The translations under genes and the position numbers were made by a program. The notes below the pieces were generated by a model. The model did not search any database. It was not told the DNA's origin and was given only the letters and a program-made list of their open reading frames with translations. A stretch of DNA of 64,000 nt from an uncultured Eggerthellaceae bacterium (GTDB lineage Bacteria > Actinomycetota > Coriobacteriia > Coriobacteriales > Eggerthellaceae): NCBI GenBank assembly GCA_947650915.1, contig CANSWY010000008.1, forward strand, positions 1 to 64,000, given 5' to 3'. Positions 1-64,000 of this stretch are shown here, one piece after another. Each line of letters opens with the position of its first letter. The first letter of the stretch is position 1.

Positions 1-25
1 CTTTCAGTGCTGGCTCGCTGTTCCT

Positions 26-100
26 ATGTGCGATTTGGGACGTCCCTTTTGCACATCTGGCTGTCTCGCGGGTACGATTTGGGACAGCTCTTTTGCACAT
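26..100. repeat. Nested palindromic element (cut by window edge)
   Basis: Inner right unit at 26-56 and outer right unit at 71-100, with the loop tail CTTTCAGTGCTGGCTCGCTG at the window edge. The left arm lies outside the window. The unit, used throughout this annotation, reads TGTGCAAAAGGGACG followed by TTCCAAATTGCACA in left arms and its reverse complement in right arms. Confidence 0.9.
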
Positions 101-116
101 CAGGCAATCTTGTGGG

Positions 117-776
117 TCAGCGAGCCAGGGAGAGGAGTTGTTCAGGGCGTTCGACGTACATATCCGGTTCGACGTCCTGTTCAGCGAAGTCCTCCTTGGG
201 ATGGTAGCCCCAGAGCACGGCCACCGCGTAGGTGCCCGCGTTGCGCGCGGCCTTGATGTCCCCCGGAGAATCGCCCACGTACACCGTGTCCTCCGGTGCC
301 GTCTTCAGCATCTTCATGGCCTGTTGCAGCCCCGTCGGGTCCGGCTTGCGCGGGATGAGCGCGCTTTCGCCGTACATGACGGATGCCTTTTCCGGCAGGC
401 AGATGCTCATGATCTGGTCCACGCCCGCCTGCAGCTTGTTCGACACCACGCCCACGCCGCAGCCGCGCTCCCGCAGCTGGTCCAGCAGCTCCGGGATGCC
501 GGAGTAGGGCTTCGTGTGATGATAATACTCGTGGAAATGCGCGTTCCAGAGATCCATGGCGCGCTCTTGCAGCTCCGGTGACGCGTCGTCCGGCAGCGCC
601 AGGTAGATGAGCCGGCGAACGCCGCCGCCCACGAATGAGAGGATCTCTTCCGGCGTGCGCGTAGGGCAGTCCACCTGCTCCAGCACCCAGTTGGTGAGCA
701 GCACCAGGTCAGGCACGGTGTCCAGCAGCGTGCCGTCAAGATCGAAGATGAACGTGTCGAACGTGCGCTGGGACAT
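117..776 (-). CDS. HAD-superfamily phosphatase, phosphoglycolate phosphatase-like
   Basis: A 219-residue soluble hydrolase of the haloacid dehalogenase superfamily. Motif I is FDLDGT, with predicted nucleophile Asp12 and acid/base Asp14. Motif II is VVSNK, motif III is the Lys of RKPDP, and motif IV is VGDSPGDIKAA. An alpha-helical cap between motifs I and II fits the Gph/PGP-like subfamily. I chose ATG 776 because AAAGGA precedes it by about 5 nt and the protein then starts 10 residues before motif I; an in-frame ATG 66 nt upstream lacks a ribosome site. It probably dephosphorylates a small metabolite, but the substrate (2-phosphoglycolate, a nucleotide or a sugar phosphate) cannot be read from the motifs. 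It is a single-gene unit with palindromic repeats on both sides. Confidence 0.88.
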   Translation of the reverse strand: MSQRTFDTFIFDLDGTLLDTVPDLVLLTNWVLEQVDCPTRTPEEILSFVGGGVRRLIYLALPDDASPELQERAMDLWNAHFHEYYHHTKPYSGIPELLDQLRERGCGVGVVSNKLQAGVDQIMSICLPEKASVMYGESALIPRKPDPTGLQQAMKMLKTAPEDTVYVGDSPGDIKAARNAGTYAVAVLWGYHPKEDFAEQDVEPDMYVERPEQLLSLAR

Positions 777-876
777 GGGAATCCTTTCGTCGGATGCGGG
801 CATCGTAGCACAGGCGCGCGCTGGGGCTGTGGCGAACGGCATGAGCGAAAGGCTTTCGTCATGAGGCGCTCATGGG

Positions 877-1015
877 TGTGCAAAAGGGACGTTCCAAATT
901 GCACATAGGAAAAGCCTTTCAGTGCTGGCTCGCTGTTCCTATGTGCGATTTGGGACGTCCCTTTTGCACATCAGGCAACCTTGCGGGTGCAATTTGGGAC
1001 GTCCCTTTTGTACAT
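877..1015. repeat. Nested palindromic element
   Basis: Inner left unit 877-906, loop AGGAAAAGCCTTTCAGTGCT (forward orientation), inner right unit 941-971, spacer CAGGCAACCTTGCGG, outer right unit 987-1015. It ends 11 bp from the stop of the symporter gene. Confidence 0.95.
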
Positions 1016-1026
1016 TCGGGGGCGGG

Positions 1027-2664
1027 TCAGGAGGAGCGGACGGTGTCGATGGCCTCCTGCACGGCTGGCGCGATCCCTTCGCGAGCGCCGTCGGCAGCGC
1101 TGCCCGGCACGGGTTCGCCCGCCGCCTCTTCGCGGGCGATCTGTTCTTCGAACGCACGGTCAGTCGCAGACAAACGGGAGGGCGGCTCCAGCGGGAATTC
1201 CTCAGAAGGCGTGAACAGCGAAACCACCGGCACGATGATCAGCGACAAGATCATGCACAGCGCGCCGCAGTTGATGGGGCTGGCGATCAGCGGCGTGCCC
1301 GCGAAGCCCATGCCCATGTTCACCGCCGTGAGCCCCACGCCCACGATGAACGAACACCACACGGCCGCCTTCGACACGCGCTTCTTGTACAGGCCCCAGA
1401 GGAACGGCCCCAGGAACGCGCCGGCCAGCGCGCCCCAGGAGTAGCCCATGAGCTGCGCGATGAACACGATGGATGAATGGTATTGCAACAGCGCGATGAG
1501 CGCCGAGATGATGATGAACACCACCAGCAGCGCGCGCATGCTGACCAGCTGTTTCTTCTCGTCCATGTCCTTCACGAAGTTGCCTTTGATCAGGTCGATG
1601 GTCAGCGTGGAGGACGACGTCAGCACCAGCGAAGACAGCGTGGACATGGACGCGGACAGCACCAGCACGATCACCAGGCCGATCAGCACATCCGGCAGGG
1701 TGGACAGCATGGTAGGGATCACCGAATCGTAGATGGGCGTGCCGTTCGCCGCGTATTCGATCTGCCCCTGGTACAGGCGCCCGAAGCCACCCAGGAAGTA
1801 CGAACCGCCAGCCACCACGAACGCGAAGACGGTGGAGATGATGGCGCCCTGCTTCACCGCCGGGCCGCTCTTGATGGCGTAGAACTTCTGCACCATCTGC
1901 GGCAGGCCCCACGTGCCCAGGCTGGTGAGGACCACCACGCCCAGCAGGTTGAACAAATCCGGGCCGAAGAAGCTGACGAACGGCCCTTGCATGGCAGAGC
2001 CTTCAACGGGGATCTGCGACAGCTGCGTGATGGCTTCAGTAAAGCCGCCGTTCGACATGATCACCGCCACGATGACCGCCGTGATGCCCAACAGCATGAC
2101 GATGCCCTGGATGAAATCGTTCATGACCGTGGCCATGTAGCCGCCCACCACCACATAGATGCAGGTGATGATGGCCATGCCGATCACACACACGTCGTAG
2201 GGCAAGTCGAACGCCATGCCGAACAGGCGCGACAGGCCGTTGTACACAGAAGCGGTGTAGGGGATCAGGAAAACGAAGATGATGGCCGCCGCTGCGATGC
2301 GCAGCGCTTTGGACTGGTAGCGCTTGCCGAAGAACTCCGGCATGGTCTGCGCTCCCAGGCGGTGCGTGATCTCACGCGTGCGGGGACCTAAGATCCACCA
2401 GGCCAACAGGCTGCCCAGGATGGCGTTGCCGATGCCCGCCCAGGTGGCCGCGATGCCGTACTTGAAGCCAAATTGTCCGGCGTAGCCCACGAACACCACC
2501 GCGGAGAAGTAGCTGGTGCCGTAGGCGAACGCGCTCATCCACGGGCCCACCTTGCGGCCGCCCAGCACGAAGCCGTCCACGGTCTTCGTGGAGCGGTTGC
2601 AGTAGATGCCCACGCCCACCGCAACGGCGACGAACACGAACACGAGCAGGATCTTGGCGATCAT
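1027..2664 (-). CDS. Sodium:solute symporter (SSS family)
   Basis: A 545-residue integral membrane protein of the SSS/PutP-PanF family, normally about 13 transmembrane helices. It should couple inward Na+ movement to uptake of an organic solute. The N-terminal region VDGFVLGGRKVGPWMSAF and the following GTSYFSA stretch match the family signature around TM1-2. The C-terminal 60 residues are a hydrophilic, acidic cytoplasmic tail. ATG 2664 is preceded by AAGGA at 7 nt; longer readings upstream only translate palindromic repeat. The substrate (proline, pantothenate, another carboxylate) cannot be assigned. It is a single-gene unit divergent from the gene at 3061. Confidence 0.9.
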   Translation of the reverse strand: MIAKILLVFVFVAVAVGVGIYCNRSTKTVDGFVLGGRKVGPWMSAFAYGTSYFSAVVFVGYAGQFGFKYGIAATWAGIGNAILGSLLAWWILGPRTREITHRLGAQTMPEFFGKRYQSKALRIAAAAIIFVFLIPYTASVYNGLSRLFGMAFDLPYDVCVIGMAIITCIYVVVGGYMATVMNDFIQGIVMLLGITAVIVAVIMSNGGFTEAITQLSQIPVEGSAMQGPFVSFFGPDLFNLLGVVVLTSLGTWGLPQMVQKFYAIKSGPAVKQGAIISTVFAFVVAGGSYFLGGFGRLYQGQIEYAANGTPIYDSVIPTMLSTLPDVLIGLVIVLVLSASMSTLSSLVLTSSSTLTIDLIKGNFVKDMDEKKQLVSMRALLVVFIIISALIALLQYHSSIVFIAQLMGYSWGALAGAFLGPFLWGLYKKRVSKAAVWCSFIVGVGLTAVNMGMGFAGTPLIASPINCGALCMILSLIIVPVVSLFTPSEEFPLEPPSRLSATDRAFEEQIAREEAAGEPVPGSAADGAREGIAPAVQEAIDTVRSS

Positions 2665-2827
2665 CGGGATTCCTTCCTGGATTGCTTGTCTGCCGAACGC
2701 GCCGCAGCGCAGCGGGTTCGGGGTGCCCATTTTCGTGCGACTTGCCGCGCTGGCCGGAACGTTTGCGGGCGAAGGGCGCGATTTCCCCGTGAACGCGCAG
2801 ACCAAGGGCAAGAGGAGGCGTTTCCTG

Positions 2828-2971
2828 ATGTGCAAAAGGGACGTTCCAAATTGCACATAGAAAAAGAGATCGAGCACTGAAAGACTCATCCTATGTGCAG
2901 TTTGGGACGTCCCTTTTGCACATCCGTTTCGGCCTCTGCTATGTGCAATTTGGGACGTCCCTTTTGCACAT
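2828..2971. repeat. Nested palindromic element
   Basis: Units at 2828-2858, 2893-2923 and 2941-2971; the loop is in reverse orientation (AGCACTGAAAG). The spacer before the third unit is atypical, and a truncated fourth unit follows to about 2995. Confidence 0.92.
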
Positions 2972-3060
2972 CAGGCTATCTTGCGGGTGCGGTCTGGAGA
3001 GGAGCGTTCGGGGTGTTCGCACGTGATATATTGCTGGGCACGTGAGATGGGAGGGCGAGC

Positions 3061-4329
3061 GTGCGCATCGGCCGCAGCAAGACCGGCGCAGCCGGACACA
3101 TCAAGAAGAACACGCAGGGCACATCGAACGAGATCTCGTTCTCCGTCCTGGACAGCATGAAAGGCCCGGACGAAGAGGACGACGGCACCTCGCCGCTGGG
3201 CCGCATCTCGCTGTTCACCCTGGGGCCGAAGCGGCCCGCTAGCACGCCTTCCAAGGAACCGTCGCTCCCGGGAAAGCCCGCGGGCGGCGGGCGGAGCAGC
3301 GGCCGTCCGAAAGCGCGCGGCACTGCGTGGAAGCCGCCTTCGGGCGAAGTGAAGGAGCGCCGCAAGCACCGCAAGCGCAACAAGCGGCTGGCCCTTGCGT
3401 TCGTCGGCGCGCTGTGCGCGGTGGGCCTTGTGTTCGGCGGCATCGTGGCCGTGGGGCGCTATCAACAGATGCAAGAGCGCGCTCAGACGCTGGACGGCCA
3501 GATTGAAAGCGTTCGCGAACAGTACGGGGCGGTGGAGCCATTCCTCACGCTGGTGGAGACCACGCTGCAGATGCCGCTGGCCGAGGTGGACGCGGCAGCG
3601 CTGGATGCGCAGGTGGTGAACTGGGACGCGCAGCAGCAGAGCATCGCGACGAAGCTGCGCGCCACCAAGACATCGCTGGAGCGCCTGGAGGAGCAGCTGA
3701 CCGGAGCGGATGCGGAGCGTGCGAACAGCGCCATCGCCGTGGTGAACGCCGCCACGAAAGCCGCGGAGGCGGGGCGCGCGGCGCTGACGGAGGTGCTGGG
3801 AGCCGCGAAGGCGAACGCGCGGGCGCAAGCGTTCACGGAGAATGCGGTGGCGGGCGACTCGGACGCGCGCGCGGCAGCGGCCATCCCGTTGACGGACGCG
3901 GCAGCGGCGGAGGCGGCCATCAACCAGTCGAACGCGGCCATCGCGGATTTCGCAGCGGCGCGCGACGCGGTGCAGGCCCTGGTCTCTGACGCGGCAGGGC
4001 TGATAGACGGATCCGGAGCGTTCACAGAATCCGCCGCTGACCTGCTGAAGCCCTTCGCGGATTACGCGAACCTGCGCATCCAGGCGCAAGAGTGCGCCAT
4101 CCAAGCAGATGAGGGGTATCTCAACCGATCAAGCCAGCAGATTGCGGAGGCGAACGCCCAGTACAACGAACTGGAGCAACAGGCGGCGGAGCTGATCACC
4201 GAACAGCGCGGACGGTACCCCGTTGACATCCTGCAGCAAGCTTATGAGGCGGCGCTGCCGCAGAGTGAGAACGTGACCTCCTGGCAGACCGAATGGGGCC
4301 GCGCCAAGCAGGAGCTGTCCCAGCTCTGA
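3061..4329 (+). CDS. Single-pass membrane protein with coiled-coil ectodomain
   Basis: A 422-residue protein I do not recognise. Residues 1-108 are cytoplasmic, basic and Pro/Gly-rich, ending in a strongly positive stretch (KERRKHRKRNKR). A single transmembrane helix follows at about 110-132. The rest (133-422) is Ala/Glu/Gln-rich, low in aromatic residues, and predicted as long helices or coiled coil outside the membrane. Start is GTG 3061, with GGAGG about 8 nt upstream and a TATATT at about 3029 as a possible -10. The inside-positive rule places the C-terminal part outside. An envelope-spacing or cell-division role is possible, but nothing in the sequence proves it. Confidence 0.75.
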   Translation: MRIGRSKTGAAGHIKKNTQGTSNEISFSVLDSMKGPDEEDDGTSPLGRISLFTLGPKRPASTPSKEPSLPGKPAGGGRSSGRPKARGTAWKPPSGEVKERRKHRKRNKRLALAFVGALCAVGLVFGGIVAVGRYQQMQERAQTLDGQIESVREQYGAVEPFLTLVETTLQMPLAEVDAAALDAQVVNWDAQQQSIATKLRATKTSLERLEEQLTGADAERANSAIAVVNAATKAAEAGRAALTEVLGAAKANARAQAFTENAVAGDSDARAAAAIPLTDAAAAEAAINQSNAAIADFAAARDAVQALVSDAAGLIDGSGAFTESAADLLKPFADYANLRIQAQECAIQADEGYLNRSSQQIAEANAQYNELEQQAAELITEQRGRYPVDILQQAYEAALPQSENVTSWQTEWGRAKQELSQL

Positions 4330-4340
4330 ACGCGCGGGTG

Positions 4341-4496
4341 ATGTGCAAAAGGGACGTTCCAAATTGCACGAGGGGTGCGTTCCGGGATGTGCAAAAGGGA
4401 CGTTCCAAATTGCACATAGGAAAAGAGATCGAGCACTGAAAGACTCATCCTATGTGCAATTTGGGACGTCCCTTTTGCACATCCCTTTTGCACATC
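4341..4496. repeat. Nested palindromic element
   Basis: Outer left unit 4341-4370, inner left 4387-4417, reverse-orientation loop, inner right 4452-4482, then a fragment CCCTTTTGCACATC. It begins 12 bp after the upstream stop codon. Confidence 0.93.
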
Positions 4497-4500
4497 TGGG

Positions 4501-4535
4501 GATGATGCTCTTGAGACAAGGGCGCTGCGCGCGGT
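4501..4535 (+). other. Partial third copy of the multi-hairpin element
   Basis: GATGATGCTC and ACAAGGGCGCTGCGCGCG match the 5' part of the structured element at 12911 (CGATGCACCC, ATAAGGGCGCTACGCGCG) in the same place relative to a preceding palindromic element. Downstream of about 4535 the similarity is lost, so it looks like a decayed or truncated copy. The remaining stretch to 4594 holds nothing else I recognise. Confidence 0.45.
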
Positions 4536-4595
4536 TCTCGCGGGACGCGCACTTGCGAAGCGGGAGGGGTGCCCTCTGCACGAAAAGCCTCTGCC

Positions 4596-4745
4596 ATGTG
4601 CAAAAGGGACGTTCCAAATTGCACATAGGAAAAGTCTTTCAGTGCTGGCTCGCTGTTCCTATGTGCGATTTGGGACGTCCCTTTTGCACATCAGGCGGTT
4701 TCGCGGGTGTGATTTGGGACGTCCCCATGCGCGGTGGGGACGTCC
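4596..4745. repeat. Nested palindromic element
   Basis: Inner left 4596-4626, forward loop, inner right 4661-4691, spacer CAGGCGGTTTCGCGG, and a diverged outer right unit ending in GTCCCCATGCGC with a second GGGGACGTCCC palindrome. It ends 10 bp from the symporter stop. Confidence 0.92.
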
Positions 4746-4754
4746 CGTTGGGGG

Positions 4755-6212
4755 TCAGTGCTTCGCGTTGCGGGCGGCGCGTTCTTCGTCGGCAAGCTTT
4801 TCGGCGTGCACGTCCGTGGCGTGCTTGTCGTGTTTCGCGTTCGCAATGGTCAGAATGGACGCAGTCAGCGCGAACAGCGCGATGGCGTTCGGCAGCACCA
4901 TCAGCTGGTTGAACATATCGGCCATCTCCCACACCAGATCGTTGGACAAGAGCGATCCCAGGAAGATGAACACCAGCGCGATGATGGTGAACGGCAGCAC
5001 GGCTTTCTTGCCGAAGAGCCACTCCACATTCAGCTTGGCGAACAGATTCCAGGACAGGATGGTGGAGAACGCGAAGAACAGCAAGCAGATGGCCACGAAC
5101 CATGCGCCCAGGTTGTCGCCGAAGAACTGGCCGAACGCCAGCTGCGCGATGTTCGTCTTCGTCACCGTTTCCGCCGTGAGCGCGGCGTAATCGCCGGTGG
5201 CCAGCGTGCCGTCGCCCACGTACATGGTGGACAGCACCACCAGCGCCGTCATGGTGACCACCACGATGGTGTCGATGAACACGCCGATCATGGCCACCGT
5301 GCCCTGCTCATGCGGGCTGCGGACCTCCGCCAGCGCATGGGCGTGCGGCGTGGAACCCATGCCGGCTTCGTTGCTGAACAGACCGCGCTTCGCGCCCTGG
5401 CTGATGGCCGCAATGATGCCGAACGTGGCACCGCCCACCGTGGCCTCCGGGTTGAACGCGCATTCGAAGATGAGCGCGAACGTGGCCGGCAGCGCCGGGG
5501 CGTTCATGATGAGCACCACCAGCGAACCCACCACATACAGGATGGCCATGACCGGCACGATCTTCTCCGTCACGGCCGCCAAGCGCGCCACGCCGCCCAC
5601 GAACACGATCCCGGCCAGCGCCACCACAAGGATGCCGATGACCCAGGTGGGCACGCCGAACGCGTTGTTCATGGTCTCCGCGATGGAGTTGGATTGCACC
5701 ATGCAGCCCATGAAACCCAGCGCCAGGATGATGGCCACCGCGAAGAAGCCGGCCAGGAACTTGCCGCCCTTGCCGGTGAACGCCGTGGTGATGTAGTACA
5801 CCGGGCCGCCGTGGACAGCGCCGTCAGCATCCGTCACGCGCGTCTTCTGCGCCATGACCGCCTCAGCATAGTTGGTGGCCATGCCCAGAAGCGCGATGAT
5901 CCACATCCAGAAGATGGCCCCCGGGCCGCCCACGATGATGGCGCCGCACGCGCCCACGATGTTGCCCGTGCCCACTTGCGCGGCCACCGCCGTGGACAGC
6001 GCCTGGAACGACGTCATGGCGCCGCCCTGGTTGCCGCCGCGCAGGCTGAAGTCGCCGAAGAGGCGCCGCCAGCCCTCGCCGAAGCAACGGAACTGGATGA
6101 ACTTCGTGCGGATGGTGAACCAGATGCCCATCCCCAGCAGCAGGATGATGAGCACGTAATTCGACAGGTAGTTGTTGATGGTGGTGACGATGTTGAGCAG
6201 CGCTTCTTCCAC
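4755..6212 (-). CDS. Alanine/glycine:cation symporter (AGCS family)
   Basis: A 485-residue integral membrane protein of the AGCS family (AlsT/DagA type), which imports alanine or glycine with Na+ or H+. Family landmarks are GGNQGGAMTSFQALSTAVAA near residue 60, AQVGTGNIVG after it, and SNEAGMGSTPHAHA in the second half. About 10-11 hydrophobic helices are visible. GTG 6212 is chosen because AAAGGGAGG lies 5 nt upstream. A glycine riboswitch aptamer sits in the 5' leader, which suggests glycine is a substrate or signal for this carrier. It is a single-gene unit ended by a palindromic element. Confidence 0.93.
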   Translation of the reverse strand: MEEALLNIVTTINNYLSNYVLIILLLGMGIWFTIRTKFIQFRCFGEGWRRLFGDFSLRGGNQGGAMTSFQALSTAVAAQVGTGNIVGACGAIIVGGPGAIFWMWIIALLGMATNYAEAVMAQKTRVTDADGAVHGGPVYYITTAFTGKGGKFLAGFFAVAIILALGFMGCMVQSNSIAETMNNAFGVPTWVIGILVVALAGIVFVGGVARLAAVTEKIVPVMAILYVVGSLVVLIMNAPALPATFALIFECAFNPEATVGGATFGIIAAISQGAKRGLFSNEAGMGSTPHAHALAEVRSPHEQGTVAMIGVFIDTIVVVTMTALVVLSTMYVGDGTLATGDYAALTAETVTKTNIAQLAFGQFFGDNLGAWFVAICLLFFAFSTILSWNLFAKLNVEWLFGKKAVLPFTIIALVFIFLGSLLSNDLVWEMADMFNQLMVLPNAIALFALTASILTIANAKHDKHATDVHAEKLADEERAARNAKH

Positions 6213-6276
6213 GGTGCCTCCCTTTCTGGCCTCTTGCCGCAGAAAACTAGGGAGAGCTCCTCAATGGAAGCAGCTT

Positions 6277-6376
6277 CTCTGTCCGTTTGCCTGAGAGATT
6301 CAGCTGGCGTGCGCTCACGCTGGCGTGCGCGCAACCGGCCTTGCACCTTCGGCACTCATTCAAGAGTTCTCCAGAG
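6277..6376 (-). ncRNA. Glycine riboswitch aptamer
   Basis: Read on the minus strand, the leader contains the conserved blocks of the glycine aptamer in order: CTCTGGAGA, GTGCCGAAGGTGCAAGG, then CTGAATCTCTCAGGCAAA and CGGACAGAG. The terminal CTCTG and CAGAG close P1. The variable arm between the blocks is a GC-rich hairpin (GCGCACGCC...). Only one full aptamer is visible; a weak remnant may follow between it and the gene. About 65 nt separate the aptamer from the GTG of the symporter, room for an expression platform. Confidence 0.88.
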
Positions 6377-6527
6377 TTTTCTCGGCTTCCGGTCTGCGGG
6401 CGCGGGGCGCGCATTCCGAAAGCGTCATCGAATCAGTTGCGGGGGACATTATGAGGAAAGCTCGCCTGCAGGGCAAGCCCGTGCCGGGAAACGGCGCGAA
6501 CGGCAACATCGGGCTGCCCGCAGGGTG

Positions 6528-6765
6528 ATGTGCGAATGGGACGTTCCAAATTGCACGGGGGGTGCGTTCCGGGATGTGCGAAAGGGACGTTCCAAATCGC
6601 ACATAGGAAAAGAGCGCCAGCACTGAATGACTGTTCCTATGTGCAATTTGGGACGTCCCTTTTGCACATCAGGGGACTTCGCACTTCGTGGGTGCGGTTT
6701 GGGGCGGGGCTTTCGCACATCTGGCTGTCTCGCGGGTGCGGTTTGGGGCGGGGCTTTCGCACATC
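6528..6765. repeat. Nested palindromic element with extra outer units
   Basis: Outer left 6528-6557, inner left 6573-6603, reverse loop, inner right 6639-6669, then two diverged outer right units (6690-6720 and 6735-6764) that both carry TTTGGGGCGGGGCTTTCGC. These two share private mutations, so they probably arose by local duplication. Confidence 0.9.
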
Positions 6766-6779
6766 CCGGCGCGGCGCGC

Positions 6780-8300
6780 TCAGGCGCTGTGACCGCCGAT
6801 CTGCGCGTTGCGCTGGGCGGCTGTGGCGCCCTCCTGCAGGCTGGCCGCCTTCAGCACGGCGTTCTTCCCGAACCGTTCGCGGATGCCCAGCATGGCCTCT
6901 TGCAGCTTGCGTTCGCGCGCCAGATCTTCTTCAGGCACGGCACCTTCTTCCGCGAACAGCTGCAGCTGTTCATGTTCGGCCGCCTGCGCCAGCTCCTCTT
7001 CGGTGACCAGCTGCTCCGCCCCGATGGTGACCCGCCGCACCAGCAGACGTTCGTCCACCAGCGCGTCATACAGTTCTCGAACGGCATCCGCGATCAGCCG
7101 CCCCGAAGCCGTGGGGTGCGCAAACCGCTTCGTGCCGTGGGCGTGCTTCGGCACGCGCCGCCCGTAGCGGTCTTCGGCGGCCTCCACGTCAGAGAGGTCA
7201 TGCCCGCGGCCGGGCGCGAAGCTTTCGCGGTCATACCCCACCGTCAGCACGATGGCGCTGGCCGCCTGCCGCTTCGCCGTGAGATCCAACGCCAGCTGTT
7301 CGGCCATCTCCCACGCCACCAGCCGCGCCTGGCTGGGCAAGTACGCGCTGTGCAGCACCTGCCCGGACACCAAGCAGCGCGTCTGTGGGCGGTAGGCTTT
7401 GATGTCCGCCATGCCCACCGGTTCGATGCCCCAGGCGTGGTCGATCAGCAGTTCCGCGTTCTTGCCGAACAGGCTGAACAGCACGCCTTCGTTGAGCGCC
7501 TGGTGCGGCCGCCCCAAGGAAGCGCGCGCCACGTCCCCCATAGTGAACATGCCCCGGCTGGCCAGGCGTCGCGCGGTGCCGGGGCCCACGCGCCAGAAAT
7601 CCGTGATGGGCACATGCGTCCACAGCCGCCGCTGGTAGGCGTCTTCGTCCAGCTGCGCCACGCGCACGCCGTGCTCATCCGGTTCTTCGTGCTTCGCCAG
7701 CATGTCCATGGCCACTTTCGCCAGGTAGAGATTGGTGCCCACGCCCGCCGTGGCCGTGATGCCCGTTTCCTGGAAGATGGCGCGCACCACGCGTGACGCC
7801 AGCTGCCGCGCGCTCATGCCGTACGTGCGCAGGTAGCCGCCCACGTCCACGAAGACTTCGTCGATGGAGTAGACGTGGATGTCCTCCGGAGCGAAGAACC
7901 GCAAGTAGACCTGGTAGATGCGCGTGGAATAGTCCAGGTACAGGGCCATGCGCGGTTTGGCCACCTCATAATCCAGCGCCAGGCGCGGGTTCGCGCGCAC
8001 CTCTTCGTTGTTGGTGGAGGAGCCGGCGAATGCGGTCTCGTGCTGGCAGACGTCCAGCCGCAGCAGGCGTTCGCGGTTGACCTCCGCCACCCGCTGCACC
8101 ACTTCGAACAGGCGCGCGCGGCCGCTGATGCCGTAGGACTTGAGCGACGGCGAAACGGCCAGGCAGATGGTCTTTTCCGTGCGCGAAAGATCCGCCACCA
8201 CCAGGTTGGTGGTCAGCGGGTCCAACCCGCGTTCGCGGCATTCCACGGACGCGTAGAAGGACTTCAGATCAATGGCTATGTACCGGTAAGGCGAACCCAT
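6780..8300 (-). CDS. Y-family DNA polymerase (DinB/UmuC-like)
   Basis: A 506-residue translesion polymerase. The palm begins with AIDLKSFYASVE (Asp11, Glu20), and the catalytic pair is in YSIDEVFVDV (Asp147-Glu148). GVGTNLYLAKVAMDMLAKH and the helix-hairpin-helix FWRVGPGTARRLASRG follow, then the little-finger domain and an extra C-terminal helix. It is longer than E. coli DinB (351) and resembles the UvrX/YqjW-type polymerases of Gram-positives. Start ATG 8300 has no ribosome site; TATAAT lies exactly 6 nt before it, implying a leaderless mRNA. It should copy damaged templates. A YolD-like gene, its frequent partner elsewhere, lies about 11 kb away at 19569. Confidence 0.93.
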   Translation of the reverse strand: MGSPYRYIAIDLKSFYASVECRERGLDPLTTNLVVADLSRTEKTICLAVSPSLKSYGISGRARLFEVVQRVAEVNRERLLRLDVCQHETAFAGSSTNNEEVRANPRLALDYEVAKPRMALYLDYSTRIYQVYLRFFAPEDIHVYSIDEVFVDVGGYLRTYGMSARQLASRVVRAIFQETGITATAGVGTNLYLAKVAMDMLAKHEEPDEHGVRVAQLDEDAYQRRLWTHVPITDFWRVGPGTARRLASRGMFTMGDVARASLGRPHQALNEGVLFSLFGKNAELLIDHAWGIEPVGMADIKAYRPQTRCLVSGQVLHSAYLPSQARLVAWEMAEQLALDLTAKRQAASAIVLTVGYDRESFAPGRGHDLSDVEAAEDRYGRRVPKHAHGTKRFAHPTASGRLIADAVRELYDALVDERLLVRRVTIGAEQLVTEEELAQAAEHEQLQLFAEEGAVPEEDLARERKLQEAMLGIRERFGKNAVLKAASLQEGATAAQRNAQIGGHSA

Positions 8301-8306
8301 GTTCGC

Positions 8307-8312
8307 ATTATA
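8307..8312 (-). promoter_or_regulatory. -10 box for leaderless transcript of Y-family polymerase
   Basis: TATAAT on the minus strand, then GCGAAC, then the ATG. A -10 six nt before the start codon places transcription initiation at or next to the A of ATG. The -35 region falls in palindromic repeat sequence and is poor. Confidence 0.6.
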
Positions 8313-8323
8313 ACTGCTGCAGG

Positions 8324-8505
8324 ATGTGCAAAAGGGACGTTCCAAATTGCACGGGGGGGTGGGCGATGTGCAAAAGGGACGTTCCAAATTGCACATAGGA
8401 ATAGAGATGACGCACCAGAGTGCGCAATCCTATGTGCAATTTGGGACGTCCCTTTTGCACATCAGGGGACTTCGCGGGTGCGGTTTGGGGCGGGGCTTTC
8501 GCACA
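8324..8505. repeat. Nested palindromic element
   Basis: Outer left 8324-8352, inner left 8365-8396, a different loop family (GACGCACCAGAGTGCGCAA), inner right 8432-8462, and outer right to 8505 with the diverged GGTTTGGGGCGGGG core. Confidence 0.92.
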
Positions 8506-8590
8506 GTTCGCTTACGGTGGGCCGCGCGCCGGCGAGGCGGGGCGTTCGGGGGATTAGCATCGGCCTGCAAACGGCGAACAGGAGGCCATC

Positions 8591-8947
8591 ATGACTGATG
8601 CCATCAAGACCATTGAGAGCGAACGCGTGGAAGAGGCGCAGGCGGAGAACGTCCCATTGGTGGACGTGCGGCCGGCGTCCATGTTCGATGCCGGGCACAT
8701 TCCCGGGGCGGTGAACGTGCCGCTGGTGGTGCCGGAGGACGGGTCCATGGTGCCGGACGACCAGCTGGTGGCCGCTGTCGAGGCGGCCGGCGTGCAACCC
8801 GGTGATGACGTGGTGCTGTACTGTCAGACCGGCCTGCACGCGGGGCTTGCGGCGGACACGCTGGCGAAGAGTGGGTTCACGGACGTGGAGCTGTATTCCG
8901 GCAGCATGAACGACTGGACGGCGAAAGGGCTGCCCACCGAACGCTGA
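8591..8947 (+). CDS. Rhodanese-like domain protein
   Basis: A 118-residue single-domain rhodanese. VPLVDVRPASMFDAGHIPGA is the family N-terminal motif, and the active-site loop YCQTGLHAG carries the persulfide-forming Cys78. It probably carries sulfane sulfur or acts as a thiol sulfurtransferase in the cytoplasm; there is no signal peptide. The start is preceded by AGGAGG at 5 nt, the strongest ribosome site in this part of the window. It is a single-gene unit, divergent from the Y-family polymerase. Confidence 0.93.
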   Translation: MTDAIKTIESERVEEAQAENVPLVDVRPASMFDAGHIPGAVNVPLVVPEDGSMVPDDQLVAAVEAAGVQPGDDVVLYCQTGLHAGLAADTLAKSGFTDVELYSGSMNDWTAKGLPTER

Positions 8948-8969
8948 CCGTCAGCGGTTGGTGCACGCA

Positions 8970-8996
8970 AAGCGGCCGGCTCAAGGTCGGCCGCTT
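8970..8996 (+). terminator. Hairpin after rhodanese gene
   Basis: AAGCGGCC, an 11-nt loop, then GGCCGCTT: an 8-bp perfect stem 22 nt after the stop codon. It is followed by CACAAGAGAG rather than a T-run, so termination may be weak or need other factors. Confidence 0.55.
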
Positions 8997-9045
8997 CACA
9001 AGAGAGAAGAGAGAGAAGGGTCCTCCCTAGAACGGTCCCCACTGT

Positions 9046-9062
9046 AGGATAAATATTATCCT
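9046..9062. promoter_or_regulatory. AT-rich operator-like palindrome
   Basis: AGGATAAATATTATCCT is a perfect 7-bp inverted repeat with a 3-nt centre, in an AT-rich island that contrasts with the surrounding GC-rich DNA. The rest of 8948-9088 is otherwise unremarkable. No gene starts immediately beside it, so its role is unknown. Confidence 0.35.
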
Positions 9063-9088
9063 GAGTTAAAAATATATCTGTGAGCGTG

Positions 9089-9275
9089 ATGAGCAGAAGG
9101 GATGTTTCGGGTTGCACAGAGGAGTTGTCTTCCGGGATGTGCAAAAGGGACGTTCCAAATCGCACGGGGGGTGGGCGATGTGCAAAAGGGACGTTCCAAA
9201 TTGCACATAGGGAAAGAGCGCCAGCACTGAATGACTTGTTCCTATGTGCAATTTGGGACGTCCCTTTTGCACATC
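9089..9275. repeat. Nested palindromic element
   Basis: A decayed outer unit at 9089-9118 (GAGCAGAAGGGATG), outer left 9136-9165, inner left 9178-9208, reverse loop, inner right 9244-9274. It lies 38 bp from the rsgA stop. Confidence 0.92.
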
Positions 9276-9312
9276 AGGGTGGGACAAAGGCTGAAGCCTT
9301 TGCTGCAGGGGG

Positions 9313-10251
9313 TCAGCGCCAGGACTGTTGGCGGAGGCGTTCTTGGGTCTGGTGCAGCTCTGCGCGAAGGCTTTGGTACGAATCCAGGCGCTGCTGCGAA
9401 AGCGTTCCAGCCTGGATGGCCGCCTGCACGGCGCAACCGGGTTCGCTGCCGTGGGCGCAATCGCGGAACCGGCATTCGGCAGCCAGCTGTTCCACGTCTT
9501 GGAACGCCGCCGCGATCCCTCGTTCCGCATCCCAGAGCCCCATGCCGCGCACGCCTGGCATGTCCACGATGCGCCCGCCGCCGGGCACGTTGATGATGGC
9601 GCGCGAAACGGTGGTGTGCCGCCCCTTGCCGTCGGCCGCGCGCACCTCCGACGTCTTGCGCACGTCCTGCCCGGTCAGCCGGTTGATCAGCGTGCTCTTC
9701 CCCGCCCCGGACTGCCCCATCAGCACCGCCGTGGCGCCAGCCGGGATCATCGCCCGCACCTGTTCCAGCCCCTCGTCAGAGCCGCGGGCCAGCACCAGCA
9801 CCGGCACGTCCGCACCCACCAAGGCCGCAACTTCCGCCACCGCACGCGCACGATCGGCGTCCTGCACCAGATCGGCCTTCGTGAGGATCACCGCCACCCG
9901 TGCGCCCGTCTCGAATGCCAGAACCAGTTCTCGCTCCAAGCGGCGCACGTTCAACCGGTTCATCGGCTGCACGACGAACACCACCTGGAAGTTCGCGGCC
10001 ATCACCTGTTCGGCCGTGCGCTCCTTCGGGTCCCGCCGGACCAGCTGCGTGGCGCGCGGCAGGATGCGCTGGATCACGGCAACATCGTGCGCGTCCGGTT
10101 CGGAAACCTCCACCGCATCCCCGATGACGGCGCGCTGTTCGCCATGTTTCACCAGTTCAGTGGCGTGTTCGCAGCGCACCTGCGAACCGTCCGGCAGCTC
10201 CACCAGCGGCAACGACCGGTCCAGCTTGACCACGGTTCCGCGCACGCTCAC
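9313..10251 (-). CDS. rsgA: Ribosome small-subunit GTPase RsgA
   Basis: A 312-residue circularly permuted GTPase that helps mature the 30S subunit. An N-terminal OB fold is followed by G4 (TKAD, 124-127), G1 (GQSGAGKST, 179-187) and G3 (DMPG, 230-233), in the permuted order diagnostic of RsgA/YjeQ. The zinc knuckle is Cys260, Cys265, His267 and Cys273. GTG 10251 overlaps the TGA of the upstream lipoprotein gene by 4 nt, so translation is coupled. It is the last gene of the operon that begins at 12658. Confidence 0.96.
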   Translation of the reverse strand: MSVRGTVVKLDRSLPLVELPDGSQVRCEHATELVKHGEQRAVIGDAVEVSEPDAHDVAVIQRILPRATQLVRRDPKERTAEQVMAANFQVVFVVQPMNRLNVRRLERELVLAFETGARVAVILTKADLVQDADRARAVAEVAALVGADVPVLVLARGSDEGLEQVRAMIPAGATAVLMGQSGAGKSTLINRLTGQDVRKTSEVRAADGKGRHTTVSRAIINVPGGGRIVDMPGVRGMGLWDAERGIAAAFQDVEQLAAECRFRDCAHGSEPGCAVQAAIQAGTLSQQRLDSYQSLRAELHQTQERLRQQSWR

Positions 10252-10940
10252 AGCTCGTGCTCCTGCAGCCGACGGAACGCGAACAGCAACCCCGCGCCCA
10301 GCGCCACCAGGATGAGGCCGGGCACCACCTGCGCCATGTTGAACGGCGTCTCGTTCGCGTGGCCCTTCTGCACCACCGTCACGTTCGTGGCGTGCAGGTC
10401 GGAAACGCCCTCGTGGTCCGCGCAGGCCAGGTTGAACGTGCCGCGCACCTGCAGCGTGGTGCCGGTGCGGCCGTAGGCGCCGTAAGTGTCAATGGCCTGG
10501 GACGCGCGTTCGCTCATGAACACGGCCACCTCCGCGTAGGTGCCGTCCACCGCCTCCAGCGTGATCCAGCAGTACGCGGGCGTCACCTCGGACATGACGC
10601 GGTCGCCCACGGCTTCGCCCACCACCTGCACCGTCTGCGCGTCCATGTACGGATCCGCCTTCTCCAGCGAAGAGATGGTGGCGTCGTAGATGAACGAGCT
10701 GTCCGGCAGCTGCATCGGGTTGAGCCGGTTCTCCAGCTGGGATTCTTCGGTGCTGGTGCCGCCTTGCGGGCTGCTCTCCGGCAGGTCTTCCGGGGAGCAG
10801 GCGGTGGCGAACAGGGCGCAGAACGCCAGCGCGAACGCGGCGCAGGCGCGGACGCAGCGGCTGGCGAGGGCGCGCTCGAACGGCCGGGCGCGGCGGCCGC
10901 CGAACGCACGCGTGAACCGGCACCCCGCGCGCCGCCTCAT
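10248..10940 (-). CDS. Predicted lipoprotein with C-terminal membrane helix
   Basis: A 230-residue unrecognised exported protein. A basic N-terminus leads into a hydrophobic segment ending in the lipobox-like LFATAC with Cys48. The mature part is acidic, then has a beta-rich segment (residues 95-190) reminiscent of an OB fold. A second hydrophobic helix at about 200-222 is followed by basic residues. The predicted topology is thus an outer-face domain tethered at both ends. Its ATG overlaps the trkH stop and its own stop overlaps the rsgA start, each by 4 nt, so the three genes are tightly coupled. Function is unknown. Confidence 0.7.
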   Translation of the reverse strand: MRRRAGCRFTRAFGGRRARPFERALASRCVRACAAFALAFCALFATACSPEDLPESSPQGGTSTEESQLENRLNPMQLPDSSFIYDATISSLEKADPYMDAQTVQVVGEAVGDRVMSEVTPAYCWITLEAVDGTYAEVAVFMSERASQAIDTYGAYGRTGTTLQVRGTFNLACADHEGVSDLHATNVTVVQKGHANETPFNMAQVVPGLILVALGAGLLFAFRRLQEHEL

Positions 10941-12469
10941 GACAGCCTCCCGGTGCGCTTCGGCGTCCTTCGCGGCAGGACGGACGCGATCACCTGCGCC
11001 ACCAGCGCCAGCAGCGTGATGAACTCAAGACGGCCCACCCACATCTGGAAGATGTAGAACGCCTCCAGCGTGGGCGGCATGCCTGGCGTGGCCAGGCCGG
11101 TGATCAAGCCGCCGTTCGACGCCATGGCGATGGATTCGAAGATGGATTGCGTGGCGTCATAGCCGTGCGCGATGCCTACCAGCGCTCCGATGACGTAGGT
11201 GACCACGTACAAGATGAAGATCATAGTGGCTTCCTTCACCGTGTCCGGCGTCAGGATGCGCCGCCCCACGTGATGGTAGGACTCCACCACGCGCGCGGAA
11301 TCCGGAGACACGGCCTGCTTCACCGTCTGCAGGATGGATTTCGCGATGATGCCCACGCGGTACAGCTTGATGCCGCCCGCGGTGGAGCCGGCGGAGCCGC
11401 CCACGGCCATGAACAGCGCCAGCGTCAGGAACGCGCCGCTGGACAGCACGGCCATCAGCTGGTTCGGCGTGATGACCGAAAAGCCCGTGGTGGTGAACGC
11501 GGCCACCACCATGTACACGCCGCGGCGGATGAGCGCGGGCAGATCAGAGAACAGCGTGGATGCGGACAAGGATGCCACGAACACGGCCAACATGATGCCC
11601 ACCCAGATGAGCGTGGTGCGCGTTTCGATGTCGCGGAAGAACGAACGCGTCTGCCCTTTCCATACTTCGTAATACAGCACGAAGCTGATGGAGCCCATGA
11701 TCATCAGCACCATGGTGATGACCTCCAGCGTGGGCGAATGGTAGTACAGCATGGACTGCTGCATGGGCGTGAAGCCGCCGGTCACGAACGCGGACGTGCT
11801 GACCCAGATGGCTTGCAGGATGGCGCGCGCCGGTTCGAAGCCTTTGAACAGCAACAGGGTGGCGAACAGCACGGATGCCACGGCGATGACGATGGCTGTC
11901 ACCTTCGCGATGAATTGCGCCGTCTGGATGACGTTCGGCACCACGTGTTCCGTGCGCGCCTCCGACGAATACAGCTGGCTGCCCGCGCCTTTGCCGAACA
12001 TGCCCAGTGACAGCGCCACCACGATGAGGCCCAGGCCGCCCAGCAGGTGCATCATGAAGCGGAACGTGTTGTCCGCGTAGGAGAGGTGGTCCAGGTCGAT
12101 GATGAGGGAGGCGCCGGTGGTGGTGATGCCGGAGACGCCGTCGAACAGCGCGTCCAAAAACGTGATGTAGTGGCCGGACAGGTACAACGGGATGGAGCAG
12201 AACAGGCCGATGACCACCCACGCCAAGCCCACCACGGCCAGCGCTTGCTGGCGGTTCAGGCGCCCCGGCTGGATGCGGCAGAACCGCAGAGTGGCGCCGC
12301 TGACCAGCGCGATGCCGATGGAGAACAGGTAGCGGCTGGAAGCGTCCCATTCTTGGAAGATGAGCGACACCAGCAGCGGCACGGCCATGAGCACGGCCGA
12401 CCACATGATGAGCACGCCCAGATAGTGGCCGATGACGCGGAGGTCATAGAACGTGAAGCGCTGCCACAT
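10937..12469 (-). CDS. trkH: TrkH/KtrB-type potassium transporter
   Basis: A 510-residue K+ channel-like transporter subunit with four M1-P-M2 repeats. Selectivity-filter-like turns are visible as GVSGITTTGASL, TSAFVTGGF, AAFTTTGFS and ASNGGLITG. It should import K+ through the membrane under control of a cytoplasmic TrkA/KtrA RCK subunit, but no such gene lies in this window. A 54-residue membrane protein gene sits 24 bp upstream. The ribosome site before ATG 12469 is weak (GGGGG), so coupling to that small gene is likely. Confidence 0.92.
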   Translation of the reverse strand: MWQRFTFYDLRVIGHYLGVLIMWSAVLMAVPLLVSLIFQEWDASSRYLFSIGIALVSGATLRFCRIQPGRLNRQQALAVVGLAWVVIGLFCSIPLYLSGHYITFLDALFDGVSGITTTGASLIIDLDHLSYADNTFRFMMHLLGGLGLIVVALSLGMFGKGAGSQLYSSEARTEHVVPNVIQTAQFIAKVTAIVIAVASVLFATLLLFKGFEPARAILQAIWVSTSAFVTGGFTPMQQSMLYYHSPTLEVITMVLMIMGSISFVLYYEVWKGQTRSFFRDIETRTTLIWVGIMLAVFVASLSASTLFSDLPALIRRGVYMVVAAFTTTGFSVITPNQLMAVLSSGAFLTLALFMAVGGSAGSTAGGIKLYRVGIIAKSILQTVKQAVSPDSARVVESYHHVGRRILTPDTVKEATMIFILYVVTYVIGALVGIAHGYDATQSIFESIAMASNGGLITGLATPGMPPTLEAFYIFQMWVGRLEFITLLALVAQVIASVLPRRTPKRTGRLS

Positions 12470-12493
12470 GCTGCTGCCCCCGCTGCCCGGGCG

Positions 12494-12658
12494 TTACGCG
12501 GCCAGGCCGATGAGCACGGCCAGGAATCGGACGGCGAACGTGATGACCCAGAGGAACACGACGAACGCCAAAATGGTCAGCACGACCAGGGACATGCCTG
12601 AGAACGCTGACCAGAAGCTGGCCTTGGTGTCTGTGCGGGACTTCAACATGGGGTGCAT
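12494..12658 (-). CDS. Small membrane protein upstream of trkH
   Basis: A 54-residue ORF starting MHPMLKSRTDTK. One long or two closely spaced hydrophobic helices fill residues 20-54 and end in GLAA. AAAGG lies 8 nt before ATG 12658; an alternative start is the ATG at 12649. It is the first gene of the trkH operon. Size and place suggest a small accessory subunit of the K+ transporter, but I know of no homologue and this is inference. Confidence 0.6.
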   Translation of the reverse strand: MHPMLKSRTDTKASFWSAFSGMSLVVLTILAFVVFLWVITFAVRFLAVLIGLAA

Positions 12659-12689
12659 TATACGCGCCTTTCTCGCAGGCAGCCGATGG

Positions 12690-12905
12690 GCGAAAGGGAC
12701 GCGCGAAATTGCACCTGGATGTGCAAAAGGGACGTTCCAAATTGCACATAGGGGTTGTGCTCCGGATGTGCAAAAGGGACGTTCCAAATTGCACATAGGA
12801 AAAGAGATTGAGCACCGAAAGAGCAAACCTATGTGCGATTTGGGACGTCCCTTTTGCACATCAGGCAACCTTGCGGGTGCGATTTGGGACGTCCCTTTTG
12901 CACAT
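12690..12905. repeat. Nested palindromic element
   Basis: A decayed unit at 12690-12713 (CGAAAGGGACGCGCG), outer left 12720-12750, inner left 12767-12796, reverse-type loop, inner right 12831-12861, outer right 12877-12905. The structured element begins directly after it. Confidence 0.92.
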
Positions 12906-12910
12906 CAGGC

Positions 12911-13023
12911 AACGATGCACCCGGCATAAGGGCGCTACGCGCGAAGCGCGTTGAAGCCCGCTATTGAAAACAGCGGCCGAAGGCCGCGACGCAGCGCGGC
13001 ACTCTTTGCCGCGTTGCGGCATA
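12911..13023 (+). ncRNA. Multi-hairpin structured element, copy 1
   Basis: GGGC (12930) pairs with GCCC (12956) around the hairpin CGCGC-GAA-GCGCG (12938-12950). CCGCT (12958) can pair with AGCGG (12972) around ATTGAAAAC. GCGGCC-GAA-GGCCGC spans 12973-12987. An 11-bp stem pairs 12990-13000 with 13008-13018. The copy at 30472 keeps the same layout with different but complementary stem bases, while AGCCCGCTATTGAAA is conserved. I cannot match it to a named RNA family. Whether it is transcribed is unknown. Confidence 0.6.
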
Positions 13024-13049
13024 TGGGCGTGCGAAAGGGAGGCTTTCCC

Positions 13050-13147
13050 GATGTGCAAAAGGGACGTTCCAAATTGCACATAGGAAAAGATGATGCGCGC
13101 TGGCAGATCGCTCCTATGTGCGATTTGGGACGTCCCTTTTGCACATC
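13050..13147. repeat. Nested palindromic element
   Basis: Inner left 13050-13081, loop with TGATGCGCGCTGG, inner right 13116-13146. Its right border CACATCA supplies the histidine kinase stop codon (TGA on the minus strand, 13146-13148). Confidence 0.93.
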
Positions 13148-15398
13148 AGGGGAGGTAGGTGCGCAGGTTGGTTTCCAGTTCGGCCATGTCAATGGGCTTG
13201 GACATGAAGCCGTCCATGCCGGCAGCGTAAGCGTGTTCGCGGTCTTCGTCGAACGCGTTCGCCGTCATGGCCACGATGGGCAGGTGACTGCGTCCGCGCT
13301 CCTTGATGAATGTGCGGATGGCCCGCGTGGTCTCAAAGCCGTCCATGTGCGGCATCTTGCAATCCATGAACACCAGGCCATAGTAGCCGTCCGGCGCGTC
13401 GCTGACCTTCGTCACGGCCTCAAGGCCGCCGTGCACGCCCTCCACCTCAGGCCCCAGCCGCGAAATGAGCTCCAGCCCGATTTCCAGGTTGATCTCGTTG
13501 TCATCCACCAGCAGCACGCGGCCCGCGATGGGCGCGCGCTGCGGAACGGCCGGTTCCTGATCAGCGTCCTGGCTGATGCAAATGCGGCGCACCGTGTCGT
13601 GCAAGCGTGAGCGGAACAGCGGCTTGCCGATGGTGGCCGTCACGCCTTCCTGGCATGCGGCTTCAGCAAGGTCATCCACCCCGTAGGCCGACACCACCAC
13701 GATGGGCACGTTCTCTCCAGCAGCCTCATGGAGCCGCCCGATCAGCTGGTCGTTCTCCTTCATGAGCGCCAGATCCATGATGACCATGCTGAACGGCTGG
13801 CCCTGCCGCTGCGCGACCGCCACCAGACCCAGCGCGCTTTCGCCGTCCGTGGTGCCTTCGGTTTGCACGCCGAAGCCGGTCAGCGTATGCACCGCGTTCT
13901 GCATGACCAGGTAGTTGCGCTCCACCACCAGGATGCGCAGTTGGTCGAACCCGGCGAGGTCAAGGTCCGGCATGCTGGCTGCTGTCTTGAACGGCACCGT
14001 GACCGTGAACTTCGTGCCCGCGCCCACGGTGCTGACCACGCTGATGCGACCGCCCATGAGGTCCACCAGGTTCTTCGTGATGGCCATGCCCAGCCCGGTG
14101 CCTTCTGTGAAGATGGTGCAGTCGTTCTGTTCGCGTTCGAACGGTTCGAAAACGTGCTGCAGGAACTCCGCTTCCATGCCGATGCCCGTGTCCTCCACCA
14201 CGATCTGCAGGTTCGCCACCCCGTCTGAGGCAGGCGAATCCTCCGTCATGATGACGCGGACGGCCCCGCCTTCGTTCGTGTATTTGATGGCGTTCGACAC
14301 CAGGTTCAGCAGCACCTGGCGCAGGCGCATGGCATCGCCGAACAGCTCTTCGTGGCGGATGTCGTTGATGACGATATCCGTGTGCAGTTGCTTGCTGCGC
14401 GCCTGCGGCTGCACGATGGTGATCAGCTCTTCGATGAGATCCGGCAGGTAGAAGCGCTCTTCTGACAGCGTGGCCTTGCCGCTTTCGATCTTGTTCATGT
14501 CCAGCACGTCGTTGATGAGGCTCAGCAGGTGCTTGGATGACGTCATGATGCGCGTCAGGCATTGCTTCACGCGCAGCGGATCGTTGATGTTGTCGTCTGC
14601 GATGGCCGTCAACCCGATGATGGCGTTCATGGGCGTGCGGATGTCGTGGCTCATGTTGGACAGGAAATCGCTCTTGGCGGCGCTGGCGCTCTGGGCCAGC
14701 TCCAGCGCGCGTTCCAGGTGCGCGCGCAGCTGCTCTTCCTGCTTCGTCTTGCGGCGCAGCATGGCCATGTACAGGATGAGCATCAGCACCACGCACACGA
14801 TGAGCACGCTGGCGAACGCGATGGTCTGGCCGCAGGCGCGCGCCACGATGGTCTGCGTGGCGTCCACGTTGGCGGTGGTCTCGTCCAAGATCTTGTTCGC
14901 CAACACCAGCATGGCGTCGACCAGTGGCGTGATGTTCGTACGGACGTATTCGTCCACGACCGCACTGGAATTGCCTTCGTCTTGCAGCAGGTCCAGCACG
15001 TAGCTCAGCCGCGCGGACAGCGTGTTGTAATCCGCCTGCAAGACGTAGGCTTCTGTAGGATTGACCAGCGTGGACGGGTCTATCCGGGGCAGCTGCTGGC
15101 GCATGCTGTGGTCGATCTCTTCGAAGTGCCCGCGCAGTTCGGCGAAGTTGTCCGGCGCGTCGCGGAAGTTGGTGATGTGCGTGGCCAGCGTTTCCACCTG
15201 GGCGATATCCGTTTCAATGTGCCCTGCGGCCACAGAGGTGGGAAACGGGCCGTTCTTCATGTCCTCCATCTGATTGGAGATGGTGGCCATGTTGTTCACG
15301 GTCACGAAGAAGAATGCGGCCACCAACAGGCCGCTCAGCACCGCGGTGACGCGCACCGCGATAGCAAGCACATCCCTCTTCTTTTCCAGTTCCTCCAT
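13146..15398 (-). CDS. Hybrid sensor histidine kinase with two receiver domains
   Basis: A 750-residue membrane kinase. TM1 is at about 12-36. An extracytoplasmic helical sensor (37-190) lacks recognisable ligand motifs. TM2 is at about 192-214. A HisKA domain carries His251 in NMSHDIRTPMNAI, and a HATPase_c domain has the N-box LVSNAIKY and G-boxes DTGIGM and GTGLGM. Two CheY-like receivers follow. The first has a degenerate surround (VIMDLALMKEND) but keeps the Asp; the second is canonical (FMDCKMPHMDG). ATG 15398 follows GGAGGG by 4 nt. Input and output are unknown; no separate response regulator is adjacent. The TGA stop comes from the neighbouring palindromic element. Confidence 0.93.
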   Translation of the reverse strand: MEELEKKRDVLAIAVRVTAVLSGLLVAAFFFVTVNNMATISNQMEDMKNGPFPTSVAAGHIETDIAQVETLATHITNFRDAPDNFAELRGHFEEIDHSMRQQLPRIDPSTLVNPTEAYVLQADYNTLSARLSYVLDLLQDEGNSSAVVDEYVRTNITPLVDAMLVLANKILDETTANVDATQTIVARACGQTIAFASVLIVCVVLMLILYMAMLRRKTKQEEQLRAHLERALELAQSASAAKSDFLSNMSHDIRTPMNAIIGLTAIADDNINDPLRVKQCLTRIMTSSKHLLSLINDVLDMNKIESGKATLSEERFYLPDLIEELITIVQPQARSKQLHTDIVINDIRHEELFGDAMRLRQVLLNLVSNAIKYTNEGGAVRVIMTEDSPASDGVANLQIVVEDTGIGMEAEFLQHVFEPFEREQNDCTIFTEGTGLGMAITKNLVDLMGGRISVVSTVGAGTKFTVTVPFKTAASMPDLDLAGFDQLRILVVERNYLVMQNAVHTLTGFGVQTEGTTDGESALGLVAVAQRQGQPFSMVIMDLALMKENDQLIGRLHEAAGENVPIVVVSAYGVDDLAEAACQEGVTATIGKPLFRSRLHDTVRRICISQDADQEPAVPQRAPIAGRVLLVDDNEINLEIGLELISRLGPEVEGVHGGLEAVTKVSDAPDGYYGLVFMDCKMPHMDGFETTRAIRTFIKERGRSHLPIVAMTANAFDEDREHAYAAGMDGFMSKPIDMAELETNLRTYLP

Positions 15399-15522
15399 CA
15401 GCCCTCCAAATCGTGAACGTACAGGATAGGGGCTGACGAACAGGCTGGAGCGAATGGGCACCTTTTCGTTACCGAACAGAATGCGCGCTCGAGGATGCAC
15501 AGATAGCACTTTTCGGTTGCCT

Positions 15523-15751
15523 GATGTGCAAAAGGGACGTTCCAAATTGCACATAGGAGTCGTGTTCCGGATGTGCAGAAGGGACGTTCCAAATTGCACA
15601 TAGGAAAAGCCTTTCAGCGCTGGCTCACTGTTCCTATGTGCAATTTGGGACGTCCCTTTTGCACATCAGCTTCGACCTTTCCTATGTGCGATTTGGGACG
15701 TCCCCTCTGCACTTCTCACCCCTTGCACATCAGGAAGTGCCTTTTGCACAT
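15523..15751. repeat. Nested palindromic element
   Basis: Outer left 15523-15553, inner left 15570-15601, forward loop, inner right 15636-15666, then a further right unit at 15684-15714 and two short fragments (CCCCTTGCACATCAGG, CCTTTTGCACAT). The gap 15399-15522 shows nothing else I recognise. Confidence 0.9.
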
Positions 15752-15801
15752 TGGTGGCGTCGTCTGCGGAGGGTTCGTGACCTCCCCGTTACGGGCGAAT
15801 C

Positions 15802-15828
15802 CGTCTGCCCGGAGCACACGGGCAGACG
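15802..15828. promoter_or_regulatory. Perfect 9-bp inverted repeat upstream of CDF gene
   Basis: CGTCTGCCC, an 8-nt centre, GGGCAGACG, ending 49 nt before the start codon. It could be a metal-regulator operator or a 5'-UTR hairpin for the efflux gene; no T-run follows. Confidence 0.4.
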
Positions 15829-15877
15829 TGGCATCATCAGGGCAACGCGAACGAATACGGCAAGGCGGCAAGCGCGC

Positions 15878-16975
15878 ATGGACCGTGAACGACAGATCAT
15901 CAAAGCCAGCGTCATCGGCATCGTGGGCAACACGTTGCTGGTGGCGTTCAAGCTGGCCGTGGGCTTCGTGTCCGGCTCCATCGCCATCATCCTGGACGGC
16001 GTCAACAACGCCACGGATTCGCTTTCATCCATCGTCACTATCGTGGGCACGAAGCTGGCCGGACGGCACCCGGACAAGGATCACCCGTTCGGCTACGGAC
16101 GCATCGAATACCTCACGTCCGTGGTCATCGCGCTGATCATCCTGGTGGCTGGCGTGGTGTCCCTGCGCGAATCCGTGCTGAAGATCATCCACCCGGGCGC
16201 GCCCAGTTACTCCGCGCTCACCATCACGGTCATTCTGGTGGCCATCCTGGCGAAAGTGGGCCTAGGCGTGATGTTCAGCCGCTTCGGGCACCGCACGGAA
16301 TCCGGCGCGCTGCTGGCGTCCGGGATCGATTCCAACTACGACGCGCTGCTGTCCGGCGGCACGCTGGTGGTGGCGCTGTTCCAGAACGTGTGGGGCATCA
16401 ACATCGACGGCGCGGTGGGCATCATCATCTCGCTGGTGGTGTGCAAAGCCGGCATCGACGTGCTGCGCGACGCACTGGCCCCGCTCATCGGCACACCGGA
16501 AGACCGCCAGACGGTGAACGCCATCCGCGCCTACGTCGGCAGCTTCCCGAACGTCTGCGGCGTGAACGACATCGTGTTCGACAACTTCGGCCGCAACCTG
16601 ACCATCGGGTCCGCGCGCATCACGGTGCCGGACAGCATGGGCGCGCAGGACATCAGCCAGCTCACGCGGCAGATATCGAAGGGCATCCAGCAGCAGTTCG
16701 GCATGGTGTTCACCATCGGCATCTACGCGGAGAACACCACGGGCGCGTTCGCCGCCATGCGCGCGAAGCTGGCGGAGGCCACCGCGGCCGAACCGGCGGT
16801 ATTGGACGTGCACGCGTTCTACGTGAACCCGCAGGCGAAGACGTGCTGCTTTGATCTGGTGCTTGAGATCCAGGCGGATCGCGAAGCCGTGGCGCAACGC
16901 GTGCTGGCCCTTTTGCAAGCCGCCTATCCGGATTACGCGTTCGATATCCAGCTGGACTGCGACTACTCCGAATGA
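15878..16975 (+). CDS. Cation diffusion facilitator (CDF) transporter
   Basis: A 365-residue divalent metal/H+ antiporter that exports metal ions. TM2 carries ILDGVNNATDS, then HPDKDHPFGYGRIEY is the characteristic cytoplasmic loop. The TM5 motif is SNYDALLSGG. A C-terminal ferredoxin-like cytoplasmic domain (about 210-365) would bind metal and dimerise. The HxxxD-type sites are degenerate (N in place of H), a variation also seen in Mn/Fe-type CDFs, so Zn specificity should not be assumed. ATG 15878 is used although its ribosome site is weak; upstream extension runs into repeat. A palindromic element starts 1 nt after the stop. Confidence 0.9.
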   Translation: MDRERQIIKASVIGIVGNTLLVAFKLAVGFVSGSIAIILDGVNNATDSLSSIVTIVGTKLAGRHPDKDHPFGYGRIEYLTSVVIALIILVAGVVSLRESVLKIIHPGAPSYSALTITVILVAILAKVGLGVMFSRFGHRTESGALLASGIDSNYDALLSGGTLVVALFQNVWGINIDGAVGIIISLVVCKAGIDVLRDALAPLIGTPEDRQTVNAIRAYVGSFPNVCGVNDIVFDNFGRNLTIGSARITVPDSMGAQDISQLTRQISKGIQQQFGMVFTIGIYAENTTGAFAAMRAKLAEATAAEPAVLDVHAFYVNPQAKTCCFDLVLEIQADREAVAQRVLALLQAAYPDYAFDIQLDCDYSE

Positions 16976-17115
16976 ATGTGCAAAAGGGACGTTCCAAATT
17001 GCACATAGGAAAAGCCTTTCGACGCTGGCTCACTGTTCCTATGTGCGATTTGGGACGTCCCTTTTGCACATCTGGCGATCTCGCGGGTGCGATTTGGGAC
17101 GTCCCTTTTGCACAT
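16976..17115. repeat. Nested palindromic element between convergent genes
   Basis: Inner left 16976-17006, forward loop, inner right 17041-17071, spacer CTGGCGATCTCGCGG, outer right 17087-17115. It fills almost the whole 147-bp gap between the CDF and TDT stops. Confidence 0.95.
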
Positions 17116-17122
17116 CAGTTTC

Positions 17123-18100
17123 CTATTCGGGTTCGGGGGCGAGGGAGAGATCTTCGGTGCGGGCGTTCCAGGCCTCGATCGCCAGGTTCGCGAAGAAGCA
17201 GGCGTAACGGAACACCACGAACGCCACCATGCCAGCCGCGAAGATGGTCTCAGCCACGCACACCAGGTTCAGCACCGAAGGCAGCGGCACGCCCGCGTTC
17301 GCGAACGCCTGCAAGGACAGCATCAGCGCTGTGGCCGTGATGACGAACGGGAACGTCATGGCCGCGTAGCTGGGGTAGAAGCCGCCGCGGACGTAGGCTG
17401 GCACACGCATGAGCACCAGCACGAACATGGCCTGCGCCACCACCAGCAGCGCGCCCACGAACAGAAGGTTCGGCGCATCCGTCACCGCTAGATAACCGGC
17501 GATGGACAGGCTGGCCGGCGCAGAATAGACGCAGAACAACGGCCGCGCGGCATCAGGCACCGGGTGCTTCGCATAACGCAGCGTGACCAGCGCCAACAGC
17601 ACCGGGTAGCAGGCGAAGCCGCCCCAGAAGAGCACGCGGCCGATGGCCTCCATCCCGAAGTTCGGCGAGGTCACCGAAGCCACGATGATCCCCACGTAGC
17701 AGATGAACCACGTAGGGAACACCTGATTGAGCTTGAACGCGCGCAGCCGGAGGTAGCGGCGCGCGAACCACACCATGAGCGACAGATGCAGCCCCACCGC
17801 GGTGGCCCACAGCGCCATGCCGAACAGCTGATGCAGCGGCGCCACATAACCCGCCAGCTGCATGATGGTCATCAGGAACGTGGCCGACACGCTGGCCAGG
17901 ATGGGGTTCTTGAAGTCTTCCTTGATCATCTCCGGGAACGCGATCACCTTGCAGGCGACCAGCAGCACCAACAGCGCCGAAAGGGCTCCGCACACCGGAC
18001 GCGCCGCCCCCATCGCCGGCCCCAGCAGGTTGCCCAACGCCGCAAGGCCCAGCGCCACGCCCGCCGTTGGAATGGGGACTCCCTTGATCACATCCAGCAT
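17123..18100 (-). CDS. TDT family transporter (TehA/C4-dicarboxylate type)
   Basis: A 325-residue membrane protein with about ten hydrophobic helices and little loop sequence, matching the tellurite-resistance/dicarboxylate transporter (TDT) family. The conserved start VIKGVPIPTAGVALGLAALG and the mid-helix FPTWFICYVG fit the family. It may move organic acids or anions; the substrate is not readable from sequence. AAAGGA lies 7 nt before ATG 18100. A LysR-type gene is divergent from it with a dyad in between, so LysR control is likely. Confidence 0.85.
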   Translation of the reverse strand: MLDVIKGVPIPTAGVALGLAALGNLLGPAMGAARPVCGALSALLVLLVACKVIAFPEMIKEDFKNPILASVSATFLMTIMQLAGYVAPLHQLFGMALWATAVGLHLSLMVWFARRYLRLRAFKLNQVFPTWFICYVGIIVASVTSPNFGMEAIGRVLFWGGFACYPVLLALVTLRYAKHPVPDAARPLFCVYSAPASLSIAGYLAVTDAPNLLFVGALLVVAQAMFVLVLMRVPAYVRGGFYPSYAAMTFPFVITATALMLSLQAFANAGVPLPSVLNLVCVAETIFAAGMVAFVVFRYACFFANLAIEAWNARTEDLSLAPEPE

Positions 18101-18124
18101 GCAAAGTCCTTTCTCTTCGCTCGA

Positions 18125-18355
18125 GCGCAAAAGGGACGTTCCGAATTGCACCGAGAGCCGATCTTGCGGGTTGTGCGAAAGGCCCCTGTGCGAAGGGGCT
18201 CCCATGTGCAAAAGGGACGTTCCAAATTGCACATAGAACCACGCTTTCCAGTGCATCATCTCTGTTCCTATGTGCAATTTGGGACGTCCCTTTCGCACAT
18301 GGGAGGCCCTTTTGCACATGGGAGGCCTTTCGCACAGGGGAGCCTTTTGCACATC
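18125..18355. repeat. Nested palindromic element with decayed flanks
   Basis: Inner left 18203-18234, loop CACGCTTTCCAGTGCATCATC, inner right 18269-18300. The left flank is a unit 18125-18151 plus GTGCGAAAGGCCCC pieces. The right flank is a run of short pieces GCACATGGGAGGCC repeated twice and GCACAGGGGAGCC, as if made by slippage within the palindrome. Confidence 0.85.
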
Positions 18356-18383
18356 TCCGTTCGTGCTGCCATCGTGCTACCGC

Positions 18384-18429
18384 CGTGCTGCGTTTCTGTT
18401 CCGTGCCTCGTGCTGCGTTTCTGTTCCGT
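18384..18429. repeat. Tandem 21-bp direct repeat
   Basis: CGTGCTGCGTTTCTGTTCCG occurs at 18384 and again at 18409 (25-bp period), preceded by two partial copies (CGTGCTGCC, CGTGCTAC). No function is evident; it lies in the upstream region of the LysR gene. Confidence 0.7.
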
Positions 18430-18549
18430 TCGTGCTCTTCGTGCCTGGTGCGGTCATCCGCGCTGCGCCGTTCCGAATGCAGTGCAACGCAGGCAGTGCA
18501 ATGACTGGCATCATAGGCGAAGGGTAACGGTATGAGAACTTATGCTTTG

Positions 18550-18563
18550 TTATCGCTTGATAA
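18550..18563. promoter_or_regulatory. LysR-type operator candidate
   Basis: TTATC-GCTT-GATAA, a perfect 5-bp dyad in an AT-rich stretch between the divergent TDT and LysR genes, 73 nt before the LysR start. It fits the T-N11-A form of LysR-family boxes. AT-rich hexamers just downstream (TATTCTATTATG) may hold the regulator's own promoter. Confidence 0.5.
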
Positions 18564-18635
18564 TATTCTATTATGATCATCGCTGCCGGACCGCCGGCGC
18601 AGATCAGGCCCGCGAACGCAGGAAAGGACAGCCCT

Positions 18636-19523
18636 ATGCAGGACTTCCGCGTGCACACGTTCCTCACCGTCTGCCAGACCATGAACTACACCACGGCCGC
18701 AAAAGAGCTGCACATCACCCAGCCAGCCGTGTCCCAGCACATCGCGTTCCTGGAAAAGGAATACGGCGTGAAGCTGTTCACCTACCAGAAGCGCAAGCTG
18801 CGCCTGACGAAGGCCGGATACCTGCTGCGCGACGCGCTGTCCACCCGCGCGCACGACGATGCGCTGCTGCACCGCAAGATCCGCGCCATCGAAGGCAGCG
18901 CGCGCCAGGACCTGAAACTGGGCATGACGCTGACGGCGGGCAAGTACATCGCCGCGCGGCCGCTGGCCATCTATCTGTCGGAACACCCGGAGGTGCGCGT
19001 CACCGTGAAGTCCGGCGACACCGCGCGCCTGCTCCAGATGCTGGACGCCGGCGTGATCGACTGCGCGTTCGTCGAAGGCATGTTCGACAGCAACGCCTAC
19101 GCGTGCGACACGTTCCGCACCGAACGGTTGGTCTGCGCCTGCGCGCCGGACCACGTGCTGGGCGGCCGGCGGCACACCATGGAGGAGCTGCTGGGCGTGC
19201 CGCTGTTCGTGCGCGAAGAGGGTTCCGGCACGCGCGCGGTGCTGGAACACGCGCTGGCGGAGCGCAACCTTTCGCTGGACGCGTTCGCGGAAGTGTCCGA
19301 AGTGGGCAGCCTGGACATCATCAAGGTGCTGGTGGCGGAAGGGCTGGGCATCTCGTTTTTGTACGAAGCGGCGGTTCAGCGCAAGGTGGCGGAGAACACC
19401 CTGGGCATCATTCCCCTGGCAGGCAAGACCATCCAGCACGGCATCTCGTTCATCCGGCTGAAGGACAGCGCGTTCGAAGACGAGTTCGCCCGCTTGTTCG
19501 CGGATCTGAAGGCGCAGCAGTGA
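18636..19523 (+). CDS. LysR-family transcriptional regulator
   Basis: A 295-residue regulator. The N-terminal winged helix (1-62) has the classic NYTTAAKELHITQPAVSQHI recognition region. A periplasmic-binding-protein-like effector domain covers 90-295. ATG 18636 follows AAAGGA by 7 nt; a longer in-frame reading upstream has no ribosome site. Divergent placement suggests that it controls the TDT transporter gene and itself. The ligand is unknown, though a small organic acid would suit the neighbour. Confidence 0.92.
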   Translation: MQDFRVHTFLTVCQTMNYTTAAKELHITQPAVSQHIAFLEKEYGVKLFTYQKRKLRLTKAGYLLRDALSTRAHDDALLHRKIRAIEGSARQDLKLGMTLTAGKYIAARPLAIYLSEHPEVRVTVKSGDTARLLQMLDAGVIDCAFVEGMFDSNAYACDTFRTERLVCACAPDHVLGGRRHTMEELLGVPLFVREEGSGTRAVLEHALAERNLSLDAFAEVSEVGSLDIIKVLVAEGLGISFLYEAAVQRKVAENTLGIIPLAGKTIQHGISFIRLKDSAFEDEFARLFADLKAQQ

Positions 19524-19556
19524 TGCCGACCGGCGGCGAACGCGGGCGGCGTTCGG

Positions 19557-19562
19557 TATGAT
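19557..19562 (+). promoter_or_regulatory. -10 box for leaderless YolD-like gene
   Basis: TATGAT, then GGGGAC, then ATG at 19569: the same 6-nt spacing seen before the Y-family polymerase. The 45-bp gap after the LysR stop therefore seems to hold a separate promoter. Confidence 0.5.
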
Positions 19563-19568
19563 GGGGAC

Positions 19569-19991
19569 ATGACCACGCCCGATCACAACGAGCCCTACGC
19601 TGACATCATCGGCTGTTCCCGGCCGGAGTCCGCGCACGCGCCCATGCCGCTGGAGGACCGCGCGGCGCAGTTCTCGCCCTTCGCGGCGCTGACCGGCCAC
19701 GAGGACGCGGTGGCGGAGGCCGGGCGTTTCGTGGAGGCGCGTCCGGCGTTGGGAGATGCCGAACGCGACGAACTGGACCGCACGCTGGCCGCGGTGCGCG
19801 CCCAGCTGCGGGACCAGCCACACGTGCTGGTCACGTGGTTCGAGGCTGATCCGGCGAAAGAGGGCGGTCTCTGCCAGATGCACGAGGGTCGCGTGCGCAC
19901 CGTGGATGAGCTGGCGAACGCGCTGGTGTTCGCGGATGGCGCGCGCATCTCCTTGGATGACGTTTTGGCCCTGCGCATCCTCCCCCTGTAA
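19569..19991 (+). CDS. YolD-like family protein
   Basis: A 140-residue acidic protein. DRAAQFSPFAALTGHED (30-46) is the signature of the small YolD-like proteins that accompany Y-family polymerases in Gram-positives. The C-terminal half (VRTVDELANALVFADGARIS) forms a small beta-rich domain. Role is unknown; association with the polymerase at 6780 is an inference from the family and from the shared leaderless promoter form. Family assignment rests on one motif. Confidence 0.65.
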   Translation: MTTPDHNEPYADIIGCSRPESAHAPMPLEDRAAQFSPFAALTGHEDAVAEAGRFVEARPALGDAERDELDRTLAAVRAQLRDQPHVLVTWFEADPAKEGGLCQMHEGRVRTVDELANALVFADGARISLDDVLALRILPL

Positions 19992-19994
19992 GAG

Positions 19995-20164
19995 GATGTG
20001 CAAAAGGGACGTTCCAGGGCCTGATGTGCAAAAGGGACGTTCCAAATTGCACATAGGAAAAGGTGATGCTTGCTGGAAGACTTTTGCTATGTGCAATTTG
20101 GGACGTCCCTTTTGCACATCTGGCGATCTCGCAGGTGCGATTTGGGACGTCCCTTTTGCACATC
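19995..20164. repeat. Nested palindromic element
   Basis: A truncated outer left unit (19995-20016, cut after GGGACGTTCC), inner left 20022-20053, loop GGTGATGCTTGCTGGAAGAC, inner right 20089-20119, spacer CTGGCGATCTCGCAG, outer right 20135-20164. Confidence 0.93.
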
Positions 20165-20171
20165 GTTGAGG

Positions 20172-21056
20172 CTAGACGCCGCGAGAAGTGTTCGGCCAGA
20201 GGATCTTGTGCAGTTGCAGTTGCAAACGAGCCTCGTGCATGTCTGATCGCTGCAGCGCATCCGCCACATCAGCCGGATCGACGCTGCCCCACACCGGGCT
20301 CACCAGCACAGCGCATCGACCGAAGAGACCCGCTTCAGCAGCACATTTTGCTGCGAATGCCACGTCATCCACGCTCCCGATGACGAATTTCACCGCATCG
20401 CGTTCGTCCAGTTCGGCAAACGTGCTCGGCAACATCCGTTCGCAGGCATCAGCCCCCGCCGCCGGCGTCTTCCAGTCGACCGTCAGATGCAGGCTTCCCG
20501 GCAGCTCCGTGGATGTGCAAAAGGGACGTTCCAAATTGCACATAGGATCAGATGTTGCGCGCTGAGAGGCTTTTTCTATGTGCAATTTGGGACGTCCCTT
20601 TTGCGCATCTGGCGATCTCGCGGGTGCGATTTGGGGCGCCCCTTTTGCACATCGCAATTTGGGACGTCCCTTTTGCACATCTTCGCGCAGGTGGAGCAGC
20701 GGGGTCAGGTTGCAGGAGCCGTTCGTCTCCACCTCCACGCGCAGCGGGTGCGGGTCATCCACGGCCATCAGCTGCTGCACCAGATCCGGCAGCCCGGTTT
20801 GCAGCAGCGGTTCGCCGCCGGTGAGCGTGACGGCCGACACGCCCGTGCTGCGCACCCAGTCCACCAGCTCCTCCGCTGAGCGCAGCTCCGCCGCGGCGAC
20901 TGCATCCGCCCCGTTCGCCCAGCGCGTGTCGCAGTACGCACAGTCCAGGTTGCAGCCCGCGAATCGGATGAACGCCGCCGGCCGCCCCGATTCCAGTCCC
21001 TCCCCGTTCACGGAGACGAACTGCTCCACCACCGGGAAACACGCGCTGTTCGCCAT
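20172..21056 (-). CDS. queE: 7-carboxy-7-deazaguanine synthase with in-frame repeat insertion
   Basis: A 294-residue radical SAM enzyme that makes 7-carboxy-7-deazaguanine for queuosine synthesis. The FeS/SAM motif is Cys35-X3-Cys39-X2-Cys42 in GCNLDCAYC; the substrate/SAM segment TLTGGEPLLQ and VEVETNGS are present. Residues 126-182 translate a palindromic repeat (20511-20681, 171 nt) inserted without breaking frame. Without it the protein is 237 residues, normal for QueE. Flanks LLHLRE and STELPGSLHL join sensibly. ATG 21056 begins 3 nt after the queD stop, so the two genes form one operon. The insertion lies after the sixth-strand region, probably in a surface loop; activity is likely but untested. 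Confidence 0.9.
   Translation of the reverse strand: MANSACFPVVEQFVSVNGEGLESGRPAAFIRFAGCNLDCAYCDTRWANGADAVAAAELRSAEELVDWVRSTGVSAVTLTGGEPLLQTGLPDLVQQLMAVDDPHPLRVEVETNGSCNLTPLLHLREDVQKGRPKLRCAKGAPQIAPARSPDAQKGRPKLHIEKASQRATSDPMCNLERPFCTSTELPGSLHLTVDWKTPAAGADACERMLPSTFAELDERDAVKFVIGSVDDVAFAAKCAAEAGLFGRCAVLVSPVWGSVDPADVADALQRSDMHEARLQLQLHKILWPNTSRGV
20511..20681. repeat. Nested palindromic element inside queE
   Basis: Inner left unit 20513-20543, loop AGGATCAGATGTTGCGCGCT, inner right 20578-20608, spacer CTGGCGATCTCGCGG, outer right 20625-20653, and a further right unit 20654-20681. Exactly 171 nt is added to the reading frame. The loop and spacer match intergenic copies, so this is the same element and not chance similarity. 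Confidence 0.95.
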
Positions 21057-21059
21057 GGC

Positions 21060-21485
21060 TCAAGCGTCAGCGCGGTAATACGCGCAGTTGTTCGGCGTCT
21101 CGTACACGTCCACCTGCGCCACCGGCAGCCCGCGCGCGGCCAGCTGGTCGAAGAACCACTTCGCCAGGTTCTCCGCTGTGGTGCGGAACGGCATCTCCAG
21201 CAGTTTGAAGCCTTCGCGATCCAAGCAGGCCAGCGTGTCCGACGCCAGCGAACCGGCCTCCACCAGGAAGCGGTGGTCCAACTGTTCGGTGAGTTCGCGC
21301 AGGGCGGCCTTGAAGTCGCCGAAGTCCACGACCATGTCTTTACAGGTGCCTTCGCTCTGCAGTTCGCGCACCTCCAGCCGCGCCACCACGCGCCAGCGGT
21401 GGCCGTGCAGGTTCTCGCACTTGCCGTGGTAGTCCGTCAGGAAATGCGACGCGTCGAAGCTGCTCTCCGTTTTGAGTCCGTACAT
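21060..21485 (-). CDS. queD: 6-carboxy-5,6,7,8-tetrahydropterin synthase
   Basis: A 141-residue QueD/PTPS-family enzyme, the step before QueE in the queuosine pathway. Zinc ligands are His14 (ASHFL), His27 and His29 (CENLHGHRW); the catalytic Cys is Cys23. MVVDFGDFK, the DHRFL motif and the C-terminal VYETPNNCAYY fit the family. GGAGG lies 5 nt before ATG 21485, with a TATAAT at 21510-21515 on the same strand. queC and queF are not in the window. Confidence 0.95.
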   Translation of the reverse strand: MYGLKTESSFDASHFLTDYHGKCENLHGHRWRVVARLEVRELQSEGTCKDMVVDFGDFKAALRELTEQLDHRFLVEAGSLASDTLACLDREGFKLLEMPFRTTAENLAKWFFDQLAARGLPVAQVDVYETPNNCAYYRADA

Positions 21486-21509
21486 CCCGCCTCCGTTCTG
21501 TCTCTGCGG

Positions 21510-21515
21510 ATTATA
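21510..21515 (-). promoter_or_regulatory. -10 box of queD-queE
   Basis: TATAAT on the minus strand, 24 nt before the ATG of queD, leaving a short leader with a good ribosome site. No room remains for a preQ1 riboswitch. Confidence 0.55.
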
Positions 21516-21554
21516 CCGGGTGCCCGATGCACAGAAAGCGCCTGCTTGGGTGGG

Positions 21555-21777
21555 GGTGTGCGAATGGGGACGTTCCGAATTGCACTTGGCGGGTGGGTGA
21601 TGTGCGAAGGGGACACCCCAAATCGCACACTTCGCGTGCAATTTGAAGCGTCCCCTCCGCACATCGCTCGTGGATGGCTGGATGTGCAAAAGGGACGTTC
21701 CAAATTGCACATAGGAATAGATGATGCGCACTGAAAGGCTTGTCCTATGTGCAATTTGGGACGTCCCTTTTGCACAT
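21555..21777. repeat. Compact variant plus nested palindromic element
   Basis: A unit at 21555-21585, then a compact hairpin 21600-21665 in which two units face each other across a short ACTTCGC loop and carry GCGAAGGGGACACCCC instead of the usual core. Then inner left 21681-21712, reverse loop, inner right 21746-21776. Nothing else is recognised in 21486-21877. Confidence 0.92.
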
Positions 21778-21877
21778 CCCTACGGGTGCGTGACAGGCGG
21801 GGCGGTAACGGGGGCGCATCCCGGGAGGGCAGCTACCATCAAGCCACCAGCGCCATCGCATCACGCAGGAGGACCCC

Positions 21878-24800
21878 ATGGAAGACGCGCAAACCGTCCA
21901 AGACGCAACCCTCAGCAACGCCCACGCGGTGCAATCCGGCACACCGGGAACGGATGCCACTGGCGAACGCCGCACGCTCTCCGGCATGCAGGCGGCTTCG
22001 TTCGCAGCCTACGCGCTGTCGGACGTGGCCACCATCTTCCCCATCACGCCGGCCTCCCACATGTCCGAACAGATAGAGAAGTGGTCAGTGGAAGGCCGCC
22101 GTAACCTCATGGGGCAGACGGTCAAGGTGAAGGAGATGCAATCCGAAAAAGGCGCGGCCGGGGCGCTGCACGGCGCGCTCTCCGGCGGCGCGCTGGCATC
22201 CACGTTCACGGCCAGCCAGGGCCTCATGCTGATGATCCCCAACATGTACAAAGTGTCCGGCGAAATGCTGCCGGGCGTGTTCCACGTCACCTGCCGGTCG
22301 CTGGCGGCCCACGCGCTGTCCATCTTCGGCGACCACCAGGACCTCATGGCCGTCCGCGCCACGGGCTGCGCCATGCTGGGCAGCGCCAGCGTGCAGGAAT
22401 GCATGGACTTGAGCCTGGTGGCGCACCTCTCCGCCATCCAAGGCAGCCTGCCGTTCGTGCACTTCTTCGACGGTTTCCGCACGTCGGACGAGATCAGCAC
22501 CATCCGCATCATCAGCCAAGAGGACATGGGCCGCCTGGTGGACTGGGGCGCCGTCCGCCGTTTCCGCCAGCGCGCCATGGATCCGCTGCACCCGATGGTG
22601 CGCGGCACGGCGCAGAATTCTGACATCTACTTCCAGAACCGCGAGGCGCCGAACCGATTCTACGACGCGCTGCCGGGCATCGTGCAGGCGAACATGGACG
22701 CGGTGGCGCAGCTCACCGGCCGCAGCTATCACCTGTTCGACTACCACGGCGCGCCGGATGCCGAACGCGTGGTGGTCACCATGGGCTCCAGCTGTGATGT
22801 GCTGGAAGCGGCGGTGGACGCGCTGAATGCTCGCGGCGAAAAGACCGGCGTGGTGAAGGTGCGCCTGTTCCGGCCGTTCGCCCCCGCGGCGCTGATGGCG
22901 GCCATTCCGGAAACGGTGCGCGTGATCTGCGCGCTGGACCGCACGAAGGAACCCGGCAGCCAGGGAGAGCCGCTGTTGCAGGACGTGGTCATGGCCGTGT
23001 TCGATGCCGGCCGCACCGCGCCGGACGGCAGTCCCGTGCGCGTGGTGGGCGGTCGCTACGGGCTGTCGTCCAAGGACTTCACGCCCGCCATGGCGGCGGC
23101 GGTGTTCGCGAACATGGCGGCGGAGCACCCGAAGCCGCGCTTCACCGTGGGCATCACGGACGATCTCACGCACCTCTCCCTCCCGGTAGCGGCTTTCGAA
23201 CCCAATGGGGACGGGGCCATCGGGCTGGCCGGCATGCACCAGAGCATCTTCTACGGATTCGGTTCGGACGGCACGGTGGGCGCGAACAAGCAAGCCGCGC
23301 GCCTGATCTCTGCCGGCTCCGGCAAGTGGGTGCAGGAGTACAGCTGGTTCGATTCCAAGAAATCCGGCGGCCTCACCATCAGCTATCTGCGGCTGGCGGA
23401 CGGCCCCATCCGCGCGCCATACCTGATAGAGCGCGCGGATTACGTGGCCTGCCACAAGGATATCTATGTAGAGCGCGGATACCCGCTGACAGACCGGCTG
23501 GCCGAAGGCGGCGTGTTCGTGCTGAACTCCCCCTGGACGCTGGAGGACATGGAGCGCGTCTTCCCGGCGTCGCTCAAGCGCGGCCTGGCGCAGAAGCACG
23601 CGCGCTTCTACAACATAGATGCGGCGAAGCTGGCGGCGGAGGTGGGCCTGGGTTCGCGCATCAACATGATCATGGAAACGGCGTTCCTGAAGCTGGCGAA
23701 CGTGATGCCGTTCGACGAAGCCGTGCGCGCCCTGAAGGCGGACGTGGCCGTGACGTATGCCAGCAAGGGCGCGGACGTGGTGGCGAAGAACCAGGAGGCC
23801 ATCAGCCGAGCGCTGGAATCGCTGGAAGAGATCCGGTATCCGGCATCCTGGGCCGAAGCGCGAACGGATCTCGCACCCGAAGAACCCGATGAACCCGATG
23901 GGGACGGGGCCATCGGGCGGGCTGGCGAAACGCTGGCCGCCTACCTTCGGAACGTGCAGGCGCCCATGGAACGCCTCTGCGGGGACAGCCTGCCCACCTC
24001 CGCGCTCAGCCCGGACGGCTTCACGCCGCTGGGCGGCACCGCGTTCGAAAAGCGCCGCGTGGCCTTCGAAGTGCCCGAATGGGACCCCCAGAAGTGCATC
24101 CACTGCTTCCAGTGTTCGCTGGTGTGCCCGCACGCGGCCATCCGCCCGTATCTGGCCACCAGCGAAGAGCTGGCAGGCGCGCCCGTCGCGTTCGAAACGG
24201 TGCCGCCCTTCGACAAGCGCCTGGCCGGCCTCAACTTCCGCATCCAGGTGTACCCGGAGGATTGCGTGGGCTGCGGCAGCTGCGCGCACAACTGCCCCGC
24301 GCCGGGCAAGGCGCTGGTCATGCAGCCGCTGGAAACGCAGCTGGGAACGCAGCGCGCCAACCTGGCGTTCGCCCAGGAACACATCTCCGTGAAGGATGAT
24401 CTGCTGCCGAAGACGGACGTCAAGGGCACGCAGCTCCAACAGCCGCTGCTCCAGTTCTCCAGCTGCTGCGGCGGCTGCGGCGAAACGCCCCACGTGAAGA
24501 TGCTGACCCAGCTGTTCGGTGACCGCCTGATCATCGCGAACGCCACCGGATGCTCGTCCATCTGGGGCGGCTACGCGCCGGCCATGCCCTACTGCACGAA
24601 CGCGCGCGGGCACGGGCCGGCCTGGGGCAATTCGCTGTTCGAGGACAACGCCGAATACGGCTACGGCATCATGAAGGCCGTGAAGGTGCGCCGCCAGCAG
24701 CTGGAGCATGACGTGGAAGAAGCGCTCAAGCTGGGCAGCCGCGGGAACGCGGCGGCAACGGAGGCGCTCAAGGCCTGGCGCACGGTGAAGGATGACGGCG

Positions 24801-25561
24801 ACGCCTCCACGAAGGCGGCTGATGCGGTGGCAGCCGCGCTCAAGCCCTGCGTGCAGCAGCATGAGGTGTACGCGCGCATCCTGGAGAACCGGGACATGTT
24901 GCAGAAGAAGTCCATCTGGGCCGTGGGCGGCGACGGCTGGGCGTTCGACATTGACTACGGCGGCCTGGATGAAGTGGTGGCGTCCGGCGAGAACATCAAC
25001 ATCCTGGTGCTGGATACCGAAGGGTATTCCAACACCGGCGGCGAGATGTCGAAGGCCACGCAGCTGGGCAGCGTCAGCACGTTCAGCCTGGACGGCAAGC
25101 AGACGCCGAAGAAACGACTGGCGCGCATGGTGATGCAGTACGACTACGTCTACGTGGCGCAGGTCTGTTTCGGCGCGGACATGCAACAGCTGATCCGCGT
25201 GCTGCGCGAGGCGGAAGCCTACAACGGCCCATCCGTGGTGGTGGCGCTCTGCCCGTGCATCTCCTGGGGGCTGAAGGCCGGCATGGGCACGGCGGTCAGC
25301 GCGTGCAAGGACGCGGTGAAGTCAGGCTACTGGACGCTCTGGCATTTCAACCCTGAACGGGCGAAAGAGGGCAAAGAGCCGCTGGTGGTGGACAGCGGAA
25401 CGCCCGCGGGCGAGGCGGCGCTGCGCACGTTCCTCATGGGGCAGAACCGGTTCGCTTCCTTGGCGGCGCGCGAACCGGCCCTGAGCAACCGCTTGCAGCA
25501 GGAACTTGCGAAAGAACGCGCCCAGAACCGCGCCGAACTGGAGCGCCTCACCCAGCCGTAG
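21878..25561 (+). CDS. nifJ: Pyruvate:ferredoxin (flavodoxin) oxidoreductase
   Basis: A 1227-residue single-chain homodimeric PFOR that oxidises pyruvate to acetyl-CoA and CO2 and reduces ferredoxin or flavodoxin, a central step of anaerobic energy metabolism. The N-terminal domain has FPITPASHMSEQIEKW. Two [4Fe-4S] clusters lie in CIHCFQCSLVCP (from about residue 740) and CVGCGSCAHNCP (about 796). The TPP-binding C-terminal part has CCGGCGETPHVK and the distal Cys of ATGCSSIWGG. Length matches the family (about 1,170-1,230). AGGAGG lies 5 nt before the ATG. An N-terminal extension of about 35 residues precedes the conserved domain. Confidence 0.97.
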   Translation: MEDAQTVQDATLSNAHAVQSGTPGTDATGERRTLSGMQAASFAAYALSDVATIFPITPASHMSEQIEKWSVEGRRNLMGQTVKVKEMQSEKGAAGALHGALSGGALASTFTASQGLMLMIPNMYKVSGEMLPGVFHVTCRSLAAHALSIFGDHQDLMAVRATGCAMLGSASVQECMDLSLVAHLSAIQGSLPFVHFFDGFRTSDEISTIRIISQEDMGRLVDWGAVRRFRQRAMDPLHPMVRGTAQNSDIYFQNREAPNRFYDALPGIVQANMDAVAQLTGRSYHLFDYHGAPDAERVVVTMGSSCDVLEAAVDALNARGEKTGVVKVRLFRPFAPAALMAAIPETVRVICALDRTKEPGSQGEPLLQDVVMAVFDAGRTAPDGSPVRVVGGRYGLSSKDFTPAMAAAVFANMAAEHPKPRFTVGITDDLTHLSLPVAAFEPNGDGAIGLAGMHQSIFYGFGSDGTVGANKQAARLISAGSGKWVQEYSWFDSKKSGGLTISYLRLADGPIRAPYLIERADYVACHKDIYVERGYPLTDRLAEGGVFVLNSPWTLEDMERVFPASLKRGLAQKHARFYNIDAAKLAAEVGLGSRINMIMETAFLKLANVMPFDEAVRALKADVAVTYASKGADVVAKNQEAISRALESLEEIRYPASWAEARTDLAPEEPDEPDGDGAIGRAGETLAAYLRNVQAPMERLCGDSLPTSALSPDGFTPLGGTAFEKRRVAFEVPEWDPQKCIHCFQCSLVCPHAAIRPYLATSEELAGAPVAFETVPPFDKRLAGLNFRIQVYPEDCVGCGSCAHNCPAPGKALVMQPLETQLGTQRANLAFAQEHISVKDDLLPKTDVKGTQLQQPLLQFSSCCGGCGETPHVKMLTQLFGDRLIIANATGCSSIWGGYAPAMPYCTNARGHGPAWGNSLFEDNAEYGYGIMKAVKVRRQQLEHDVEEALKLGSRGNAAATEALKAWRTVKDDGDASTKAADAVAAALKPCVQQHEVYARILENRDMLQKKSIWAVGGDGWAFDIDYGGLDEVVASGENINILVLDTEGYSNTGGEMSKATQLGSVSTFSLDGKQTPKKRLARMVMQYDYVYVAQVCFGADMQQLIRVLREAEAYNGPSVVVALCPCISWGLKAGMGTAVSACKDAVKSGYWTLWHFNPERAKEGKEPLVVDSGTPAGEAALRTFLMGQNRFASLAAREPALSNRLQQELAKERAQNRAELERLTQP

Positions 25562-25572
25562 AGGGCTTGCGG

Positions 25573-25728
25573 GATGTGCGAAAGGGACGTTCCAAATTGC
25601 ACCTGCGAGTTTGCCTGATGTGCGAAAGGGACGTTCCAAATTGCACATAGGAAAAGAGAGACTGTGCTGAATGACTGCTCCTATGTGCAATTTGGAACGT
25701 CCCTTTCGCACATCCCTTTTGCACATCA
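25573..25728. repeat. Nested palindromic element with co-varying arms
   Basis: Outer left 25573-25603, inner left 25618-25648, reverse loop, inner right 25683-25713. Both left units read GTGCGAAAGGG and the inner right reads CCCTTTCGCAC with GGAACG, so the inner arms pair perfectly despite differing from the family consensus. The right border supplies the CPBP gene's TGA. Confidence 0.95.
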
Positions 25729-26301
25729 GGGGGTGAGCAGGAAGAACGCGGTGTCGAAGGCGGCGTGGCAGAGGGCGGGCACCCAGAGGCGGCCGGTCCG
25801 CTGCGCCAGCCAGATCATGCCGCAAGCGAACGCGCCCGCGAACAGCACGCGCGCTGCCGCCCAGCCCACCGGCAGCGTCCCGGTCAAGTGGCACGCGGCG
25901 AAGATGGCCGCCGCGCCCAGCAAGGCGCGCCGTTCGCCGCCTTCACCTGAGCACGAACGCAGACACGGGTACAAGATCCCGCAGAGCAGCACCTCTTCCG
26001 CCACCCCGGTGAACGCGCACCAGGAAAGGTACGCTCCCGCCGGACCCGCGAACGCCGCGAGCGCAGCCGCCCCCGCCATCACCAGCAACCCCGCGCGGCC
26101 GCCGTCAAGCAGCCCGTACCAAGCGGCCGCCCCCAAGGCAAGCGCAGCCAACAGCCCCGCGTGCGCCGCCCGCGCTCCGTCAGCGCTCAGGCCGACGCCC
26201 TCCAGCCAACCCGCGACCGGCAACGACGTCACCACCAAGAACGTCCCCAAGCACGCCACAGCCACCGCGACCGGATGCCGCTCGGCCCTGCTCTCAGCCA
26301 T
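25726..26301 (-). CDS. CPBP-family intramembrane protease homologue
   Basis: A 191-residue membrane protein, Ala-rich, with about six helices. The CPBP/Abi motifs are visible: VAEEVLLCG (Glu102-Glu103), AACHL (His138) and PALCHAAFD (His179). The usual EExxxR motif has Cys107 in place of Arg, which may affect activity. Members cleave or process small peptides or prenylated substrates within the membrane. AAAGGAGG lies 7 nt before the start. It is divergent from the TraX-like gene with a 79-bp gap. The last codon is followed by TGA taken from the palindromic element. Confidence 0.82.
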   Translation of the reverse strand: MAESRAERHPVAVAVACLGTFLVVTSLPVAGWLEGVGLSADGARAAHAGLLAALALGAAAWYGLLDGGRAGLLVMAGAAALAAFAGPAGAYLSWCAFTGVAEEVLLCGILYPCLRSCSGEGGERRALLGAAAIFAACHLTGTLPVGWAAARVLFAGAFACGMIWLAQRTGRLWVPALCHAAFDTAFFLLTP

Positions 26302-26368
26302 GGCGCGCCCTCCTTTCGCCCGCAGCCTTCCCCGCGCAGCCCTTCCCGGCGCACGTCGTTCCTGCCAG

Positions 26369-26374
26369 TATAAT
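26369..26374 (+). promoter_or_regulatory. -10 box for leaderless TraX-like gene
   Basis: TATAAT, then CACGCC, then ATG at 26381. No ribosome site is present in between. Confidence 0.6.
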
Positions 26375-26380
26375 CACGCC

Positions 26381-27295
26381 ATGCAACCCGCGCAGACCAC
26401 CACCTCTCCCACGCCCGGCACGCCGGGCCCCGCTCCCGCCAACGCCCCAGCGGTCGCGCGCGGCATCACCGGCTTCACCCTCAAGCTGGCCGCCCTGGCA
26501 GGCATGACGGCCAACCACGTGGCGCACGTGTTCATCGCCCAGCTGCCCGTGTTCGCCGCAGAAGCACTCTACTGGCTGGGAGGTCTCACGTTCCCCATCA
26601 TGGCGTTCCTCCTGGCGGAGGGCTACCGGCACACCTCCAGCGTCCTGCGCTACTTGGCGCGCCTTCTGGCGTTCGCAGCCCTTTCGCAAGCGCCATTCAC
26701 CCTGCTCTTCGGCTGGACGGGCAACATCTTCTTCACGCTGGCCATCGGCCTGGCCGTCATCTGGATCTGGGATGCCGCGCCCGCGCGCGCCGCCGGCCCT
26801 GCCGCGTTGGCCGTGGGCCTGGTGCTCAGCCTCCTCTGCGACTGGGCCATCCTGGGCCCCACCATGGTCTTCGCGTTCTGGCGCCTGCGCACGCACCCGC
26901 GCGGCATCCTGCTCACCATGCTGATCCCGTTCGCCACCATGGCCATCCCGGCCGCCTTCGGCATCGTGGAAGCATTCGCCATGGCGAACGGGGGCGGGAG
27001 CGGGAGCAGCGCGCCCGGCACGGAACTGGCAAACGTCGCAGGTTTCCTGGCCAGCTTCCAGCAGTTCTCAGACGCCACGCGCATGGCCGGCCTCCCCCTG
27101 GAGTTCACGAACGCCCTGCTCACGCAGGTCTGCCAGCTGGGCTACGCGCTGGTGGGTTTCACGCTGGCAACCGTTCTGCTGCTGCGCTACAACGGCCGCC
27201 GCGGCCGCCCGCTGAAGTGGGCGTTCTACGCGTATTATCCGGTGCATCTGCTGGTCATCTGGCTGGTGCGCACGGCGCTGGCCGCACTGGCGTGA
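26381..27295 (+). CDS. TraX-like membrane acyltransferase
   Basis: A 304-residue membrane protein with about eight helices. The first helix region ends in KLAALAGMTANHVAH, like the invariant His-containing start of the TraX family, and LTFPIMAFLLAEGYRHT follows. TraX N-acetylates F-pilin in plasmids, but chromosomal homologues in Firmicutes and Actinobacteria have no known substrate, and no conjugation gene is nearby. The first 28 residues are Pro/Thr/Ala-rich. The transcript is probably leaderless. The DUF1292 gene starts about 54 nt after its stop. Confidence 0.8.
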   Translation: MQPAQTTTSPTPGTPGPAPANAPAVARGITGFTLKLAALAGMTANHVAHVFIAQLPVFAAEALYWLGGLTFPIMAFLLAEGYRHTSSVLRYLARLLAFAALSQAPFTLLFGWTGNIFFTLAIGLAVIWIWDAAPARAAGPAALAVGLVLSLLCDWAILGPTMVFAFWRLRTHPRGILLTMLIPFATMAIPAAFGIVEAFAMANGGGSGSSAPGTELANVAGFLASFQQFSDATRMAGLPLEFTNALLTQVCQLGYALVGFTLATVLLLRYNGRRGRPLKWAFYAYYPVHLLVIWLVRTALAALA

Positions 27296-27304
27296 CCGGA
27301 CAGG

Positions 27305-27310
27305 TATCAT
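27305..27310 (+). promoter_or_regulatory. -10 box upstream of DUF1292 gene
   Basis: TATCAT, then GGGCGC, then ATG at 27317 in the DUF1292 frame. A second in-frame ATG at 27350 has AAGGAG 6 nt before it. The mRNA may start at the first ATG yet be translated mainly from the second. Confidence 0.4.
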
Positions 27311-27349
27311 GGGCGCATGAGGTCCACGGCGTCGAACGAAGGAGCGAAC

Positions 27350-27706
27350 ATGGCTGAGAACGACAAGGACGTGCAGGTCAGCGAACCGGATGCGGACGGC
27401 ATCTCGTTCACGTTCCTGGATGATGACGGCAACGAGGTGGAGTGCCGCGTTCTGTATTTCTTCCACGCGGATCACAATAATCAGGATTACCTGGTGTACA
27501 CCACCGGCGTAGTGGGCGAAGACGGCGAAGAGGTCAGCGCGGCGCGGTATGAGCCGGCGGCCTTGGAGGCCATGGCGCGCGGCGAGGACGTGGAGGTCAG
27601 CCTGCAACCACTGACGGAGGATGCCGAATGGGAGCTGGTGGCCGCCACCCTGCGGCAAGTGGCCCCCGACGGCGTCGAAGTGGACGCCACTGACGTCACC
27701 CCGTAA
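27350..27706 (+). CDS. DUF1292-family protein
   Basis: A 118-residue acidic cytoplasmic protein. The pattern ISFTFLDDDGNEVECRVLYFF followed by YLVYTTG is the DUF1292 (YrzB-type) signature; function is not known in any organism. The start at 27350 is preferred for its ribosome site; the alternative at 27317 adds 11 residues. It lies just downstream of the TraX-like gene, in the same direction. Confidence 0.82.
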   Translation: MAENDKDVQVSEPDADGISFTFLDDDGNEVECRVLYFFHADHNNQDYLVYTTGVVGEDGEEVSAARYEPAALEAMARGEDVEVSLQPLTEDAEWELVAATLRQVAPDGVEVDATDVTP

Positions 27707-27735
27707 CAGCGCCCCTGCACGGACAGACCTTCCGG

Positions 27736-28005
27736 GATGTGCGATAGGGATGTGCGGAGGGGACACCCCAAATTGCACACTGCGCGTGCAATTTGAAGCG
27801 TCCCCTCCGCATATCGTGTGCAAAAGGGACGTTTCAAATCGCACTTGTGAGGTTGCCAGATGTGCAAAAGGGACGTTCCAAATCGCACATAGGAAAAGAG
27901 AGACTGTGCTGAAAGACTGCTCCTATGTGCAATTTGGGACGTCCCTTTTGCACATCCACATCTGGTGACTTCGCTGGTGCGATTTGGGACGGCCTTTCGC
28001 ACATC
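27736..28005. repeat. Compact variant plus nested palindromic element
   Basis: A fragment at 27736, compact hairpin 27750-27814 (GTGCGGAGGGGACACC facing CGTCCCCTCCGCAT, loop ACTGCGC), outer left 27817-27844, inner left 27860-27890, reverse loop, inner right 27924-27954, degenerate outer right 27977-28004. The right border gives the next gene its TGA. Confidence 0.92.
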
Positions 28006-28876
28006 AGCGGGTGAAGGTGGTTTCGTGGGGGGAGCCGTTGGAGAGCGGCACTTCGGGCGAAGACGTCCACTCCGCCAGCAAAGATTGCGCCGTCCACAGA
28101 GCGTCGTCCCAGAAGTTCGCCCACCAGTCGAATTCGCCGTCCGTGATCACCAGTTCGGTGCGGTCCAGTGAAAACCGGTAGCGGCCGCCGCCTTCCATGT
28201 TGCCGAACCGAAACAGGATGGTCTTCGCCTCCGGGTCCAACACGTAGCGGTACGCCACGTCATCGGTCAGCTGGATCTCATCGGCCGTGATGGTGACGGG
28301 CATGGTGGTGCCTTCGTGGTACCACATGCCCTGGATGTCCGCCGCATCGTCGTAGGTCTGCCAGCGGAAGATGCCGAACGCCACCAACAATCCCGCGAAC
28401 ACCAGCAGCACGGCGAACAGAATGCCCAGCACCACGCGGCGCAGGATGCGCCGGTGTCGACGCTTGCGTTCGTCCTGTTCAGCGCGTTCGATGCGCTCTT
28501 GGCGCGCCAGGGCTTGGCGCTCCAACGCAACGGCGGCGCGTTCGGCGTCTTCCGCGTCCGTCACGTCCAGATCAGCGCTGACGGCGTCCGCCAGCGCGCC
28601 GGACACGCCCGCGTCCACCACGCGCCCGGTGTCCGCCACGGACGGACGCCTGCCGCGGGTGCGGGAGCGCTTCGGTTCAGGGGCTGATGCGGATGCAGCG
28701 GGAGCGGGGGCGCTGGATGCCGACGCAGCGGGTCCAGACGTAGGCGGCTGAGGCGCACCCGCGCCAGCCGCAGCCGGGGCCGAGGCCGCACCCGCAGTCC
28801 CAGCAGCGCCCTCAGGCGCCTTCGCGCCGTTCGCCAGCTCCTGCGACTTCCGCAGCCGCGGATTGTTCCCGCCCAT
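28004..28876 (-). CDS. Single-pass membrane protein with beta-rich ectodomain
   Basis: A 290-residue protein I cannot assign. Residues 1-70 are low-complexity Ala/Pro/Ser. Residues 100-145 are charged helix. One transmembrane helix lies at 147-170. The outer part (175-290) starts ADIQGMWYHEGTTMPVTI and contains alternating strands with DRTELVITDGEFDWW, resembling small lipocalin-like or DUF-type sensor domains. It lies 51 bp downstream of serS in the same direction and may be co-transcribed. The ribosome site before ATG 28876 is poor. The TGA stop is part of the palindromic element. Confidence 0.65.
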   Translation of the reverse strand: MGGNNPRLRKSQELANGAKAPEGAAGTAGAASAPAAAGAGAPQPPTSGPAASASSAPAPAASASAPEPKRSRTRGRRPSVADTGRVVDAGVSGALADAVSADLDVTDAEDAERAAVALERQALARQERIERAEQDERKRRHRRILRRVVLGILFAVLLVFAGLLVAFGIFRWQTYDDAADIQGMWYHEGTTMPVTITADEIQLTDDVAYRYVLDPEAKTILFRFGNMEGGGRYRFSLDRTELVITDGEFDWWANFWDDALWTAQSLLAEWTSSPEVPLSNGSPHETTFTR

Positions 28877-28927
28877 GATGTGCAGCGCCTTCGCTTCCGG
28901 CTTCCGCGCGGCCGCGCAGGTCAGGCG

Positions 28928-30214
28928 TTACGCCTGCTCCGGTTCGATCACCGTCTGGCCGCCCATGTACGGCACCAGCGCCTCGGGCACCGTGATGGTG
29001 CCGTCTTCGTTCTGGCAGTTCTCCAGAATGGCGGCCATGCAGCGGCCGACGGCCAGTCCGCTGCCGTTCAGCGTGTATAGGTAGCGCGTGCCCTTGAACT
29101 GGTCCGGGTCCTTGTAGCGGATATTCGCGCGGCGCGCCTGGAAATCCGTGCAGCAAGAGCAGCTGGAGATCTCTTTGTAGCCGTCGTAGCTGGGCATCCA
29201 CACTTCCACGTCGTAGGTCTTCGCGGCGGAGAACCCGATGTCGCCGGTGCAGAGCGTGATGACGCGATAGGGCAGCTCCAGCTTCTGCAGGATGTTCTCC
29301 GCGTCCGCCACCATGGATTCCAGTTCGTCCCAGGCCTGATCCGGCGTGGCGTACTTCACCATTTCCACCTTGCTGAACTGGTGCACGCGGATGATGCCGC
29401 GCGTGTCGCGCCCGGCGCTGCCCGCCTCTTCGCGGAAGCACGGCGTGAACGCGCAGTAGCGCAGCGGCAGCTGGCTGGCGTCCAGGATCTCCTGGGCGTG
29501 CAGATTCGTGAGCTGCACCTCAGCGGTGGGGATCAGGTACAGGCCTTCGGTGGTCTTGTACAGGTCCTCTTCGAACTTCGGCAGCTGCGCGGTGCCGGTG
29601 AGCGTGTCCTTGTTCGCCAGCGCGGGCACCCACCACTCCTTGTAACCGCGCGAGGTGTGCTGGTCCAACATGAAGCTGATGAGCGCACGCTCCAGCTTCG
29701 CGCCGGCGCCGCCCAGCACATAGAAGCGGCTTTCGGCCAGCTTGACGCCGCGTTCGAAATCGATGATGTTGAGGTCCGTGCCCAGGTCCCAGTGGGGTTT
29801 CTTGTCGAATGCGAACGTGCGCGGCGTGCCCCAGCGGCGCACCTCCGGGTTGTCGTTTTCGTCCTTGCCCACCGGCGTGGTGGCGTCCGGCATGTTCGGC
29901 ACGTGCATCAGCAGGTCCCGCAGGCCGGTGTCCGCCTCCTCGCGCATCTGCGCCGCCTGTTCGATCTGTTCGTTGATCTGGCGGACGCGCTCCTTCGCCT
30001 CATCCGCCTCGGCCTGCTTGCCTTCCTTCATCAGCTGGCCGATCTGCTTGGACGCGCTGTTGCGTTCCGCCTGGAGCGCTTCTTCCTGCTGGATGGCCGC
30101 GCGGCGGCGTTCGTCCAGGTCAGTGAAGGCAGCGGTATCGAACGACGTGTTGCGGTTGCACATGGCCTCTTCGACCGCGGCCAGGTTTTCGCGAACGAAC
30201 TTGATGTCAAGCAT
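28928..30214 (-). CDS. serS: Seryl-tRNA synthetase
   Basis: A 428-residue class II synthetase that charges tRNA-Ser. An N-terminal coiled-coil arm (residues 30-105) binds the tRNA long variable arm. Class II motif 2 is [20 protein letters not shown] and motif 3 is [16 protein letters not shown]. Length fits the bacterial enzyme (about 425). AAGGAG lies 7 nt before ATG 30214. Upstream, a TATACT at 30247-30252 on the minus strand gives a short leader with no visible T-box. Confidence 0.97.
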
Positions 30215-30246
30215 GGGGCGCTCCTTGTCAATATAGAAACCGTCCC

Positions 30247-30252
30247 AGTATA
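30247..30252 (-). promoter_or_regulatory. -10 box of serS
   Basis: TATACT on the minus strand, 32 nt before the serS start codon. Confidence 0.5.
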
Positions 30253-30275
30253 CCCCTAGCGCCCCGCTGTCCGCC

Positions 30276-30469
30276 CATGTGCAAAAGGGACGTTCCAAAT
30301 TGCACCTGGCGGGTGGGCGATGTGCAGAAGGGACGTTCCAAATTGCACATAGGAAAAGGTGATGCGTGCTGGATGTGCAGAAGGGACGTTCCAAATTGCA
30401 CATAGGAAAAGCCTTTCGGCGCTGGCTCACTGTTCCTATGTGCAATTTGGGACGTCCCTTCTGCACATC
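30276..30469. repeat. Nested palindromic elements, one interrupting another
   Basis: Outer left 30276-30304, inner left 30319-30350, then a loop start AGGAAAAGGTGATGCGTGCT that stops short and is followed directly by a second complete element: left 30372-30402, forward loop, right 30437-30467. The intact form of the broken loop is seen at 30660. The second element's arms share GCAGAAGG and CCTTCTGC. Confidence 0.92.
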
Positions 30470-30471
30470 TG

Positions 30472-30590
30472 GCAACGGTGCGCCTGGAACAAGGGCGATG
30501 GGCGCGAATGCGCCCTAGAGCCCGCTATTGAAAGCAGCGGTGCGAGAGCACCGCGACATGACCGGAGCCGGAGGCGAAGGTCATGGCATA
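30472..30590 (+). ncRNA. Multi-hairpin structured element, copy 2
   Basis: Same layout as 12911-13023: GGGC/GCCC around GGGCGC-GAAT-GCGCCC (30500-30515), conserved CCGCTATTGAAAGCAGCGG (30522-30540), GCGGTGC-GAGA-GCACCGC (30537-30554, a GNRA loop), then CATGACC (30557) pairing with GGTCATG (30579), and GGCATAAGG. Several stem bases differ from copy 1 on both sides of the stem. It sits between two palindromic elements in the divergent serS/GT-C gap. Confidence 0.6.
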
Positions 30591-30625
30591 AGGACGGCGG
30601 CAGGAACCTTGGTCGAAGCCGTCCC

Positions 30626-30766
30626 CATGTGCAAAAGGGACGTTCCAAATTGCACATAGGAAAAGGTGATGCGTGCTGGAAGACTTTTGCTATGTGCAAT
30701 TTGGGACGTCCCTTTTGCACATCTGGCAATCTCGCGGGTGCATTTTGGGACGTCCCTTTTGCACAT
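30626..30766. repeat. Nested palindromic element
   Basis: Inner left 30626-30657, loop GGTGATGCGTGCTGGAAGAC, inner right 30691-30721, spacer CTGGCAATCTCGCGG, outer right 30737-30766. Confidence 0.94.
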
Positions 30767-30793
30767 GGGGAGACGGGTGCGGGAGGGGCGTGG

Positions 30794-30799
30794 GACAAT
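30794..30799 (+). promoter_or_regulatory. Possible -10 box, leaderless GT-C-like gene
   Basis: GACAAT followed by six nt (GGGGGC) and ATG at 30806. The hexamer is weaker than the others, but the spacing is identical. Confidence 0.35.
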
Positions 30800-30805
30800 G
30801 GGGGC

Positions 30806-32482
30806 ATGTGGGAACAGGTGCATATGACAGCAGGGTTCGCGTTCGCGTGTTCGATATGCTGCGTGTTCGGCGTGTCGTACGTGGTAGGCGAAGGGTGGGC
30901 CGCGCTGCCGCTGTGGGCGGAATGCCTGCTCAGCGTGGTGGGCATCATCCCGTTCAGTGCCGTGCTCCTGTTGGCGGATGCCGCGCTCAGCCGTCTGGCG
31001 GCCCGCATGCCATCGCCTCGGCTCTCGCGCCTGGCCAGCTGGCCGCCGCTCAAACGCGTTCGCCATCTCCCGTTGCCGGCGCTCATGGCCATCATGCTGC
31101 TCTGTTGGCTGCCGTGGGTGCTGGCGAATCTGCCCGGCGGCACGTACTGGGACACCTATTGGCAGATGTGGCAGGTCTACCCCGAGGCGCATCCGGTGGC
31201 GCTGATCCAGTGGGCGCCCGTGCGGGAGGACACGCTGACGGACGCGTGGCTGGTGGACCACCATCCGGTGCTGACCACGCTTTTATATGGCGGGGCGGCG
31301 TGGGCATCCGACCAGCTGACCGGCACTTGGATGGCGGGTGTGTTCTTGCTGGCCGCGGCGCAGGTACTGGCCTACGCGGCGCTGTTCACGCGCGCGGTGG
31401 GCCGCTTCCGCACCTGGGGCGTGCCGGGGCCGCTGCGCGCGCTGGCGTTCGCGCTCTTCTGCCTGCTGCCATCGTTCCCGGTCTGGGCGGATTGCGTAGT
31501 GAAAGACTCCACGTTCGGACTGTTCTTCTTCCCCTGGTTCATGCAGTTGGCGAACGCTGTCCGGACGCGCGGCACTAGTTTGGCGAACGGCCGCACGCTG
31601 GCAGGAATGCTGGCGTTGGCGTTGCTGATGTGCCTCACGAAGAAGACGGGCGTCTATGTGGTGGCGGTCACGGCGGTGGCCGGGTGCTGGGCGTTCCGCA
31701 GGCAGCGGCGCGTGCTGCGCGCCTTCGCCGTTCAGGGCGTCAGCTGCGTGTTGATGATGGCTGTGCTACTGCCGTGCGCGGTGTTCCCTCTGGCGAACAT
31801 CGCGCCGGGCGGGCAGCAGGAGGCGCTGGGCACGCTGTTCCAGCAGACGGCGCGGTTCGCCCAGGCCCATGAGCTGTCGGACGAAGAGGCGGCCATCGTG
31901 AATGCGGTGGTGGACGTGGATCGCGTTCGGCATCACTATGACAGCGATTTCCAGGATGCGGTGAAGTTCTATTACCGGGTGGATGCCACGGCGGAGGACT
32001 TGGCGCGCTACCTGGGGCTGTGGGTGCGGCAGGGGCTGCAGGACCCGGAGGCCTACGCGGCGGCGGTGCTGGCCGTGGCCGGGGAGTATCTTGCGCCTAC
32101 CACGTATTTGAACCTGCGGATGGTCACGGTGGACACGAAGCTGGGGGACGAGGAACGGCCGGTGTTATGGAACCCGCCAGAGCTGGACTGGCTGCGGAAC
32201 GGGTTGGATGCGGCCTACGCCGCAGTGGCCAGCGTGCCGGTGGTGAACCTGCCGTTCTTGACGGTGACCTACGTGCTGTGGCTGCCGTGCGCGGTGGCGC
32301 TGTTCTTGGCTCGGCGTCGGCTGCCGGGCGGGATGCTGTTCGTGCCGCTGGCGGTGGTGGTGGCGTTCTGCATGCTGGCGCCGGTGTTTGACGCGCGCTA
32401 CGCCTGGCCCCTGCTGCTGGCCGCTCCTGTCTTGCTCTGCTGGACCGGCATGTGCAGAAGGGACGTTCCAAATTGCACATAG
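30806..32482 (+). CDS. GT-C-like polytopic membrane protein (DUF6020-like)
   Basis: A 558-residue protein with about 12-14 helices. The segment GGTYWDTYWQMWQVYP after the third helix, then WLVDHHPVLTTLLYG, recalls the acidic first-loop and lumenal motifs of GT-C glycosyltransferases (DUF6020 group). It may use a lipid-linked sugar to modify cell-surface polymers; this is inferred. ATG 30806 is chosen because the longer upstream frame is repeat sequence. The last ten residues ([10 protein letters not shown]) and the TAG stop at 32480-32482 are encoded by the left arm of the following palindromic element, so the native C-terminus has been replaced. Confidence 0.75.
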   Translation: MWEQVHMTAGFAFACSICCVFGVSYVVGEGWAALPLWAECLLSVVGIIPFSAVLLLADAALSRLAARMPSPRLSRLASWPPLKRVRHLPLPALMAIMLLCWLPWVLANLPGGTYWDTYWQMWQVYPEAHPVALIQWAPVREDTLTDAWLVDHHPVLTTLLYGGAAWASDQLTGTWMAGVFLLAAAQVLAYAALFTRAVGRFRTWGVPGPLRALAFALFCLLPSFPVWADCVVKDSTFGLFFFPWFMQLANAVRTRGTSLANGRTLAGMLALALLMCLTKKTGVYVVAVTAVAGCWAFRRQRRVLRAFAVQGVSCVLMMAVLLPCAVFPLANIAPGGQQEALGTLFQQTARFAQAHELSDEEAAIVNAVVDVDRVRHHYDSDFQDAVKFYYRVDATAEDLARYLGLWVRQGLQDPEAYAAAVLAVAGEYLAPTTYLNLRMVTVDTKLGDEERPVLWNPPELDWLRNGLDAAYAAVASVPVVNLPFLTVTYVLWLPCAVALFLARRRLPGGMLFVPLAVVVAFCMLAPVFDARYAWPLLLAAPVLLCWTGMCRRDVPNCT

Positions 32483-32589
32483 GAAAAGAGAGAGGGACCG
32501 GAGAGCGTGATCCTATGTGCAATTTGGGACGTCCCTTCTGCACATCTGGCAATTTCGCGGGTGCAATTTGGGACGTCCCTTTTGCACAT
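32449..32589. repeat. Nested palindromic element overlapping a gene end
   Basis: Inner left 32449-32480, loop with GAGAGAGGGACCGGAGAGCG, inner right 32515-32545, spacer CTGGCAATTTCGCGG, outer right 32561-32589. Inner arms carry matched GCAGAAGG and CCTTCTGC. The left arm supplies the coding end of the GT-C-like gene. Confidence 0.94.
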
Positions 32590-32609
32590 GGGGGGTTGAC
32601 TGCACGGGT

Positions 32610-32651
32610 GCAATCGTTGCTCTGATCTGGGGAACGCAACCGGTGGTTGCG
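32610..32651. promoter_or_regulatory. Paired GCAA-N3-TTGC operators
   Basis: GCAA-TCG-TTGC at 32610-32620 and CGCAACC-GGT-GGTTGCG at 32635-32651 share the same half-site and 3-nt centre, their centres 28 bp apart. They lie about 110 nt before the XRE regulator, a natural site for autoregulation. A CATAAT at about 32706 may be its -10. Confidence 0.45.
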
Positions 32652-32757
32652 AAATATGTTGGAAGAATGCACGCACTGGTTGATGGAGCGCGGGTTGTTT
32701 TTTGCATAATGTCATTGCGCTGGATGAGCACCCGACACATCGAAAGGCGAACGCGCG

Positions 32758-33873
32758 ATGAGCTTCCGAGAAAACCTCTTGCACCTCCGTTCGGTGCATG
32801 GCATGACGCAAGAGAAACTGGCCGAGCAGGTGGGCGTCAGCCGACAATCCGTGGCCAAATGGGAATCGGACAAGAGCTACCCCGAGATGGACAAGCTCAT
32901 CTACCTCTGTCAGATCTTCGATTGTTCGCTCGATGACCTGGTCCAAGGAGACCTGACGAACAGCGAACCCGCCATCAAAGAGCCCAGCACCGTGTACGAG
33001 GTGATCCCGCTCATGCCCGGCGAAGTGCGACGCATCTCTGACACTGAAGATGAAAGCGATGAACGCGCCGAAGATGAGCCGGAAGGCCGCCCGAGCGACG
33101 AAGCCGGGTACGACGCCCATATCCACACGTTCGCTGAGCGCACCTCCACGGGAGTCATGTTCGTCATCTTGCTCACAGCCATCGCCACGGTATTCTTCAG
33201 CATCGGCGACCAAGGGGGCACCTGGTCACCGGTGCCGTTCTTCATGCTCCCCGAAAGCGTATGGGCGGCGCTGGGCACGCTCTTCGTGCTGGCAGGCGTG
33301 GTGATCGCAGTCGCTTGCATCGTGCCAGCGGCGTTGGAGCATGCTGCGTTCGTTCGAAAGCATCCGTATTTGGAAGACTTCTACACCGAAGAACAGCGCA
33401 CGAAAGCGCGCAACGCGTTCGCCTACGGCCTGGTGGGCGGCATCGTGCTGATCTTCGTTGGCATCACGGTGATGATCGCACTGGCTGACACGCCGCTCGA
33501 AGATCTCGTCGGTTTGCCGATCATGCTGGCGCTCATCGCGTTCGGCGTGAAGCCCATCATATGCAACTCTGTGATCTTCGGCATGATGAACATCGCCAGC
33601 TACAACCAATCCGCTGCTGAGGCGCTGCGTTCCGACGAGATCGAAAGCATGCCCATCCCTGACGAGGTCAGGGCTGAGTACGTGCAGCATCATGTGCAGG
33701 ACAAGCGCATCGGCGGCATCTGTGGCGCCATCATGATGGTGGCCACCATCGCGGGACTGGTCATGCTCTTCGTGCCGCACTATCAAACGCCGCTCTTCTG
33801 GTTGGCGTGGCCCATCGGTGGGTTGCTTTGCGGCCTGACCGCCACCCTCATGAAAGCCTTCGCCCAAGACTGA
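32758..33873 (+). CDS. Membrane-anchored XRE-family regulator
   Basis: A 371-residue protein with an N-terminal Cro/CI helix-turn-helix (residues 5-60, MTQEKLAEQVGVSRQSVAKWE), an acidic linker (100-120), then a membrane domain with six or so helices (128-370). This layout occurs in DNA-binding proteins that sense envelope or lipid signals and stay at the membrane. GAAAGG lies 11 nt before the ATG. The paired dyads upstream are likely its operators. Targets other than its own gene are unknown; it is a single-gene unit. Confidence 0.85.
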   Translation: MSFRENLLHLRSVHGMTQEKLAEQVGVSRQSVAKWESDKSYPEMDKLIYLCQIFDCSLDDLVQGDLTNSEPAIKEPSTVYEVIPLMPGEVRRISDTEDESDERAEDEPEGRPSDEAGYDAHIHTFAERTSTGVMFVILLTAIATVFFSIGDQGGTWSPVPFFMLPESVWAALGTLFVLAGVVIAVACIVPAALEHAAFVRKHPYLEDFYTEEQRTKARNAFAYGLVGGIVLIFVGITVMIALADTPLEDLVGLPIMLALIAFGVKPIICNSVIFGMMNIASYNQSAAEALRSDEIESMPIPDEVRAEYVQHHVQDKRIGGICGAIMMVATIAGLVMLFVPHYQTPLFWLAWPIGGLLCGLTATLMKAFAQD

Positions 33874-33882
33874 CGCACGAAA

Positions 33883-34069
33883 GATGTGCAAAAGGGACGT
33901 TCCAAATCGCACTTGGCGAGTGGGCGATGTGCGAAAGGGACGTTCCAAATTGCACATAGGAACGGTCATTCAGTACTGGTGTTCTTTTCCTATGTGCAAT
34001 TTGGGACGTCCCTTTTGCACATCAACAGCAATATCGCGGGTGCAATTTGGGACGTCCCTTTTGCACATC
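33883..34069. repeat. Nested palindromic element
   Basis: Outer left 33883-33912, inner left 33927-33957 (GCGAAAGG variant), loop with CATTCAGTACTGG, inner right 33991-34022, spacer with ATATCGCGG, outer right 34040-34069. Confidence 0.93.
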
Positions 34070-34091
34070 CCCGCCCGTGGGAAGGTGGGCG

Positions 34092-34119
34092 GGGACGGAG
34101 GTCACGACTCCTCCGTCCC
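34092..34119. terminator. Bidirectional hairpin between convergent genes
   Basis: GGGACGGAGG, an 8-nt loop, CCTCCGTCCC: a perfect 10-bp stem followed on the plus strand by TTTGTGACC. It lies between the ends of the XRE gene and the ferredoxin-like gene. Confidence 0.55.
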
Positions 34120-34133
34120 TTTGTGACCTTCTG

Positions 34134-34550
34134 CTAACGGGCGGTGGCGTACAGGACGTTCGCGCGGGTCTGAGTGCCGGCGGAGTCCAGCTCCCACACC
34201 CGGGCACCACGGCCTTCCACGCGCGCCTTCTCCTGGCTGAACGCGGATTCGGCATCCTCCGCGTTCCCGAACGCCAATGCCAGGGTGGGGCAGCAGTTCA
34301 CGCAGAACGGCTTCTCTCCTTCCGCCGCGCGCGGAGCACAGAACGTGCACGTGGGCAGATACACCGGCTGCCAGGTCATGTGCAGGTCAGGGTACACGCC
34401 GGCGGGGCGGTCGATGCCCTTGCCGGAGCCGTGCGTCTCCACCTCCACGCGGTATTCGTCGTCCGCCAGGTGGTTCCCCACCTTGCATGCCATAGCGCAG
34501 GTCCAGCAGCCGACGCAGCGATCAAGATCAACCAGCATCTGGTAAGCCAT
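34134..34550 (-). CDS. Ferredoxin-like electron-transfer subunit of molybdoenzyme
   Basis: A 138-residue iron-sulfur protein. Cys12-X2-Cys15-X2-Cys18-X3-Cys22 is one complete [4Fe-4S] motif. Cys68, Cys71, Cys83 and Cys86/87 (CVNCCP) form a second site. It is shorter than DmsB (about 205) and has two clusters' worth of cysteines instead of four. AAGGAGG lies 7 nt before the ATG, within the end of the upstream catalytic gene; the gap is 2 nt. It should pass electrons to the catalytic subunit in the cytoplasm, since there is no Tat signal. Confidence 0.9.
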   Translation of the reverse strand: MAYQMLVDLDRCVGCWTCAMACKVGNHLADDEYRVEVETHGSGKGIDRPAGVYPDLHMTWQPVYLPTCTFCAPRAAEGEKPFCVNCCPTLALAFGNAEDAESAFSQEKARVEGRGARVWELDSAGTQTRANVLYATAR

Positions 34551-34552
34551 GT

Positions 34553-36940
34553 CTAAGCCTCCTTCGCATCGAACTTGCGGATGTTGCACCAAGAATCCCA
34601 GTAGCAGTCCGTGGACCCGGTGAGCGAACTCATGGATTCCACATAGGGGTTCGGGTGATGGCCCGCCGCCAACCAGTCGGCGAACCACTTGTCCTCCAGC
34701 GGGCCTTGCGAATCCTGGCCGGCGCACTGGTGCGTGATCTCTGCGTAGGTGCCCTCTTCGAACTGGCGACGGCGCCAGCCGAACCACACGTGCACGGTGC
34801 CGTCCGGCACGGATTCGTCCAGCACCAGGCGCGTGACCACGTGGCCGCGTTCGTTGTAGACCTCCACCATGTCATCGTCCGCCAGGCCCAGGCGCTCGGC
34901 GTGCGCAGGGTTCAGCCGCGTGGCCGGCGTTTCACCCGACAGCTTCACCGTGATGGGATCATCCGTGAAGCTGGATTGCATGAAGAAGCGCTGGCGCCCG
35001 GTGAACAGCTGGTAGGGGAATTCCGTGGACTTGCCGATCTTGTTCGGCTCCAGCACGCGCGTGGTGGCCATGCCCAGATCCGCCAGCTTCTCAGAGTAGA
35101 TGACCTCCATGCGACCGGTCTCGTTGTCCAGCACTTCCTCTGGGTTGAGGTAGGGCGTGTACTTCGGCTCCGGCGGCGCAGCGGCGCGGATCATCTTCTC
35201 CTGCTTCAGGCGCTCGTAGGTGACCGGCGGCTGGATGCCCGCGATCAGCGGGTACTGCGTCTGCAGGCGGATGTCGATGTACTCCGGGATGGACATGGTG
35301 AAGTAATCGCCCAGACCCACGCGTTTCGCCAGTTCGGAGAACACCCACACCGGTTCATGGCCGTCCACCTGCGGTTCGATGGCCGGCTCTTGCAGGATCA
35401 CGTGGTTGTAGCACGCGCCGGTGATGAGGTCTTCGCGTTCGAAGGACATCAGGTCCGGCAGCACGTAATCCGCGATCTCACCGGTGTCCGTGAGCCACAC
35501 GTCGTAATCCACCACCAGTTCCATATCTTTGACCACATCCAGCCATCGCTGGCGGTCCGGCTGCTGGTGCACAGGATTGCCAGAGCAGACGATGAGGCCC
35601 TTGTACGGGCTGTCCTCTGCCTCAGCCTTCGCGAACCACTCGGCCATGCGCACCGGCACGGATTTGACGTCGGCCACGCCGTCCGGGCAGCTGATGGGCA
35701 AGTCATTGAACACCAGCGGCCAGCTTTGCAGCTGCAGCGCTTCGAACACGCCGGATCCCGGTTTGCCCAAACGGCCGGTCAGCGCGCCCAGCAGCAGGAA
35801 CTGGCGGTAGGTTTCGTTGGAGTTGCGATAGCGCAGGCCGTAGCCGGACAGGATGAACGCGCTTTCGGCTTCCACCCAGTCCTTCGCCAGGCGCTCCGCG
35901 TCTGCAGCGGAGATGCCGCATTTCTCCGCGGCCAGTTCGAAGGTGTATTCCGCGGCAGCATCCTTCAGCTTCTGCAGCGCCGTGCTATGGCTGCGGCCAT
36001 CCACCTGGAACGTGCCGAACAGCGGAATGTCCGCGCCTTCAGGGTACGCGCCGCGCTTCGGCGCCACGGGCGCGGGCGCGCCAGCCGCGTTGTCCCACAC
36101 CAGGAAGTTGCCGTCTTCGGTGCGCGCCAGCTGGCCGGTCTCATCATCCACCAGGTAGGCCGCGATGCTGCGCGCCAACAGGTATTCGCTGGCCTGCAGG
36201 CCGTTCTGCAGGATGTAGTTCACCATGGCCATGGCCAGATAGCCGTCGGATGCAGGCTTGATGGCCACGAATTCATCCGCGAACCCAGCGGTGCCGTCAA
36301 AGATCAGCCCCAAATCCACGATGCGTGCCCCTGCTTCGCGCGCCCGCACCAGGTTTTGCGCGCAGCGCATCTGGTTTTCTATGGGGTTGCAGCCCCAGAC
36401 GTAGATCAGATCCGTGCCCACCATGATGCGCGGGTCGATGACCGTGCGCGGGAATTCACTGCCCGCGTTGTAGAACTCCGCGTAGAACGGGCCGTTATCC
36501 AGACCGATGGAGCCCAACGGCACCGTGACGCCGAAGGTGTTCGCGAAGCGGAACGGCATCAGGTTCTCGAAACTGTACTGGGCCGGCACGCCTGCACCCA
36601 GGTTCCAGAGCACCACGGATTCCGGACCATACGTGTCGCGGATGTGGCAGAGCTTCTCGCCGATCTCATCCAACGCTTGATCCCAGCTGATCTCTTCGAA
36701 CTGGCCGCTGCCGCGCTCCCCCACGCGCTTGAGCGGTTTCTGCAAGCGCTTCGGGTCGTACGGCTGACGCCCGGCCAGGCAGCCCTTCTGGCAGATGTGG
36801 CCGTCGGGCTCTTCCGGGGCGGAGTACACGATGCGTTCCATGCGTTCGATCTTGCCATCCTTCACGATGGTCTTGAGCGCGCAGTAATCGTGGTCACCCC
36901 ATCCCGGGCACGCCGTATAGACGAACGACTCCTCTCCCAT
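34553..36940 (-). CDS. Molybdopterin oxidoreductase, DMSO-reductase superfamily
   Basis: A 795-residue catalytic subunit with bis-MGD binding segments (VWGCNPIENQMRC; GNPVHQQPDRQRWLDV; C-terminal RLNPAHAERLGLADDDMVEV). The N-terminal cysteines are Cys11, Cys20, Cys50 and Cys54, an unusual spacing: the middle of the usual CxxCxxxC is replaced by GWGDHD. No Tat signal, so the enzyme is cytoplasmic, as for acetylene hydratase, pyrogallol transhydroxylase and some gut catechol dehydroxylases of Eggerthellaceae. Substrate is not readable from sequence. AGAGGAG lies 6 nt before the ATG. A tandem MarR regulator is divergent from it. Confidence 0.9.
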   Translation of the reverse strand: MGEESFVYTACPGWGDHDYCALKTIVKDGKIERMERIVYSAPEEPDGHICQKGCLAGRQPYDPKRLQKPLKRVGERGSGQFEEISWDQALDEIGEKLCHIRDTYGPESVVLWNLGAGVPAQYSFENLMPFRFANTFGVTVPLGSIGLDNGPFYAEFYNAGSEFPRTVIDPRIMVGTDLIYVWGCNPIENQMRCAQNLVRAREAGARIVDLGLIFDGTAGFADEFVAIKPASDGYLAMAMVNYILQNGLQASEYLLARSIAAYLVDDETGQLARTEDGNFLVWDNAAGAPAPVAPKRGAYPEGADIPLFGTFQVDGRSHSTALQKLKDAAAEYTFELAAEKCGISAADAERLAKDWVEAESAFILSGYGLRYRNSNETYRQFLLLGALTGRLGKPGSGVFEALQLQSWPLVFNDLPISCPDGVADVKSVPVRMAEWFAKAEAEDSPYKGLIVCSGNPVHQQPDRQRWLDVVKDMELVVDYDVWLTDTGEIADYVLPDLMSFEREDLITGACYNHVILQEPAIEPQVDGHEPVWVFSELAKRVGLGDYFTMSIPEYIDIRLQTQYPLIAGIQPPVTYERLKQEKMIRAAAPPEPKYTPYLNPEEVLDNETGRMEVIYSEKLADLGMATTRVLEPNKIGKSTEFPYQLFTGRQRFFMQSSFTDDPITVKLSGETPATRLNPAHAERLGLADDDMVEVYNERGHVVTRLVLDESVPDGTVHVWFGWRRRQFEEGTYAEITHQCAGQDSQGPLEDKWFADWLAAGHHPNPYVESMSSLTGSTDCYWDSWCNIRKFDAKEA

Positions 36941-37019
36941 GCTTTCTCCTCTCTCATGTGGCAGATGGAATGTTTATAGCCCTCTGGATGGTTGATGCAC
37001 AGGATGGTTCACCAACAAT

Positions 37020-37036
37020 TATCAGCATGAATGATA
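37020..37036. promoter_or_regulatory. Candidate MarR operator
   Basis: TATCA-GCATGAA-TGATA, a 5-bp dyad in an AT-rich stretch between the divergent molybdoenzyme and MarR genes. Of the 329-bp gap, the rest is AT-rich promoter sequence (36941-37062) and a palindromic element. Confidence 0.4.
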
Positions 37037-37062
37037 TGATGATTGAACTATATTGCTCCAGG

Positions 37063-37244
37063 ATGTGCGAAAGGGCTGTCTTACTTGTGAGGTTGCTTGA
37101 TGTGCAAAAGGGACGTTCCAAATTGCACATAGAAAAAGTGAGACATACCGGAAAGCGCAATCCTATGTGCAATTTGGGACGTCCCTTTTGCACATCGGCA
37201 TCACCTTTTGCTCTGTGCAATTTAGGACGTCCCTTTTGCACATC
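37063..37244. repeat. Nested palindromic element
   Basis: A truncated outer left unit at 37063-37078, inner left 37100-37130, loop with GACATACCGGAAAGCGC, inner right 37165-37195, and a right unit at 37214-37244 preceded by an atypical spacer. It is one of several clusters located between divergent promoters. Confidence 0.9.
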
Positions 37245-37269
37245 CGGAACATGAGCGAACGGGGGATTC

Positions 37270-38184
37270 ATGGAAACGATGTACCGGCAACAGGCTGTGG
37301 ATTGTTCGTTGGACGCTGACTCGTTCGCATTCGACCACATGAGCGACTACCTCACCATGATGGACATCCTGGCGAAATCCATCTCGCACGAGTTGAGCTC
37401 AGAATGCCAGATCACGCCGTTGCAATATCGCCTGATGCTGCGGCTGTTGGCCAACGGCCATGCCACCGCCCATGAACTGTCCGATGACCTGGGGGTGGGC
37501 GCATCCACCATATCCACAGCGGTATCGAAGCTGGTCGCGCGCAACCTCTTGGCGCGCACTGAAGACGGCAACGATATGCGCACCATCCATCTCCACCTGA
37601 CTTCCGCCGGGCGCTCCCTGATCGACCGCGCGGACGAAGCCGTCTTCGTGACCATGCAATCTTATTGGGGGGCGCTCACCCGGGAACAATTCGACGCTGC
37701 ATCGGAAAGCTCGCTCTACGCGGCGGAACGCCATTCGCACCTGCGCTTCGAATACGGCTTGATTCGCCTGGACACGGCACTGGTGGATACTGTCATGATC
37801 TCTCGGCGGCTGACCGCCCAAGCCTTGGAGGCGCACGGACTGTCCACCAACGATTTCCGCGTGTTGCTGGCGTTGCGCATCACCGGCCGCTGCCACACCA
37901 CGGCGAACGTAGCGCAGTTCCTGTTCCTCAATTCCAGTGACATCACGTCATGCCTCAAGAACCTGAGCGCACGCGGATTCATCGATCGCAGCCGTTCGGA
38001 GGAGAACCGGCGCATCCGTTCTGTTGCGCTGACAGATGAAGGGAATGCCGAATTGGTGCGCTTGATGCCTGTGGTGTTCGATGCGCTGCACGAAACTTGC
38101 CACAGCGATGATGACCTCATCCGCACGCACATTTCCGCCGCTCGAGACCTAGTAGCCCGCCGCCGCGAACGCACCGAATTCTGA
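37270..38184 (+). CDS. Tandem-domain MarR-family regulator
   Basis: A 304-residue protein with two winged-helix MarR-like domains in one chain. The first (about 45-120) has ATAHELSDDLGVGASTISTAV and wing DGNDMRTIHLHLT. The second (about 190-265) has TTANVAQFLFLNSSDITSCL and wing SEENRRIRSVALT. A single chain could bind DNA as a pseudo-dimer. It diverges from the molybdoenzyme operon and probably controls it in response to the substrate. GGGGG lies 6 nt before the ATG. The stop TGA overlaps a decayed palindromic unit (TGATGCGTGAAAAGG). Confidence 0.85.
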   Translation: METMYRQQAVDCSLDADSFAFDHMSDYLTMMDILAKSISHELSSECQITPLQYRLMLRLLANGHATAHELSDDLGVGASTISTAVSKLVARNLLARTEDGNDMRTIHLHLTSAGRSLIDRADEAVFVTMQSYWGALTREQFDAASESSLYAAERHSHLRFEYGLIRLDTALVDTVMISRRLTAQALEAHGLSTNDFRVLLALRITGRCHTTANVAQFLFLNSSDITSCLKNLSARGFIDRSRSEENRRIRSVALTDEGNAELVRLMPVVFDALHETCHSDDDLIRTHISAARDLVARRRERTEF

Positions 38185-38370
38185 TGCGTGAAAAGGACGC
38201 TCCAAACTGCATAAGAAGATAGACATCCGGATGTGCAGAAGGGACGTTCCAAATTGCACATAGGGAAAGATGGTGCGCACTGAAAGACTCATCCTATGTG
38301 CAATTTGGGACGTCCCTTTTGCACATCAGGCAAACGCGCGGGTGCGATTTGGGACGTCCCTTCTGCACAT
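38184..38370. repeat. Nested palindromic element
   Basis: A decayed outer left unit 38184-38213, inner left 38230-38261 (GCAGAAGG), reverse loop, inner right 38297-38327, spacer CAGGCAAACGCGCGG, outer right 38342-38370 (CCTTCTGC). The next cluster is more than 7 kb away, beyond the whole gyr-recF-dnaN operon. Confidence 0.93.
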
Positions 38371-38395
38371 GCAGGGAGCAGGCGGGCGGAGGGCC

Positions 38396-40957
<2,562 letters not shown>

Positions 40958-40992
40958 GCTGTTTCCCTTTCAGCCACGTTTTCTGCTCCGTT

Positions 40993-41042
40993 TGACAAAA
41001 AGATTCTTCGACTCCGGCCTTCGGCCTCCGCTCAGAATGACA
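40993..41042. repeat. Inverted repeat, gyrA side of GIY-YIG cassette
   Basis: 50 bp beginning TGACAAAAAGATTCTTCG and ending CTCAGAATGACA, containing its own hairpin GGCC-TTC-GGCC. It matches 41330-41379 in inverted orientation at 49 of 50 positions. It contains the last codons and the TGA of the nuclease gene. Confidence 0.95.
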
Positions 41043-41316
41043 ATGAAAGATCATTCCAATCCGGGTTCATCGTTTCGATCAACCAATCTTTCTTCTTTCG
41101 CGTCCATTTCTTCAGCTGTTTCTCTCTTTCAATCGCCGCTTCAACCTGGGTAGTTGATTCCCAGTACACCAACCGATCAACGCAGTACCGCGCAGTGAAT
41201 CCATCATTGCGCTTTGTTTTATGCTCATGGACCCTTCGACCCAAATCGTTGGTCATGCCGATGTACAACGTGGTACGAGTGAAGTTGCTCAATATGTAAA
41301 CGTAGTACTCATGCAT
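41032..41316 (-). CDS. GIY-YIG nuclease-superfamily protein
   Basis: A 94-residue single-domain protein of the GIY-YIG/UvrC-N superfamily (YhbQ-like). Signature elements are YYVYILSN (GIY-equivalent) and TTLYIGMTNDLGRRVHEH (YIG with the catalytic Arg); AAIEREKQLKKW holds the conserved Glu. The last residues LSF and the TGA stop are inside the flanking inverted repeat. Similar small genes with TCATTCTGAG-type repeats are scattered in many bacteria, which suggests the gene and repeat travel together. It splits gyrB from gyrA. Start ATG 41316 is followed directly by the domain, with no ribosome site I can see. Confidence 0.88.
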   Translation of the reverse strand: MHEYYVYILSNFTRTTLYIGMTNDLGRRVHEHKTKRNDGFTARYCVDRLVYWESTTQVEAAIEREKQLKKWTRKKKDWLIETMNPDWNDLSLSF

Positions 41317-41329
41317 AGTGCTGCTCTCA

Positions 41330-41379
41330 TGTCATTCTGAGCGGAGGCCGAAGGCCGGAGTCGAAGGATCTTTTTGTCA
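41330..41379. repeat. Inverted repeat, gyrB side of GIY-YIG cassette
   Basis: TGTCATTCTGAGCGGAGG through GATCTTTTTGTCA, with an internal GGCC-GAA-GGCC hairpin. Its only mismatch with the other copy is at the GGATC/GAATC position. Confidence 0.95.
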
Positions 41380-41411
41380 TTCAGCACGATCCTCCACTCC
41401 AACCAAGAAGA

Positions 41412-43391
<1,980 letters not shown>

Positions 43392-43482
43392 CTATTGAAG
43401 GAAACGTGATTTTATCATACAAACATACGTTTTTTGATAGAGGTACGCCTCAAACGGGCGAATATGAGCCGTTTTAAGCGCC

Positions 43483-44571
43483 TTATTGGTTTTGATAGGG
43501 GTGGGAGTGCGGGTCAGACCTTTCAATGCGTATGATGCGCGCCTTTTCGATTATCTCTTCGTTGAAATAATCCAGATTCGCGGTGGTGATGAAGGTCTGT
43601 GTCTCCGGCAGCAATTTCTCCACCATGGCGGCGCGGCGTGCAGCGTCCAATTCGCTCATCACGTCGTCCAGCAGGAGGATGGGCTTCTGGTCCAACATCT
43701 CTTCGATCAGCTGCACTTCCGCCATCTTCACCGCCAGCACGATGCTGCGCTGTTGGCCTTGACTGGCGAACGAACCCGCGTTCATGCCGTTCACCTGGAA
43801 CACGATATGATCCCGATGCGGCCCTAAAAGCGTGGTCCTGCGCGCACGCTCTTGTTCACGGTTCCCTTGCAGCGCCTCCGCTAGATCTTGAGACTCATCC
43901 CAAGAAGCGTGATACTCCACGGTCAATCGCTCCCCGCCGGAGATGTCAGCGTAGGCAGCCATGATGTGCGGAGTGATGCGTGTGAGCATCGCTTTGCGAT
44001 AGGCGGTCAGCTGCGCGCCCACTTTCGCGAACACCTCCGTGAGCGAATCCACCAGTGTGGGCGCGGCCTCATCTTTCAGCAAGCGGTTGCGTTGGCGCAG
44101 CACTTTTTCGAAATCCCGCGTGATCTGGTAGTAATTCGCGTTCACTTGGGTGCCCAGCTGGTCAAGCTCTTGCCGACGGAATGAATCCGAGCCTTTGATG
44201 AGGCTCAAGTCTTCCGGTGAGAAGATGATGGACGGTACCAACCCTTTGAGACTCTTCACGGAACGTGGTTTGCCGTTCAGACGGTAAGCGCGCTTGCCAT
44301 CATCGAACGTGAGCGCTAGATCCAGCAGCCGGTTGCCGTCCGTGATGGTAGCTGCTGCACGCGCTTGGGTGGCGCCTCTCATCACCAATTCTGCAGCGCT
44401 GGCTTTTCGGAACGACGTGAGCGCGGTGAGCAGTTGGATGGCCTCCACCACGTTCGTCTTCCCTGCGGCGTTCGGACCATGGAAGATGGTCAGCTCTCCC
44501 AGATCACCCACCGTGAACGAAGGATACGAACGAAAATTCGCCAGCGTGAGGTCTTGGATACGAAGCGACAT
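43483..44571 (-). CDS. recF: DNA replication and repair protein RecF
   Basis: A 362-residue SMC-like ATPase that helps load RecA at gapped DNA. Walker A is GPNAAGKTN near residue 33; the ABC-type signature is FASQGQQRS, and Walker B is ILLLDDVMSELD. It lies 35 bp after dnaN and is probably co-transcribed. The ribosome site before ATG 44571 is weak. Downstream, AAACGG and CCGTTT could form a weak hairpin before gyrB. Confidence 0.97.
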   Translation of the reverse strand: MSLRIQDLTLANFRSYPSFTVGDLGELTIFHGPNAAGKTNVVEAIQLLTALTSFRKASAAELVMRGATQARAAATITDGNRLLDLALTFDDGKRAYRLNGKPRSVKSLKGLVPSIIFSPEDLSLIKGSDSFRRQELDQLGTQVNANYYQITRDFEKVLRQRNRLLKDEAAPTLVDSLTEVFAKVGAQLTAYRKAMLTRITPHIMAAYADISGGERLTVEYHASWDESQDLAEALQGNREQERARRTTLLGPHRDHIVFQVNGMNAGSFASQGQQRSIVLAVKMAEVQLIEEMLDQKPILLLDDVMSELDAARRAAMVEKLLPETQTFITTANLDYFNEEIIEKARIIRIERSDPHSHPYQNQ

Positions 44572-44606
44572 GGGTGTGAACGGCTGGCCCGTGAACGCAG
44601 TAAGGC

Positions 44607-45701
44607 TTACAGGCGCACTGGCATGATCAAGTAGAGATACTCATCCCCATCAACAGTGCGGAAGATGCCTGGTTTCATGCTGGATTGCACATCGAAGTGA
44701 ACTTTTTCGCCCCGAATGGCGGACAGACCATCCGTCACATAGGCAGAATTGAAGGCGATCTCAACGTCATCGCCCACCAGTTCGCAGGAAATGGTCTCCT
44801 GGACAGAACCAACATCAGAAGAGTTCACGAATATCTGGATGGTCTGCGTTGCGTTGTTCAGGTCGAACCGCATGGGCGCGGATGAAGAGCTGAGAATGGC
44901 TGCACGTTTCACGCTTGAGGTCAGCGCAGGGAGCTCAATGGTGGCGCGCGTGTTGTAATCCTCCGGCAACAGCTGGCGGTAATTCGGATAGTTCCCTTCA
45001 ATGCGACGGTTGATGAACAGCGTGTTCTCACAGGTGATGATGATCTGATTCTCAGCCAAACCCAAAGTGACATCTGCTTCTGTGGCAAGCACGCTGCACA
45101 CATCATTCAAGAACGCGCCGGCGATGACCGCAGAGAACTCAGCGGTTTCACTTTCCACGCGGGTCTTCGCCAAGGCTAAACGGTAAGAATCCGTGGCCAC
45201 CATCTTCAGTTCGCTGTCTTCCAACTCGACCAGCACACCGGTGAGGATGGCGCGGCTCTCATCTTTGGAAACCACGCGCGACACGCGCTTGACCATGGTG
45301 GAAAACGTGTCGAACGGGAGCGAGATGCTTTGATTGGCTTCCGCTTTGGGAAAACCGGGAAAATCATCAGGGTTGAGCGTGCGGATAGAGAAGGTGGATG
45401 TGTCACAGGTGACCTTCAGGTCTGAATCGGCTGCTTGGATGTTGACCGCGGCATCCGGAAGACTGCGCACGATATCCGAGAACAACTTGCCTGGGACCAC
45501 GATCTTGCCCGATTCTTCGACGAGTGCTGGGGCGCTGACCTGCACGGATAGCTCCAGATCAGTGGATTGCATGGTGATGGCATCTGTCTGGGCGTCGATG
45601 TAGACGCCTGAAAGGATGGGCAACGTGGACCGGGAAGAAACACCCTTCATCACCACGCCGAGCGCATTCTGTAGTTCCATCTTGTTGATGCTGAATCTCA
45701 T
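44607..45701 (-). CDS. dnaN: DNA polymerase III beta sliding clamp
   Basis: A 364-residue clamp with three repeated domains, ending in the typical DEYLYLIMPVRL. It tethers the replicative polymerase to DNA. AAGGAAGGG precedes ATG 45701, and a TATAAT at 45730-45735 (minus strand) gives a short leader. It is the first gene of the leftward dnaN-recF-gyrB-gyrA set. In most bacteria dnaN directly follows dnaA in the same direction; here dnaA is about 2.2 kb away on the other strand. Confidence 0.98.
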   Translation of the reverse strand: MRFSINKMELQNALGVVMKGVSSRSTLPILSGVYIDAQTDAITMQSTDLELSVQVSAPALVEESGKIVVPGKLFSDIVRSLPDAAVNIQAADSDLKVTCDTSTFSIRTLNPDDFPGFPKAEANQSISLPFDTFSTMVKRVSRVVSKDESRAILTGVLVELEDSELKMVATDSYRLALAKTRVESETAEFSAVIAGAFLNDVCSVLATEADVTLGLAENQIIITCENTLFINRRIEGNYPNYRQLLPEDYNTRATIELPALTSSVKRAAILSSSSAPMRFDLNNATQTIQIFVNSSDVGSVQETISCELVGDDVEIAFNSAYVTDGLSAIRGEKVHFDVQSSMKPGIFRTVDGDEYLYLIMPVRL

Positions 45702-45729
45702 GGCACCCTTCCTTCACACAATACCAGCA

Positions 45730-45735
45730 ATTATA
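45730..45735 (-). promoter_or_regulatory. -10 box of dnaN
   Basis: TATAAT on the minus strand, 28 nt before the dnaN ATG. The -35 region is poor and close to a palindromic element. Confidence 0.55.
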
Positions 45736-45756
45736 CCGTGCCGAACCCCTTGCTCT

Positions 45757-45853
45757 ATGTGCAAAAGGGACGTTCCAAATTGCACATAGAAAAAGATGCT
45801 GCACACTGAAAGACTCATCCTATGTGCAATTTGGGACGTCCCTTTTGCACATC
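45757..45853. repeat. Nested palindromic element
   Basis: Inner left 45757-45788, loop with GATGCTGCACACTGAAAG, inner right 45822-45852. The 45854-45966 stretch is AT-rich unique sequence in which I recognise nothing. Confidence 0.93.
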
Positions 45854-45967
45854 TTGAGGGGACATTTCAAAATACGGACAGAGCTCCAGACAAATCAGAA
45901 CCTGATATTTTTGTTGTAGAGAAACCTACCGACAGAAACACGCTACATCATCCAAAATCATCACTTG

Positions 45968-46168
45968 ATGCGAAAAGGGTGTTCTAAATATCACCTATTA
46001 GGTGGGCTATGTTTAAAAGGGACGGCCCAAATCGCACCAGTGAAATTGTCTGATGTGCAAAAGGGACGTTCCAAATTGCACATAGGAATGGTTTTTCAGA
46101 ACGTATGGTTTTTTCTATGTGCGATTTGGAACGTCCCTTTTGCACATCAGACATCCCTTCTGCACATC
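45968..46168. repeat. Nested palindromic element beside the origin
   Basis: Two decayed outer left units (45968-45996 and 46009-46037), inner left 46052-46083, a low-similarity loop, inner right 46116-46146 (GGAACG form, matching the left arm perfectly), and a fragment CCCTTCTGCACATC. Confidence 0.88.
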
Positions 46169-46169
46169 T

Positions 46170-46737
46170 AGAATGAAATATTTGAACAATGGTTTCAATC
46201 ACTTGAAAGATACTGAATCATTCTGAATCTGGATATGTTATCCACGAGCTGTTTCAAACTGATGGTGGATAATGTGGACAACTCAGTTCACACTTGGCAC
46301 CTCTGCTGAAAATATGGGTTCTTGCTCGTAAAACTCAATATGGCCCCTGAGAATGGATTGTGAATTTCCTGTGATGTTGTATCCTCACACCTTACAAACA
46401 CCACCTTTGAACAGGTAATTCGTTTATCTCTTCTGAATATCGAATGTCTGTTCTCTTTTTCTCACGCGCTTGTTCGAGCGTCACGATCATGCGTGAAATA
46501 CATAGCGGCTCTATCAGGCAATCGCTTGAACCAAGGAATTGTCAAGACAGTATTTGAAAAGTTTTTCACTGCCTTTCTCCTTCTTTCAAGATATCAGTGA
46601 AAGCGGATTCAGTGTTTTCCACATTTTCTGAATAATTTGTTGAAAACTGCGGATTTTCAATCCGGTTTCATGATTCTTGAACAATCCGGTCATGGATTCA
46701 GGTACTTTATGGACACACCAGCACGACCAGGATGCAG
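46170..46737. other. oriC: Probable chromosomal replication origin (oriC)
   Basis: A 570-bp AT-rich, gene-free region between leftward dnaN and the rightward GHKL gene. DnaA-box-like 9-mers are TTATCCACG at 46238-46246, TTATCCACC (minus strand) at 46264-46272, TTGTCCACA (minus) at 46273-46281 and TTTTCCACA at 46615-46623. AT-rich stretches around 46430-46470 and 46620-46690 could be unwinding sites. Gene directions diverge on its two sides. Another TTTTCCACA at 47826-47834 (minus) and TTGTCCACA at 49475-49483 (minus) flank dnaA, so the origin may be bipartite. Confidence 0.75.
46238..46281. promoter_or_regulatory. DnaA box cluster
   Basis: Three DnaA-box-like 9-mers in 44 bp: one on the plus strand (46238), two adjacent on the minus strand (46264 and 46273). 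Each differs from TTATCCACA at no more than one position. Confidence 0.75.
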
Positions 46738-47607
46738 ATGACCGATAACCTCACATACCCTGAGCCCACGTTCGCGGATACCTCCGCCATAGGAGGCGCG
46801 CTGGCGTATGTGAACAACCCGGCACGCATCGCGGTGTACGATGACCTGCTCAGTTCTCCGCGCATCATCGACATCCCCCCGAATCGCACGACGGATTTCA
46901 TCGGAGCGTTGGCCTCTTCGGTCTACAACGAAGCACGTGAGGCAGGTGGCAGCATCCCTTTCACGGTGATCCTGCAGGTGACAGAGAATTTCATTCACGC
47001 ACGTTTCACTGAGATGGTGGTCTCTATCTTCGACAGCGGCAAGACCATCCGTTTCACCGACCAAGGCCCTGGCATCGCAGATAAGGAAAAAGCCCAGCTC
47101 CCCGGCTACTCCTCAGCCACACAGGAGATGAAGCAATACATCAACGGCGTGGGTTCCGGCCTTCCCATCGTCAAGGAATATCTGGAAACGAAGAACGGGA
47201 ACATCCGGATAGAAGACAACCTGGAGTCTGGCGCGGTGGTCACCATCAGTGTGACCGATCACCCCACCACGGCCTACGCACAACCGCAGCCGACCATGCC
47301 CGCCGTGCAATCTGCCAGCATTGCATTCAATCCAACCTCAACAATGCCAACCCAGAACAACGAACCGTCTGCACCGGTCACTGCGGATATGGTCCTTCCC
47401 ATGCTCTCGAAACGTGCGCAAGATTTCCTTCCGTTGTTCAAGACCGAGAGCATCTGGGGCATCAAAGATCTTTCCATTACGGCAGGGATTCCCAGCGGCA
47501 GCATGTTCAATGAACTGAAAAAGCTGCGTGACCTGGGCATCATCACACAAGTAGGCAAGAAATACACGCTCACGCCTTTCGGACAGGACGTCGTCCGTTT
47601 CCTGTAA
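46738..47607 (+). CDS. GHKL ATPase with C-terminal winged helix, next to oriC
   Basis: A 289-residue cytoplasmic protein. Residues 60-175 form a GHKL ATP-binding domain: N-box VTENFIHARF, G1 TDQGPGI and G2 GVGSGLPIVKEYLE. No phosphoacceptor histidine domain precedes it. A Pro/Thr/Gln linker (178-215) leads to a winged-helix-like C-terminal region (220-289), with SITAGIPSGSMFNELKKLRD as likely recognition helix. ATG 46738 has AGGA 5 nt upstream; ATG 46732 is the alternative. It stands between the DnaA boxes and dnaA, so a role in initiation control or an anti-sigma/sensor role is possible. I do not know a characterised homologue. Confidence 0.75.
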   Translation: MTDNLTYPEPTFADTSAIGGALAYVNNPARIAVYDDLLSSPRIIDIPPNRTTDFIGALASSVYNEAREAGGSIPFTVILQVTENFIHARFTEMVVSIFDSGKTIRFTDQGPGIADKEKAQLPGYSSATQEMKQYINGVGSGLPIVKEYLETKNGNIRIEDNLESGAVVTISVTDHPTTAYAQPQPTMPAVQSASIAFNPTSTMPTQNNEPSAPVTADMVLPMLSKRAQDFLPLFKTESIWGIKDLSITAGIPSGSMFNELKKLRDLGIITQVGKKYTLTPFGQDVVRFL

Positions 47608-47610
47608 GCC

Positions 47611-47790
47611 TGATGTGCAGAAGAGATGTGCAGAAGGGACGTTCCAAATTGCACATAGAAAAAGATGATGCATACTGAGAGACTCATCCTATGTGCAATT
47701 TGGGACGTCCCTTCTGCATATCCGTCAACCTCGCAGGTGCAATTTGGGACGTCCCTTTTGTACATCTGACAACCTTACGGGTGCAATTCA
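47611..47790. repeat. Nested palindromic element
   Basis: A fragment TGATGTGCAGAAG at 47611, inner left 47625-47656 (GCAGAAGG), loop GATGATGCATACTGAGAG, inner right 47690-47721 (CCTTCTGC), outer right 47737-47765, and a decayed remnant to 47790. It begins 3 nt after the GHKL stop. Confidence 0.93.
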
Positions 47791-47909
47791 GACCGCTGAA
47801 AAACTGAAAATCCACCATGTTTGTTTGTGGAAAACCCTTACAATTGTGCAAAACTTCGCTCTAACATCACACACGCTTTGGTTCATTGCTTTTTATGAAG
47901 AAGGTGCTC

Positions 47910-49472
47910 ATGCCCATTCCTGAGCTCACGGAAAAATGGAACGAGGTCTGCACGAAGATCTCTTCCTATCCCGATGTCAACCAGTCCCAGTTCAACGCTC
48001 TGCTCACGCGCATCCAACCCCAAGCCATCAGTGATGGGTTCCTGCTGCTGACCACAGAGAACAGCTTCATGAAGACCTGGGCTGAAAAGAATTTCTCAGG
48101 CGTCATCTTGCGTGCTCTGGAGGATCTGTATCAGATCCCTTTCACGGTGTTGATAGAGATCGATGACTCAGCCGCTTCCAACGATGACCCATCTCCTCAA
48201 ACCAACGTCACTCCCGTTGCACAAACGCCAGCATCAGCCCCGCAAGAGGCAACCCCTGCGCCAGCCGCTCCCGAACAAAGCGGATCCCAGAAGTTTCAAA
48301 TCCCTGACTTCGTGAACACGGATCCTGCCGTGAACAGGGATGCGCAACCACCAGTTGCGGCAGAAGATCCCGAAGGGCAGCCGAAATCCAGCGTTGCGCC
48401 GTTGATGTCCCCCGATGCCGCTCTGGCCAGCTTCACGTTCGAGAACTTCGTCATCGGTGAATCGAACCGTATGGCCTATTCCATGGCCATTCAAGTTGCG
48501 GAGCTGCCAGGGAACACGCCGCTCAATCCGTTGTTCATCTACGGCCCCAGCGGACGTGGAAAGACGCACCTCATGCGCGCCATCCAAGATTACATCAATC
48601 GCACGCGCCCGGATCTGACCACCATCTACGTGGATTCCGAGGAATTGGTCAGTGAGTACATGGACGCCGCGGCGCAGCATGACAAAGAGAAGTCCAGCTA
48701 CAAGAACTTCAAGACGCATTATGAGATGGCTGACGTCCTGCTGGTTGATGACATCCAGTACTTCCAAGGCAAGATCCAAACGCTCGACATCGTTTTCCAA
48801 ATCTTCAACAAGTTGGTCGGCCAGGGAAAACAGATCGTGCTGTCTGCGGACCGCGCCCCACGCAACATCGACATCGAAGAGCGCTACCGTTCGCGCTTCA
48901 TGCAGGGCGGCACCGTGGATATCCAACCGCCGGAGTTGGAGACGAAGATCGCCATCATCAAGAGTTACATCAGTGAATACAAGGCTATGCAGGGCAACGA
49001 AACGCTCTATATCCCGGAAGACGTACAGGCCTACATCGCGGAGAACTCCGGTTCGAATATCCGTGAGCTCAAAGGCGCCGTCACCATCGTCATCTACCAT
49101 ATGAATCTTTCGCATCAGCAGACCATCTCCATCACTGAGGTGGGAACGCTGCTGGAAGACCATTTCATGGGATTCTCTGCACGGTATCTCACCGTTGAGG
49201 ACATCCAAAAACAGGTGGTCAGTTACTACAAGATCAAACTGAGCGACTTGGTCGGGTCATCGCGTTCACGAGAAGTGGTCTTTCCACGTCAAATCGCCAT
49301 GTATCTTTGCAGGCAATTCTTGGATGTCCCTTATGAGAGCATCGGGGCGAAGTTCAACAAGGACCATTCCACGGTGATGCATTCTGTCGGCAAGATCGAG
49401 AGCATGCTGCTGGAGAATAGAAACGTGCAAGAAGAAGTAGAGATCCTGAAGAAAATGATCAAGGATCTGTAG
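47910..49472 (+). CDS. dnaA: Chromosomal replication initiator DnaA
   Basis: A 520-residue AAA+ initiator. Domain I covers about 1-85, a low-complexity Pro/Ala/Gln domain II about 86-170, and the ATPase about 175-400 with Walker A YGPSGRGKTHL near residue 211 and Walker B VLLVDDIQYF. Domain IV has the DNA-binding signature FNKDHSTVMHSVGKIE. I prefer ATG 47910 (AAGG 6 nt upstream); ATG 47895 would add five residues. Orientation is rightward, opposite to dnaN. A DnaA box (minus strand TTTTCCACA, 47826) upstream fits autoregulation. Confidence 0.97.
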   Translation: MPIPELTEKWNEVCTKISSYPDVNQSQFNALLTRIQPQAISDGFLLLTTENSFMKTWAEKNFSGVILRALEDLYQIPFTVLIEIDDSAASNDDPSPQTNVTPVAQTPASAPQEATPAPAAPEQSGSQKFQIPDFVNTDPAVNRDAQPPVAAEDPEGQPKSSVAPLMSPDAALASFTFENFVIGESNRMAYSMAIQVAELPGNTPLNPLFIYGPSGRGKTHLMRAIQDYINRTRPDLTTIYVDSEELVSEYMDAAAQHDKEKSSYKNFKTHYEMADVLLVDDIQYFQGKIQTLDIVFQIFNKLVGQGKQIVLSADRAPRNIDIEERYRSRFMQGGTVDIQPPELETKIAIIKSYISEYKAMQGNETLYIPEDVQAYIAENSGSNIRELKGAVTIVIYHMNLSHQQTISITEVGTLLEDHFMGFSARYLTVEDIQKQVVSYYKIKLSDLVGSSRSREVVFPRQIAMYLCRQFLDVPYESIGAKFNKDHSTVMHSVGKIESMLLENRNVQEEVEILKKMIKDL

Positions 49473-49474
49473 TT

Positions 49475-49483
49475 TGTGGACAA
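49475..49483 (-). promoter_or_regulatory. DnaA box after dnaA
   Basis: TTGTCCACA on the minus strand, 3 nt after the dnaA stop codon, identical to the box at 46273. The rest of the 322-bp dnaA-rpmH gap is AT-rich with no gene I can support. Confidence 0.6.
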
Positions 49484-49726
49484 GTTCTTCATGGATGGTT
49501 GAAGGCTAGGATGGGTTCTTGTTGCGTTGTTGATGGCGCATACAACTTCTCAACGCTTCATATGGGATTTTTTCATGCTTTTGAGCGGGTCGGATAGAGG
49601 TTTTCCTCCTTTCAACAGTTCTTATTATTGTTGTTATCCTTAAAATCTCTTTCTGTGCATCCATACCATTCATGGCAAAAGGCATCCACTGCACGGATCG
49701 TTCTATGAGCATCATGTGCAGCTTTC

Positions 49727-49754
49727 TTGACATGCGCATTCACTGGGATATACT
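49727..49754 (+). promoter_or_regulatory. Promoter of rpmH-rnpA-yidD-yidC
   Basis: TTGACA, 16 nt, TATACT: a near-consensus sigma-70 promoter 40 nt before rpmH. It is the clearest promoter in the window. Confidence 0.85.
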
Positions 49755-49794
49755 TTCGGACACTTGCCTCAAATTCAAGAAGAAGGATTGACTG

Positions 49795-49929
49795 ATGAAG
49801 CGTACCTATCAACCGAACAAGCGCAAGCGCGCAAAGTGCCATGGTTTCCGTGCTCGTATGTCCACGAAGGGTGGTCGTGCGGTGCTCTCTCGCCGTCGTG
49901 CGAAGGGCCGCAAGCGTCTGTGCGTGTAG
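49795..49929 (+). CDS. rpmH: Ribosomal protein L34
   Basis: A 44-residue, very basic 50S protein: [18 protein letters not shown] and the end [12 protein letters not shown] are characteristic. AAGGA lies 8 nt before the ATG. Here it lies downstream of dnaA in the same direction; in most Gram-positives it diverges from dnaA. Confidence 0.98.
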
Positions 49930-49938
49930 CGCCTGGCT

Positions 49939-50271
49939 TTGAACGTCATCAAATCTTCGGAGGAGATCTCACGAATCTTCGCTGAAGGCAAGCGCTCATC
50001 GAATAGATTCGTCACGTTCATCTACGTTGACGAAAGCACCACTTGTGAACACGGCCCTCAGGGTCGTGTTGCTTTTATTGCAGGAAAACGCAACGGGAAT
50101 GCTGTATGGAGGAATGCCGCGAAACGCAGGATGCGTGAACTGTATCGTGCGATGGAAGGGGAATGGAAGGGTTGCGACATCCTCTTTATTGCAAAGTCCT
50201 CAATTCTGGGCGAATCTTATAGTAAAGTGCTTGCTACGTGCGAGAAGACCTTGAAGAAGATACATGGATGA
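49939..50271 (+). CDS. rnpA: Ribonuclease P protein component
   Basis: A 110-residue basic protein that binds the catalytic RNA of RNase P to mature tRNA 5' ends. The conserved RNR-type motif is GKRNGNAVWRNAAKRRMREL. It begins with TTG 49939, 9 nt after the rpmH stop; no other start keeps the conserved N-terminus (IKSSEEISRIF). Translation probably depends on coupling to rpmH. Confidence 0.96.
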   Translation: MNVIKSSEEISRIFAEGKRSSNRFVTFIYVDESTTCEHGPQGRVAFIAGKRNGNAVWRNAAKRRMRELYRAMEGEWKGCDILFIAKSSILGESYSKVLATCEKTLKKIHG

Positions 50272-50569
50272 GTCGCAAAGTTTGATCAGATCGGTGTTGG
50301 GCTTCATTCGCGCCATCCCTGCGCACCTGGCAGTTGGTTTGATCATGCTGTACCGAGCTCTCATTTCACCTTTGCTCCCTTCAAGCTGCAGGTTCATCCC
50401 TACGTGCTCGGAATATGGGATCAAGGCTTTCAAGCGCTTCGGTTTCTGGCGGGGACTCATTCTGACGGTGAAGAGAATCCTCAGATGCCGGCCTGGTGGG
50501 CCTTACGGATACGATCCTGTTCCGGAGGCGTACCCCATGAGAAAACACAAAGAAGAGATGGATTCGTAA
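50264..50569 (+). CDS. yidD: Membrane protein insertion efficiency factor YidD
   Basis: A 101-residue YidD homologue with LYRALISPLLPSSCRFIPTC and RCRPGGPYGYDPVP, both diagnostic. It overlaps the 3' end of rnpA by 8 nt and abuts yidC, so the three form an operon for RNase P and membrane insertion. Confidence 0.97.
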   Translation: MDESQSLIRSVLGFIRAIPAHLAVGLIMLYRALISPLLPSSCRFIPTCSEYGIKAFKRFGFWRGLILTVKRILRCRPGGPYGYDPVPEAYPMRKHKEEMDS

Positions 50570-51346
50570 ATGTGGGACGTATTTAAAGACTGGATCTTCG
50601 ACATCATTAACTTCTTCCATGGGTTGGTGGGTGACTGGGGTCTAGCCATCATCATCATCACGGTGATCTTCCGCATCATCGTTTCGCCGCTCATGCACAA
50701 GCAGGCGAAGTCGAACTACAAGATGCAGAAGATCCAACCGCAACTGTCGAAGCTCCAAGAGAAGTACGCGGGCGATCAGGTCCGGCTGAACCAGGAGATG
50801 CAGAAGCTGTACGCGGAGGCGAAGTTCAACCCCCTGGCTGGTTGTCTGCCCATGTTGCTTCAGATGCCCATCTTCATCGCTTTGTTCCAAGTGCTCCGGG
50901 AGATGGGGTCGCGCGAGGAGGTGCAGAATTTCACGTTCTACAACTTGGTGCCGAACCTGACGGAAACGCCGTCAGGTGCGCTTGGGCAAGGAATTGGAAC
51001 ATTTGTTCCCTATTTGATCCTGATGATCATCTTTGCAGGTGCCACGTTCTTCCCTATGATCCAACAACAGCTGAAGAACAAGGACAACAAACAGCGTAAT
51101 CAGACGCTCATCATGGCTGTGGTCATGAGTATCTTCATGCTGTGGATCTCCTGGGGGTCACCGGCGGGTGTTCTTTTGTTCTGGGGTGTCTCCTCATTGA
51201 TCGGCATTGCCCAGAATCAGTTCACCCTTCGTCGTTGCCGTAGGCAGGATGAAGAGGAGGAGGCTTCGAAGATGCTTGAAGCCAAGCCTGTTGAAGTGGA
51301 TGTGGTTCGTAAGGAGCGTAAGAAACGCCCGACGAAGAAGCGTTAG
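50570..51346 (+). CDS. yidC: Membrane protein insertase YidC
   Basis: A 258-residue Oxa1/YidC-family insertase of the short Gram-positive type. Five hydrophobic segments; the cytoplasmic hairpin after TM1-2 has KMQKIQPQLSKLQEKY. FNPLAGCLPMLLQMPIFIAL is the family core. The C-terminus is very basic (KERKKRPTKKR), as in ribosome-contacting YidC forms. The ATG directly follows the yidD stop codon. No lipobox is present, so start processing differs from SpoIIIJ. Confidence 0.96.
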   Translation: MWDVFKDWIFDIINFFHGLVGDWGLAIIIITVIFRIIVSPLMHKQAKSNYKMQKIQPQLSKLQEKYAGDQVRLNQEMQKLYAEAKFNPLAGCLPMLLQMPIFIALFQVLREMGSREEVQNFTFYNLVPNLTETPSGALGQGIGTFVPYLILMIIFAGATFFPMIQQQLKNKDNKQRNQTLIMAVVMSIFMLWISWGSPAGVLLFWGVSSLIGIAQNQFTLRRCRRQDEEEEASKMLEAKPVEVDVVRKERKKRPTKKR

Positions 51347-51359
51347 GTTGAAGACTGAG

Positions 51360-51375
51360 TGTTTCACGTGAAACA
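51360..51375. promoter_or_regulatory. parS site 1
   Basis: TGTTTCACGTGAAACA, an exact match to the bacterial parS consensus, between yidC and jag. Confidence 0.95.
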
Positions 51376-51409
51376 CTCAGTTTGTTTTTGATGCGATGGA
51401 GGAAGTGTC

Positions 51410-51949
51410 ATGGATGAAATCATCGTTGAATCTGAAGAGATCGTTGAGGAAGAGGTTGTCGAAGACGTCGCGGACGAAGAGGAGTCTGTGGATCTTGATG
51501 AGATAGCTGATGTGGCTATTGATACCCTGCAGGGTATTCTCTCTTACTTCGATGTCGGTGAGGTCACCATTGATGAATACGAAGGTGATGAGGGTGAGCT
51601 CATCCTGGATATCACCGGTGATGATCTCGGTGTTTTGATCGGGCGCTATGGCCGCACATTGGATTCGTTGCAGTTCTTGGTTTCTACCATCAATTACAGG
51701 AAGCTAGGCTTCCGATATCCTGTTGTGGTTGATGTTGAAGGGTATAAGAATCGCCAGCGTGAGAAGATTGAAAGTGTTGCACGCTCCTCTGCTCGCAAGG
51801 CTGTTTCCCAGGATCGGGACATTGCCATGCGCCCGATGACTCCTTATGAACGTCGTATCGTTCATATCACTTTGAAAGATAATCCTGACGTGGAGACTGA
51901 ATCTGAAGGCGAAGGCCCTAATCGCCACGTGGTCATCAAACCTGTTTGA
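51410..51949 (+). CDS. jag: RNA-binding protein KhpB/Jag
   Basis: A 179-residue protein. A strongly acidic N-terminus (1-35) replaces the usual Jag-N domain in simplified form. The KH domain (about 65-125) has LIGRYGRTLDSLQFLVS in place of GxxG. The R3H domain (about 130-175) has RPMTPYERRIVHITL. It is expected to bind RNA with KhpA and influence cell-envelope growth. GGAGGAAG lies 7 nt before the ATG. Base composition is clearly more AT-rich than genes of the first 45 kb. Confidence 0.93.
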   Translation: MDEIIVESEEIVEEEVVEDVADEEESVDLDEIADVAIDTLQGILSYFDVGEVTIDEYEGDEGELILDITGDDLGVLIGRYGRTLDSLQFLVSTINYRKLGFRYPVVVDVEGYKNRQREKIESVARSSARKAVSQDRDIAMRPMTPYERRIVHITLKDNPDVETESEGEGPNRHVVIKPV

Positions 51950-51953
51950 TCTA

Positions 51954-52020
51954 CATGTGTAATGGGGACATCCCAAATTACACACTTCGCGTGTAATTTG
52001 AAACGTCCCCATTACACATG
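51954..52020. repeat. Compact palindromic variant with compensated arms
   Basis: CATGTGTAATGGGGAC faces GTCCCCATTACACATG across the short ACTTCGC loop. The usual GTGCAAAAGGG/CCCTTTTGCAC is replaced on both arms by GTGTAATGGGG/CCCCATTACAC, keeping the pairing. It starts 5 nt after the jag stop. Confidence 0.95.
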
Positions 52021-52031
52021 CCAACGACGGG

Positions 52032-52170
52032 ATGTGCAAAAGGGACGTTCCAAATTGCACATAGGATGAGTCTTTCAGCACTCAAACTTTTTCTATGTGC
52101 AATTTGGAACGTCCCTTTTGCACATCAGATGGAAACTTCGCAGGTACAATCTGGTACATCCTTTTGTACT
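52032..52170. repeat. Nested palindromic element
   Basis: Inner left 52032-52062, loop AGGATGAGTCTTTCAGCACT (forward), inner right 52094-52125 (GGAACG form, perfect pairing), and a decayed outer right unit ending at the rsmG stop (52171). Confidence 0.92.
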
Positions 52171-52839
52171 TTACTTGTGTTTCAAGGGCTGTTTTTGTGC
52201 CTTGCCTACTCTGCGTGGCAGTGCGATGCTTGGTTCATGGTCTTTCTCAAACACTATGACGGTACGGAATGTCTCCTGGTCGCTCAAATAGAAGTCTCTT
52301 TTCTTGATCAGCTTCATTCCGGTCAATTCTTCAATATCCTGCGCCCTTTGGATCTCATCTTCATCAACCTGCGCCTTCAAGCAGATCAACTGTCCATGGT
52401 CTTGTAATAACGGCGAAGCAAGCTCGACCAGTGAGTCCAAGGAACTCAATGCGCGTGCAGTTAAAACAGCAAACGTATTAGGTTTCTCGCACGTTAGCTC
52501 TTCTATCCTTTTGTCACAGGTGGAAATCTGACCAGATAATCCGATCGCGTTCAGCATCTCCCCTACAGCTGTCATCTTCTTTTTGACCGAATCAACAAGA
52601 ACAGTCTGTCTCCCACTCATGATTCCAAGTGGAACACCAGGAAAACCTCCACCTGATCCGAGGTCACCATATAGACCATCAGGGGCTGCATTCAATTCAT
52701 CCAACACTGCAAGAGAATCTTCAATATGAAGCAGACGAGCTTCATCAGGTTCTGTTATCCTTGTCAGGTTGATCTTTTCATTCATCGAAAGCACCTCTTC
52801 CAGGTACTTTTCAATCAGCGCATCAGATTCAGTTTCCAT
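52171..52839 (-). CDS. rsmG: 16S rRNA (guanine-527-N7) methyltransferase
   Basis: A 222-residue SAM methyltransferase (GidB) that modifies 16S rRNA in the decoding region. The SAM-binding glycine loop is GDLGSGGGFPGVPLGI, and NLTRITEPDEARLLHIEDS precedes it. It points leftward, convergent with jag and divergent from parA, whereas it is commonly co-directional with parA-parB. AAAGAG lies 8 nt before ATG 52839. The C-terminal 20 residues are basic and may be an extension. Confidence 0.96.
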   Translation of the reverse strand: METESDALIEKYLEEVLSMNEKINLTRITEPDEARLLHIEDSLAVLDELNAAPDGLYGDLGSGGGFPGVPLGIMSGRQTVLVDSVKKKMTAVGEMLNAIGLSGQISTCDKRIEELTCEKPNTFAVLTARALSSLDSLVELASPLLQDHGQLICLKAQVDEDEIQRAQDIEELTGMKLIKKRDFYLSDQETFRTVIVFEKDHEPSIALPRRVGKAQKQPLKHK

Positions 52840-52855
52840 CAGATCTCTTTCTCAT

Positions 52856-52871
52856 TGTTTCACGTGAAACA
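52856..52871. promoter_or_regulatory. parS site 2
   Basis: TGTTTCACGTGAAACA, exact consensus, 17 bp upstream of the rsmG start. Confidence 0.95.
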
Positions 52872-52897
52872 ATGATAGTTGAAATCGCCCGCATGAG

Positions 52898-52913
52898 TGT
52901 TTCACGTGAAACA
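52898..52913. promoter_or_regulatory. parS site 3, overlapping parAB promoter
   Basis: TGTTTCACGTGAAACA, exact consensus. It ends 17 bp before a TATACT at 52931-52936, so ParB bound here would cover the -35 position of the parA promoter. Confidence 0.95.
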
Positions 52914-52930
52914 CTCATGCATTCATTTGT

Positions 52931-52936
52931 TATACT
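52931..52936 (+). promoter_or_regulatory. -10 box of parA-parB
   Basis: TATACT (in TTGTTATACTC), about 82 nt before parA, leaving a leader with GGAGGAGG in its last 25 nt. Confidence 0.55.
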
Positions 52937-53017
52937 CACCGCCGAATTGAATATTTGACGGTGTTTCAGGAAATTGCACAGTAAACAGAGGAGTCCGGAG
53001 GAGGCAACGTCAATCGC

Positions 53018-53908
53018 ATGAATGAGATGGATATTGAGAACGCAGAAGTTCTCATCAGGGATGTGACACCCCCTGTTGAGGATCAGATGCACGTGAAGTC
53101 TCTCAAGAGTTACAAAGATAAGAAGCCGATCGATCATGTCATCGGTCAGACGCGCATTATTGCGATCATCAATCAGAAAGGCGGGGTTGGTAAATCTACT
53201 ACCGCCATCAACCTTGCTGCTGCTCTCGGTGAACAAGGCAAGCAAGTGCTCCTTGTCGATTTGGACCCTCAAGGCAATTCATCCAGTGGCCTCGGGATAG
53301 AGAAGACGCTAGTTCAGAACTGCATCTATGATGTGCTCCTCAATGATGTGCCCATCACAGATGCCATCATTCCTGATATCTACCCTGATCTTGATATCGT
53401 GCCAGCAACTATCAATCTTGCAGGCGCAGAAGTCGAACTGGTCTCAGAGATGGCGCGTGAGAATCGCTTGAAGGATGCAGTCGGTGCTGTTCGCGGCAAG
53501 TATGACTATGTACTCATTGACTGCCCTCCTTCTCTTGGATTGCTCACGGTCAATGCCTTGGTGGCTGCCGACAAGCTGTTTATCCCCATTCAGTGTGAAT
53601 TCTACGCACTGGAAGGTGTGACAAAACTTCTTGAATCGATGAAACGTGTCAAAACTCGCCTGAATCCTACTTTGGATATTTATGGCGTCCTGCTCACGAT
53701 GTACGACAACCGCACCACGCTCTCAAAGCAGGTTGTCGACGAGGTGCAAGGATATTTTGGGAATCTGGTCTTCAAAACACTGATTCCTCGAACCGTCAAG
53801 CTTTCAGAGGCTCCAAGTTTTGGAATGCCTATCACAGAATATGATCCGCATGGTAAAGGCGCCATCTGCTATCAAGAACTTGCAAAGGAAGTGATCGAGC
53901 GTGGCTAA
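53018..53908 (+). CDS. parA: Chromosome partitioning ATPase ParA/Soj
   Basis: A 296-residue Walker-type ATPase that positions ParB-parS complexes. The deviant Walker A KGGVGKST is at 54-61, Walker A' is LLVDLDPQGN, and Walker B is YVLIDCPPSL. An N-terminal extension of about 45 residues precedes the core. GGAGGAGG lies 13 nt before ATG 53018, rather far, so an internal start at 53027 cannot be excluded. It overlaps parB by 8 nt. Confidence 0.97.
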   Translation: MNEMDIENAEVLIRDVTPPVEDQMHVKSLKSYKDKKPIDHVIGQTRIIAIINQKGGVGKSTTAINLAAALGEQGKQVLLVDLDPQGNSSSGLGIEKTLVQNCIYDVLLNDVPITDAIIPDIYPDLDIVPATINLAGAEVELVSEMARENRLKDAVGAVRGKYDYVLIDCPPSLGLLTVNALVAADKLFIPIQCEFYALEGVTKLLESMKRVKTRLNPTLDIYGVLLTMYDNRTTLSKQVVDEVQGYFGNLVFKTLIPRTVKLSEAPSFGMPITEYDPHGKGAICYQELAKEVIERG

Positions 53909-55094
53909 GAATACTCGTGGCGGTCTTGGAAGAGGTTTGAATTCCTTGCTCGGCTCTGCGTCTGATTCTCCCCAACGCACGACTGAGAGAGAGCGCATCG
54001 TCTACAACGAGAACGAAGAAGTCGATTATTCGAATCAAGACGCTAAACTCAGTGGTCGGACGGGAAGTTTCGATCATATAGCAGTTGAGCGCCCTACACC
54101 GAGCCAGACAGCTCAACATCAACCAGTGAGCGCTCCTGAAGAGAAGAAACCTACGCCGAGCGCGCCTTCATCAAACTTCATCAATGCTTCCATCTCCCAG
54201 CCAGTGAGCGCACCGCGTCCTGTAGAGAAGAATGTTTCACGTGAAACAACCAAAGACGTTTCACGTGAAACAAAGCCTGAGAAGAAGGAAAAGTCTTCAG
54301 ACGAAAAAGTCTTTGAAGTTGAGATTGAGCAGATTGCACCCAACCCTGATCAACCTCGTACGAACTTCAAGAAGACCGAACTTGAGGAACTTTCCAACTC
54401 CATCAAAAAAGAAGGCCTCATCCAGCCTATCCTAGTGCGTGAAGTCGAGGATGGGGACTATCAGATCATCGCAGGAGAGCGCCGTTGGCAGGCTGCGAAG
54501 TTGGCTGGACTGAAGAAGGTTCCTATCCAGGTCAAGAATGTAGATGACGATAAAGCGCTTGAACTCGCGCTCATTGAGAATATCCAGCGTTCTGATCTCA
54601 ACCCTATCGAAGAGGCGTATGGATATCGTCGTCTCATGGAACGTCGGAAGATGACACAGGCGGATATCGCACAAGCGGTGTCTAAAGGGCGCTCCACTAT
54701 CGCGAACGCGCTTCGATTGCTCGATCTTCCGGAGGATGCGCAACAGCTTCTCTTTGAGGATAAGATTACAGCGGGGCATGCCCGAGCAATTCTTTCAGTT
54801 CCGACCAAGGATGGGCGTGAGTCGCTCACGCAGAAGATCGTCGACAATAAGCTGAGCGTTCGTGAAACGGAGTCGATCGCGCGGTTGCTTTCGAACAAGA
54901 GCACCTCTTCCAGCACGAAACGTGAGCCAGTGCCAGCGCGTTATAAGTCTGTGGCAAAAGCTATGAAGGATTTGTTCGAGACCAATGTGCGCATCAAATC
55001 TTCAAAAGGGAAGAACAAGATCGAAATAGAGTTCCAGGACGAAGCTGAGCTGGAACGTCTCTTCCGTGAGATGACCGCCGGGTTCGAATCGTAA
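53901..55094 (+). CDS. parB: Chromosome partitioning protein ParB
   Basis: A 397-residue CTPase/DNA-clamp protein. The N-terminal 135 residues are an extended, low-complexity linker. The core has IIAGERRWQAAKLAGL (GERR box) and IENIQRSDLNPIEEA, then the HTH MTQADIAQAVSKGRSTIANAL, and a C-terminal dimer domain. GTG 53901 overlaps parA. Two parS palindromes at 54233 and 54257 lie inside the coding sequence and encode VSRET twice (residues about 111-124). Confidence 0.97.
   Translation: MAKNTRGGLGRGLNSLLGSASDSPQRTTERERIVYNENEEVDYSNQDAKLSGRTGSFDHIAVERPTPSQTAQHQPVSAPEEKKPTPSAPSSNFINASISQPVSAPRPVEKNVSRETTKDVSRETKPEKKEKSSDEKVFEVEIEQIAPNPDQPRTNFKKTELEELSNSIKKEGLIQPILVREVEDGDYQIIAGERRWQAAKLAGLKKVPIQVKNVDDDKALELALIENIQRSDLNPIEEAYGYRRLMERRKMTQADIAQAVSKGRSTIANALRLLDLPEDAQQLLFEDKITAGHARAILSVPTKDGRESLTQKIVDNKLSVRETESIARLLSNKSTSSSTKREPVPARYKSVAKAMKDLFETNVRIKSSKGKNKIEIEFQDEAELERLFREMTAGFES
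54233..54248. promoter_or_regulatory. parS site 4, inside parB
   Basis: TGTTTCACGTGAAACA, exact consensus within the parB linker-coding region. Confidence 0.93.
54257..54272. promoter_or_regulatory. parS site 5, inside parB
   Basis: CGTTTCACGTGAAACA, one mismatch at the first base, 24 bp after site 4 and in the same coding frame. Confidence 0.88.
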
Positions 55095-55130
55095 AGCATC
55101 CTAAGGGCAAAAGCTTCAGAGGTGCCGTCT

Positions 55131-55305
55131 GATGTGCAAAAAGGACGTCCCAAATCGCACATAGGATGAGTCCTCCGGTGCTCATTCTCTATTTCTATGT
55201 GCGATTTGGAACGTCCCTTTTGCACATCAGGAAGCCTTTTGCACATCTGACAGCGTTATGGGTGCGATTTGGGACGTCCCTTTTGCACATCGCTTTTACA
55301 CATCA
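55131..55305. repeat. Nested palindromic element, reversed arm polarity
   Basis: Inner left 55131-55162 (GGACGTCCC form), forward loop, inner right 55196-55226 (GGAACG form), a fragment, outer right 55262-55291, and CTTTTACACATCA at the end, which supplies the rlmN TGA. The T:A asymmetry is on the right arm, opposite to clusters left of the origin. Confidence 0.92.
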
Positions 55306-56355
55306 AAGATGGGTGAGGGAGACTTCCTTGAGTTGGCCGCAGGCGCCGTTGATATCGAAGCCACGAGAGTTCCTGACGCTGACCGGGATCATCACGGCGC
55401 TCAAACCTTGCACCCATCGCTTCGTGACAGCTTTGCTGGATGGACGCAAGTCACTGCTTGCAATCTGATTCAACGGGATCAAATTCACATGACAGTTGAT
55501 TCCTTCACAGAAAGCTGCCAACGCATCCATATCGGCATCTGAATCATTCACCCCGTCGATCAGCATGTATTCCAAAGTCACCCGTCTGCCGCTCTGCTGG
55601 TTGTATGAGATCAAAGCTTCCTGGAGATCATCCAAGGGTTGATTCGCGCACTTTGGTACCAACTGATCACGGATTTTCTGCCGCGCTGCATGCAAAGAAA
55701 CCGCAAGCCGGAACTGTTCTGGTTCCTCCGAGAACCGCTTGATGCCGTCGATGATCCCACAAGTGGAAATCGTGATCTTTCTCGCCCCGATGCCAAGGCC
55801 GGAGTCCGTGTTGATACGTCGCAGCGCAGCAAGCACATTGTCATAGTTGAGGAACGGTTCACCTTGTCCCATGATGACCACGTTCGCCACGCGCTCATTG
55901 AAATCCTCTTGTACCGTGAGCACTTGGTCCACGATCTCAGACGCAGTGAGGTTCCGTCCGAATCCTTCATGCCCAGTGGCACAGAACGAGCAGGCCATCG
56001 GACACCCGGCTTGGGATGACACGCACGCTGTCAACCGTTTGACGTTCTCCGCTGCGTCATCGAACGCAATCGGCATGCCGACCGTTTCAACACAGGTGTC
56101 ATCCTCCAGCTTCAGAAGGTACTTCCGCGTGCCATCCTGTGAACGTTCCTGAGTCACCGCCTCAGCTCCCTGGAGCGGCAAACGATCAGCCAGCTTCTGA
56201 CGCAACGCCTTTGAAAGGTTCGTCATCCTGTCATAGTCCGTCACATTGTGCTTATGCAGCCATTCATGCAGTTGCTTGGCACGGAACTTCGGCTCGCCCA
56301 GCTCTTCCATGATCGCAGCCAGTTCTTCTACGCTCATCTCTCGCACATCAGCCAT
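55303..56355 (-). CDS. rlmN: 23S rRNA/tRNA adenine-C2 methyltransferase RlmN
   Basis: A 350-residue radical SAM enzyme that methylates A2503 of 23S rRNA and A37 of some tRNAs. The cluster motif is Cys118-X3-Cys122-X2-Cys125 (CPMACSFC). GQGEPFLNYDNV and the C-terminal GACGQL with the methyl-carrying Cys are present. ATG 56355 is chosen because GGAG lies 6 nt upstream; ATG 56367 adds four residues. The TGA is inside the border of a palindromic element. It is divergent from the first ddl gene. Confidence 0.96.
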   Translation of the reverse strand: MADVREMSVEELAAIMEELGEPKFRAKQLHEWLHKHNVTDYDRMTNLSKALRQKLADRLPLQGAEAVTQERSQDGTRKYLLKLEDDTCVETVGMPIAFDDAAENVKRLTACVSSQAGCPMACSFCATGHEGFGRNLTASEIVDQVLTVQEDFNERVANVVIMGQGEPFLNYDNVLAALRRINTDSGLGIGARKITISTCGIIDGIKRFSEEPEQFRLAVSLHAARQKIRDQLVPKCANQPLDDLQEALISYNQQSGRRVTLEYMLIDGVNDSDADMDALAAFCEGINCHVNLIPLNQIASSDLRPSSKAVTKRWVQGLSAVMIPVSVRNSRGFDINGACGQLKEVSLTHL

Positions 56356-56434
56356 CGCAAGCTCCATCCATGGTGTGACATTTCCTCTGGCGCGAATTAT
56401 ACTTTCATATCATCCACCGAAGAAATGAGAACAA

Positions 56435-57415
56435 ATGTTCGAATCAATCTCTCCGGAATCCTGCAAAGTGGCCCTCATCGCTGGTGGGACCAGTGGTGAG
56501 AGGCCCATCTCTTTAGCGTCGAAAGATGGTGCGTTGGCCGCTCTTCAACAGGCGGGCTACCAGGTGGAATGGCTCGATCCAGCCAAAAAAGAGGACCTGA
56601 TGCGTCTGATCCAGGATGATTTTGATGTCGCATTCTTGGCGCTCCACGGCAAAGGTGGTGAAGACGGCACCATTCAGGGCTTCCTGGAGATGATCGGGCT
56701 TCCTTACACCGGTTCAGGCGTGTTCAGCAGCGCGCTCAGCATAGACAAACAGAAAGCGAAGACGTTCTACCGCGCCCATGGCATCAAGACGCCGGCATCT
56801 GCCTACGTGCGCCGCGGTGAACCGTTCGATGCGGAACGGATCATGCAGGAGTTGGGCCAGAAATGCGTGGTGAAAGCCGCGACCGAGGGTTCCTCGCTGG
56901 GCATCTATATCGTTGAGGGCGCCGAAGCGGTGCGCCAGGCCATCAACGATGCCCTGGCGCTCGACACCGCTGCGCTCATCGAGCAATACATCGCTGGCAC
57001 AGAGCTCACGGTGGTGGTGCTGGGTGCGGAAGGCAACGCCGAAGCCCTGCCCATCATCGAGATCATCCCGCAGGCGGAATCCTATGACTTCGATTCGAAA
57101 TACGCCCCTGGCGGTTCAGAGCATATCTGTCCTGCACGCCTTTCGGATGAAGACACCGCACATATCATGGCGACGGCAGTGGCTGCGCACAACGCACTCT
57201 GTTGCCATGGGGTCTCGCGCACGGATTTCATCTTGGACGCGAATGGAGACGCCTGGGTGCTGGAAACGAACACGCTCCCGGGGATGACGGCCACCTCGCT
57301 TTTACCGGATGCGGCGAAAGCAGCTGGCATCAGTTTCCCTGAACTTTGCACGAAACTGGTTCAGAGCGCGTTTGAGCGCCCATCTGCTCGGAATATGAGC
57401 TTGGACACCGAATAG
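56435..57415 (+). CDS. ddl: D-alanine--D-alanine ligase (paralogue 1)
   Basis: A 326-residue ATP-grasp ligase that joins D-Ala residues for peptidoglycan. GGTSGERPISLAS carries the D-Ala-binding Glu, LHGKGGEDGTIQG is conserved, ATEGSSLGIY is the glycine/serine loop, FDSKYAPGG keeps the omega-loop Lys-Tyr, and LETNTLPGMT holds the metal ligands. All residues expected for dipeptide synthesis are visible. The ribosome site is weak; a TATACT about 35 nt upstream is the likely -10. A second, more divergent paralogue lies at 59240. Confidence 0.93.
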   Translation: MFESISPESCKVALIAGGTSGERPISLASKDGALAALQQAGYQVEWLDPAKKEDLMRLIQDDFDVAFLALHGKGGEDGTIQGFLEMIGLPYTGSGVFSSALSIDKQKAKTFYRAHGIKTPASAYVRRGEPFDAERIMQELGQKCVVKAATEGSSLGIYIVEGAEAVRQAINDALALDTAALIEQYIAGTELTVVVLGAEGNAEALPIIEIIPQAESYDFDSKYAPGGSEHICPARLSDEDTAHIMATAVAAHNALCCHGVSRTDFILDANGDAWVLETNTLPGMTATSLLPDAAKAAGISFPELCTKLVQSAFERPSARNMSLDTE

Positions 57416-57476
57416 AGCGAAACTGGGGCTTATATCGGTTCTGGTGGCTTTGTTTGGTGGATGGGTGATAAGCAAC

Positions 57477-57665
57477 GTGCGGAGGGGACACCCCAAATTG
57501 CACACTTCGCGTGCAATTTGGGGTGTCCCCTCCGGATGTTGCCAAATTGCGCCTGCGGGGTTGCCTGATGTGCAAAAGGGACGTTCCAAATTGCACATAG
57601 GATTGCGCTTTCTGGTGCGTCATCTTTTCTCCTATGTGCAATTTGGGACGTCCCTTTTGCACATC
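57477..57665. repeat. Compact variant plus nested palindromic element
   Basis: Compact hairpin 57480-57533: CGGAGGGGACACCCCAAATT on one side, its exact complement on the other, 24 bp perfect across ACTTCGC. Then an outer unit remnant, inner left 57568-57598, a loop of the GCGCTTTCTGGTGCG family (reverse of the one at 8401), inner right 57634-57664. Confidence 0.93.
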
Positions 57666-57753
57666 AGGAGGACTTGGGTGGGTGATTCAGGGCGTCTCTT
57701 TGGCACATGGGGCATAATGCGGGGTGTTGCAATCACGGCTGAAAAGGGTGGCC

Positions 57754-57993
57754 ATGGACTTCGCTGAGATCTATCACTTCCTGTTCGAAAGCTATGTGGG
57801 CATCGGCATCTTGGTGGGGGCCGGCCTCATCATCAGCATTCTGCTCTGTGTGATCTTCGAGTTCCGCACGCGCAAGCTCTACCGCAACCATGAACCGGCT
57901 GAAGATGAATGGTCGCTCTTCTACGATGAGATGGAAGAGGGAGAAGAGGAAGAAAACGAACGGATCCGTGCTGAAAAGAAGAAGGAAAAGTGA
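57754..57993 (+). CDS. Small single-pass membrane protein
   Basis: A 79-residue protein. An N-terminal amphipathic stretch, one transmembrane helix (about 13-37, GIGILVGAGLIISILLCVIF), then a highly charged tail (EEGEEEENERIRAEKKKEK). GGGTGG lies 4 nt before ATG 57754. The pyridoxamine kinase starts 9 nt after its stop, so they are co-transcribed. Function unknown. Confidence 0.7.
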   Translation: MDFAEIYHFLFESYVGIGILVGAGLIISILLCVIFEFRTRKLYRNHEPAEDEWSLFYDEMEEGEEEENERIRAEKKKEK

Positions 57994-58001
57994 GGGAAAC
58001 C

Positions 58002-58940
58002 ATGCAGAACTACAACGAGACGGATATGGAAAACGAACAGATCCATGGTGATCCGCATCCGCTGTTCCTCTACGAACGCGATACGGAATACATCCCGCGC
58101 ATCGCTGCCGTCCATGATCTCTGCGGCTACGGCAAATGTTCCCTGGGCGTGGCCATTCCCGTGCTCTCCGCAGCCGGATGCGATGTGTGCCCCGTTCCCA
58201 CCGGCCTGTTCTCTTCCCACACCGCCTTCCCCGGCTGGTACATGCATGACACCACCAGCATCCTGCAGGATTACCTGGAGGCCTGGCGCGGCATCGACGT
58301 CCAAATAGACGCCATCTACTCCGGCTTCCTGGGCGCGCCGGAACAAGTGGACATCATCCGCTCGCTCTATCGCACCTACCCCGACGCGCTCACCTTCGTG
58401 GACCCGGTCATGGCCGACCACGGCAAGGTGTACCCCACCTACACGCCAGAACTTTGCAGCGCCATGGCTGAGTTGGCGAAGGAAGCCGACGTGCTCACGC
58501 CGAACCTGACGGAAGCGGCCATCATCCTGGGAGAGCCCATCGGGGATGCCTGGCAAGGCGCTGACATACCGGACGAAGAAGCGGAACGCATCGTGCGCGC
58601 GCTGCTGGAACTAGGTGCCAAGAACGTGGTATTGAAGGGCATTCAGCGCGAAGGAGAAACGGTGATGCGCAACTTCGTGGGCAGCGCAAGCAATGCAACC
58701 GCTGGTTGCATCACCCAGGTCCAGAACGAATTCGTGCCGTACATGCTGCATGGCACGGGCGATGTGTACGCCTCCTGCGTGCTGGCCGGGTTGATGGCTG
58801 GCCGCTCGCTGGTGGAATCCGTGGCCTTCGCAGGCAACTTCGTGCATGACGCCATGATCGTGTCCGCCAAACAACCGAACTTCATGGATCGCGGCGTCAG
58901 TTTCGAACCGCTGTTGGGCAAAGTGTCGGCGCTCCTGTGA
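58002..58940 (+). CDS. Pyridoxamine/pyridoxal kinase
   Basis: A 312-residue ribokinase-fold kinase that phosphorylates pyridoxal or pyridoxamine for PLP salvage. RIAAVHDLCGYGKCSLGV and GLFSSHTAFPGW are typical of the PdxY/pyridoxamine kinase group. DPVMADHGKVYP and TPNLTEAAIILGEP follow, and the anion-hole segment is GTGDVYASC. The first 35 residues are an extension. ATG 58002 has GAGG 6 nt upstream; a GTG at 57990 is an alternative. Confidence 0.92.
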   Translation: MQNYNETDMENEQIHGDPHPLFLYERDTEYIPRIAAVHDLCGYGKCSLGVAIPVLSAAGCDVCPVPTGLFSSHTAFPGWYMHDTTSILQDYLEAWRGIDVQIDAIYSGFLGAPEQVDIIRSLYRTYPDALTFVDPVMADHGKVYPTYTPELCSAMAELAKEADVLTPNLTEAAIILGEPIGDAWQGADIPDEEAERIVRALLELGAKNVVLKGIQREGETVMRNFVGSASNATAGCITQVQNEFVPYMLHGTGDVYASCVLAGLMAGRSLVESVAFAGNFVHDAMIVSAKQPNFMDRGVSFEPLLGKVSALL

Positions 58941-58949
58941 TACTGGCTG

Positions 58950-59187
58950 ACGTGCGAAGGGGACACCCCAAATTCCCTTCGGATGTTGTTGGGATGTGCA
59001 AAAGGGACGTCCTAAATTGCACCTGCGGGGTTGTCTGATGTGGATGTGCAGAAGGGACGTCCCAAATTGCACATAGGAGAAAAGATGACGCACCAGAAAA
59101 CGCAATCCTATGTGCAATTTGGAACGTCCCTTTTGCACATCAGACAACCCCGCAGGTGCAATTTGGAACGTCCCTTTTGCACATCAG
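58950..59187. repeat. Full four-unit nested palindromic element
   Basis: A truncated compact variant (58950-58985), then the most symmetrical copy: outer left 58993-59022, spacer CTGCGGGGTTGTCTG, inner left 59043-59073, loop, inner right 59110-59140, spacer CAGACAACCCCGCAG, outer right 59156-59185. The two spacers are exact reverse complements. Arm polarity is reversed relative to the left replichore. Confidence 0.95.
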
Positions 59188-59203
59188 GGGTCCGAGGGGC
59201 GCG

Positions 59204-59209
59204 TATAAT
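59204..59209 (+). promoter_or_regulatory. -10 box of second ddl-like gene
   Basis: TATAAT, 30 nt before ATG 59240, with AAGGGA in the leader. Confidence 0.55.
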
Positions 59210-59239
59210 CGCACGCAAAAACCAACGAAGGGAACCGAT

Positions 59240-60250
59240 ATGGCGTTGAAAGTGGCAGTGCTCATGGGCGGTCAGTCCTTCGAACGCGAATTCTCATTGG
59301 AGAGCGGCAAACTGGTGTGCGACGCTCTCACGCAGGCCGGTCATAAAGTGGTTCCGCTGGACACCACGAAAGAGCTGGTGCCCACGCTGCGCAGCGAACG
59401 CCCGGACGTGGTGTACAACGCGCTGCACGGCAAGCATGGCGAAGACGGCACCATCCAAAGCCTGCTGGAATTCCTGGGCATCCCGTTCGTCGGTTCGCCC
59501 GCCAGCGTCTGCCACCGCGCGTACAACAAGGACGCGCTGCACTCCAGCCTGGCGAAATACCGTGAACTCACCGGAGACGCGGGCATCGCCTCTTGGCCAC
59601 AGGGCATCTTCATCTCCAAAGACGCGTTCCTTCAGATGGGCGCCGCCACCGCGCTGGACCTGGTGCCGGAGCGCGTCATCGGCGGCTACCCCATGGCTGT
59701 CAAGCCCGCGCACGGCGGCAGCGCGCTGGGCATCCACAAGGTGGAGAACGCCGAAGAGCTGGGGGAGGCCATCCTGGATGCGCTCTCCTACGATGACGCG
59801 GTGAACATCGAACAGTGGATCGACGGCGTGGAGCTGGCCGTTTCCATCCTGGGCAGCGGGTGGGACGCGCACGTCCTGCCGCCCGTGGAGATCGTGCCGA
59901 AGCGCCGCTTCTACGATTCGGATGCGCGTCTGAACACGGATCAGGTGGACTTCTTCTGCCCGGTCAGGCCCGCTTCTCTTTCGAACGACCCCGCGGAGGC
60001 GGATGCCATTCGGGCTGAGATCGAACGAGCCGCGCTTGAGGTGTATCGCGCCTACAGCGTGCGCGATCTGGGTCGCATCGACATGATCTGGGACGGCGCC
60101 CAGGCGAAATGCTTCGAGGTGGATGTGTCGCCGGGCATGACCAGCCGTTCGCTGTTCCCCACCGCCTGCAAGGCTGCGGGGCTCACCATGCCGGCCGTGC
60201 TGGACCAGCTGGTCAGCACCGCTGCCGGGCGACCCGCTTTCGAACGGTAG
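59240..60250 (+). CDS. D-Ala--D-Ala ligase-like ATP-grasp protein (paralogue 2)
   Basis: A 336-residue paralogue of the ligase at 56435. GGQSFEREFSLESG and NALHGKHGEDGTIQ match Ddl, and GGSALGIHKV and CFEVDVSPGMT correspond to the nucleotide and metal sites. At the omega loop the usual Lys-Tyr is replaced (YDSDARLNTD), and the first metal-ligand segment reads EVDVSPG instead of ETNTLPG. This suggests changed acceptor specificity or kinetics, for example a depsipeptide or mixed dipeptide ligase. AAGGGA lies 7 nt before the ATG. It could also be a second functional Ddl. Confidence 0.82.
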   Translation: MALKVAVLMGGQSFEREFSLESGKLVCDALTQAGHKVVPLDTTKELVPTLRSERPDVVYNALHGKHGEDGTIQSLLEFLGIPFVGSPASVCHRAYNKDALHSSLAKYRELTGDAGIASWPQGIFISKDAFLQMGAATALDLVPERVIGGYPMAVKPAHGGSALGIHKVENAEELGEAILDALSYDDAVNIEQWIDGVELAVSILGSGWDAHVLPPVEIVPKRRFYDSDARLNTDQVDFFCPVRPASLSNDPAEADAIRAEIERAALEVYRAYSVRDLGRIDMIWDGAQAKCFEVDVSPGMTSRSLFPTACKAAGLTMPAVLDQLVSTAAGRPAFER

Positions 60251-60263
60251 GGATTTGCGGGGA

Positions 60264-60492
60264 CGTGCGAAGGGGACACCCCAAATCGCACACTGCGCGT
60301 GCAATTTGGAGCGTCCCCTTTGCACGTTGCAATTTGAAGCGTCCCCTTCGGATGTGCAAAAGGGACGTCCCAAATTGCACATAGGAATAATGAGCCTGCA
60401 CTGAAAGACTGTTCCTATGTGCGATTTGGAACGTCCCTTTTGCACATCAGGCAACCTCGCAGGTGCGATTTGGGACGTCCCTTTTGCATATC
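60264..60492. repeat. Compact variant plus nested palindromic element
   Basis: Compact hairpin 60264-60326 (loop ACTGCGC) with a third related unit to 60350, then inner left 60352-60382 (GGGACGTCCC), forward or mixed loop with CCTGCACTGAAAG, inner right 60417-60447 (GGAACG), spacer CAGGCAACCTCGCAG, outer right 60463-60491. Confidence 0.92.
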
Positions 60493-60718
60493 GGGGAGTG
60501 GGGATTCGGGGATGAAAAGTTGTGGAAATTTGAAGGTTTTTGGAAAGTTATCAAGAGTTTCCACAATGAAGAATCCACTTTTCAGATTGCCCCTTGCAAT
60601 TCTCAAAAAGTAGTGCTTCACCTTGTGAACAGGGGAAAGTTACCGTTTGGAAACGCCCTGTGAGCGGGACGATTTTCCACATCACAATTCCACCACATTT
60701 CGGGCACCCACAATCCAT
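60493..60718. other. AT-rich gene-free stretch with DnaA-box-like motifs
   Basis: No gene is supported. TTGTGGAAA at 60520, TTTCCACAA at 60558 and TTTTCCACA at 60673 resemble the weaker DnaA-box forms seen at the origin, about 14 kb away. The first two form an inverted pair. Confidence 0.35.
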
Positions 60719-60762
60719 TTGAATCTTGTCTTGACCTGCGGGTATAGTGCACATTGCTATAC
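60719..60762 (+). promoter_or_regulatory. Promoter and dyad upstream of LRR protein
   Basis: TTGAAT, 18 nt, TATAGT (60743-60748). The -10 overlaps an inverted repeat GTATAG-N9-CTATAC (60742-60762), which could be an operator. The frame of the LRR protein is open from an ATG at 60773, 11 bp after this dyad, but the better ribosome site is at 61367. Confidence 0.5.
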
Positions 60763-61366
60763 GTGGGTCATCATGCCCATACGTGCGCCCACGCGCGCGT
60801 ATGCCGCGAGAAACACGGATGGCAAGAACGGCAAACGCCACGCTGGTGCTGGGAAACACCAAGGCAAGGCAAGGCAAGGAAGCGGGACGCGTCATGAGCA
60901 GGCAGTTCGTGACGGTCTCAACAATCGCGGGTCCCGCCCGCAGATGGGGAAGAACATGAGCCACCACGAACGTCTGAATGCCGAAGGCAGCAGCCGGCTG
61001 GACGCCAAGCGCGCCCGGTTCGCGGCGAAGCTTTCGGGAGCTCGGCATGTGAGCCAGGACCGCACCGCGGTCCCCCGTGCCGGGAGCGATCCCGCGCAAA
61101 CGCAAGCGCAAGCGCAACAAGCGCCTGCGCCCCGAACGGGCACCGCACCTGGACCCAGGCACGCGAGCGCCCCGACGCACGCGCATTCAGGCACGCGCAC
61201 CGTGAGGGTGGCCAACAGCTGCCCGGTCGCCCGCGCTCGGCGCAAAGCCATGCCCACGCAACAAGACCAGACCGCCCCGGCCACCCCATCAGCCGCGCGC
61301 GCGTCCCGCACCCTTGCCAACACTGCCGCTGCCAAGAAGAACGCACATATATATAAAGGTACTGCC

Positions 61367-64000
61367 ATGAACGAATTCACCGAATTTGGGTCCATGACCA
61401 CCACCTCCGCGAACAGCGCGAATCCGGCGAACGAAACCGCCACGCGAGCCACGGCATCCGCCGGCCGCAAGCGCGCCAACAAGCGCGCCGCCAGCGCGAA
61501 GCCGGCCGCCGCGCCCGTCGCCCCAGCAGCAACCAGCGCCCGCGCCACCAAGGCCGCCGCAACCGCTCCCAAGCGCCGCGGCACCGCTCTGCGCGCGCTG
61601 ACCGCTGCCGCCCTGGCCGCGTCGCTCTGCTTCGGCACCGCCGCCAGCGCCTTCGGCACCAACGCGGATGCCGATGCAGCAGCCGCAGCGGACGCAACCT
61701 CTACCGAAGAGACAGTCACCCAAGAGACCCCGGTCGCTCCAGACCAGGAGAACGCCGCCGCGGAGATCAACGGCGCCAACCCGGTGGACATCATCAACAC
61801 CACCACCCGCCTGACGGACTCCACCGCCAGCGACACCATCACCGGCACCGTCGCCATGAACACCGGCACGGAGGTCTTCCAGGTGGACGGCATCACCTAC
61901 CGCGCCGTCATTGCCCGGGACCGCGCGGCCGACTACGGCATCGCCCCCACGGCAGCCGTCATCGGTCTCACGGAGAGCCTGCTCAACACGGACTCCATCG
62001 AGATCCCGGCCACCGTCACCAGCGAGGGCACCGAATACCAGGTGACCGCCATCGGTGAACGCGCCGCTCAGCAGGCGCGCGCCGCCGCGGACCCCACCTC
62101 CTCCGAAGAGACCCGCAACCAGCACCTGCTGGGCAACGGCGCGGGCGCCTTCGGCATGACGGCGGATGACCCGGCGCTGGCCAAGCTGGTTCTCCCGGCC
62201 ACTATCTCTTATATAGATGTGGACGCGCTGGCCGCCTTCACCAAGTTGGAGACCATCGAAGTCAACGTGGAGAACGAAGTCTTCGCCGGCCATATGGGCA
62301 CTCTGCTCATAGCTGACCAAGTCCAGTCCAGCCAGCAGAACATCCGCGAAGCCGATGCGGTCACCGTCGCCTACATCCCCGCGGCCATGAAGGCCGTCTC
62401 CCTCCCGGCGCACGCCACCAGCCTGAACCCGGCGGCCCTCCCTTACGCCGCCAAGGTGGGCAGCATCCACGTGCCCGCTGACAACCAGACCTTCATCACC
62501 AGCGGCGACCTCCTGCTCCAGGCGCGCACCGAAGACGGCACGCCCACCAGCGCCTCCGCCGGCAACGCCGAAGACGCCAGCCGCCTGGCCGTCATCCTGC
62601 GCGCTGCCGCCACCGGCACCGCCACGGTGATCCCGGCCACCGCCACCTTCAATGACAACGCGCTCCCGGTGACCACCATCGAAGCCGGCGCGTTCGCCGC
62701 CAGCAACGCCACGGCTCTCAACTCCATCGTCAGCCCGGCCATCATCGAAGCCATCGCGCCCCGCACCGTGGAGACCGCGGATGACGGCTCAGAGCAGCAG
62801 GTCGCCCCGGCCGCCTTCGCGGAAGAGACCGCCGCCAGCGCCACCGTGGCCGTCTCCTCCCTGGAAGACGACACCGCCGCCTGGGAAGAGGCGGGCTTCC
62901 AGAACTTCGTGCAGATCGGCGAAGCCGGCAGCCAGGAGACCAACGACAACATCACCGAAGAGGGTGGCCAGATCTCCGGCAACATCCAGCTGACCGCGCC
63001 GGACGAGGAGCTCACTCCCGGCACCGCCACCGCGGGCCTCACCTTCACCCTGCTCCCGGACATGACCGTTGAGGTGGGCTGGTCCGGCCGCACCTCCTTC
63101 GCCACCACGCTGAACATCCCGTCCAGCGCGCAGGTCGGCGGCGTGTCCTACCCGGTCAGCAGCATCGCCAAGGAATCCTTCCGCGGCGCTCCCATCCAGT
63201 CGCTCACCCTCCCCGCCAGCCTTCGCTCCATCGGCGAAAGCGCGTTCGAGGGCACCACGCACCTGACCTCCGTGGACCTGGGCTCCAGCCTCCGCACCAT
63301 CGGCTACGCCGCGTTCAAGGACAGCGGCCTCGAAGAGCTCTGGCTCCCGGAATCCGTCACCACCGTGGGCGGCGAAGCATTCGCGAACTGCGCCAACCTC
63401 ACCAAGATCGTGGCGCGCGGCAGCGTCGGCACCGTGGCGGACACGGCGCTGACCGGCTGCACCGGCGTCACCATCCTGGTGCCGGACACCAAGACGGACG
63501 CGTCTGCATGGAACGCAGCGAAAGGACTCCTGGTCAGCAACAACCAGGTGGTCAGCTACGGCATCAACCTGCCCGTTGACGCCCTGAACCTGGAAGTGGG
63601 CGGCGCGGCGAACGTCTTCTCCGCCAACTCCGGCATGTCAAGTGCAAACGCCCAGGTCAGCGAAAACGCAACCAGCACCTCTGAAAACGCAACCAGCGGT
63701 AGCGAAGATCAGGCCAGCACCAACGAAGGCGCGCAGGAAATGCCCGCTGGCATGCTGGCCGGCTCCACCGCCACGGCCACCGAGGCCCAGGGTGCAGCCG
63801 AACAGGCAGCCGAAGCCATCGCGGCCGAAGGCGGCGCCACCATCACGTCCCAGGACCAGTCCCAGAATCTGACGGCCTCCCGCGTGGCGGAAGAGACCGC
63901 GCAGCTGCTGGCGCTGGGCGTCACCACGGACTACAACTACCCGGCCACGGACCTGTCCGTCAGCACCAACGGCACCATCCGCGCCTATGAGGCGGGCGAA
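61367..64000 (+). CDS. Large secreted leucine-rich-repeat (BspA-type) surface protein, partial
   Basis: Open to the window edge (878 codons so far). Residues 1-70 are Ala/Thr/basic, the signal hydrophobic core is about 74-92, and cleavage is likely after TAASA (residue 95). The mature part is Thr/Ala/Glu-rich. BspA/LRR_5 repeats are clear around residues 595-690: LPASLRSIGESAFEG and LPESVTTVGGEAFANC. Short repeats (SENATS) and Gln/Ala-rich stretches follow. AAAGG lies 7 nt before ATG 61367. In-frame ATGs at 60956 and 60773 would add 137 or 198 basic, disordered residues. Probably an adhesin; the anchor lies beyond the window. Confidence 0.85.
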   Translation, partial: MNEFTEFGSMTTTSANSANPANETATRATASAGRKRANKRAASAKPAAAPVAPAATSARATKAAATAPKRRGTALRALTAAALAASLCFGTAASAFGTNADADAAAAADATSTEETVTQETPVAPDQENAAAEINGANPVDIINTTTRLTDSTASDTITGTVAMNTGTEVFQVDGITYRAVIARDRAADYGIAPTAAVIGLTESLLNTDSIEIPATVTSEGTEYQVTAIGERAAQQARAAADPTSSEETRNQHLLGNGAGAFGMTADDPALAKLVLPATISYIDVDALAAFTKLETIEVNVENEVFAGHMGTLLIADQVQSSQQNIREADAVTVAYIPAAMKAVSLPAHATSLNPAALPYAAKVGSIHVPADNQTFITSGDLLLQARTEDGTPTSASAGNAEDASRLAVILRAAATGTATVIPATATFNDNALPVTTIEAGAFAASNATALNSIVSPAIIEAIAPRTVETADDGSEQQVAPAAFAEETAASATVAVSSLEDDTAAWEEAGFQNFVQIGEAGSQETNDNITEEGGQISGNIQLTAPDEELTPGTATAGLTFTLLPDMTVEVGWSGRTSFATTLNIPSSAQVGGVSYPVSSIAKESFRGAPIQSLTLPASLRSIGESAFEGTTHLTSVDLGSSLRTIGYAAFKDSGLEELWLPESVTTVGGEAFANCANLTKIVARGSVGTVADTALTGCTGVTILVPDTKTDASAWNAAKGLLVSNNQVVSYGINLPVDALNLEVGGAANVFSANSGMSSANAQVSENATSTSENATSGSEDQASTNEGAQEMPAGMLAGSTATATEAQGAAEQAAEAIAAEGGATITSQDQSQNLTASRVAEETAQLLALGVTTDYNYPATDLSVSTNGTIRAYEAGE

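Follow-up and report, generated by a model that had tools for sequence, protein, structure and literature searches.

A palindromic element abundant in one Eggerthellaceae genome lies in frame within queE and lysS

In the 64,000-nt stretch of Eggerthellaceae DNA analysed here (the window), the queE gene carries a copy of a palindromic repeat family within its open reading frame, and a second in-frame copy was found in lysS on another contig. The reading that we favor, and hold to be quite likely, is that a REPIN-like element was amplified in one species and that two of its copies have been tolerated in frame, with both enzymes most likely active. A non-autonomous REPIN-like palindromic mobile element would thus have multiplied to ~877 units in a single species, where it would normally survive between genes. 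Two copies would have landed where the protein tolerates extra sequence, in QueE the variable loop and in LysRS the linker between two domains. Each copy would be translated in the one sense frame that lacks stops, in place of native loop codons, and the products would most likely be active enzymes with a disordered surface loop of 57 aa (QueE) or ~33 aa (LysRS), the insert peptide probably having no function of its own.

The queE gene (7-carboxy-7-deazaguanine synthase; 20172–21056, minus strand) is one continuous open reading frame of 294 aa running through the element, which occupies positions 20512–20681 (170 nt) and would be translated on the minus strand. The inserted copy has four units, one in plus and three in minus orientation. 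Unit 1 (20512–20541, plus strand) is GATGTGCAAAAGGGACGTTCCAAATTGCAC, the exact 30-nt consensus of the family, and is separated by a loop of the family-standard 38 nt (20542–20579) from the inverted unit 2 (20580–20609, minus strand). A 14-nt spacer (20610–20623), the commonest gap between units of the same orientation, leads to the inverted unit 3 (20624–20653, minus strand), which shows a symmetric change at its center from GGGACGTCCC to GGGGCGCCCC. Unit 4, also inverted (20652–20681, minus strand), abuts unit 3 without a spacer, an arrangement that was rare in our survey. An earlier note on this DNA had described a loop, a spacer and four units of the intergenic type inside queE, together with a 171-nt in-frame insert adding 57 residues. 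Both descriptions were borne out; the units belong to the same family as the intergenic copies, and 171 nt (57 codons) is the net gain of the gene as against 170 nt for the element proper. The insert is located between residues LLHLRE and TELPGSLHLTVDWK of QueE, and its peptide includes SPDAQK. When folded, the copy forms a hairpin with a minimum free energy of -80.8 kcal/mol (z = -9.3). Under a hexamer coding model the two queE flanks are still recognized as coding, in a shared frame, and over the whole copy one sense frame of three is open, which is the frame in use.

The partner gene queD lies upstream of queE (21060–21485, minus strand; PTPS, E = 3.4e-32 over residues 87–221; NCBIfam queuosine_QueD). 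Directly downstream of queE, a three-unit copy between genes (20023–20164) is 90% identical to the inserted copy over 143 nt, and an intergenic two-unit core copy is found upstream of queD (21681–21778). A longer queD frame reaching 21731 begins inside another element copy, which is probably not the real start. The longest N-termini of two window frames, 17123–18352 (a TehA-like transporter ORF) and 21060–21731 (queD), extend into element copies. These long starts are likely false calls, and automatic annotation would yield element-coded N-termini.

The identity of QueE was indicated by a Pfam Radical_SAM match and by NCBIfam TIGR03963, which matched in two stretches (E = 3.7e-62) with 209.9 bits, below the curated cut-off of 260.1. 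The insert splits the match, which accounts both for the two stretches and for the missed cut-off. The protein is still identified as QueE from its invariant residues, fold and family alignment. In the alignment of 29 family QueEs, the insert falls in a hypervariable loop before the TVDWK strand. The insertion site, for which the earlier note had called for an alignment of relatives, was therefore confirmed as a variable loop, but the insertion is not clean, as native codons have been lost: from the conserved Leu-Arg to LPGSLH there are ~7 residues in relatives versus 3 non-element residues here. Two relatives (G021, locus L096; G023, locus L097) carry an unrelated low-complexity insert of ~50 residues in the same loop, which is a hot spot for length variation. 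Their full-length matches were rejected as shared insertions since their DNA is that unrelated low-complexity insert. An ancestral insertion common to relatives was likewise rejected, given that the element occurs in no other QueE and its pattern in only one relative. A QueE search of a wider contig collection returned distant QueEs only, which were used for structure alignment.

The second in-frame copy is a two-unit core in lysS (contig C2:3563–3660, minus strand; loci L147 and L218). It sits between the tRNA-synt_2 domain (154–492) and the C-terminal tRNA_bind domain (552–652) of LysRS. The sister species (G074) has a linker free of the element at this site, APTASAASSVVGSVPVDFS, and in the other aligned relatives the linker is variable and mostly Ala/Pro-rich. 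Of the sister's linker, 18 of 19 residues are gone. The native codons missing at both sites could have been lost with the insertion or afterwards. The LysRS insert peptides include LHIEEDVR and TEKTDPMCNLGR, and queE and lysS translate the element alike (DVQ.GR.KLHI ... PMCNL.RP.CT). As in queE, only the frame in use is open in lysS, the other two sense frames of the element each being stopped.

The element belongs to a large family. The window contains 106 units, and 1.51 Mb of the genome (all but the smallest contigs, with contig C4:40001–80000 reading as N) contained 720 units at 255 sites, or 2.25% of the sequence, all from a single draft assembly of 50 contigs. Counted by pattern, the complete genome has 877 units. 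A chance repeat was rejected, as a shuffled contig yielded 0 units and the reversed control pattern 0 matches. The core consists of a plus unit, a loop and a minus unit, the loop being exactly 38 nt in 203 of 232 cores; additional units of the same orientation come after the core, most often at 14 nt. In the core consensus the outer ends of the element are terminal inverted repeats (GATGTGC...GCACATC), and the unit consensus ends in GATG outside and ATAG inside, with neither a GTAG nor a CGTC tetranucleotide tag at the unit ends. Flanking direct repeats of 1–8 nt showed no clear excess over shuffled pairs that would indicate a target-site duplication. The density of the element was very uneven, at 4.5 sites per 10 kb on contig C8 and 0.5 on contig C1. 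A diverged subfamily was also noticed in the window (21599–21665, 27749–27815, 51954–52020 and 60262–60328), with unit pairs such as GATGTGCGAAGGGGACACCCCAAATCGCAC that have a loop of only ~7 nt and each adjoin a normal copy.

Outside this genome the element is nearly absent. The unit pattern was not found in 396 of 398 genomes sampled across the class, the sister species included, and G049, another species of the same family, has three units. A plasmid or viral origin was rejected, since neither plasmid sequences nor IMG/VR gave an element match, and a known RNA family was rejected because only sub-threshold chance matches were obtained. A literature search with pieces of the unit sequence returned no bacterial report.

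Only two of the 255 sites, those in queE and lysS, are truly inside genes, with both flanks coding in one open frame by the hexamer coding model. As the surveyed sequence is 85.7% coding, most sites would be genic had the element landed at random. Another 46 sites, in 139 kb, yielded no convincing in-gene case, and none of the surveyed sites marked a gene that the element had disrupted; the other candidates with coding flanks in the same frame proved to be gene ends, adjacent genes or spurious ORFs. A third site called as in-gene (C3:10118) was discounted because it lies 49 nt from a predicted gene start, which is probably miscalled. The intergenic bias could reflect either insertion aimed at intergenic DNA or purging of genic insertions. 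Among the 234 intergenically placed sites, convergent gene pairs accounted for 75, more than the 45 predicted by intergenic length (p = 3e-6), and divergent pairs for 29, fewer than the 48 predicted (p = 7e-4). These 75 sites can be set against 127 convergent gene pairs genome-wide. The enrichment between convergent genes is compatible with a role, or with tolerance, as a bidirectional 3'-end hairpin. The earlier note had also considered the element, with five of the six translations of a unit free of stops, to be suited to reading through. Freedom from stops does hold for single units, and over the 232 cores 46% of frames are open versus 17% in shuffles, but it is not a property of the whole queE copy, where two of the three sense frames are closed by stops. 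The suggestion is weak, since almost all copies avoid genes.

The insertion may instead have inactivated queE, or be inactivating it, with the frame open by chance or recency and preQ1 or queuine being salvaged. This we regard as unlikely, although one in three random insertions would keep the frame and the strong hairpin within the coding region (about -80 kcal/mol in the mRNA) may hinder queE translation. The sister species also gives it some support. On its contig C1 near 129453 (locus L265), queD is present and queE is missing beside it, and queE and queC gave only weak matches across a genome that is 91% complete, with tgt and queA retained. De novo queuosine loss thus seems survivable in the genus, so that loss of QueE could go unpunished, and the sister species may have switched to queuosine-precursor salvage. 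However, the queE described here has neither a stop nor a frameshift, and its frame is kept despite the loss of ~4 native codons and the abnormal junction of units 3 and 4. All 28 family-invariant QueE residues, determined from an alignment of 31 members, are kept on both sides of the insert; the CxxxCxxC radical-SAM motif (C35, C39, C42) is conserved, as are TGGEP, ETNG, D194, K196, Q281 and H283. The root-to-tip branch of this QueE (0.74) is within the family range of 0.53–0.91. A less similar C-terminal half was rejected as a sign of decay because the same difference is seen in most comparisons between relatives that lack the insert. The queC, tgt and queA genes are intact in this genome, and together with queD and the invariant residues they make inactivation of queE less likely. 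The unrelated insert tolerated in the same loop of the two relatives, and the likewise intact frame of lysS, which belongs to an essential class of genes, also argue against it. An AlphaFold model of the 294-aa protein had a mean pLDDT of 77.9, with values under 50 only at residues 140–183, inside the insert, and at the last three residues. Its five best Foldseek matches were all QueE structures (including 6nhl, 5th5 and 5tgs), the best being QueE of E. coli and B. subtilis. Retained activity is thus predicted, and we consider it probable.

The remaining alternatives fit less well. The element could act as a ready-made source of inter-domain linkers, inserting with local loss and being kept only where it replaces disordered linkers, with its single open frame under selection; we regard this as quite improbable. 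Recruitment of the element in the two genes, with a useful peptide or mRNA hairpin (through the length of the LysRS linker, or translational attenuation of queE), would agree with the replacement of the native linker at both sites and with the stable RNA structure. It is nevertheless very improbable, given that in-gene sites make up so small a fraction of the survey, that both are sites of maximal tolerance, that the insert peptide is predicted to be disordered, and that no relative conserves it. A repeat-induced misjoin in the assembly could in principle have put the element into queE, since the draft holds hundreds of near-identical repeats, and the internal number of units could be wrong. 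Such a misjoin would, however, have had to bring together two parts of one gene without shifting the frame, and to do so separately in both genes; we regard it as extremely improbable.

Rickettsia is AT-rich, and the present host has 62% G+C. The earlier note's proposal of an independent case outside Rickettsia was upheld as regards an in-frame repeat in such a host, with lysS as a second case, but it is not the first counterpart. Palindromic elements that keep the reading frame are well known from Rickettsia (PMC10969869, PMC3767692), and PMC2996958 cites such repeats from Wolbachia and Methanocaldococcus as well. The Rickettsia and Wolbachia elements (RPE and WPE) resemble the present one in being palindromes of ~100–150 nt with coding potential that interrupt housekeeping genes without shifting the frame, at places that are unstructured and exposed to solvent (PMC3767692, PMC2996958, PMC10969869). 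It differs from RPEs in its host, in insertion sites that are common to no relative, and in being overwhelmingly intergenic. Nearly half of RPE copies lie within ORFs (PMC10969869) versus 2 of 255 here, so that the Rickettsia pattern is not matched. The CGTC end tag described for RPE-4 and RPE-6 in PMC3733652 is absent.

A similar placement has been described for REPs in a survey of intragenic copies (Di Nocera et al. 2013, PMC3733652). According to that report, these are short palindromic units in dimers or clusters, mostly intergenic and placed mainly where neighboring genes are unidirectional or convergent, often at the ends of convergent genes, with a minority in ORFs. They occur in several phyla, including in tRNA synthetase genes, and their clusters encode 43–82 residues. 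The units described here lack the GTAG or CGTC tag and form a new sequence family, and queE does not appear among the genes mentioned in the text consulted. MITE, ERIC and RU fusions (Delihas 2007, PMC2759123; PMC2229807) likewise involve small non-autonomous repeats whose open frames continue those of the genes they join. The element shares terminal inverted repeats with MITEs but shows no target-site duplication. The element is thus a new family, in a new host, of an already-described phenomenon, and it adds a palindromic family of very recent origin and very high abundance to the repeats that end up translated. As the family is recent and species-specific, the same enzymes can be compared before and after insertion. 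Of the two genes, lysS offers the more useful comparison, as LysRS is essential and the linker without the element is known from the sister species.

With REPINs (Bertels and Rainey 2011, PMC3116915) the element shares an inverted pair of REP-like units at fixed spacing, a hairpin, additional clusters, an extragenic location, lineage-specific amplification and the presence of Y1_Tnp genes in the genome. It differs in that no Y1 transposase gene here is flanked by the unit, the nearest being a 20/29 cousin at C11:35539; for this reason, and for the lack of a GTAG or CGTC tag, we call it REPIN-like rather than a REPIN. Mobilization would be in trans, by a Y1-type (RAYT-like) transposase. The genome encodes six Y1_Tnp genes (loci L009–L014), none of which adjoins a unit, the nearest unit being 1.9 kb away. 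The gene at C11:35539 is flanked by TGTGACAGGGGGACGGTCCAGATGTCATA, which matches the unit at 20 of 29 positions, compared with a maximum of 19 in 250 background windows; since six genes were tested, this is only suggestive. Most of the Y1_Tnp genes have flanking palindromes of their own, for example TTCGTAGCGCAGGCTTCAGCCTGCGAAAT or CGTAGGGCAGGGGCTTGCCCCTGCCGC.
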